A stretch of 40,864 bases of DNA from Mycobacterium sp. (GTDB taxonomy: Bacteria > Actinomycetota > Actinomycetes > Mycobacteriales > Mycobacteriaceae). The translations under genes and the position numbers were made by a program. Below the pieces are notes generated by a model. It saw only the letters and a program-made list of their open reading frames with translations, made no database searches and was not told where the DNA came from. Shown in pieces: positions 1-40,864 of the stretch. The stretch's first letter is position 1, and each line of letters opens with the position of its first letter. The DNA lies in assembly GCA_023264765.1 (NCBI GenBank), contig JAHFVC010000013.1, positions 1 to 40,864 on the forward strand. Reading direction: 5' to 3'.

Positions 1-1013
1 GCCACGCTGGCGACCGGCCACACGTTGGGTTGGTCGACCCGCTGCGGAGCCGGTGCCGGGGCAGCATCCGCGGGCACCTCGGGTTGCGGGATGAGCGCGA
101 GCAGACCCAGCATGGCCAGGCCGACACCGGCGAGCGCGGGCAGCAGGAACGGAGCGATCGCCACACCGATCCAGGTTCCCCAGCCGACGGGCTGCAGGAT
201 CGCCTGGTAGAGCAGCGCCGACAGCAGCGGTCCCCACTGCACCAGCGCCGCGGTCGGGTTGGTGAGGAAGTCCAGGATGATCTGGCGCGTCGTGCCGATC
301 GGGTCCTTGAGGAAATCCCAGATGAGGTCGCCGCCAACCAGCGACCTGATGTACTGCTCGAGGAAGCTGGTGATCGAGTTCGAGCTGTCCAGTGCGGTAC
401 CGGAATCCAGCGCCTGCGCCTGCGCCAGCGATTGGGTGGCCGTCGCGGTGGCCGCGCCCGCCTCACCGACGCCGGGGACCACCAGCACCGGTGCCGGCTC
501 CAGTGCCGGTGTGGCAGCCACGGTGGCCGCCGACACCGCCTGGTAGGTGGTCATCACGGTAGCCGCCTGGATCCACATCCGGACGTAGTCGGCTTCGTTC
601 GCCGCGATGGGAATGGTGTTGAGGCCGAAGAAGTTCGTGGCCAGCAGCACACCATGCACGACATGATTGGCAGCCAGTTCGGCCAGCGTCGGCATGGCCA
701 CCAGGGCGGTGCTGTAGGCAGCAGCCGCGGTTTCGTGCTGCGCCGCCGCGATCGCACTCTTGGTGCCGGCTTGCGCCAGCCACATCAGATAGGGCTGATG
801 TGCGGCGATGTACTGCTCTGAGCTGGGCCCCTCCCACGAACCGGCAGCAACCGATCCCAGCGTGCTGATGAGTTCGCCTGCAGCCGCGGCATATTCGGCA
901 CTGAGTGACTGCCACGCCCCCGCGGCGGCCAGCAGCGCCCCGGCGCCCGGGCCACTGCTGAGCAGTGCCGAATGCACCTCGGGTGGCAGGGCCATCCAGA
1001 TGGGGGCTGTCAT
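1..1013 (-). CDS. PPE family protein (ESX-3 associated, PPE4-like), C-terminus off the left edge
   Basis: Reverse-strand translation from ATG at 1013: [48 protein letters not shown]...[25 protein letters not shown] motif and [10 protein letters not shown] helix; directly after the PE gene. Confidence 0.92.
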
Positions 1014-1015
1014 GA

Positions 1016-1324
1016 TCAGCCGCGCGCGATCACGTACGACGAAGCGGCGAGCGCATCACCGGCGGCGTAGCTCGCCACGGATTCGGCGACCCCGGCACCG
1101 GCCCGGCCGAGTTCCTCAACGGCCAGCGCCGCAACGGTGCTGTGCTCGACGCCTGCGGCGCTGAAACCGGCGGCGGTCTGCAGCGACACGGGATCGGCGG
1201 CCGGCGGGAGCACCGCGTTCACCACCGGTGCGGCGGCGGCGTGGGCCGCGGCCAGCCGTGCGGTCAGCGCCTCGACCGCGGCTCCGGCGGCGGTCAGACC
1301 TTCGGGAACGACACGCAGAGTCAT
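1016..1324 (-). CDS. PE family protein (PE5-like)
   Basis: 102 aa, [35 protein letters not shown]-type helical hairpin; ATG overlaps the eccC3 stop. Confidence 0.9.
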
Positions 1325-4300
1325 CAGCTGTATTCCTTTCCGTTGGTACTGCTCGAGATGTGTTCGGGGACGAAGGGGTTCACCAATTGGACGTAGGTGG
1401 CAGCCTCACTGTCGCCGAGCAGCATGGCGCGGCCCGCAGGCAGCCGGGTGAAGCGATGCCCGCGCAGTTTTCCGCCGTCCGCGGGGCTGCCGGACAGCAT
1501 CACGGTCGTCGCCTGCAGGTCGTTGAGCCTGCGCAGCAGCGGCGCGGTCATCACCGCGTGCGCCGAGCCGCTGGCCCGGGCGGTGACGATCACCCGCAGC
1601 CCCAGATCTTCGGCTTGGGACAGCAATCCGAGTAGTGGTGTCCACGGCCGCGCTCCGACGTACGGACCGCTGACCGCCGGGCCGTCCGGGATCTGATCGA
1701 CGTCGTCGATGATCAGGTAGTGGGTGTGCCCTTCATAGCGCCAGTTGCGCAGCTCACCCGGTGACATGCCGGCCGGCGGGCGGCGCTTGTCCAGCAGCCC
1801 GGCCAGCCCGAGCATCGCCGGGGTGATCCGGTCGATGTTGGCGGTGTATTCGTTGTCGGCGAACAGCGGCTCGTCCACCAGCTGCAGCCGCCGGTCAACG
1901 ACGGTGAACGCCACGCTCTCGGCGGTCGAGTTGTCCCGGATCGTGCGGATCAGGTGCCGCAGCAGGGTCGTCTTGCCCGAGCGGGTGTCGCCGAACACCA
2001 TCATCAGCGGATGGCGGGCGAAGTCGATCGCCACCGGCCGCAGATCTTCTTCGCGCTGGCCGATGACCACCTGTTCGGGGCCGACATACAGCGGGCCCAG
2101 TGCATTTTGCGGAAGCTGGCTCGGCAGCAGTCGCACCTCGGGGGCGCTGAGCTCCGGATAGCGAGCGTTGATCGCGGGGATCAGGCGCAGGTCCGGCTCG
2201 GCGAACAGGAAGTGTTCGGCGGCCATGGTCAGGCCGCGTCCCGGCTGCTCGGCCGGCACCGAATCGGCCGGGCGGCGCAGCGCACCGGCGACCCGGACAT
2301 TGCTGTCGTGGGAGTCATTGAGCTTGAGCTCCAGTCGCAGGCCCAGCCCGTCGCGCATGGCCAGCGGCACCTCCAGCCAGTTCGGCGTGGTGATCACGAC
2401 GTGGATGCCGTACGCCAGTCCGGTGTTGACCAGCTCGGTCACCTTGGCCAGCAACGGGTTCCGGGTGTTGAACGTATCGACGTTGTCCCGGCTGAACGCG
2501 TAGAGGTTGTCGATGACCAAGAAAACTTCGCCGTAGCCGTCGTCGTAGGTGCCGGCTCGGCTGACCGCCCCGCGCTCCTGCCGTAGGCGCAGCAACTGTT
2601 CCAGTTCGGCGAAGGTGCGCCGGATGCGTTCGGGCTGCAGCGGCGAGGCGACCGCCCCGACGTGGGCCAGGTCGGCCATCGGCGCCAGCTGCCCGCCGCC
2701 GTAGTCCAGGACGTAGAAGCTGACCTCGCGTGGTGAGTGCAGGGCGGCCGCCGAGAGCATGAAGGTCTGCAGGGCGCCGGATTTACCCGACTTGGGACCA
2801 CCGTGGATGAGCACATTGCCTGCGGCCGAGCCCGCCGCGAACACCAGTGCGTCGCGGCGCATCTCGAACGGCTTGTCGATCTCACCCAGCGGCCACTGGA
2901 ACTGGTGCTCGGCGATACCGGCATGCCCCAGCACCTCGGCCAGCGGGATCGAGCCATCCAGCGGGGGCAGCCACAGCTGCGGCGCCTTCGGGCCGTACGC
3001 GGCGAGTTGGTCGCCGATGGTGGCGATCAGCTTGCGCGGCACCGGTACCTCTTCGAGCTCGGCGGCCAGGATGATCGTCTCCACCGCCGGCTCCACCCGA
3101 CCCGCGGTGAAGACCTGCGGCTCCGGCAGCGACTGCACGACGACCGAGCGCGCGGTGCGCGGTGGGTCGTAGATGCCGTCGACGTAGGTGCTGCGGAACT
3201 TGATCGGCGTCGCCCCGGGGGACGGCACCAGGAAGCCCTCGCCCTTGTGCTCACGGCCCGACTCGATGTGGAAGGCGTCCTCGACGCCGATGATCTGCCT
3301 ACTGATCGACGGGCTGGCCACTTTCAGTCCGATGCGGTACGAGGTGTTCTTGTCGATGTCCTTGATCCGGCCCACGTCCAGCGTCTGCGACGCGAACAGG
3401 ATGTGGATCCGGAACGAGCGGCCCTTACGCGCCACGTAGTCGAAAAGGTCGGCGTACTCGGGATGTTCGGCGAGCATCAGGGTGAACTCGTCGGCCACCA
3501 CGAACAGGGTCGGGATGGGCGGGAGGTCGTGCCCGGCCGCGATCGCGGCTTCGTATTCGGTGACCGAGTTGAACGCGCTGCCCTGCACCTGGCGTCCGGA
3601 CTCCTTGAGCAACTGCTCGCGCCGGGCCACCTCGCCGCGCAGGGTGTCGGCGAACCGGTCGGCCAGCGAACGCTTTTCGGCCATGTTGGAGATGACGGCG
3701 ACCACCTGCGGGAAGTGCCGGAAGATGTCGGCACCCGCTTCACCCTTGAAGTCGGCGTAGATGACGATCAACCGGTCCGCTGAATGAGTGGTCAACAGCG
3801 ACAACAGGATCGACATCAGGGTCTGCGATTTGCCGGAGCCGGTCATACCGATCATCAGGCCGTGCGGGCCCATGCCGCCTTCGGCCTCGTCCTTGAGATC
3901 GAACACCAGCGGTTCGCCGGTGGCGGTCACGCCGATGGGCACGCGCAGCTCGTCGTCGCGGTCGCGGGGGGCCCATAGGCTGGCGATGTCGAGTGCGGAA
4001 GCGTCCGGGATACCGAACAGCGTGGTGAAGGTCGACGCGCCCGAGGCCGCCGTTCGGGCCTGGTCCGGGTTGGAGTCCCAGCGCGCCAACCGGCGGGCCA
4101 GGTGCGTAGCCGCGGCGGCGGAGAATCCGTCGGCGACGTCGACGTAGGGCTGCCAGCCCCCGCTCTGCCACCGGGAGATCGTGCCGCCGGCCACCTTGAG
4201 GATGGGGCGGTCGGGGTCCGAATACTGTTCGCGGTGCGGCTCGGCGTCCGACCGGTGCACCACAGTGACACCCGCGGCGCCGGCGCGGGGGCACACGTCG

Positions 4301-5277
4301 TCGGGATTGATCTCGGGATCATCGAGCACGATCAGCAGATGCTTGCCAGACGCGAGCGCATCACCGGTGAACGGATCGCGGTCGGTCAGCACGGGCGCCA
4401 GCAGGCCTCGTAGTTCGTCGGCGCCGGTCGCCAGGTAGCGGGCGGGCCCGACGCCGTCGGCTTCGCCGGCGATATCGCTGTGCGGCAGCCACTTCAGCCA
4501 GGACCAGTCGGGTGCCTCCAGATCCGGTGTGGCCAGGGCCACGCCGAGCACCGCGGGGTCATGCCAGGTGACGGCCTGAGCCACCCACGCCCGCAGGGCA
4601 TTTCGTACCTCGTCGGGGTCGCCCAGCACGGTGATCCGCGACACCTTGGTCAGGTCGATCCCGGCAGGCACAGAGCGCACGGTGCGGTGCACGTCGAGCA
4701 GACCGCGCAAGGTGGTGTGCGACACCGGTTCCAGATCGACCTCGTCGACGGCGTCCTTGACGCGCAACGCGGTGGACAGCGGCGCATCGTGCAGACCGGT
4801 GCGCACCACCAGGAAGTCGGTGTCGTGGGGGTCGCGTTCCCATTGCCTGCGGGTACCGGGCACGGCGGCGAGCAGTTCCGGATCGGGATGTGACCATTCC
4901 AGCGCCGCGCGCTGGGACTCGGCCTGCGCCCGCACGTTGTCCCGCACCACGGACAGGTAGCGCAGGTAGTCGGCGCGCTCGGCGTCGACCTCTTCGGTGC
5001 GCAGCTTGTTGTCCGAACCGCGATACATCGCGGTCGCGGCCAGCAGCAGCACGAACGGGAAGAACAGGGTGGTCGGTGAGATCAGCCGCATGCCGGTGGC
5101 CACCAGCGCGACGATCATGCCCACGATCAGGATGACGATCAGGTACGGCAGCACGCGGCGCAGCAGCGACGGCGGCACCAGCCGCGGCAACGTCGGTGGT
5201 GCCTCGATGGTGATCGCGCCCTTGCGGACCTCCGGCGCGGGGACGCGCCGCCGGGCCTCGAAGATCAAGCGGCTCAT
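1324..5277 (-). CDS. eccC3: ESX-3 type VII secretion FtsK/SpoIIIE-like ATPase EccC3
   Basis: 1317 aa; three P-loop motifs ([24 protein letters not shown]); N-terminal TM segments; gene order eccA-eccB-eccC-PE-PPE. Confidence 0.96.
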
Positions 5278-6827
5278 CAGTTCTCTCCCTCGCGGGCGGC
5301 GTTCACCGCGGCGGGTCTCGGGTCAGCGGGCAGGGCGTCATGCGCGACCAGCGCATCGGCACGCGACAGGGTCGGGCCTGCCGCGAATTGGGTGAGCACC
5401 GACCACGGGATCGCCACCGGCGGCGGCGTCAGGCCCAGCGCGGCGACGGCCTTGGCGTCGCCGGCGGTGTCGATGCCGTAGCGCACCCCGGTGTCACTGA
5501 CCCAGAACGCCGAGCCTGCCTGCGGTGCAACGGCTTCCGAGCCCACGGACTGCACGAAGTAGCCCCGGCCGGGCGACAGCGCCACCCGGTTCGCGGTGGT
5601 GCCGTTGCCCGCTCCGACCAGATCCACCGTGCGCTGCCCGTCGGGCAATGGCAGGGCCGCTCCGGCCAGCAGGGTCAGCGAGCTCTCGGTGGCGTCGGCA
5701 GGCTTGGACCAGTAGGCGCAGGTGACCGGGTCGGCCGAAGCGTCCACCGGGGTCACCTCGTCCGAGGGATAGGCCGCCGTGTCGATACCGGTGGCGGCGG
5801 GCAGCCGGGACACGTCGTCGGCACCCAGCCGCGGGGGTTGCTGCAGCCCGTAGGAGTCGGTATTGCGCAGGAGTGCGGCCACTACCGGCGAGATCTGTTG
5901 CAGACCTTCGGCTTGCACGGCGTAGTAACGGATGCTGTTGTTCGCCTCGTACGCGGCGACCACGGCACCGATGGGTACCTGCACCGGCAGCGCGAAGCGC
6001 GGCGGTGTCCCCGCGCCGGGCAACGCGGGCGCGACCAATGGCGCCGACTCCGGGATTGCGTTGAACAATCCGGGCGCGATCACCCGGGGCGCGGGGATGT
6101 CGGTGCCCAGACCGAGGGCGTCGGTGACGGCGCGGTTGCCCAGGTCGATCGGGCTGCGCTTACCGTTCCACAACAGCCATGTGCCGGCGTGCACGCCACC
6201 CGCGTTCTGTACCAGCACGACATGGCCGGCGGGCAGCGCTGTGGCGCGCTCCCCCGTCTGGTCGGGGATCCCGGCGAGCACCGTCACGCCCGTCTCGGCA
6301 TCGCAGACGGTCCACGCGGCGTCCCGAGAGGTGTTCTGCACCATGCGTTCCGGCGCACCCGGGATACCGATGAGGTTGCCCCTGGCGAACCGGTCGATCT
6401 CGGCACTCTTGACCAGGGTCGGGTTGTCGGGCGCACCGGCGATCAGCCGGGCCGAGGTGAGGTTCAGCGCGGGGTGCACCACATCACCGATGCGCACATA
6501 CAACGCCGAGGTGTCACGGTCGGCGATGATGGTCGAACTGCCCGCGTCCCCGCCGGGGCGGATCAGCGAGAACACGAAACAGCCTGCCAGCCCGGTGATC
6601 ACCACGAGGGCACCGACCAGGACGGCGCGGCTCTGGCTGCGCAGCGGATCCACCAGCATCCGGGTGTCGTGCAACGCGACGCCGGAGGCGATCCGGCGCA
6701 TCATGAACCGCCAGCCCGAAACCTGGTGGCGGGTGACGAATCCGCGCCGGTAGGCGACCTGGTCGGGATTCTCGTTCACCGGCGTACGCGAGGCGAACTC
6801 ACGCCGGTCGCCGTTCGTATCGCTCAT
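5277..6827 (-). CDS. eccB3: ESX-3 type VII secretion membrane protein EccB3
   Basis: 516 aa, [36 protein letters not shown]-terminus typical of EccB, single TM, large periplasmic domain. Confidence 0.96.
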
Positions 6828-8668
6828 TGTCCGGGCACCGTCAGTCCCAGGCCGCGCAGCAGCGGGCCGGCCGACCGGTTGACGTCATCGGCGGTGATGG
6901 TCATCAATTCGTCGTCGGTGAAGTCGTCGGAATCGGAATGGTCCAATCGGTATTCGCGTTCCTCTTCGGAACGTTCGACAAGGTTTCGGACGAAACGGCC
7001 GTTACCGGCGATGTCGAGGCTGCGGCGCGGCACGCCGTTGGCATCGGGCGTGCTGCCGGCGGCCAGCTGCGCGAAGAGCGTCTCCATCTCGTCGTGCGCG
7101 GCGGGTTCGAAGACGCTGTCGCGCTTCTCGGCCATCCGCATGGCCATCTCGACCAGTTCCGGTGCGCTGTAGGACGGGAAGTCGATGCTGCGGGTGAAGC
7201 GCGACCGCAGGCCTTCGTTGGTGTCCAGAAAGCGATCCAGGTCGGCCCGGTATCCGGCGACGATGACCACCAGGCGATCACGGTCGTTCTCCATCCGGGC
7301 CAATAGCGTGTCGATCGCCACCAGACCGAAGTCGTTCTTGGCGCCGGTGGACACCAGCGCGTACGCCTCGTCCAGGAACAGCACGCCGTCCAGGGCGCTG
7401 TCGATGATCGCGTTGGTCTTGGCCTCGGTCTCACCGATGTGCTGACCGATGAGGTCGGCACGGTGCACCTCGCGCACCGTCTCCTTCTTCAAAAGTCCCA
7501 GCCCGCAATAGATCTTGGCGACCACGCGGGCAATGGTGGTCTTACCGGTACCGGGCGGGCCCGCGAACACGAGGTGGTTGGTGCGCTGGGCCACGGCCAG
7601 GCCGCGTTCTTGACGCCGGATCGACATGGCCACCGAACTCTTCAGGCGTGCCACCTGGTACTTGACCTCTTCGAGCCCGATGAACTCGGCCAGTTCCGCT
7701 TCGGCCTCGGTCAGCAGGTGCGCCTTGCGCTCCTTGGCACCCGGATCGACGAAGTCACCTTCCCCGGGTTCGGTGTTCGGGTCCCAGGGATCGCTGCGGG
7801 CGTCGATGCGCGCCACGGTGGTGGTGGCCAGACCGAATGACGAATCCAGCAGCGCTGCTTCGGTTCCCGCATGCTCGGGGTTGGCGGCGTACAGCTCGGC
7901 GAGTACGTCGGCGGCCTCGTCGGCTTCACCCTGCGCGCGCAGCGACAGGCCCTTGACCAGTCCACCGTCGACTGCTGCCACCGCGACGGGGCCCTGCGGG
8001 TTCTCCAGGTGCGAGATGGCGGGTGCGTACATGCCCAGGTAGGCCAGCGCGATGCCCAGCGTGACGCGGGCGGCGTGCGCGTAGTGCTCGTCGAGCTTGG
8101 GGTCGTTGACCACCGGGGTGAGCAGCCGCACCACATCCGACCAACGCTGCGTGCGGTGGAAGATCGCCACCCGGATCCAGCGAGCCTGCAACCAGGTGGG
8201 CCTGCGTTCGGCCAGCTCGGCCGCCAACTGGTCGGCTACCGCGAACTCACCGCGGTCGGCAAGGGCTGCGGCGTAGGCCAGTTGGATGTCATCATGGTCG
8301 ACCGCGCGGAACTGTAGATACAAGCCGGTGTCGTACGCGAAGGCGAGCGCACCGGGGGTCAGCTCGATGTCGCGCTGCAGGACACCCAAGGTCGCCGAGG
8401 TCTGCCATATCGTCTCGATGACACGGGCGGCGTCGCCGCCGGTGCCCGCACCAGCGGCGGCCAGTCCGACCCAGCCGTCGCACTGTTCCCGGGCGATGCG
8501 CGTCAGCTCGGTGAAACCCGATCGGGCGGCCGCGAGGTCGGCGGGACGCTGCCGATCGTTGACGGACAACCCCAGCGCGCGACAGCAGGTCGCGAACCTG
8601 CTCGCGACGTCGCGATCGACGCGCGCTACTCCTACGCTCGGCGTGAGCGTGCCATTGACCGTGTCCAT
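6824..8668 (-). CDS. eccA3: ESX-3 type VII secretion AAA+ ATPase EccA3
   Basis: 614 aa; TPR-like N-terminus; CbxX/CfqX AAA+ domain with GPPGTGKT and VLFLDEAYAL. Confidence 0.96.
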   Translation of the reverse strand: MDTVNGTLTPSVGVARVDRDVASRFATCCRALGLSVNDRQRPADLAAARSGFTELTRIAREQCDGWVGLAAAGAGTGGDAARVIETIWQTSATLGVLQRDIELTPGALAFAYDTGLYLQFRAVDHDDIQLAYAAALADRGEFAVADQLAAELAERRPTWLQARWIRVAIFHRTQRWSDVVRLLTPVVNDPKLDEHYAHAARVTLGIALAYLGMYAPAISHLENPQGPVAVAAVDGGLVKGLSLRAQGEADEAADVLAELYAANPEHAGTEAALLDSSFGLATTTVARIDARSDPWDPNTEPGEGDFVDPGAKERKAHLLTEAEAELAEFIGLEEVKYQVARLKSSVAMSIRRQERGLAVAQRTNHLVFAGPPGTGKTTIARVVAKIYCGLGLLKKETVREVHRADLIGQHIGETEAKTNAIIDSALDGVLFLDEAYALVSTGAKNDFGLVAIDTLLARMENDRDRLVVIVAGYRADLDRFLDTNEGLRSRFTRSIDFPSYSAPELVEMAMRMAEKRDSVFEPAAHDEMETLFAQLAAGSTPDANGVPRRSLDIAGNGRFVRNLVERSEEEREYRLDHSDSDDFTDDELMTITADDVNRSAGPLLRGLGLTVPGQ

Positions 8669-8707
8669 ATGCCTTCGCGCAGGGGCGCAAAGCCGCCTGC
8701 CGTCTCC

Positions 8708-8726
8708 TTTGGTTTGCCTATGCTAA
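8708..8726 (-). promoter_or_regulatory. IdeR (iron regulator) box-like operator upstream of eccA3
   Basis: Minus strand TTAGCATAGGCAAACCAAA matches 15/19 of consensus TTAGGTTAGGCTAACCTAA; about 40 bp upstream of the eccA3 start. Confidence 0.75.
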
Positions 8727-8961
8727 CTCGGGTGAAGTTAGCATTGCATTAACTAACTGTCGAGACGTTGGGTGACGGCTGCGTCAGTGACGCCGGTCAC
8801 CGGACACGCCTGGCCACAGTCCTAGCAGGGCGAATCATCGGGAGCGATCGCCGCACGCCGATGACATCCGGACAGGTGGACAACTTCGCTGGCAGCGAGC
8901 ACAAGAATAGGCGAACGACGGCGACCCGCGCGGTGCACCGTCATCGCCCAGCAAATACGGG

Positions 8962-9840
8962 CTACACCAGGGGGCGGCCGGTCCGGATACGCCAGTCCAG
9001 GTCTTTGAGCAAGACGTTGAACGGGAACTTCCGGATGAAGCCCGGCGCCACATTGTTGGCGGTCCGCAGCACCTTCATCAGCCGGTCGAACTGGCGCTGC
9101 CGCCGCGCATCCCAAGGCAGGCGCATCTCGTCGCGGAACCGCTGCGGCAGGAAGCCCGTGGTGATGAGCCCGGCCCAGTACTCGGAGCGGCGCTGTAAGG
9201 CGCCCGGTAGGCGCACACCCCGCACCCGCGCCACCGCGATCGGGTACAGGTAGTCGCGCACCGTGTCATCGATGTGCACCTGATCCAGCGACTCTTCCCA
9301 GTACTTGTCGAACGCCGCACGGTCGGCAGGCCACATCTCGGGCGTGACCTGCAAGGTGGTGCCGAGCGTGATGCCATCACGGTAATGCTGCTGCGCCGTG
9401 TCCTCGTCCATCTCGCCGACGAACAACCGGTAGATGTCGACCGCTCCCTTGTAGAGGCACGCCGCCACCCACAGCTGCAGGTTCTTGTCGAAAGCGTTGT
9501 ACTTGACCGGACTTTCGTCGGTCGAGTGCACCTGGGCGTGCGCCCCGTTGACGGCACGGCGGAATGCGGCCTTCTGCTCGTCGGTGCCGCGCCCGGCGAC
9601 CGCCAGGTAGGTGAAGGTGGTGCGAGCCCGCTTCACCGGATGCAGGTCGGTCCGTCCGCTCTCGACCCGGCTCTCGACGACGCCGTATCCGACGCCGGGG
9701 CGGGCCAGCTGCATGATCACGTTGGCCGGACCCGCCAGCAATGCCACACCCATCAGGCCGTCATCGACGCTGGCTCCCCATCGAGGCTTGCGCAGCGGCA
9801 GGAGCGCGGTCTCGTTGATGGAACGTTCGGCGATCGTCAT
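8962..9840 (-). CDS. DUF2236 / MpaB-like oxygenase family protein (Rv0276-like)
   Basis: 292 aa; GVALLAGPANVIMQLARPGVGYGVVES...RTTFTYLAVAGRGT...AFDKNLQLWVAACLY typical of DUF2236. Confidence 0.85.
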   Translation of the reverse strand: MTIAERSINETALLPLRKPRWGASVDDGLMGVALLAGPANVIMQLARPGVGYGVVESRVESGRTDLHPVKRARTTFTYLAVAGRGTDEQKAAFRRAVNGAHAQVHSTDESPVKYNAFDKNLQLWVAACLYKGAVDIYRLFVGEMDEDTAQQHYRDGITLGTTLQVTPEMWPADRAAFDKYWEESLDQVHIDDTVRDYLYPIAVARVRGVRLPGALQRRSEYWAGLITTGFLPQRFRDEMRLPWDARRQRQFDRLMKVLRTANNVAPGFIRKFPFNVLLKDLDWRIRTGRPLV

Positions 9841-9929
9841 CGATAACCCCTACTGAGCGTGTGCACAAAAGTGAGAACGAATGTTTCCTGATCTTGCCTT
9901 CCTAGCTGTACAGGTGTCAAGATGGCACC

Positions 9930-10538
9930 ATGACGCAGGTCAGGGCGTATCGCGGCGTCGAGGCGCCGGAGCGTTTGGCCGACCGGCGGCGCCGGTTCAT
10001 CGAGGCCGGCCTGGACCTGCTCGGCGGCAGCACCGACGAACTGACCGTCCGCGCCATCTGCCGTCAGTCCGGCGTGGCGACCCGCCACTTCTACGAGGCG
10101 TTCACCGACAAGGACGAATTCGTCGCGGCGGTGTTCGATTCGGTGATCGCCGTGGTCGCCGCGACCACCCAGGCCGCCGTGGCCGCGGTCCCGTTCACCG
10201 AGCAGAACCGCGCGGGCATCACCAATCTCGTGCGGACCGTCGGCGAGGACACCAGGGTCGGGCGACTACTGTTCGATCCGCAACTGTCCAACGCGGTGGT
10301 GATGCGCAAGCGGGCTGACCTGGGCGGGGTGTTCGCGATCCTGGCCAGCCAGCACCTGCAGACTGCCATGCAGCGCGCGGAGAACCCCAACATCAAGGCC
10401 GTGGCCCATTTCGTGGTCGGCGGCGTGAGCCAGACCATCAATGCGTGGCTGACGGGAGCCATCGAGTTCGGCCGCGATGAGCTGATCGATCAGTTGACGA
10501 CGCTGCTCGACGGATTCGCCGACCCCCGGCTGTACTGA
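9930..10538 (+). CDS. TetR/AcrR family transcriptional regulator
   Basis: N-terminal HTH (LTVRAICRQSGVATRHFYEAFTDKDEFVAAVF); divergent from the DUF2236 gene. Confidence 0.9.
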   Translation: MTQVRAYRGVEAPERLADRRRRFIEAGLDLLGGSTDELTVRAICRQSGVATRHFYEAFTDKDEFVAAVFDSVIAVVAATTQAAVAAVPFTEQNRAGITNLVRTVGEDTRVGRLLFDPQLSNAVVMRKRADLGGVFAILASQHLQTAMQRAENPNIKAVAHFVVGGVSQTINAWLTGAIEFGRDELIDQLTTLLDGFADPRLY

Positions 10539-10547
10539 GTCCTACCG

Positions 10548-11117
10548 TTACACCTTGACGCGGCGGTCAGCCCCGGTCCGCGGTGCCACCTTCGCCTCGT
10601 CGGGGTTGAAATCCTTGATCCAGCAGGCGAATTCGAGGGTGATGCCGTCTGGGTCCTGGAAATAGAAGGACCGCACGTACACGCCGGGGTGCACCGTGGG
10701 CGACGCCTGCCACTCGCTCTCGTCGTGGTTGAGCACCGGCCCGACGCGAATCCCCTTCGCTTTCAGCTTCTCCCGGTACTCGTCGAACTTCTCGGGCGGC
10801 ACGTGGAAAGCCAGGTGATTCATGGTGGATACGGCGCTCGTGATCTCGCCGAGGCCGGGCAGGGCGACCGGCGCCGAGATGCCCGGAACGCCGTCGGGCG
10901 CGTCGGTGAACCAGAAGAACGCCACGCAGTCACCGTTGCCTGCGTCGAAGAAGAAGTGCTGGCCCATCCCGCCGGGCAGGTCGATGGCCTTGATCAGCGG
11001 CATACCGAGCACGCCGGAGTAGAAGTCGACGGTGCGCGCCATGTCCGAGCACACCAGTGCGACGTGATTGATACCGCCGAGTGCGAACTCGGTATTGGGA
11101 TTGTCCGGCCTGATCAC
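10548..11117 (-). CDS. VOC superfamily protein, extradiol dioxygenase/glyoxalase-like (Rv0274-like)
   Basis: INHVALVCSDMARTVDFYSGVLGMPL...MNHLAFHVP...YFQDPDGITLEFACW; H-H-E metal-ligand pattern; GTG start chosen at 11117 rather than the longer track ORF. Confidence 0.88.
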   Translation of the reverse strand: MIRPDNPNTEFALGGINHVALVCSDMARTVDFYSGVLGMPLIKAIDLPGGMGQHFFFDAGNGDCVAFFWFTDAPDGVPGISAPVALPGLGEITSAVSTMNHLAFHVPPEKFDEYREKLKAKGIRVGPVLNHDESEWQASPTVHPGVYVRSFYFQDPDGITLEFACWIKDFNPDEAKVAPRTGADRRVKV

Positions 11118-11145
11118 GATGAGCCCTCCCTCTGGCGCAGATGCA

Positions 11146-11176
11146 AATCTGAACCTAACATCAGATTCAGATCTGA
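11146..11176. repeat. Inverted-repeat operator candidate between VOC and TetR genes
   Basis: AATCTGA-8nt-TCAGATT perfect IR (11146-11167) abutting the palindrome TCAGATCTGA (11167-11176). Confidence 0.65.
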
Positions 11177-11205
11177 TCAATGCCGCACCGGGAAGGAGGA
11201 GCACC

Positions 11206-11829
11206 GTGACCGCACGCGTGCAACTCCCGACCGTCCGGGGCCGCCAGACCCAGGCCGCACTGGACAACGCAGCGCGGAATGTCATCGCGCGCAAGGGAAT
11301 TCTCGCCGCAACCGTCGCCGATATCGCGGCCGAAGCCGGCCGTTCCACGGCATCGTTCTACAACTATTACGACTCCAAGGAGGCGATGGTCCGGGACTGG
11401 GCCCTGCGGTTCCGCGATGAAGCCCGCATCCGGGCCCGCGCCGCCGCCGAGCCCGGTCTGACCAATGCCGAACGCGCACATGCCGCCGCCGCGGCGCACT
11501 GGAACACCTACCGGCACCGGCTCGCCGAGATCATCAGCGTGTCGCAGTTGGCCATGATCAGCGACGATTTCGCGCAGTACTGGGCGGACATCTGCGCCCT
11601 GCCCATCAGCCTGATCACCGCGATGGTCGAAGACGCTCAGCAGCAAGGGTTCTGCGCCGGCGACGACCCGAGCCTGGTGGCGGTCGCGTTGGTGTCCATG
11701 CTCAACCAGTTCTGCTACACCCAACTGTCGGGCAACGGCGCCGACAGCGCAGACGACGACGCCTGTATCAACACCCTGGCCAACATCTTCTACCGGACGA
11801 TCTACCACAAGGAGGCCGCCACGCCATGA
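11206..11829 (+). CDS. TetR/AcrR family transcriptional regulator (Rv0273c-like)
   Basis: ATVADIAAEAGRSTASFYNYYDSKEAMVRDW HTH; GTG start preceded by GGAAGGAGGAGCACC. Confidence 0.9.
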   Translation: MTARVQLPTVRGRQTQAALDNAARNVIARKGILAATVADIAAEAGRSTASFYNYYDSKEAMVRDWALRFRDEARIRARAAAEPGLTNAERAHAAAAAHWNTYRHRLAEIISVSQLAMISDDFAQYWADICALPISLITAMVEDAQQQGFCAGDDPSLVAVALVSMLNQFCYTQLSGNGADSADDDACINTLANIFYRTIYHKEAATP

Positions 11830-12959
11830 GCAAGAGTGCTGCCGCCGGCGTCACCCGCGAGTTCGTGGGGCTGGACTCACCGACCGCCCTGCGCGCGGGT
11901 GCCGGTGGCCACCCTTGCCAGGGCCTGTATCACCGCGGCGTCGGGCGAAAACCGAAGATCGCGATGATCGCCACGCACTATCAGATCGACTTCTCCGAGC
12001 ACTATCTGGCCGATTACATGGCAACCCGCGGAATCGGTTTCCTGGGTTGGAACACCCGGTTCCGGGGCTTCGAGAGCAGCTTCCTGCTGGATCATGCCCT
12101 GGTCGACATCGGGGTGGGCGTGCGCTGGCTGCGTGAGGTGCAGGGCATCGAAACCGTGATCCTGCTGGGCAATTCCGGTGGCGGCTCGCTGATGTCGGCC
12201 TATCAGGCCCAGTCCCGGCACAACCACGTCCGGCCCACCCTGGACGGGATGCGGCCCGCCGCGGGCCTGTCGGACCTGCCCGCCGCCGACGGATACGTCG
12301 CCAGCGCCGCACACCCGGGCCGCCCGGACGTGCTGACCGCATGGATGGACGCCGCCGTGATCGACGAGAACGACCCGGTGGCGTCCGACCCTGCCCTGGA
12401 TCTGTTCGCCGAGTTCAACGGCCCGCCCTACTCGGCGGATTTCATCGCCCGCTACCGGGCCGCTCAGATCGCCCGCAACGAGGCCATCACCGATTGGGCG
12501 GAAGCCGAATTGGAACGGGTGCGCGCGGCGGGCTACTCCGATCGCCCCTTCACGGTGCTGCGCACCTGGGCCGATCCCCGGATGGTCGACCCCGCACTGG
12601 AGCCGACCAGACGCCAGGGCAACCTATGCTACGCAGGAATTCCGATGCACGCCAACCGATCTGCCCGCGGCATCGCCGCGGCGTGCACGCTGCGGAACTG
12701 GCTCGGCATGTGGAGCCTGCGCCACGCCCAGACCCGCGCCGAGCCGCACCTGGCGCTGATCGACTGCCCGGCCCTGGTGATCAACGCCGATCAGGACACC
12801 GGCGTGTTCCCTTCTGACGCGCAACGCATCCATGCCGCCCTCGCGTCGGAGGACAAGACGACGTGCTCGATCGACACCGACCACTACTTCACCACTCCGG
12901 GCGCCCGCAGTGAGCAGGCCGATACCATCGCCAAATGGATCGCCAAACGGTGGCGCTAG
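11826..12959 (+). CDS. Alpha/beta hydrolase family protein (Rv0272c-like)
   Basis: 377 aa; nucleophile elbow LLGNSGGGSLMSAYQ, C-terminal DTDHYF; ATGA overlap with upstream TetR. Confidence 0.82.
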   Translation: MSKSAAAGVTREFVGLDSPTALRAGAGGHPCQGLYHRGVGRKPKIAMIATHYQIDFSEHYLADYMATRGIGFLGWNTRFRGFESSFLLDHALVDIGVGVRWLREVQGIETVILLGNSGGGSLMSAYQAQSRHNHVRPTLDGMRPAAGLSDLPAADGYVASAAHPGRPDVLTAWMDAAVIDENDPVASDPALDLFAEFNGPPYSADFIARYRAAQIARNEAITDWAEAELERVRAAGYSDRPFTVLRTWADPRMVDPALEPTRRQGNLCYAGIPMHANRSARGIAAACTLRNWLGMWSLRHAQTRAEPHLALIDCPALVINADQDTGVFPSDAQRIHAALASEDKTTCSIDTDHYFTTPGARSEQADTIAKWIAKRWR

Positions 12960-13933
12960 CCGATGACTCCTCGCGCGAGCGCTCGTCGGTAAGAGTTCTC
13001 GCGCACTTCACCCCAGGTGCGAAAGTGTTGGATTTCGTTGCACCGGAGTCGGATTGGCTCGACATCCGGTGGTGCGCCGAGGACGACGAAGACACCTTCT
13101 ACCGCGAACTGCCCGATGCCGATGTGATCTGGCATGTGCTGCGGCCACTGTCGGGGGCGGACCTGGAGCGGGCCGTCAATGCGAAGCTGGTCCACAAGCT
13201 GGGCGCCGGGGTGAACACCATCGATGTCGCAACCGCCACCCGGTGCGGTATCGCGGTGGCCAACATGCCGGGCGCCAACGCGCCCTCGGTTGCCGAGGGC
13301 ACCCTGCTGCTCATGCTGGCCGCGCTGCGCCGGCTGCCTCAGCTGGACCGGGCCACCCGGGAGGGCCGCGGGTGGCCGTCGGATCCCACGCTGGGTGAGA
13401 CGGTGCGCGATATCGGCAGTTGCACAGTCGGTCTGGTGGGCTACGGCAATATCGCCAAGCGGGTGGAGGCGATCGTCACGGCCATGGGCGCCGTCGTTGT
13501 ACACACCAGCACACGCGACGACGGGACACCCGGCTGGCGCGCGCTGCCCGACCTGCTGGCCACCTCCGACATCATCTCCCTGCACCTGCCACTCAACGAG
13601 CTCACCCATCATCTGCTCGGAGCCGCCGAGCTGGCGACGATGAAACCCGGTGCGGTCGTGGTCAACACCTCGCGCGGGCCGATCATCGACGAGTCGGCAC
13701 TGGTAGGGGCGCTGAGTTCCGGCCACGTGGCCGCCGCCGGACTCGACGTCTTCGCCACCGAGCCAGTGCCTGCCGGCACTCCCCTCCTGGCACTGGACAA
13801 CGTCGTCGTGACGCCACACGTCACCTGGTACACCGTGGACACGATGCGCCGGTATCTGGAGATGGCGGTCGACAACTGCCGCCGACTCCGGGACGGTGAA
13901 TTCCCGGCCCACCTGGTTAACGAAGTCAGATAG
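12935..13933 (+). CDS. D-isomer-specific 2-hydroxyacid dehydrogenase, NAD-binding
   Basis: TVGLVGYGNIAKRVEAI Rossmann motif, LPLNELTHHLLG, MKPGAVVVNTSRGPIIDESALVGAL, VVTPHVTWYT; start uncertain (ATG 12935 or GTG 12950). Confidence 0.92.
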   Translation: MDRQTVALADDSSRERSSVRVLAHFTPGAKVLDFVAPESDWLDIRWCAEDDEDTFYRELPDADVIWHVLRPLSGADLERAVNAKLVHKLGAGVNTIDVATATRCGIAVANMPGANAPSVAEGTLLLMLAALRRLPQLDRATREGRGWPSDPTLGETVRDIGSCTVGLVGYGNIAKRVEAIVTAMGAVVVHTSTRDDGTPGWRALPDLLATSDIISLHLPLNELTHHLLGAAELATMKPGAVVVNTSRGPIIDESALVGALSSGHVAAAGLDVFATEPVPAGTPLLALDNVVVTPHVTWYTVDTMRRYLEMAVDNCRRLRDGEFPAHLVNEVR

Positions 13934-14005
13934 CCCCCATGAGTGGCGTCCGTCACGTCGGGGTACCCTCGTCCCCAACCGACCGGTTAATAGGGAAGGG
14001 TGCAT

Positions 14006-16204
14006 ATGCCTATCGCGATCAATCCTGAGCACAACGACCTGGCCGATTCGGTCCGGTCCCTGGTGGCCAAGGTGGCCCCCGCCGAGGTCTTGCACGAGGC
14101 GCTGGAGACCCCGATCTCCAACCCGCCAAGCTATTGGAAGGCAGCGGCCGAGCAGGGCCTGCAGGGCGTGCACCTGGCCGAAGAGGTCGGCGGCCAAGGG
14201 TTCGGCATCCTCGAACTGGCCATCACCCTCGCCGAGTTCGGCTACGGCGCCGTGCCGGGACCATTCGTCCCGTCGGCCATCGCCAGCGCCCTGATCTCCG
14301 CCAATGACCCGAAATCCGCACTGCTGGAAGGCCTGGCCGCCGGTGACACCATCGCCGCCTACGCCATCGACTCGGGGCTGACCGCCACCCGACAGGGCGA
14401 CAAACTCGTCATCCGGGGCGAGGTCCGTGCCGTCCCGGCCGCCGCGCAGGCGTCCCTGTTGGTGCTACCGGTATCGGGCCTGGGTGAGGCCAGCGGCGAG
14501 GAGTGGGTGGTGCTCGACGCCGCCTCGCTCGAAATCGAACCGGTGGCCAGCGTCGACCCACTGCGTCCGTTGGCCCACGTGCGGGCCAACGCCGCCGAGG
14601 TGGGTGTCGATCGCGTGCTGAGCAACCTCACCCGCGCGCATGCCCGCGCGCTCATCACCACTCTGCTGTCGGCCGAGTGCGTCGGCGTCGCCCGCTGGGC
14701 CACCGATACGGCCACCGAGTACGCCAAGATCCGCGAGCAGTTCGGCAGGCCCATCGGCCAGTTCCAGGCCATCAAACACAAGTGCTCCGGGATGATCGCC
14801 GAGACCGAGCGGGCGACCGCCGCGGTCTGGGACGCGTCCCGTGCCCTGGACGAATTCGCCGGGGGCGACGCCGATTCCGCCTACGAGTTCGCTGCCGCCG
14901 TCGCAGGCACGCTTGCACCGGTCGCGACGCAGCACTGCGCACAGGAGTGCATCCAGGTGCACGGTGGCATCGGCTTCACCTGGGAGCACGACGCCAACAT
15001 CTACTACCGTCGTGCGCTCGTGCTGGCGGCCAGCTTCGGCCGGGCCGCCGACTACCCGCAGTTGGTCGTTGACACCGCCACCAGCACCGGTCTGCGCGAC
15101 CTCGACATCGACCTCGATCCGGATACCGAGAAGCTCCGTGAGGAGATCCGCGCCGAGGTCGCCGCGCTGAAAGCCATTCCGCGCGAAGAACGTAACGCCG
15201 CGATCGCCGAGGGCGGCTGGGTGCAGCCGCACCTGCCCAAGCCGTGGGGACGCAACGCCGGCCCCATCGAGCAGATCATCACCGCGCAGGAGTTCAGCAC
15301 CGGAAAGGTCGCCCGCCCCAACATGGGGATCGCCGCGTGGATCATCCCGTCGATCGTCGCCTATGGCACCGATGAGCAGCAACAGCAGTTCCTCTCGCCC
15401 ACCTTCCGCGGTGAGATGATCTGGTGCCAGCTGTTTTCCGAGCCTGGAGCGGGTTCTGATCTGGCCAGCCTGAGCACCAAGGCCACCAAGGTCGACGGTG
15501 GATGGCGAATCACGGGACAGAAGATCTGGACCACGGGCGCGCAGTACTCGCAGTGGGGCGCGCTGCTGGCCCGCACGGACCCGAGTGCCCCCAAGCACAA
15601 CGGCATCACCTACTTCCTTCTGGACATGAAATCGCCTGGGGTGGAAGTCAAGCCGCTGCGCGAGCTCACCGGCGACGCCATGTTCAACACCGTGTTCATC
15701 GACGATGTGTTCGTGCCGGATTCGATGGTGCTGGGCGAGGTGGACCGCGGCTGGGAGGTCAGCCGCAACACCCTGACCAACGAGCGGGTGTCGATCGGCA
15801 GCGGCGAGCCGCCGTTCCTGGCCAGCCTCGACCAGTTCGTCAAGTTCATCGGCGAGGGCCAGTTCGATCAGATCGAACAGAACCACGCGGGCAAGCTCAT
15901 CGCGGAGGGCTACGCGGCCAAGGTGCTCAACCTGCGCTCGACGCTGCTGACGCTGGCCGGCGGTGACCCGATGCCCGCCGCGGCCATCTCGAAGTTGTTG
16001 TCGATGAAGACCGGGCAGGGTTACGCGGAGTTCGGGGTGTCCTCGTTCGGCACCGACGGCGCGGTCGGCGACAAGGAGCAGATCACCGGCACGTGGGCCG
16101 ACTACCTACTGTTCAGCCGGGCGACGACGATCTACGGCGGTACCACCGAGGTTCAGCTCAACATCATCGCCGAGCGCCTGCTCGGCCTGCCCCGCGACCC
16201 GTAA
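14006..16204 (+). CDS. fadE6: Acyl-CoA dehydrogenase, fused two-domain FadE6-type
   Basis: About 732 aa with two ACAD modules (AKIREQFGRPIGQFQAIKH...CIQVHGGIGFTWEHDANIYYRRA; GAGSDLASLSTKATKVDGGWRITGQKIWTTGAQYSQWG); ATG 14006 has RBS GGGAAGGG; neighbours fadD2. Confidence 0.93.
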   Translation: MPIAINPEHNDLADSVRSLVAKVAPAEVLHEALETPISNPPSYWKAAAEQGLQGVHLAEEVGGQGFGILELAITLAEFGYGAVPGPFVPSAIASALISANDPKSALLEGLAAGDTIAAYAIDSGLTATRQGDKLVIRGEVRAVPAAAQASLLVLPVSGLGEASGEEWVVLDAASLEIEPVASVDPLRPLAHVRANAAEVGVDRVLSNLTRAHARALITTLLSAECVGVARWATDTATEYAKIREQFGRPIGQFQAIKHKCSGMIAETERATAAVWDASRALDEFAGGDADSAYEFAAAVAGTLAPVATQHCAQECIQVHGGIGFTWEHDANIYYRRALVLAASFGRAADYPQLVVDTATSTGLRDLDIDLDPDTEKLREEIRAEVAALKAIPREERNAAIAEGGWVQPHLPKPWGRNAGPIEQIITAQEFSTGKVARPNMGIAAWIIPSIVAYGTDEQQQQFLSPTFRGEMIWCQLFSEPGAGSDLASLSTKATKVDGGWRITGQKIWTTGAQYSQWGALLARTDPSAPKHNGITYFLLDMKSPGVEVKPLRELTGDAMFNTVFIDDVFVPDSMVLGEVDRGWEVSRNTLTNERVSIGSGEPPFLASLDQFVKFIGEGQFDQIEQNHAGKLIAEGYAAKVLNLRSTLLTLAGGDPMPAAAISKLLSMKTGQGYAEFGVSSFGTDGAVGDKEQITGTWADYLLFSRATTIYGGTTEVQLNIIAERLLGLPRDP

Positions 16205-16264
16205 CGGACGCGGCGATCTCCCAGCTGTCGGGCTGACCGGGAATCAGCCGGCCACCGACATCGG

Positions 16265-16549
16265 TTGCTTACGAGAGTGAGCAGCTTGCGAGATCGCACC
16301 ACACGGGTGTTCTGTGCCGCGGTGGCAGGATCAGCGCTGCTCCTGCCGCCGCTTGTGATGGGTCACCCGGGTCCGACGGCGACAGCGGCGCCCTGCGTCA
16401 ACGGTGTGGTTCCGCTCAACCCGTATGTCGTCAACTGCAATCTGGGGCAGCGGCCGCCCAAGATTCGCGGGTCGGCACCCGACGCCGGCGCGATCATCGC
16501 GTGCCGTCACGACCCGGTCTGCCTGTCCTATTACGTCAACAACCCTTAG
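16265..16549 (+). CDS. Small secreted Cys-containing protein (signal peptide)
   Basis: 94 aa (or GTG start 16277); hydrophobic signal FCAAVAGSALLLPPLVMG then APC...NCNLGQ...ACRHDPVCLSYYVNNP with four Cys. Confidence 0.7.
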   Translation: MLTRVSSLRDRTTRVFCAAVAGSALLLPPLVMGHPGPTATAAPCVNGVVPLNPYVVNCNLGQRPPKIRGSAPDAGAIIACRHDPVCLSYYVNNP

Positions 16550-17325
16550 GGCAGGATCGAGTCGACATACCCTCCGTCGACGCGTAACGCCCCACCGGTG
16601 GTGGCCGACGCGAGCGGCGACGCGAGGTAGGTGACCATGTTCGCGATCTCGGCCGGCTCGATCAGCCGCTGCAGCAACGATTGCGGGCGGTGCTTGCGCA
16701 TGAACTCGCGCTGGGCCTCATCCCACGGCAGATTCTTGTCCACCAACTCGTAGACGAAGTCCTCGACCCCCGCGGTGTGTGTCGGCCCGGCCATCACCGA
16801 GTTGACGGTGACCCCGGTGCCCGCGGCGTCCTTCGCGAACCCACGCGACACCGCCAGCAACGCTGTCTTGGAGACGCCGTAATGAATCATCTCCTCAGGG
16901 ATGACGATGGCCGAATCACTGGCGATCTGGATCGCCCGGCCCCAGCCGCGTTCCGTCATGCCCGGCAGGTAGGCGCGGATGAGCCGCACCGCCGCAAGGA
17001 CATTCACCTCGAAGTAGGTACGCCACTGCTCGTCGGTGACCTCGCGGGCGGGAACCGCGCCGAAGATGCCGAGGTTGTTCACCAGGATGTCCACCTGGGG
17101 CAGCGCGGCCAGCAACTGCGCCGCCCCCTCGGCCGTGCTGACGTCGGCGGCCACCCCGAACGAGTCGCCACCCACCTTCTCGACAGCCTCGTCGACGCGC
17201 GACGCGGTGCGGCCGTTGATCGCCACCCGCGCACCGCTGCCGGCGAGGCCCTCGGCGATGGCCAGTCCGATGCCCTGGGTGGAGCCGGTGACGAGTGCGG
17301 TCTTGCCGGAGAGGTCGATATTCAC
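16546..17325 (-). CDS. SDR family oxidoreductase
   Basis: KTALVTGSTQGIGLAIAEGLAGSGARVAINGRT, NNLG, YGVSKTALLAVSRGFAKD; 259 aa. Confidence 0.92.
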   Translation of the reverse strand: MNIDLSGKTALVTGSTQGIGLAIAEGLAGSGARVAINGRTASRVDEAVEKVGGDSFGVAADVSTAEGAAQLLAALPQVDILVNNLGIFGAVPAREVTDEQWRTYFEVNVLAAVRLIRAYLPGMTERGWGRAIQIASDSAIVIPEEMIHYGVSKTALLAVSRGFAKDAAGTGVTVNSVMAGPTHTAGVEDFVYELVDKNLPWDEAQREFMRKHRPQSLLQRLIEPAEIANMVTYLASPLASATTGGALRVDGGYVDSILP

Positions 17326-17365
17326 GAGCAGTTACTACCCTCCGGCGTCGCCATCTATTCCGGCA

Positions 17366-19036
17366 TCAGAGTTCGCGCAGCTCGCGTTTGAGGATCTTGC
17401 CCGTCGGGTTGCGCGGAAGCTCGTCGAGGAAGACCACTTCCCGCGGCACTTTGTAGCGGGCCAGATTCTCCTTGACGTAGGTCTTGATCGCCTCTTCGTC
17501 GACGGAAGCACCTTCGGCCTTGACCACGAACGCGCGCAGCCGGTGGCCCCACTCCTTGTCCTCCACGCCCAGCGCGGTCGCCTCGACCACCTCGGGGTGC
17601 CCGCTGATGAGATCTTCGACCTCGGCGGGAAAGACGTTCTCCCCACCGCAGACGATCATCTCGTCGTCGCGGCCGGACACGAACAGCAGCCCGTCCGCAT
17701 CGAAGTAACCGACGTCACCCGAGGACAACATACCGTCGATGATCTGCTTGCCCCCGCCGCCGGTATAGCCCTCGAACGGGAAGGTGTTGCGCACGAAGAT
17801 CCGCCCCACCTCGCCTTGCGGAAGTTCGATTCCGTTGTCGTCCAAGATCTTCACCGTGATGCCCTTGACGGGCGGGCCCACCGTCGCCGGATTCTTGGAC
17901 AGGTCTTTGGGCCGGGCGATGGAGGCGAACGCGATCTCGGTCGATCCGTACAGGTTGTAGACGACGGGACCCAGATCCTTGAGTGCGCGGGTGGCCAGCT
18001 CGGCACCGAGCTGGGAACCGGAGACGAACACGATCCGCAGGCTGGACAGGTTCGGCTTCTGCTGCGTCTTCTCCAGCTCGTCGAGGGTGCGGGACAGCAT
18101 CACCGGCACCACGACGATCGCGGTCACCTTGTGCTTCTCCACGTCGGCCAGCACGGTCGCCGGCTTGAAGCGCCTGCGGAGCACCAGGGTGGTGCCCAGC
18201 ATCATCGCGATCGTCGCGTGCAGGAAACCCAGCGCATGGAACATCGGCGCCGGCAGCGAGGTCACCTCACCGGATTTGAACGGTACGTGCGAGAGCACGC
18301 CGCCGATCGGTGCGAGCGACGGCGGGGTGCTGCGGTTGGCGCCCTTCGGGGTGCCGGTGGTGCCGCTGGTCAGGATGATCACCGACGAATGCTTGGTGGC
18401 CTTCGGTGCGGGCTGCTTGCTGCTGTGCTTGATGAGGTCGGCCAGGGTGTCGTCGGTGCCCGACGGCTCATCCGGCTTGTCCGGGTTGGTCGCCAGTGCT
18501 CGTAGCTTGCCCAGCGGCGGTTGCGCCTGCGACACGGCGGCGGTGTACTCGTCGTCGTAGATGACCAGCTTGGCGCCTTCCCGCTCGGACACCTCTTTGA
18601 TCTGCGGACCGGAGAACTCACTGTTGAGCAGGATGATCCGGGCCCCGACCCGGGCCGCGCCGTACACGGCGATCAGGAACCAGCGGTGGTTGCGGATCAG
18701 CAGCGCGACACCGTCGCCGCCCCGGACGCCCTTGTTGCGCAATCCGTTGGCCACCGCATGCGCGGCCTCGTCCAGTTCGGCGAAGGTGATCTCGCCGTCG
18801 TCGTCGATGATGGCGGTCCGGTTCGGGTAACGCCGTGCGTTGAGCGCCGGGATCATGCCGAACTCGCCCCAGCGCCGGATGTCGGCGAGCATGGCGACGA
18901 AATTCTGGGGCGGCTCGAGCTTGAACGCGCCCGCCTCGAACATCTTGCGGGCGTAGTGCAGCTCCGCCGAACCGCGGTCGAAATATTGCTGGGCTTTTGC
19001 CGCCGCCTGCGCCGGCAGGTCGAAGAGACTGGACAT
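17366..19036 (-). CDS. fadD2: Long-chain acyl-CoA synthetase FadD2-like
   Basis: 556 aa; AMP-binding motif SVIILTSGTTGTPKGANR, YGSTEIAF, SGRDDEMIVCGGENVFPAEVED, PRNPTGKILKRELREL; ATG 19036 preferred. Confidence 0.92.
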   Translation of the reverse strand: MSSLFDLPAQAAAKAQQYFDRGSAELHYARKMFEAGAFKLEPPQNFVAMLADIRRWGEFGMIPALNARRYPNRTAIIDDDGEITFAELDEAAHAVANGLRNKGVRGGDGVALLIRNHRWFLIAVYGAARVGARIILLNSEFSGPQIKEVSEREGAKLVIYDDEYTAAVSQAQPPLGKLRALATNPDKPDEPSGTDDTLADLIKHSSKQPAPKATKHSSVIILTSGTTGTPKGANRSTPPSLAPIGGVLSHVPFKSGEVTSLPAPMFHALGFLHATIAMMLGTTLVLRRRFKPATVLADVEKHKVTAIVVVPVMLSRTLDELEKTQQKPNLSSLRIVFVSGSQLGAELATRALKDLGPVVYNLYGSTEIAFASIARPKDLSKNPATVGPPVKGITVKILDDNGIELPQGEVGRIFVRNTFPFEGYTGGGGKQIIDGMLSSGDVGYFDADGLLFVSGRDDEMIVCGGENVFPAEVEDLISGHPEVVEATALGVEDKEWGHRLRAFVVKAEGASVDEEAIKTYVKENLARYKVPREVVFLDELPRNPTGKILKRELREL

Positions 19037-19090
19037 ACGGCCACAATATGTGACACAGGTCGCACCCGGGCCGGTAACTACCATGGGGCC

Positions 19091-20311
19091 ATGGCCGAAT
19101 CGGTCTCACTGGACGTGGGCGGCCGGCAGGTGCCGATCAGCAATCCCGGCAAGGTGGTCTTCCCCGATGCGGGAGTGACCAAGAGGGACCTGATCGACTA
19201 CTACCTCGCCGTCGCCGGTGGCGCGCTGCGCGGGGTCGAGGACCGCCCGATGATCCTCAAGCGGTTCGTCAAGGGCATCTCCCAGGAGGCGATCTTCCAG
19301 AAGCGCGCCCCGGAGAAACGGCCGGACTGGATCGACGTCGCCGAGCTCAAGTACGCCTCCGGCACGTCGGCCAAGGAAGCCGTGCTCACCGATGCCGCCG
19401 GCTTGGTCTGGGCCATCAACCTCGGCTGCGTCGACCTGAACCCGCACCCGGTGCGGGCCGCTGACCTCGACCATCCCGACGAACTACGCGTCGATCTGGA
19501 CCCCATGCCGGGGGTCGACTGGCAGCAGATCCTGGCCGTAGCGCAGGTCGCCCGCGAGGTGCTCGACGACCACGGGCTGACGGCGTGGCCCAAGACCTCC
19601 GGGTCGCGCGGATTTCACATCTATGCCCGCATCCACCCGCACTGGCCGTTCAAGCAGGTCCGGCTGGCAGCCGAGACGGTGGCGCGGGAGGTCGAACGGC
19701 GTGTGCCCGAACTGGCCACAGCGCGCTGGTGGAAGGAAGAACGAGGCGAACGCGTCTTCGTCGACTTCAACCAGAACGCCAAGGACCGCACCGTCGCGTC
19801 GGCGTATTCGGTGCGTGCCACCCCTGATGCCCGGGTGTCCACGCCGCTGCACTGGGACGAGGTGCCACAGTGCCGAGCGGAGTCCTTCACCGTCGCGACC
19901 GTCCCCGCCCGATTCGCCGAGATCGGTGATCCGTGGGAGGGCATGGACGACGCCCCGGGCAGCCTGGAGCAGTTGCTGACGCTGGCCAAGGCGCTGGGGC
20001 CGGCCGAGAAGCCACCCAAGGGCACGGGCAAGCGCACCATGACGATGCCGCTCATCGAGATCGCCCGCAGCAAGACGCGCGATGAGGCGCTGGCGGCACT
20101 CGAGGTCTGGCGAGGCCGTCACCCGGCCGCCGCCGAGCTGCTCGCACCGGTGGACGTACTGGTCGACGGCATGCGCGGGCCGAGCTCGATCTGGTACCGG
20201 GTGCGGGTCAATCTTCAGCACGTGCCCGAGGAGATCCGCCCTCCACAGGAACCGTTGATCGCCGACTATTCGCCGTGGGCCGGTTACAGCGGCGGGCAGT
20301 TTCGACGCTGA
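19091..20311 (+). CDS. polD2: Stand-alone LigD polymerase-domain protein (PolD2 / Rv0269c-like primase-polymerase)
   Basis: LigD-Pol motifs: ELRVDLDPMPGVDW (DxD), KTSGSRGFHIYARI, VFVDFNQNAKDRTVASAYSVRATPDARVSTPLHWDEV; divergent from fadD2. Confidence 0.88.
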   Translation: MAESVSLDVGGRQVPISNPGKVVFPDAGVTKRDLIDYYLAVAGGALRGVEDRPMILKRFVKGISQEAIFQKRAPEKRPDWIDVAELKYASGTSAKEAVLTDAAGLVWAINLGCVDLNPHPVRAADLDHPDELRVDLDPMPGVDWQQILAVAQVAREVLDDHGLTAWPKTSGSRGFHIYARIHPHWPFKQVRLAAETVAREVERRVPELATARWWKEERGERVFVDFNQNAKDRTVASAYSVRATPDARVSTPLHWDEVPQCRAESFTVATVPARFAEIGDPWEGMDDAPGSLEQLLTLAKALGPAEKPPKGTGKRTMTMPLIEIARSKTRDEALAALEVWRGRHPAAAELLAPVDVLVDGMRGPSSIWYRVRVNLQHVPEEIRPPQEPLIADYSPWAGYSGGQFRR

Positions 20312-20360
20312 GCGCAAGTTGAGGCTACTCAACAGTAAGTTCACGTCAATTATTGAGGAC

Positions 20361-20377
20361 CACTCTTAGAGAGAGTG
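20361..20377. repeat. Perfect inverted repeat CACTCT-TAGAG-AGAGTG
   Basis: 6-bp arms, 5-nt loop, in AT-rich leader of the STAS gene. Confidence 0.8.
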
Positions 20378-20402
20378 AATTATGTTGCACTACAACATAA
20401 TT
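20378..20402. repeat. Perfect inverted repeat AATTATGTTG-CACTA-CAACATAATT
   Basis: 10-bp perfect arms, 5-nt loop, directly abutting the preceding IR. Confidence 0.9.
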
Positions 20403-20533
20403 GAAAACTCTCAGCAAACCCTTACGAGCGTTTCAGGCATAAGTCTTAGCAAAGTATTAATGCGTACTCCCAGGTACCTTAAATTCGACCGATAACTTCG
20501 GTGTTAGTTCCACACATCGAAGGGAGGCATTAC

Positions 20534-20956
20534 ATGACGATCGCATTCCGCTACGGCAACCCGGCGGTCGACTGTGACGGTGCCCAGCTGCGTGCACAGT
20601 GCCGCCATCTGGCGACCGTTGCGACGCTCACGGGAGTCATCGACGACGCCAACTTCGAGCACCTCACCCACCGGGTCCGGCAGATGGTTCTCACCGAGAA
20701 GCCGTTCGTCCTCGACCTGAGCGGCGTGACGGGACTGTCCGCCCGCGGCGTATCACTGCTCTACGGACTCGATGACGAGTGCGACCTCGCAGGGGTCGAA
20801 TGGGCCTTGGTCGCCAGCCCGCAGGTTCTCGACATCCTGCAACTGCTCGACGACGCCTTCCCGATCACCGCATCGGTTCCCGAGGCACTGCATCACTTCG
20901 CCGAGGGCACCCTTGCCCGGCGGCGCCTGCTCCCCCTGCTGCACAAGACCGCATAA
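20534..20956 (+). CDS. STAS-domain protein (anti-anti-sigma factor-like)
   Basis: 140 aa from ATG 20534 with RBS GAAGGGAGG; KPFVLDLSGVTGLSARGVSLLYGLDDECDLAGVEWALVASPQVLDILQLL fits the STAS core. Confidence 0.75.
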   Translation: MTIAFRYGNPAVDCDGAQLRAQCRHLATVATLTGVIDDANFEHLTHRVRQMVLTEKPFVLDLSGVTGLSARGVSLLYGLDDECDLAGVEWALVASPQVLDILQLLDDAFPITASVPEALHHFAEGTLARRRLLPLLHKTA

Positions 20957-20974
20957 CAAAGAAAGGCGGATCAC

Positions 20975-21037
20975 ATGTTGCTCGACGTTCGCTGGTTGAC
21001 CGCTCTCGTACGCCGTCACCGCAAGCACGCCCACTGA
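20975..21037 (+). CDS. Putative 20-aa basic microprotein MLLDVRWLTALVRRHRKHAH
   Basis: ATG 20975, TGA 21035-21037; preceded by GAAAGGCGGATCAC (RBS-like); between STAS gene and terminator; below the ORF-track size cutoff. Confidence 0.5.
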   Translation: MLLDVRWLTALVRRHRKHAH

Positions 21038-21051
21038 CTTCATCGTCAGAG

Positions 21052-21096
21052 AAGCCTGGCTGGCGAGTCACCCGACTCGCCGGTCAGGCTTTTTTA
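21052..21096 (+). terminator. Intrinsic (Rho-independent) terminator
   Basis: AAGCCTG-gct-GGCGAGT-caccg-like loop-ACTCGCC-ggt-CAGGCTT followed by TTTTT. Confidence 0.92.
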
Positions 21097-21111
21097 TTCA
21101 GCCCCGTCGAT

Positions 21112-21912
21112 TCAGCCCTTGTAATAGACCAGCTGATGGGTGGTCGCCAGCAGCCCGCCCGTTGTGCTCCAGATCTGAGCCGTCTGATCGAAATGCCCCG
21201 CACTGAACCGCTGGGCCTGAGCAGTGGCCAGTACGAAGTCGTCGCCTTGTGCGGCGAGTTCGGGTTCGTCGGCATGGAAATACACCGTGAACGAGATGGT
21301 GCCGGCCGGCAGGTACTGTCCGCGCCGCAAGAAGATGCGAGGGTAGAAGATGTCGCACACCGAGGTGAGCGACGCGAAGTCCAGCGGCCGCGACTGCCGC
21401 TCCCTAACCCACAGCGTGGTCACCGACGATGCGCTCTCGCCGGCGTCCGGTCCCGGCAAGCCACCCTCGACGAAGCGCATGTCGTAGTTGCGGGGCCAGA
21501 CCAGGCCGAATTGACCGCTGGCATCCACGACGCCGTCGGGCCCGGGCACCTCCGGCGCCTGCAACTCGGTGTCCGTCCAGGTCTCGCGTCGCACCGCGAA
21601 GACCGCGGTCGCCGTGGCCCTCGGCTCCCCGTCCTGGCTCAGCTCCACCAGCCAATGCTGGTTGGACCGGTTGGTACGCACCGCCCGCGCGTGGACGTCG
21701 AACTCCCCGTCGACGATGGGCGCCAGGTAGTTCACCGTGAGCGCGACGGGAAACCCGTGCACGTCGGCCTGGAGCTCGATGGCCCGGATCATGGTGGCCG
21801 CGGTGATCCCACCGAACGGGCCGACCATGTTCGCCCATTCAGGGATCGTCCGTCCGCGTAGCCGACCGTCATCCAGGGTTTCCAGCGCAATGCCGTCGTC
21901 GAACACCGTCAT
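21112..21912 (-). CDS. TesB-like acyl-CoA thioesterase family protein
   Basis: MVGPFGGITAATMIRAIELQADVHGFPVALTVNYLAPIVDGEFDVHARAVRTNRSNQHWLVEL double-hotdog thioesterase features; ATG 21912 preferred. Confidence 0.82.
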   Translation of the reverse strand: MTVFDDGIALETLDDGRLRGRTIPEWANMVGPFGGITAATMIRAIELQADVHGFPVALTVNYLAPIVDGEFDVHARAVRTNRSNQHWLVELSQDGEPRATATAVFAVRRETWTDTELQAPEVPGPDGVVDASGQFGLVWPRNYDMRFVEGGLPGPDAGESASSVTTLWVRERQSRPLDFASLTSVCDIFYPRIFLRRGQYLPAGTISFTVYFHADEPELAAQGDDFVLATAQAQRFSAGHFDQTAQIWSTTGGLLATTHQLVYYKG

Positions 21913-21951
21913 CGGCGTGACATTACCGCGAATCCTTTGACAGGCTAACCA

Positions 21952-21962
21952 GTAAGGCTTAC
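21952..21962. repeat. Palindrome GTAAG-G-CTTAC in divergent promoter
   Basis: Perfect 5-bp arms around a 1-bp centre between divergent thioesterase and SDR genes; abuts AGGCTAACC. Confidence 0.5.
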
Positions 21963-21963
21963 C

Positions 21964-22722
21964 GTGACCGCCATGGCAGCCCTCGCCGGTCGGCGCATCC
22001 TGGTCACCGGTGCCGCCACCGGCATCGGTGCCGCAGCGGTTGCGGTCCTCGGCGCCGCCGGTGCCCGGGTGGCCGCCACCTACCACTCGACACCGCCACC
22101 CGACGATCTGACCGCCACCTGGTTACGGTGCGACGCCCGCGACCCGGACTCGGTGCAGGACGCGGTCGGCGCGGCGGCCGACGCACTGGGCGGCCTCGAT
22201 GTGTTGGTGAACGCCGCCGGGTTGTGGCAGGCGGGCATCCCCGGCCACATCACCGCCGACCAGATCGACACGCTGTTGGCCACCAATGTCCGGGCCACGA
22301 TCCTGACCAACCAGGCCGCTCATGCCGTGATGCGCGAAAATGGCGGTGCCATAATCAATTTCGGCTCCGCGGAGGCCGTCATGGGCAGTCCCATCTCGGC
22401 CGTCTACGCCGCCAGCAAGGGGGCCGTGCAGGCCTGGACACGATCGGCCGCCAAGGCCTGGGCCGCCGATCGCGTCACCGTGAATGCACTGGCTCCGGCG
22501 GTCGAGACGCCGGGCGCTGACCGGCTGCGGGACTTTCTCGGCCCGGAGGTCGCGAAGTTCATCGACCAGCAGTTGAAGTCGACGATCCCGCTGGGCGGCA
22601 AGCTCGGCGACCCGGCAGGCCAGCTAGGGCCCGCCCTGGCGTTCCTGTGCAGTGAGGGCGCCGGTTTCATCACCGGCCAGTTGATTCCGGTCGACGGCGG
22701 CCTGATCATGGTGGGCGGCTGA
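21964..22722 (+). CDS. SDR family oxidoreductase
   Basis: GRRILVTGAATGIGAAAVAVLGAAGARVAATYHS, YAASKGAVQAWTRSAAKAW, ITGQLIPVDGGLIMVGG. Confidence 0.92.
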   Translation: MTAMAALAGRRILVTGAATGIGAAAVAVLGAAGARVAATYHSTPPPDDLTATWLRCDARDPDSVQDAVGAAADALGGLDVLVNAAGLWQAGIPGHITADQIDTLLATNVRATILTNQAAHAVMRENGGAIINFGSAEAVMGSPISAVYAASKGAVQAWTRSAAKAWAADRVTVNALAPAVETPGADRLRDFLGPEVAKFIDQQLKSTIPLGGKLGDPAGQLGPALAFLCSEGAGFITGQLIPVDGGLIMVGG

Positions 22723-23784
22723 GAAACCCACGCCGGCCACACACAACGCTGCCAGCACCAGCGACACCAAGGCGTACGCCAGATTCCCGATCGGGGTGCC
22801 GGCTGCGGTGACGCCGTCGGCAGCGGCGAAATAGGCAGGCAGCGCGGTCAGCCACATCGCAGCCAGCACGACGAGATACACCGGACCGAACACCACCACG
22901 AACCGATTGGACTCGGAGCGCCCCGCCTGCCACTGCCTGAGCAGAACTGGGATGGCGACCGCTGCGATCGCCACCAGTTCGATGGTGAAGACCACCGCCT
23001 GCGCGGTGAAGTTCGGTCGCTCCCCGCCGAACAACGAGAACGGGATGCTCAAGACGGCGACGCCGATCGGCACCAGAGCGCCGGCGATCACCATGCGCCA
23101 CAACAGACCTGGCGCCGAATACTTCCGGCCTGCACGTACCAGACGGGTGACGAGCAGCACCAGCACTGCAGGTCCGAGCGCCGCGAAGATCACCACGCTG
23201 GTCATCGGTACCGAGACCAGCATCGGATGGTTCAGCTTGTTGTCGGTGTTCCACGCCCACCAGCGCAGCTGCGGACCCAGCTGATCGAACACCTCATAGA
23301 AGCAGTGGTGCACGAAGCCGACGCAGACCGCCCCCACCACCAGGCCACGGTCGCGGAACACCCCGAACGCTCGCACGATCTCGTAGGCCAGCGTCGCCAC
23401 CGCGGGATAGAGCGCCACGATGTAGAGCGGAAGCCGCTCGAACAGGAACTGCACCGTGAACACGTTGTGCGCGAACACCACTCCGACGTGATCCTGCACC
23501 CCGAACACGTCGGGGAAGTAGAGCGGTATCTCGATCGACAGCAGGTAGACAATCGACGCGAACCACAGCACCAGGTTGGTGGCGTCGCCCTCGCGACGCA
23601 GGCGTCGGATCGCCCACCACAGGGCGAACACCGCGCCGGCCACCATCATCAGCTCGAGCACCGGCAGCGTCGCGTTGGACAGCGCGAACGGATTACGCAG
23701 ATGCACCACCGCGGGTGCGTCACGGCAGGTGAAATCGCCCACTCGGTGCGCGATCTCGTCGAACGTCGTATTGCACTGCGACAT
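22624..23784 (-). CDS. Polytopic membrane protein of unknown function
   Basis: 386 aa with many hydrophobic segments (VLELMMVAGAVFALWWAIRRL, LVLWFASIVYLLSIEIPLYF, VVIFAALGPAVLVLLVTRL); ATGA overlap with the upstream gene. Confidence 0.85.
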   Translation of the reverse strand: MSQCNTTFDEIAHRVGDFTCRDAPAVVHLRNPFALSNATLPVLELMMVAGAVFALWWAIRRLRREGDATNLVLWFASIVYLLSIEIPLYFPDVFGVQDHVGVVFAHNVFTVQFLFERLPLYIVALYPAVATLAYEIVRAFGVFRDRGLVVGAVCVGFVHHCFYEVFDQLGPQLRWWAWNTDNKLNHPMLVSVPMTSVVIFAALGPAVLVLLVTRLVRAGRKYSAPGLLWRMVIAGALVPIGVAVLSIPFSLFGGERPNFTAQAVVFTIELVAIAAVAIPVLLRQWQAGRSESNRFVVVFGPVYLVVLAAMWLTALPAYFAAADGVTAAGTPIGNLAYALVSLVLAALCVAGVGFSAAHHDQAAVDRNQLAGDETGALTAQERQGGP

Positions 23785-24692
23785 CAGCGCACCGCCCCGG
23801 CCGTGTACCACCGGGTCACATCGCCGCCGTCGTCCCACCGCTGGAACCAGCGGTCCGCGAGCTCCGGCAGCGGTTCATGCGAAGGGTCGTGAAAAGGTGT
23901 CTGGCTGAGCAACACTCGGCCCGCGGCGATCATCCGCTGCTTGCGCGGCACGGCGGCGAAGGCGGTTCCCGCGCCACTCGCCCCTCTTCCGAGTCTCTGT
24001 CGCAGCGTCTGCCGCAACCCGTAGGCGGGCAGCAGGGTGCGGGCGTCCACCTGCCGCTCGGACTCGGGGATGTGCATGTTGGCGCCGTCGGCGATGATCG
24101 CCAGCACCCCGATCATGTGCTTGACCACCCCTGGTAGCGCCCGCAGCCGGTACCAGCTGCTGCCCACCACCGCGGCATAGATCACCAGCGCCGAACTGCG
24201 GTGCTCCACCTCCTCGACGAAATGCCATACCAGCAGGGAGGCGACACGTTCGTCGCCCGGCCGGAACAGTGCGTCGTCATTGTCGAGCATCATCTTGAAA
24301 CTGGGCGTGAAGGTCGCCTCCAGGTCGGCGACATAAGCCAGCCGGAACTCCAGTGGCGTGGTGGCGGTGACCTCGTCGAAACTTGCCGTCACTGCATCGA
24401 AGGTCTGCTGCAGACCGGGATAGCTCTTGATCAGCGCCGTCACGTGCTTGCGGTGGGTGCTGGAGTGCTGGGCCTCCTGGCGCAGGAAGGCCGCCGCCTC
24501 GGCCGCCACGGCGGGATCGGTGATCAACGGTTTCGCTTCCTGGACCGCGGCCACGATCATCTGCTCGAACCCGACGGCCAGCATCGATGTCGCGTTCATG
24601 AAGAACGAGAACGCCGGATTCTGCGGATTCCAGTTCCACGGGACGTCAGCCGTGAAGTCGAATTTCGGCCGGCGCACCTCGAGATCGGTCAT
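23784..24692 (-). CDS. Metal-dependent hydrolase family (PF10118-like), ferritin-type diiron motifs
   Basis: 302 aa; FLRQEAQHSSTHRKH and WHFVEEVEHRSSALVIY give ExxH-type metal sites. Confidence 0.82.
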   Translation of the reverse strand: MTDLEVRRPKFDFTADVPWNWNPQNPAFSFFMNATSMLAVGFEQMIVAAVQEAKPLITDPAVAAEAAAFLRQEAQHSSTHRKHVTALIKSYPGLQQTFDAVTASFDEVTATTPLEFRLAYVADLEATFTPSFKMMLDNDDALFRPGDERVASLLVWHFVEEVEHRSSALVIYAAVVGSSWYRLRALPGVVKHMIGVLAIIADGANMHIPESERQVDARTLLPAYGLRQTLRQRLGRGASGAGTAFAAVPRKQRMIAAGRVLLSQTPFHDPSHEPLPELADRWFQRWDDGGDVTRWYTAGAVR

Positions 24693-24942
24693 CGGACCCT
24701 CCGCATCGTTGATTACACACTTTATTCACCAATGTAACTTGTGATTGTCAGTCCGTGTGCCCTGCGGCGTCAAGGGCACCGCGCGGTGACGCTGACTGTT
24801 CGATTGCCATCAGCTGGCGTTGCACTGTGGAGCGACCTGAGCACTGCCTGTCGGTTGCAAGTGTGCGTAAAGCCCGCTGATACAGCCTTTTTCGGGAATG
24901 TCCGGCACCGGCGCCGTCCTTATTCTTCCGTCAACACCATGC

Positions 24943-24961
24943 CCGCGGCCGTCGGCCGCGG
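24943..24961. repeat. 19-bp perfect palindrome CCGCGGCCG-T-CGGCCGCGG (hairpin) in leader of secreted protein gene
   Basis: 9-bp arms with 1-nt centre (8-bp stem with 3-nt loop if folded), 24 nt upstream of ATG 24986. Confidence 0.8.
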
Positions 24962-24985
24962 ACGGACTCTCTCGAAGGAGCAGAC

Positions 24986-25297
24986 ATGCGAGATCTCTCG
25001 AAGCGAGTATGCGCAGTGGCCGGCGGTGCGGCCCTCGCCGCCGGACTGCTGATCGACCTCGTCAGCGGCGGCTCGCAGGCCGTCACCGTCGCCGGCGGGT
25101 CCGGGGATTCCTCGACCACCGGAACCTACTCGTCGCCCGTCGTCCCAGCCATGACGGTCAATGCCACGGCGAACATGAAGCTCGGTTCGACGGCCACGGC
25201 CTCCGTCCCCGCCACGACGCTGGCCACGTCCTTCGCGGCACCCACCTACAAGGCCACCCCCGCGGCGGGTTGCGTCAACAACGGCCAGTGCCCGTGA
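24986..25297 (+). CDS. Small secreted Ala/Thr/Ser-rich protein
   Basis: 103 aa; signal peptide MRDLSKRVCAVAGGAALAAGLLIDLVSGGSQA; RBS GAAGGAG; C-terminal AAGCVNNGQCP. Confidence 0.75.
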   Translation: MRDLSKRVCAVAGGAALAAGLLIDLVSGGSQAVTVAGGSGDSSTTGTYSSPVVPAMTVNATANMKLGSTATASVPATTLATSFAAPTYKATPAAGCVNNGQCP

Positions 25298-25340
25298 CGT
25301 TGTGTGCGCGGGGATGCCGCGATCTGGAAGAGTCAACGTC

Positions 25341-25937
25341 GTGGGACGCAAAGGATGGGGCGGTGCACCACCGGCCGACGACGCCGAGGCGCGCAAACGG
25401 ATCATCGATGCCACGCAGACGATGATCGACGAGCGCGGCGCCGGCGCGACCGCACTGGCCGACGTCGCCGACGCACTCGGGATCACCCGACGGACCATCT
25501 ACCGCTATTTCACCGGCACCGAGGACCTTTTCACCGCGGTGGCGGAGGTGAGTCTGGAGGGTTTTGTCACCGATGTCGGCGCCATGACCGCCAACCTGGA
25601 TGTCACCGGTCAACTCGTGGAAGTGGTGGCGCACATCATCGAGCGACTCCCCCACGAGCCGCTACTGGAATTGCTCCTGGCCAATGACCGCACCAACAGC
25701 TTCAGCCGTGGCATGCTCACACCCGATGTCATCGCTCGCTGCCGGACCATGCTCCAGCATACCCATATCGATTGGGCGGCAATAGGTTACGACGACGGCA
25801 CACTCGACGAGCTCATCGAGTTCCTGCTGCGCAACATCCAGTCGATGATCGTCGCGCCGACCGACCCACCCCGTTCGGGCGCTCGGCTGCGGGCCTATCT
25901 GCGGCGCTGGATCGGCCCGGCGCTGACGGTCACCTGA
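25341..25937 (+). CDS. TetR/AcrR family transcriptional regulator
   Basis: ATALADVADALGITRRTIYRYFTGTEDLFTAVAE; GTG 25341 preferred. Confidence 0.9.
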   Translation: MGRKGWGGAPPADDAEARKRIIDATQTMIDERGAGATALADVADALGITRRTIYRYFTGTEDLFTAVAEVSLEGFVTDVGAMTANLDVTGQLVEVVAHIIERLPHEPLLELLLANDRTNSFSRGMLTPDVIARCRTMLQHTHIDWAAIGYDDGTLDELIEFLLRNIQSMIVAPTDPPRSGARLRAYLRRWIGPALTVT

Positions 25938-27006
25938 ATCGGCCGGCGAACCCGCGCAGCGGCAGGTCTGCACTGGTGAGTAGGCCGGGCGGCGCCGCGA
26001 CGACGGACCGGATCGCATGCAGCGCCGGCATCCCGGTGACTGTCATACCGATCGAGGCGAAGTTGTCCGGATTCGACAGATCGACGCCGGGTTTCGGGAA
26101 GATCATGTGCTTGTTGTACACGCACGGGTCGCCCTTGATCTGAGTGATGTAGCAGCCCTTGATATCCCAGCTCGGATCGGTGTGCGGAGTCATCTGCCAT
26201 TCGAGGTGGGTCTCGACTCTCGGCACCCCGTCGACCATGCCCTGGTACTTGATGTAATTGCCACCCAGCGAACCCTTCGGCAGCACGTACCACCCAAGGT
26301 CGACGTCCTTGGTGCATGCGCCGAGTTCGTAACTGAACTTCACCTCGTCGAGCTCGAGGCCGAAGCAATCGGCCATCAGCAGGACACTGTCGGCAAAGAC
26401 CTCGGTGTACTTGCGCAGCTTACCGGGAATCGACGGATCATCAACGGGCAGGCCGTAACCCACCTCAATCCAGGTGTCCTTGCTGTGGTGGCACGACACG
26501 TCGACGGATTCGATGGTCGTGACGTTCTCGATCTCGGCCACGTCCGCCGAACACACCACACCGAGAATCTGATTGACGCCGGGGTTCATGCCGGTTCCGT
26601 AGAACGTCGAGCCACCCTTCTCACACGCCGCGGCGAGTACCTGGCTGACCGGGCGGCCTGACGGATGCGGGTGGTTGGTGTCCCGGTGCCAGCCGGTGAT
26701 CCAGTCGGCGGTGGTGACGATGTCGATGCCCGCCTCCAGTACCTTGACGTAGAGGTCCTCATCGGGGAACACCCCGTGGAAGGTCAGCACATCGGGCTTG
26801 GCCGCGATGATCTCGTCGATCGTGCCCGTTGCGATCACGCCGTTCGGGGTGGCCCCCGCCAATTCACCGGAGTCCCGGCCGATCTTCTCCGGTGAGTAGC
26901 AATGCACCCCAACGAGTTCCAGTTCGGACTGTGCGGCATATCGCTTGATCATCTCGGAGCCGACGTTGCCGGTGGCAACCTGGAATACGCGGATCGGTGA
27001 ACTCAT
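25930..27006 (-). CDS. Dihydrodipicolinate reductase-like NAD(P)H-dependent oxidoreductase
   Basis: MSSPIRVFQVATGNVGSEMIKRYAAQSELELVGVHCYSPEKIGRDSGELAG; GTGMNPGVNQILGVVCS. Confidence 0.85.
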   Translation of the reverse strand: MSSPIRVFQVATGNVGSEMIKRYAAQSELELVGVHCYSPEKIGRDSGELAGATPNGVIATGTIDEIIAAKPDVLTFHGVFPDEDLYVKVLEAGIDIVTTADWITGWHRDTNHPHPSGRPVSQVLAAACEKGGSTFYGTGMNPGVNQILGVVCSADVAEIENVTTIESVDVSCHHSKDTWIEVGYGLPVDDPSIPGKLRKYTEVFADSVLLMADCFGLELDEVKFSYELGACTKDVDLGWYVLPKGSLGGNYIKYQGMVDGVPRVETHLEWQMTPHTDPSWDIKGCYITQIKGDPCVYNKHMIFPKPGVDLSNPDNFASIGMTVTGMPALHAIRSVVAAPPGLLTSADLPLRGFAGRFR

Positions 27007-27013
27007 CTGACTG

Positions 27014-28033
27014 TCAGCCCTTCTGCTGCGCAAGGTCCGCGGCGCTTCCGCCACGGCCGTCGGGATAGAACTGCAAGGCCCACTTGCGGATCGCCGTGAA
27101 GCCCTCGTATTCGGAGGTCGACAGCGCGGGTGGATCCGAATAGCGCTGGTGGCTCCAGATGTGGATGTCCTGGGCGAACTGGCGGATGATCTCCTCGCCG
27201 AACGCCACCGCCCGATCCTCGGCGCGCGGCGAATCCTTACCGGGCACCCGGCCGATGTAGGCCATGAACCGCACATCGGACGTGCGGTCGTCGACCGGTG
27301 TGATGGCCGAGATGGTGCGATTGTCGACCATGCCCCAACTCTTCGTCACGGCGATGCCCAATCCCCCGTTGACCGCCTCGACGCCGCTCTTCACGTCGTC
27401 GATGGACTGCTGATCGTCACCCTCGAAGGTGATGGTGAAATCCACGTACGACGTGGGTTCGGCGAAGTCGTGCCGGGTGAAGACAGGCACGATCGGCGTC
27501 TTGTGCACGTACTTGAAGTGGGCGAAATCGACGCCGTTCTCCAGGACGTACTGCGGGTGCAGTTCCAGCGCTTCGCGGTGCAGCCGCTGCTGCGGCCAGT
27601 AGTCGGTGATGCTGCTGCCGTCCCCGAAGCCGGCGAAGACGTCCGGCACGTCGAAGAACGGCTCGCGTCCTTCGATGTCGTGCCAGATGTAGATCGACTG
27701 GTTGAGTTCGGCGACCGGGTAGATGCGCATCCGGCGACCACGGTTGGGCCGGGGCTCATAGGGGATGCAGACGTTGCGCCCCTCGGCATTCCATTGCCAT
27801 CCGTGGAAGGGGCACTGGATGACCTCGCCGACGACATGCCCGCCGAAACCGAGGTGGGCGCCGAGGTGCTCGCAGTAGGCGTTCATAACGGTGACCTGAC
27901 CGGATTCGGCCCGCCACGCGACCATTTCGGTGTCGAAGTACTTCATGGCGTGCACATCGCCGACGCCGATCTGATCCGACCAGGCGACCTGGAACCAGCC
28001 CGTCGGCTTCATGGACAGTGGCGGTTTTGCCAT
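27014..28033 (-). CDS. Rieske 2Fe-2S aromatic ring-hydroxylating oxygenase alpha subunit-like (KshA-type architecture)
   Basis: Rieske CEHLGAHLGFGG...CPFHGWQW; mononuclear iron motif VDFAHFKYVH; 339 aa. Confidence 0.92.
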   Translation of the reverse strand: MAKPPLSMKPTGWFQVAWSDQIGVGDVHAMKYFDTEMVAWRAESGQVTVMNAYCEHLGAHLGFGGHVVGEVIQCPFHGWQWNAEGRNVCIPYEPRPNRGRRMRIYPVAELNQSIYIWHDIEGREPFFDVPDVFAGFGDGSSITDYWPQQRLHREALELHPQYVLENGVDFAHFKYVHKTPIVPVFTRHDFAEPTSYVDFTITFEGDDQQSIDDVKSGVEAVNGGLGIAVTKSWGMVDNRTISAITPVDDRTSDVRFMAYIGRVPGKDSPRAEDRAVAFGEEIIRQFAQDIHIWSHQRYSDPPALSTSEYEGFTAIRKWALQFYPDGRGGSAADLAQQKG

Positions 28034-28090
28034 GGTCCCAACAATCACAGAGGGTTCTATCAAAGTCAATACTCGCGTAGCATTCCCGTG

Positions 28091-28714
28091 ATGACCGAAG
28101 CTGCCGAACGCCGCACCAACCGGCGAGGCCAGGCTTCTCGCGAGAGCATGCTGGATGCTGCGCTGCAGGCCTTGGCATCCGGCGAACCGGGTTCGGTGTC
28201 GGGCAACCGGATCGCCAAGGATGCCGGCGCCACCTGGGGCACGGTCAAGTACCAGTTCGGCGACATCGACGGCCTGTGGGCCGCGGTGCTGCGGTTCACC
28301 GCGGAACGACGCGGCGAACTGCCTTCCCGGGCCGCGCCGCACGGCCCGCTGGCCGGGCGTGTCTCGGCCATCCTCGACATCATGTACGACGGCCTGACCG
28401 CGACAGATTCCCGCGCCATCGAGAACCTGCGCGCGGCACTGCCCCGGGACCGGGCCGAGCTCGAGCGGCTGTTCCCGCAGACCGCCGCGGAGCTGGCGTC
28501 CTGGCAGCTGACCTGGATCGAAGCCTGCCAGAAGGCGTTTGCCGATCTCGATGTGGACCCCGCCCGAGTCCGCGAGGTCGCGTTGTTCATTCCCGGAGCC
28601 ATGCGCGGCATCACCTCGGAACGGCAACTCGGCAGCTACATCGACCTCGACGAGGCCCGCCGCGGCCTGTCCAACGCGATCGTGGCCTATCTGGAAGCCT
28701 CCCAAGCGAACTAG
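28091..28714 (+). CDS. TetR/AcrR family transcriptional regulator
   Basis: SVSGNRIAKDAGATWGTVKYQFGDIDGLWAAVLRF; divergent from Rieske gene. Confidence 0.88.
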   Translation: MTEAAERRTNRRGQASRESMLDAALQALASGEPGSVSGNRIAKDAGATWGTVKYQFGDIDGLWAAVLRFTAERRGELPSRAAPHGPLAGRVSAILDIMYDGLTATDSRAIENLRAALPRDRAELERLFPQTAAELASWQLTWIEACQKAFADLDVDPARVREVALFIPGAMRGITSERQLGSYIDLDEARRGLSNAIVAYLEASQAN

Positions 28715-28730
28715 GGACTTCTGGCCCTGC
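28711..28730 (+). promoter_or_regulatory. DosR/DevR box-like site upstream of nitroreductase
   Basis: CTAGGGACTTCTGGCCCTGC; core GGGACT-TC-TGGCCC versus consensus GGGACT-WW-AGTCCC matches 11/14. Confidence 0.6.
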
Positions 28731-28762
28731 TGTACCGTCCGGCATCAGAGCAGGATCGAAGC

Positions 28763-29737
28763 ATGCCGACGACACTGCTTCCCGTCACCGTCATCGAGGC
28801 CGCCGTGCACCTCGCGTGCCGCGCCCCGTCCTATCACAACAGTCAGCCGTGGCGGTGGGTGATCCGGTCCGGCACCGTGTCGCTGTTCCTCGACCCCGAC
28901 CACCTCGTCGCCTCCGACGCCGGCGCCCGCCAGGGCCTGCTCAGCTGCGGGGCCGCGCTGGATCACTTCCGGGTGGCGATGGCGGCCGCGGGCTACGCCA
29001 CCGACGTCACGCGCTATCCCTCCGACAACGACCATCACATCGCGGACATCAGCCTGAGCAGTCTGGCCGAGGTGACTCTCGGGCAGGGTCGGCGCGCCGA
29101 CGCCATCCTGGCCCGGCGCACCGACCGGTTGCCGTTCGCAGCACCTCCGGGGTGGGACACCTTCGAACGGCTGGCACGCATCGGCATCAACCCGGCCGGG
29201 TGCACACTCGACGTGATCGACCCGACCGATCGGGAGGCCCTGGCCGACGCCTCCCATCTGACCGACGCCATGCGCCTCTACGATTCCGAATACCACCATG
29301 AAATCACTTGGTGGACTTCACCATATGAGGTGAATGACGGAATTCCCCACACCGCTCTGGTCTCGGCACAGGAGGCCGACCGCGTCGACGTCGGCCGTAC
29401 CTTCCCCATCACCAGCCACCGGGAACGCCGGCTCGACGTCGGTGACGATCAAGCGCGCCTGCTCGTCATCTCCGCCGCCGAGGACACCCGCGAGGGAATC
29501 CTCGCCGCAGGGGAAGCGCTGTCCTCGGTGCTGCTGGACGCGACCGTGGCCGGCATGTCGTCATGCACGCTGAGCCACCTGACCGAGGTCCCCGCCAGCC
29601 GGGACATCGTCGGCGCGCTGGTGCACCGGACCTCGCCACAGGTGGTCGTGCGGATCGGCATCGCGCCGGCGCTGGAAGAGGTACCGCCACCCACGCCGCG
29701 CCGCCCGCTGCACGACGTGCTGCGGGTGGAGATCTGA
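28763..29737 (+). CDS. Acg-like nitroreductase family protein (DosR-regulon type)
   Basis: [82 protein letters not shown]. Confidence 0.9.
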
Positions 29738-29738
29738 C

Positions 29739-29758
29739 CGGGGGACAATGGTCACCAA
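29739..29758 (+). promoter_or_regulatory. DosR/DevR box-like site upstream of devR
   Basis: CGGGGACAATGGTCACCAAG matches 15/20 of TTSGGGACTWWAGTCCCSAA (last base excepted); ends 25 nt before ATG 29784. Confidence 0.55.
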
Positions 29759-29783
29759 GGGTCAGCTCGCGAAAGGTGTCGCC

Positions 29784-30431
29784 ATGGTGTCGGTGTTCCT
29801 CGTCGACGACCACGAGGTGGTCCGGCGCGGACTGATCGATCTGCTCGGGTCCGACCCCGATCTCGACGTGATCGGCGAGGCGGGGTCGGTCTCCGAGGCG
29901 TTGGCCCGCATCCCCGCGCTGCGTCCCGACGTCGCCGTCCTCGACGTCCGACTGCCCGACGGCAACGGCATCGAGCTGTGCCGGGAGTTGTTGTCGCAGT
30001 TACCCGATCTGCGCTGCCTGATGCTCACCTCGTTCACCTCCGACGAGGCGATGCTCGACGCGATACTGGCCGGCGCCAGTGGCTATGTGGTGAAGGACAT
30101 CAAAGGAATGGAACTCGCCCAGGCCATCAAGGAGGTCGGGTCGGGCCGGTCGCTGCTGGACAATCGAGCGGCCGCGGCGCTGATGGCCAAGCTACGCGGC
30201 TCCGCCGAGCAGTCCGACCCGCTGTCCGGACTCACAGATCAGGAGCGGGTGCTGCTCGACCTGCTCGGCGAAGGGCTGACCAACAAGCAGATCGCAGCCC
30301 GAATGTTCCTGGCCGAGAAGACCGTGAAGAACTATGTCTCGCGGCTGTTGGCCAAGCTCGGGATGCAGCGTCGCACCCAGGCCGCCGTGTTCGTCTCGAA
30401 GCTGGAACGCCGTACCACCCGCGAACCATAG
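29784..30431 (+). CDS. devR: NarL/LuxR-type response regulator DevR/DosR
   Basis: [37 protein letters not shown]...[21 protein letters not shown]...[15 protein letters not shown]...[39 protein letters not shown], nearly the DosR signature. Confidence 0.95.
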
Positions 30432-32132
<1,701 letters not shown>

Positions 32133-32143
32133 GCATCAGCGGC

Positions 32144-32719
32144 TCAGTCCCGCCGCTCCAGCACAGCCTTCAGTACGCCGCGCAACTCCCGGCCCACCGT
32201 GTCCAGCGGCTGTGTGGTGCGCTCGGCCCGGCACATGGCGACCGCCCCCTCCACCGCGGCCACGACCAGGGTCGCGGTCCCCATGGCCTGCTGTTGGCCG
32301 ACGCCGTGCGCGCGCAGCGCACCCGCGAGCAGAGACGTCCAATTCCCGAAGGCGAACACCGCCGCGTCGCGGGGTGCGGCATCGGCGAGTTCTTCGACGG
32401 CGACGGCGAGTATCGGGCAGCCGGCCCGGAAGTCGCTGTCCACCAGCGTCTGCCGCCACATCGTGACGAACGCCGTCAGTCCGTCGCATGGACCGGTGGC
32501 CGTGGCCCTGATCAGGACCTGGGCGGTCAGGTCATCGGCCCACCTGACCGCCTCGGCTGCCAGCTGCCCCTTTCCGCCGGGGAAGTAGTGATAGGTGGAA
32601 CCCAGCGGGGCGCCGGTGTGTCTGGCCAGTTCCCGCACGCTCGCGGCATTCATCCCGCGGCGGCCGATCATGTCGGCCGCACCCGCGACCATGCGCGTAC
32701 GGGCGTCGGCTTCGGACAT
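32144..32719 (-). CDS. TetR/AcrR family transcriptional regulator
   Basis: NAASVRELARHTGAPLGSTYHYFPGGKGQLAAEAV HTH. Confidence 0.92.
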   Translation of the reverse strand: MSEADARTRMVAGAADMIGRRGMNAASVRELARHTGAPLGSTYHYFPGGKGQLAAEAVRWADDLTAQVLIRATATGPCDGLTAFVTMWRQTLVDSDFRAGCPILAVAVEELADAAPRDAAVFAFGNWTSLLAGALRAHGVGQQQAMGTATLVVAAVEGAVAMCRAERTTQPLDTVGRELRGVLKAVLERRD

Positions 32720-32743
32720 CCGGGGCGACCTCCTATGACGTGT

Positions 32744-32774
32744 GTAATAACACTACTTGAGCAGTAATTATTAC
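32744..32774. repeat. Inverted repeat GTAATAA-17nt-TTATTAC upstream of TetR gene
   Basis: Perfect 7-bp arms in the AT-rich TetR/LysR intergenic region. Confidence 0.5.
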
Positions 32775-32800
32775 GGTCGTTGTAGCGATTGTTTGGCGTG

Positions 32801-33670
32801 TCAACCGCTGCGCCCGCCACTCAGTTCCGCACCCGCGCTCTGCACCGCGGCGGTCACGGTGTCGACCACCGGGCTGTCCAGCTTCCAGCACTGCCAGAAC
32901 AGCGGCACGTCGAGGTGCACATCGGCGATCCGGACGAAGTCGGGCCCGATCAACTGTTCGGGATACATCCCCCAACCCAGCCCCGACTGCACCGCGGCCC
33001 GGAACCCTTCGGCCGTCGGCACATAGTGCACCGGCCGCCTGACCTCCCGGCGGAACACCTTGCGGATCAGATTGTCCTGCAACGCATCGTCGCGGTTCCA
33101 GGCCAACGAGGGTGCCTCCGCGGCAGTCTTCGCGGTGAAGCCGTCGGAAAGGTGCCGCGTGAGGTACTCCGGGGTGGCCACCGGGATGTAGCGCATGGTG
33201 CCCAGCGCACGGACCCGGCACCCGGCCACCGCGGCGCGCTCGGTGGTCACGGCTCCCATCACCTCCCCCTCGCGCAGTAGCCGTGCCGAGTGGTCCTGAT
33301 CCTCGATCCTGATGTCGAACAAGATGTTGGGCAGTCGGCCGAAGACGCCGGTGAACCAGGTGGCCATCGAATCCGCATTCACGGCGATCGCCACCCTGAT
33401 GCGCTCGTCCGGACCGCCACCCGTCTCGGCGAGTGCCTCGGACTCCAGGAGAGCGGTCTGCGCGGCCAACCTAAGCAGCGGAATCCCAGCCGATGTTGCG
33501 CGACAAGGCTTTTCCCGGACAACCAAGACCTGGCCGACCCGCTGTTCGAGCGCCTTGATGCGCTGGCTCACCGCCGACGGTGTGACATGAAGACGGGTCG
33601 CCGCGGCATCGAAACTGCCCAGTTCGATGACGGCCGCGTACGCCGCCAGCTGCTGACCGTCCAGCCTCAT
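32801..33670 (-). CDS. LysR-family regulator, ArgP/LysG type
   Basis: LDGQQLAAYAAVIELGSFDAAATRLHVTPSAVSQRIKALEQRVGQVLVVREKPCRAT typical ArgP/IciA/LysG N-terminus. Confidence 0.92.
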   Translation of the reverse strand: MRLDGQQLAAYAAVIELGSFDAAATRLHVTPSAVSQRIKALEQRVGQVLVVREKPCRATSAGIPLLRLAAQTALLESEALAETGGGPDERIRVAIAVNADSMATWFTGVFGRLPNILFDIRIEDQDHSARLLREGEVMGAVTTERAAVAGCRVRALGTMRYIPVATPEYLTRHLSDGFTAKTAAEAPSLAWNRDDALQDNLIRKVFRREVRRPVHYVPTAEGFRAAVQSGLGWGMYPEQLIGPDFVRIADVHLDVPLFWQCWKLDSPVVDTVTAAVQSAGAELSGGRSG

Positions 33671-33699
33671 GCGGGCAATGCTAGTGCACGGTCGCGGTG

Positions 33700-35265
33700 C
33701 TAGACGTCAAGAGCCGCAACTGATCCGACGATCGGGTCGTAAAGCGCGACCCGCGCGATCCAGTCGAGGATGAGCTCGGAAACCTTGTCCCACGGGGTTC
33801 CCTGGACATGTTTGTTCGACGTGAATGGAAGCGCCACCGCGGTGGCCGTCCCCGCCGGCGTGGGGATGTCGACGCTGCGCCGCGGCTCCGGGTAGTACCC
33901 GTCCGAGGTGCCGGCGAACAGGTCGTTGACCCATCCCGCCGCGATCGATTTGACGGCGTCGACGTTACGTGGCGCGGAGAACCCCGCGACCACATACTCG
34001 GCGAACTGGATCACCGGATTCCCGCCGTCCATCGCGTCTATGTGGCGTCCGCCCGTCAGCATCACGCCGTTGAATCGGCCGGGTCGAGCGGCGTCCAGTT
34101 CGTCCCCGACAGCACCGAACATGTTCCACACGTAGCGCTCCGATGAGATATCCATCACCGGGCGGTCATTGACCCCTGTCAGCTTCGACAACGCGATGGG
34201 CACCGAACCGTTCATGTCGACCGAGTCCAGGAGCACGATGCCAGCCAGATCGGCGATGGCCCCGCCGTCGATCATGTCTCCGGCAGCCCCCATCACCAGA
34301 CTGCCTCCGGCGGAGTGCCCGACCAGGGTGAAGCGCCTGGGCAGAACCACCTCGCGACCCGCGGCCGCAGATGCGCTCGCCGTCAGCGCATCCCGGTCAC
34401 CGGCGAACAGATCTGCCACCGCCTGCTGCATGGGGGTGCCCGCCAGCCAGGCCCCGTCGGCGGTGAGGAAGTTCGACGTGATGGTGGGCGCCACGACAAT
34501 GCTGTGGGTGCGTTCGGCCAGCGCCGCGGCGGTATCGCTGTACATCGACCCGACCGCGCCGAACCCGTGTTGCAGATAGATCAGCCGCGTCGCCGGCTCG
34601 TCTGCGTCCGGGAAATACCAGTCGGCGGTGACGGTGCGACCGCCGGCAACCGGGATACGCAGCGTCGAGGTACGCACTGTCACGTGGGCGTCGGCCGGCA
34701 ATACCGGCGGCCCTGCGAAGAACTGGATGAGACCCATCACGACGTTGAGCACCGCCGACCCGACGGCGTTCATCAGGCTCGCGCGGCGCGGGGTCGCCGC
34801 CTTCGTCACCACGGCCTCGGCCGGCGGCGTTGCCTCGACGGCGGCCGTCGAGGTCGACCGGGTGACGGCCGGCTTCTGCCCGGCGGTGGCCGCGACGTCG
34901 GTGCGCCGCCGCTGTGCCGGTTCGGTGTCGACGCCCTCGGACTCGGTTTCGGAACGGCGTTCCCGCTTCGTCACCGGCCGGTGGACCTGCGCCGTGAGCT
35001 TCTTCTTGGCGGTGCCGGATCGGTGCTTCTCGGCGGTCTTCTCCGACGGCGTGGCCGGGGCAGGCGCCTCGGCGGCCCCCGCATCGCCGGCCGAGGACTG
35101 GTCCGGCTTCTCGCCCGCGGCGGTGGACTCCGATCCGGTGTCGGCACCGGCAGTCACTGCGCCGGTCAACAGCGCCGCGGCGACGATCGCGATCATCGCC
35201 AGTGCGGCACCCAGCCATCTCACGCACCGGTTGAGCATCCGAGCCTCCTGTAGCACCGTCGACAC
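33700..35265 (-). CDS. Secreted alpha/beta hydrolase with long low-complexity N-terminal region
   Basis: Signal-like MLNRCVRWLGAALAMIAIVAAALLTGAVTAGA (alternative start 35238); ~110-aa Ala/Thr/Lys/Glu-rich segment; hydrolase elbow LVGHSAGGSLVMGAA, RLIYLQHGFGAVGSMY. Confidence 0.85.
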   Translation of the reverse strand: MSTVLQEARMLNRCVRWLGAALAMIAIVAAALLTGAVTAGADTGSESTAAGEKPDQSSAGDAGAAEAPAPATPSEKTAEKHRSGTAKKKLTAQVHRPVTKRERRSETESEGVDTEPAQRRRTDVAATAGQKPAVTRSTSTAAVEATPPAEAVVTKAATPRRASLMNAVGSAVLNVVMGLIQFFAGPPVLPADAHVTVRTSTLRIPVAGGRTVTADWYFPDADEPATRLIYLQHGFGAVGSMYSDTAAALAERTHSIVVAPTITSNFLTADGAWLAGTPMQQAVADLFAGDRDALTASASAAAGREVVLPRRFTLVGHSAGGSLVMGAAGDMIDGGAIADLAGIVLLDSVDMNGSVPIALSKLTGVNDRPVMDISSERYVWNMFGAVGDELDAARPGRFNGVMLTGGRHIDAMDGGNPVIQFAEYVVAGFSAPRNVDAVKSIAAGWVNDLFAGTSDGYYPEPRRSVDIPTPAGTATAVALPFTSNKHVQGTPWDKVSELILDWIARVALYDPIVGSVAALDV

Positions 35266-35335
35266 AATTAATTAAACAAACTAGCTCAAATGACATTTAT
35301 CTGTCGAGAGGAGCCGTCCCGTCCGGAGTACCGTC

Positions 35336-36031
35336 TTGGTGTCACGACCAGCACGAAGGGCACTGCGAGTGGGCGAGCAGCCGATACGCCGCCGTCGGGG
35401 CCGCCCACCCGGCGGCGGAGCGGCAGCCGAGGAGTTGCGTGAGACGTTTCTCGACGCGGCGGAGGAACTGTTCGTCAGGCGTGGCTACCGCGCCACCACC
35501 ATCGAAGTCATCGCGCGCGAGGCCGGCTACTCGCGGGGCAGTGTCTATCGCCACTTCCCCACCCGCGAAAGCTTGGTCGAGGCGTTGATGCAGCGCACCA
35601 CACAGCGTCACATGCACGGCATCCTCGACCGACTGCCCGCCGAGGCCGAGCCGCTCGCCATCATCGTCGAGAGCCTCGTGATCGTTGCCAGCGAGCTCAA
35701 TCGGGACCCCCTGGTGCGCTCGATCTCGGATCAGACCGACGAGCGCACCGTCGCGACAATGCTGGCCAACAACGCCGAACTGCACCGCTTGGTCGAGGCG
35801 TGGATGACCACCATCATCGACACCGATGCGGGCAAGACCTTGCGCCCTGGCCTGGAGGCAAAGGACTTGGCGCTGTTCCTCATCGCCACGAGCATGAGCC
35901 TGCTGCTCGGCGTCATTCCCGGCTCCGACGATCCCGCGACGGTACGACGCTACCTCAACGTGTTCTTCGTGCCCGCCGTCGCTGCGAAGTTTCCCGCGGC
36001 GCACCCGGTGTTCATCGCCGACGAGACATGA
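35336..36031 (+). CDS. TetR/AcrR family transcriptional regulator
   Basis: TTIEVIAREAGYSRGSVYRHFPTRESLVEALMQRT; start uncertain (TTG 35336 / GTG 35339 / GTG 35369); divergent from hydrolase. Confidence 0.9.
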   Translation: MVSRPARRALRVGEQPIRRRRGRPPGGGAAAEELRETFLDAAEELFVRRGYRATTIEVIAREAGYSRGSVYRHFPTRESLVEALMQRTTQRHMHGILDRLPAEAEPLAIIVESLVIVASELNRDPLVRSISDQTDERTVATMLANNAELHRLVEAWMTTIIDTDAGKTLRPGLEAKDLALFLIATSMSLLLGVIPGSDDPATVRRYLNVFFVPAVAAKFPAAHPVFIADET

Positions 36032-36052
36032 ACCGCCGCAATGATTGCCGCG

Positions 36053-36889
36053 CTAACGCTTTCGGCGCGCCTCGCCCACTCGGGACGCCCGCGCCAGCAA
36101 CCCGACGTAACCCGCCCCGAGTATCCGGGGCAGCGCCGCGGCCACCCGACCGTCGGGCCCGACCAGGATTCTGGCGCGGTTCCGTTCAACTCCCCGCAGA
36201 ATGACCTCGGCCGCCTTCTGTGGCGACGTCAGCGCCGCGCGCTCGAACATCTTCCTCGTCTGCTCAGCGGTGGTGTCGGCCTCTGCCACACGCATGTTCG
36301 CCCCGAAGTTCGTCCGGATGACACCGGGATGCACGCTGTGCACGGTGACCGGATGCCGCTCGATGATCATCTCCTGCCGCAGCGCCTCGGTGAACCCGCG
36401 AACAGCGAATTTCGATGTGCTGTAGGCACTTTGATGCGGCACGGCGATCAGCCCGAAGGCGCTGGAGAGATTCACCAGCCGCGACGGTCGCACCGTCCTG
36501 CCCGATTCGATGAGTTGCGGCAGGAAGGCCTTCGTTCCGTTGACCACACCCCCCACGTTGATTCCCATCAACCAGTCGAAGTCCTTCCAGGACATGTCCA
36601 GTACCTGGGCCACCAGGTCGACCCCGGCGTTGTTGAACAGCATCGAGGCAGGCCCCGGACCACGGCGCACCTCGTCGGCGAAGTCACCGACCGCATCCCG
36701 GTCCGCAACATCGACGACGAAGGGCGTGACACTGCCTGCGGGACAGGCACCTTCGGTCTCCGCCAGGCTCTCCTTGTTGATATCCGCCGCGGCGACATGT
36801 GCGCCGTTGCGGGCGAGCTCGAGGGTCAGTGCCCGCCCGATCCCGGAACCGGCGCCGGTCACGACGGCGATGTGCTGCTGATAGCTCAT
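36053..36889 (-). CDS. SDR family oxidoreductase
   Basis: HIAVVTGAGSGIGRALTLELARNGAHVAAADIN, NNAG, SAYSTSKFAVRGFTEALRQE; ATG 36889. Confidence 0.92.
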   Translation of the reverse strand: MSYQQHIAVVTGAGSGIGRALTLELARNGAHVAAADINKESLAETEGACPAGSVTPFVVDVADRDAVGDFADEVRRGPGPASMLFNNAGVDLVAQVLDMSWKDFDWLMGINVGGVVNGTKAFLPQLIESGRTVRPSRLVNLSSAFGLIAVPHQSAYSTSKFAVRGFTEALRQEMIIERHPVTVHSVHPGVIRTNFGANMRVAEADTTAEQTRKMFERAALTSPQKAAEVILRGVERNRARILVGPDGRVAAALPRILGAGYVGLLARASRVGEARRKR

Positions 36890-37374
36890 TGAACTCCCTC
36901 GCCGCCGGACTCGGATTCGGCGATCGCACGAATGCGGTCCACCGACAGTTCCAGATTGGCCTGCAGGTCGGCCCGCCGGTCGGTGACGTTCAGGAGCAGC
37001 CATTCGTAGACCAGGATGCCGACTGGCAGCCGCACGCACATCCGGAAGGTCTCCGTCAGCCGCACGTGGTCCGGCTTGGAACCCGGATCGATGCGGTAGG
37101 TCCATTGCGTCCAGTCCCCGCCCATCGCCTGCACGACGAAGGAGAACTCGCGTCCGGGTTGCGCTGTGACCACGTTCGAGACGGTTTGCCACCGTGCCAG
37201 CCGGCGCCGGTTCCAGGCCCGGAACCGCTGCGGGCCGTCCCATTGCGCGCGGACGGTTTCCGGGCTCCATTGCGGAATGCGGGTGACATCGGAGATGAGT
37301 GCAAACAGGTCATCGGCCGAACACCGGATATCGGCGTACGCGGACAGCGTCTCGTCCTTCTGCAGAACCGGCAT
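36886..37374 (-). CDS. SRPBCC/polyketide cyclase-like protein
   Basis: SAYADIRCSADDLFALISDVTRIPQWSPETVRAQW; 162 aa; ATGA overlap with downstream SDR. Confidence 0.82.
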   Translation of the reverse strand: MPVLQKDETLSAYADIRCSADDLFALISDVTRIPQWSPETVRAQWDGPQRFRAWNRRRLARWQTVSNVVTAQPGREFSFVVQAMGGDWTQWTYRIDPGSKPDHVRLTETFRMCVRLPVGILVYEWLLLNVTDRRADLQANLELSVDRIRAIAESESGGEGVQ

Positions 37375-37391
37375 GCCCGGCGACACTAGCT

Positions 37392-37410
37392 TACTGTTGT
37401 TACAACGGTA
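37392..37410. repeat. 19-bp near-perfect palindrome (operator candidate) TACTGTTGT-T-ACAACGGTA
   Basis: 8/9 arm complementarity; located in divergent promoter 37375-37433. Confidence 0.65.
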
Positions 37411-37433
37411 TCTATTTTTGTAATATCGTCGAC

Positions 37434-38249
37434 ATGGAGCGCACCGCGACGACACCCTTCCTTGTCCAGCGCGGTGACGAGTTGGTGCCCAACCCGATCG
37501 CACATGGCGGCTGGGGTCCCACCCTGGGCGGCCAGGTGGTCGGCGGGCTGCTGGCCCGCGCCATCGAACGACAGGTCGCCGACGCCGGCCTTCGCCCCGC
37601 CCGCCTGACCGTGGAGATCCTGCGCCGGGTGGCCTCCGAACCGCTGCGGGTCAGCGCCTCGGTGGTCCGCGCCGGCAGTCGTATGCAGTCGATCGACGCC
37701 GCGATGACCCAAGGCGGCGAGGTCGTTGCCCGCGCGTCGGCGCTCTATCTTCGCTGCGGAGAGCAGCCCGGCGGCGACTTCTTCACGACGACGGTGACCC
37801 TTCCGCCGATCCCCGAGGAGCCCGAGCAGTTCGACGACACGATACCGATGTTCATCCGGGCCTACGGGCCCACCGCCGACGACGATCGGTACGAGTTCCC
37901 CTGGCAGCAAGCCGGTCCCCGGTACGCCTGGGTGCGCGAGATCCGGGACCTCGTCGCCGGCGAGGAACTCACGCCGTTCATCCGGGCCGCCCTTGCCGTT
38001 GACGTCACCAGTTCGATGACCAACTTCAGCACCGAGGGGCTGGCGTTCATCAACGCCGACTACACCCTGGCCTTGAGTCGGCTGCCCGACGGTCCGCACA
38101 TCGGGTTGGCGGCACTGACTCACAGCAGCGCCGACGGCATCGCGACCGGGTCGGCGCAGCTGTTCGATCATCGGGGGCCGTTCGGAACCGGAATGTCCTC
38201 GTCGATAGGAAATTTCAACTTCAGGCCCAACGGCAAGCACAAGCGCTGA
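37434..38249 (+). CDS. TesB-like acyl-CoA thioesterase family protein
   Basis: HGGWGPTLGGQVVGGLLARAIERQVADAGLRPARLTVEILRRVASEPLRVSASVVRAGSRMQSIDAAM. Confidence 0.85.
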   Translation: MERTATTPFLVQRGDELVPNPIAHGGWGPTLGGQVVGGLLARAIERQVADAGLRPARLTVEILRRVASEPLRVSASVVRAGSRMQSIDAAMTQGGEVVARASALYLRCGEQPGGDFFTTTVTLPPIPEEPEQFDDTIPMFIRAYGPTADDDRYEFPWQQAGPRYAWVREIRDLVAGEELTPFIRAALAVDVTSSMTNFSTEGLAFINADYTLALSRLPDGPHIGLAALTHSSADGIATGSAQLFDHRGPFGTGMSSSIGNFNFRPNGKHKR

Positions 38250-38273
38250 GCGCCCACCGCTATTGTTCATGAC

Positions 38274-38831
38274 GTGTCAGACGAGCTCTGGGTCGCCGCT
38301 ACCCGGCATCCGTTCCTGGATGCGGTGCGCGACGCCACCATCACCGATGAGGCCTTCGATCGCTGGTTGTGCCAGGACGCCATCTTCGTCGCCGACCTGC
38401 TGACCTTCCAAGGCCGGCTGCTGGCTCGCGCACCCCGCCCGGCGCAAGCGGTGCTCGCGTCCGGCTGCGTCGCGCTGGTGGCCGAACTGGACTGGTTCGA
38501 GGAGCAGGCCCGCACCCGCGCGATCGGCCTGGCCCGGAAACCGCTGCCGGCCACCCTGGCCTACCGGGAGCTGTTGCGGGTACTCGATGCCGAACCGTTC
38601 GACGCCGCCCTGACCGCGCTGTGGGTACTGGAACGGGTGTATCTGCTTGCATGGACCTACGCCCGGTCCGACACCTCGAGGTTCCGCGACTTCGTCGACC
38701 ATTGGAGCACACCGGAATTCGCCTCCTACGTCGACGAACTCGGCGCACTCGCCCGCCCGGACGGCAAGGACGCCCTGGTGGCCGAGGTGCTCTCCCATGA
38801 GGTGGACTTCTGGGAAATGGCCGGCGCATGA
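38274..38831 (+). CDS. TenA family protein, TenA_E-like (no active-site Cys)
   Basis: FDRWLCQDAIFVADLLTFQGRLLARAP...ALTALWVLERVYLLAWTYAR...VLSHEVDFWEMA; Glu at the usual Cys position. Confidence 0.8.
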   Translation: MSDELWVAATRHPFLDAVRDATITDEAFDRWLCQDAIFVADLLTFQGRLLARAPRPAQAVLASGCVALVAELDWFEEQARTRAIGLARKPLPATLAYRELLRVLDAEPFDAALTALWVLERVYLLAWTYARSDTSRFRDFVDHWSTPEFASYVDELGALARPDGKDALVAEVLSHEVDFWEMAGA

Positions 38832-39442
38832 GCCTGTCCGCGCGGCTGTGGTCGGAGAGCACCGATGTGACATCCCAGGTCTTGGCCCATCCCTTCGTTC
38901 GCGGTATCGGCGATGGGTCGCTGGCGCGGGAACTGTTCGCCGGCTACGTAGCCCAGGACGCGTTCTTCATCGAATCCTTTGCGCGCGCTTACGCTTTGGC
39001 GCTCGTCCGCAGCGCGGACACCGCCACCCTGCTCACCCTCGCTGACCTACTCGCCGGGGTACGCGAGGAACTCGGTCTGCACGCGTCCTACGCGGACTCC
39101 TGGGGTATCGACATGGCGGGTGTGACACCGTGGCCGGCCACCCTGGCCTATACCGATTTCCTGCTTGCCACCGCAGCCACCCAGGATGCCGCCGCGGTGT
39201 ACGCGGCGATGACCCCGTGCATGCGCCTTTACGCATCGCTGGGACAGTCCTTGGACGCCGAAGTCGCAGGCCCTTACGCGCAGTGGGTGCAGACCTACGC
39301 CGATCCGGGATTCGAAGCGCTGGCGGCACAGCTGGAGCAGCTGCTCGACGACCAGGGCGTCGACACACCCGCCGTGCATGCCACCTACCGGCGGGCCATG
39401 CAGTTGGAACTCGGCTTCTTCGAGGCGGCCTTCACCGCTTAG
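38828..39442 (+). CDS. TenA family protein, TenA_C-like (thiaminase II family)
   Basis: LFAGYVAQDAFFIESFARAYALAL...AMTPCMRLYASLGQSL (active Cys)...MQLELGFFEAAF; ATGA overlap with preceding TenA. Confidence 0.85.
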   Translation: MSLSARLWSESTDVTSQVLAHPFVRGIGDGSLARELFAGYVAQDAFFIESFARAYALALVRSADTATLLTLADLLAGVREELGLHASYADSWGIDMAGVTPWPATLAYTDFLLATAATQDAAAVYAAMTPCMRLYASLGQSLDAEVAGPYAQWVQTYADPGFEALAAQLEQLLDDQGVDTPAVHATYRRAMQLELGFFEAAFTA

Positions 39443-39900
39443 TCCCGCGGGGGCGGGAACCCACCGGTGGCCACCGGTCCCCAGCGCCGAGGGGTGATGC
39501 GCAGCAAGCACTTCCGCTGATCGACCATCGCCCGCCGGTACTCATCCCAGTCCGAGTGCTCGCCCGCGACAGCACGGAAATAGTCGACCAACGGCTCCAC
39601 CGCGTCGGGGAGGTCGATCCGTTCCGCATCCCCGTCGACCTGAACATACGGTCCGTTGAACTCGTCGGAGAGCACCGTGACGCTGGCGCGCGGCGTCCGG
39701 CCGATGTTCACCGATTTGGCGCGCTGCGGATAACTGGCGATCACGATGCGGCCCCGGTCGTCCACCCCACCGGTGACAGGCGAGGTCTGCAACGAACCGT
39801 CCGCCCGGAAGGTGGTGAGCACCATCCGGTGCCGAGGCCGGACGAACTCCAGCAGTTTGTCGATGCTGACGTCGGCTGCGGTGGCATAGGTGCGGGGCAT
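39439..39900 (-). CDS. PPOX-class (F420-dependent) oxidoreductase / pyridoxamine 5'-phosphate oxidase-like
   Basis: HRMVLTTFRADGSLQTSPVTGGVDDRGRIVIASYPQRAKSVNIGRTPRASVTVLSD. Confidence 0.85.
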   Translation of the reverse strand: MPRTYATAADVSIDKLLEFVRPRHRMVLTTFRADGSLQTSPVTGGVDDRGRIVIASYPQRAKSVNIGRTPRASVTVLSDEFNGPYVQVDGDAERIDLPDAVEPLVDYFRAVAGEHSDWDEYRRAMVDQRKCLLRITPRRWGPVATGGFPPPRD

Positions 39901-39909
39901 GACCCGAGT

Positions 39910-40864
39910 CTACGAGCCGGCCGGAACCCGGCTGCGAACCCGCGGGATGACGTGCTCGGCGAACCGCGTCATCTCGGATTCGAAGGGCTGGAACTGCAGC
40001 ATGAACACTTCGATGCCCGCGGCGTGGAACTCCTCGATGCGCCGGGCCACCGTGTCGTAGCTGCCGACCAGCCCCGCGGCAGTGCCGCCGTTGGTGCCGA
40101 TGTGCGGGAACTCCTGGAAGGTCTTGAACATCGCGACGTCCGGCGCGACCTGACCGGTGATCCACTCCTGTTCGGCTTTGTCACGCTTGTCGATCTCCCA
40201 TGCGTACGCCAGCGCGTCGGCCGCTTCGGCGTCGGTGTCCCGCGCGATGACGAACGCCGCCAACCCGAACTCGACCGGGGTTCCGGTACGGGGCCGGGAC
40301 CGCACATCGTCGACGAGTGCGGCCACCCGGTCCAAGGGCTGGCCGTTGATGAACCAGGCATCGCACGCGTCGGCGGCCAGATCCCGGGCCGCCGGAGATT
40401 CGCCGCCGGAGTAGATCCGCGGCCGGTCCCGCCAGCGCGACACCGGCCGTGGCCGGTACCCGTCGGTCCGAGACCAGCGCCCCTCGAAGCTCGACGGGCC
40501 GCCCGTCAACAGCTCCCGTACAACCGTGATCCATTCCCGCCCATACGCATAACGCTCGTCGTGAGCGCCGAAGGTGAGCCCGAGCCGACGTGCCTCGGTG
40601 GTGAACCACCCGTTCACCAGATTGATCGCGAACCGGCCGCCGCTGATCTCCTCGATCTGTAACGCCATCTTGGCCAGCACCGCCGGCGGAAAGGTGTACG
40701 GCTTGACGGCGGCGATGATCTCGATCTGCTCGGTCAGCGCAGCGAGCGCCGCCGCCAGCGTCCACGCCTCACCCTGGTCGTAGTCCTCGCCGTACGGGCT
40801 GATGAACAGTTGCGCGACGAGGGTGCTGTCGTAGCCCAACTGCTCGGCGAGAAGCACTTGATCG
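39910..40864 (-). CDS. LLM-class flavin-dependent oxidoreductase, N-terminus off the right edge
   Basis: AALTEQIEIIAAVKPYTFPPAVLAKMALQIEEISGGRFAINLVNGWF...RPRIYSGGESPAARDLAADACDAWFI; frame stays open to the window end. Confidence 0.9.
   Translation of the reverse strand, partial: DQVLLAEQLGYDSTLVAQLFISPYGEDYDQGEAWTLAAALAALTEQIEIIAAVKPYTFPPAVLAKMALQIEEISGGRFAINLVNGWFTTEARRLGLTFGAHDERYAYGREWITVVRELLTGGPSSFEGRWSRTDGYRPRPVSRWRDRPRIYSGGESPAARDLAADACDAWFINGQPLDRVAALVDDVRSRPRTGTPVEFGLAAFVIARDTDAEAADALAYAWEIDKRDKAEQEWITGQVAPDVAMFKTFQEFPHIGTNGGTAAGLVGSYDTVARRIEEFHAAGIEVFMLQFQPFESEMTRFAEHVIPRVRSRVPAGS

Follow-up and report, generated by a model that had tools for sequence, protein, structure and literature searches.

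Regulators of the OmpR/PhoB type, such as PhoP, bind direct repeats phased by 11 bp, in which half-sites of 7 bp are separated by a 4-bp spacer. At the smeA-sffA promoter of Streptomyces, the BldC operator is made up of four direct repeats, each offset from the last by a turn of the helix, that span roughly -60 to -10; the exact sequence of their consensus, AATTXXXX(C), is not critical (PMC5859096). As for the core promoter, transcription starts mapped in M. smegmatis present ANNNT at -13 to -6, A or G at +1 and C at -1, with no -35 consensus (PMC6448022).

The locus analyzed here lies in a 40,864-nucleotide stretch of DNA from Mycobacterium sp. (the window), where a 222-bp gap (20312–20533) separates a ligD-like primase-polymerase gene, whose stop codon ends at 20311, from a STAS gene. 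Based on the comparison of homologous loci, we propose, with a probability of about 0.83, that the conserved feature of this gap is a SigA-type promoter-operator that would act as DNA, with transcription starting near 20506.

Table 1. Observed and predicted features in the intergenic interval and downstream of it.
Feature	Position	Strand	Basis or remark
Hairpin 1, CACTCT-TAGAG-AGAGTG	20361–20377		1–3 of 6 pairs left in five relatives; private to the source species
Hairpin 2, AATTATGTTG-CACTA-CAACATAATT, 25-bp palindrome with 10-bp arms	20378–20402		perfect only in the source species
Further operator-like copy CTCAGCAAACCCTTAC (CTYA-N7-CTTA)	20410–20425	+	35 bp upstream of the core copy; in 6 of 6 clade members
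Inverted repeat TAAG-T-CTTA	20440–20448
Candidate operator, four 11-bp direct repeats with CTTA, ATTA, CTCC and CTTA	20443–20486	+	information profile, periodicity, genus-wide conservation
Single repeats of the candidate operator	20443–20453, 20454–20464, 20465–20475, 20476–20486	+
Inverted repeat AGGTACCT	20472–20479
Inverted repeat ACCGA-TAACT-TCGGT	20488–20502
Predicted -10 box TAACTT (TANNNT)	20493–20498	+	T 97%, A 100%, T 100% in 92 distinct elements
Predicted transcription start A	20506	+	pyrimidine-purine at -1/+1; start codon here in several species
Shine-Dalgarno GGGAGG of the STAS gene	20522–20527	+	sequence
STAS-domain gene, 140 aa	20534–20956	+	Pfam STAS PF01740, E = 3e-11; relatives throughout the genus
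Unannotated 20-codon ORF MLLDVRWLTALVRRHRKHAH	20975–21037	+	homologues past STAS or solo
Putative intrinsic terminator, unit end	21048–21095	+	-39.6 kcal/mol, z = -8.3, then TTTTTT within the stem

Composition and inverted repeats of the interval

The original prediction had described the interval as AT-rich and dense in inverted repeats. The first part holds in substance, with 42% G+C at 20312–20533 against 67% in the whole window, while the exact count for 20341–20460 had to be corrected from 46 to 45 of 120. All five inverted repeats are present where they had been placed (Table 1), and they are non-random: none of 1,000 dinucleotide-preserving shuffles reaches the longest perfect arm of 10 bp, and 2 of 1,000 have as many hairpins whose arms reach 5 or more. 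The AT-rich, palindrome-rich DNA is a real observation, and the stretch as a whole folds only modestly better than its shuffles (z = -1.9).

The nearest relatives are M. canariasense and Mycolicibacterium sp. J2 (STAS 96% identical), followed by M. frederiksbergense (85%) and two more (82%). Across five relatives, hairpin 2 retains 6–7 of its 10 pairs, the TAAG-CTTA stem 0–1 of 4 and the ACCGA/TCGGT stem 3–4 of 5. Hairpin 2 may be retained within the clade as an imperfect palindrome (n = 6 sequences); its perfect copy occurs once in its own genome, where the next best match has 3 mismatches. As judged from the alignments, the hairpins that had drawn attention are the poorly conserved part of the interval and the conserved part is its downstream half; the hairpins at 20361–20402 precede the predicted transcript and are for the most part specific to the source species.

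These two hairpins could form a separate feature of the species, which would serve a different regulator as operator or the upstream ligD-like gene as a weak terminator, in keeping with their non-random, perfect 10-bp arms and their location 50–90 bp past the ligD-like stop codon. We consider this doubtful, given that the perfect stem is found in none of the five relatives, the second hairpin has no T-run after it, the terminator count of our scan is at chance level and the genome holds no close second copy of the hairpin. Such a feature can be compatible with the promoter-operator explanation. The hairpin at 20361–20377 had been considered as a terminator and was rejected, the scan being at chance level.

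A remnant of an acquired element, with which the low G+C would agree, had also been listed. The five relatives do not bear this out: their intergenic regions are of nearly equal length (232–251 bp, 44–51% G+C) and align throughout, the neighborhood is shared and free of insertions, and no extra DNA missing from the same site in these five relatives was found. An acquired remnant is therefore extremely improbable.

The conserved element and its predicted promoter

Aligned STAS upstream regions contain an element of ~64 bp at 20443–20506, with the structure TTCTTAGCAAAGTATTA - CTCCC - CCTTAAATT - TANNNT - 7 nt - A and nearly fixed block spacings (17 bp, 11 bp, 7 nt; a one-base insertion occurs in a few species). 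Searches with a model built on sequence alone recovered it from 138 of 149 Mycobacterium genomes and gave no match in 114 genomes of the family that belong to 30 other genera. At the 100 STAS loci searched, part of which also served for training, it lies upstream of the gene in every case, and no second copy was found in its own genome. The conserved blocks CTTAGCAAAGTATTA, CTCCC, CCTTAAATT and TANNNT in the downstream half, together with a tiny ORF past STAS, had been overlooked in the original prediction. Two complete 3.3-Mb genomes of the genus (G100 and G140) have no element, which would fit a loss during genome reduction. Conservation of a ~64-bp promoter over nearly the whole genus points to a dedicated mycobacterial regulon without a name so far; literature searches with the DNA motifs found no paper, and those on the MprA-box gave nothing usable for the element.

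Mechanistically, the SigA-type -10 box TAACTT would direct transcription from A20506, giving a predicted 28-nt leader that contains the GGGAGG of the STAS gene. Of 100 loci, 95 have a pyrimidine-purine step where -1/+1 is predicted. The STAS start codon coincides exactly with the predicted +1 in L073, L078 and L133, and an ATG is also found at this position in L009, so that these mRNAs would be leaderless. The promoter could instead sit one helical turn further up, with TTA(AG)NC as -35, TAAATT (20480–20485) as -10, a start at ~20492 and TANNNT within the transcript; the 17 bp between the TTA and TANNTT blocks are indeed the best SigA spacing. This arrangement seems improbable to us, as it accounts neither for the T-A-T that is invariant in TANNNT nor for the pyrimidine-purine step at +1 and the start codons located exactly there.

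Upstream of the predicted -10 box, the conserved blocks of the promoter-operator recur every 11 bp, with lags 11, 22 and 33 standing out. Equally strong periodicity at any period from 7 to 14 was seen in 15 of 3,000 block permutations, a figure to be read knowing that the period had been noticed before testing and that a cruder periodicity test gave a weaker result. The four direct repeats suggest an operator for an oligomerising regulator. Located at -63 to -20, they would expose CTTA-like half-sites on the same side of the double helix, which would allow an oligomeric regulator (BldC-like or of the OmpR/PhoB type) to occupy neighboring sites and to control RNA polymerase; a further putative half-site pair lies 35 bp upstream in the source clade. 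The evidence favors the multi-operator promoter that had been listed among the possibilities, with the qualification that the likely operators are direct repeats and not the inverted repeats first noticed.

The same original prediction had put forward a structured RNA or riboregulator, for which a start downstream of the stems would be an adverse finding. The predicted start at 20506 is downstream of every hairpin arm, which argues against an element inside the transcript, and by that measure the RNA reading would fail, to the extent that the prediction of the start holds. An RNA would need a leader transcribed from further upstream, in which CUCCC sequesters GGGAG or in which the hairpins function as a switch. 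The non-random hairpins and the fairly good conservation of CTCCC across the genus are consistent with it, as is RNAalifold on the six close species, whose sole pairing joins CUCCC with GGGAG of the ribosome-binding site. However, this pairing comes with no compensatory change (0), CTCCC is kept also where the STAS start codon is the predicted +1 and no Shine-Dalgarno follows, and most stems are broken in relatives. The stems of the six close species keep 25–80% of their pair cells, with covariation not clearly above that of shuffles.

Wider searches gave the same picture. Rfam 15 returned no match at the gathering threshold or at E <= 10, RNAalifold found 0 consensus base pairs in alignments of 30 and of 100 homologous elements, and a search for all short stems in the 100-element alignment yielded only stems that the invariant TTA/TAA blocks form, in which few types of pair occur. 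Moreover, in 14 loci where the tiny ORF stands alone the ATG is 6–7 nt past TANNNT, a leaderless geometry into which a Shine-Dalgarno sequence would not fit, so that a long leader is excluded as the role of the element there. A cis-regulatory RNA is accordingly quite unlikely.

In the source clade, CTCCC at 20467–20471 is complementary to the Shine-Dalgarno GGGAG at 20522–20526; if transcription starts at 20506, this complementarity is probably a coincidence. A stem around CTCCC, drawn by eye on the first leaders, was dropped, since its pairing register varies among species.

The STAS protein and the tiny reading frame

Of 37 genomes sampled in the genus, 35 encode relatives of the STAS protein (E <= 1e-20). 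Rv1904 may be a relative in M. tuberculosis; a search on it yielded nothing of use. The protein shares the STAS fold family with the anti-sigma factor antagonists (SpoIIAA/RsbV family, RsfB), showing weak profile similarity to TM1442 and RsfB, but the DS(S/T/A)G phosphoacceptor motif of these antagonists is missing from it: at the phosphosite position TM1442 has MDSAG, the profile FAAEA and the window protein LSARG. It also falls short of the NCBIfam TIGR00377 cut-off (24.8 vs 53.45 bits). Taken together, both features make control by RsbW-type phosphorylation unlikely for this protein.

Past the STAS gene lies a tiny ORF, which is found at this place in most of the fast-grower-type loci that we read. 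Its homologues have 18–35 codons and consist of ML(I/L)D(V/I/L/F)RWL (here MLIDVRWL...) and a basic tail. A profile search detected them in 90 of 149 genus genomes with one match each, or about 89 given that G072 is doubtful (E = 0.007), and the strict pattern occurs only in Mycobacterium among 76 genera. Start codons interchange between ATG (63) and GTG (38), the third codon position varies most, and pN/pS is 0.31 over codons 2–12, a value biased low because the sequences were chosen by motif. The element also leads to a microprotein family for which Pfam and NCBIfam gave no significant match and literature searches found no mention of the peptide.

In other species the tiny ORF occurs alone, behind a separate copy of the promoter from which it would be transcribed, and the geometry is often leaderless. 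The element lies upstream in 23 of the 23 solo loci examined, many of which were fetched because of the element. Five of them, found via the ORF in genomes missed by the element search (G009, G032, G098, G118 and G131), each have element-like sequence upstream, some of it with weak scores.

Several solo loci (L154, L157, L227–L229, L234 and L235) are conserved further upstream, where they read ATAATGGCGTTCTGGCAAAT or, as in L228 and L235, a close variant that carries one or two changes; in this group, TTCTGG precedes TTCTTA by ~11 bp, as if it were a further repeat. In many species, the predicted start of the STAS transcript (20506–20515 and the homologous leaders, A3 columns 64–71) reads CANGTTGA, which resembles the start of the tiny ORF in solo loci, CATGTTGA. 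One of the two promoters, that of STAS or that of the solo tiny ORF, may have been derived from the other by duplication.

At the present locus, a single transcript would carry the STAS gene and the 20-codon ORF and end at the terminator. This very strong putative terminator has a stem of 22 bp, separates the tiny ORF from an acyl-CoA thioesterase-like gene in convergent orientation, and had been missed by a simple terminator scan. Tentatively, the locus could represent a genus-wide unit in which an oligomerising regulator on four phased repeats controls both a phosphosite-less STAS protein and a ~20-aa microprotein. The two products would then act in one pathway, where the microprotein might, for instance, be a partner of the STAS protein or anchor it to the membrane.

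Comparison with known promoters and operators

With mycobacterial SigA promoters and leaderless mRNAs (PMC6448022, PMC4633059), the element shares TANNNT, A or G at +1, C at -1, the absence of a -35 consensus and, in some loci, a start codon at +1. It differs from such promoters in its ~64-bp conservation across the genus and in its phased repeats.

The BldC operator of smeA-sffA (PMC5859096) shows a like arrangement of four direct repeats that recur with each turn of the helix across a promoter, whereas the CTTA-type repeats of the element are AT-rich and, compared by eye, do not clearly match AATTXXXX(C), and the controlled genes are unrelated. We do not claim the element as a BldC site, the likeness appearing to be one of layout; as to presence only, HTH_17 proteins are encoded in the genome.

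We know of no OmpR/PhoB-type consensus that the element sequence matches. The likeness to operators of this type, such as those of PhoP, lies in TTCTTAG-CAAA-GTATTAG and its 11-bp phase, a phase that by itself does not identify the family. Compared with those operators, the element stands apart in having four repeats that reach into the -10/-35 spacer.
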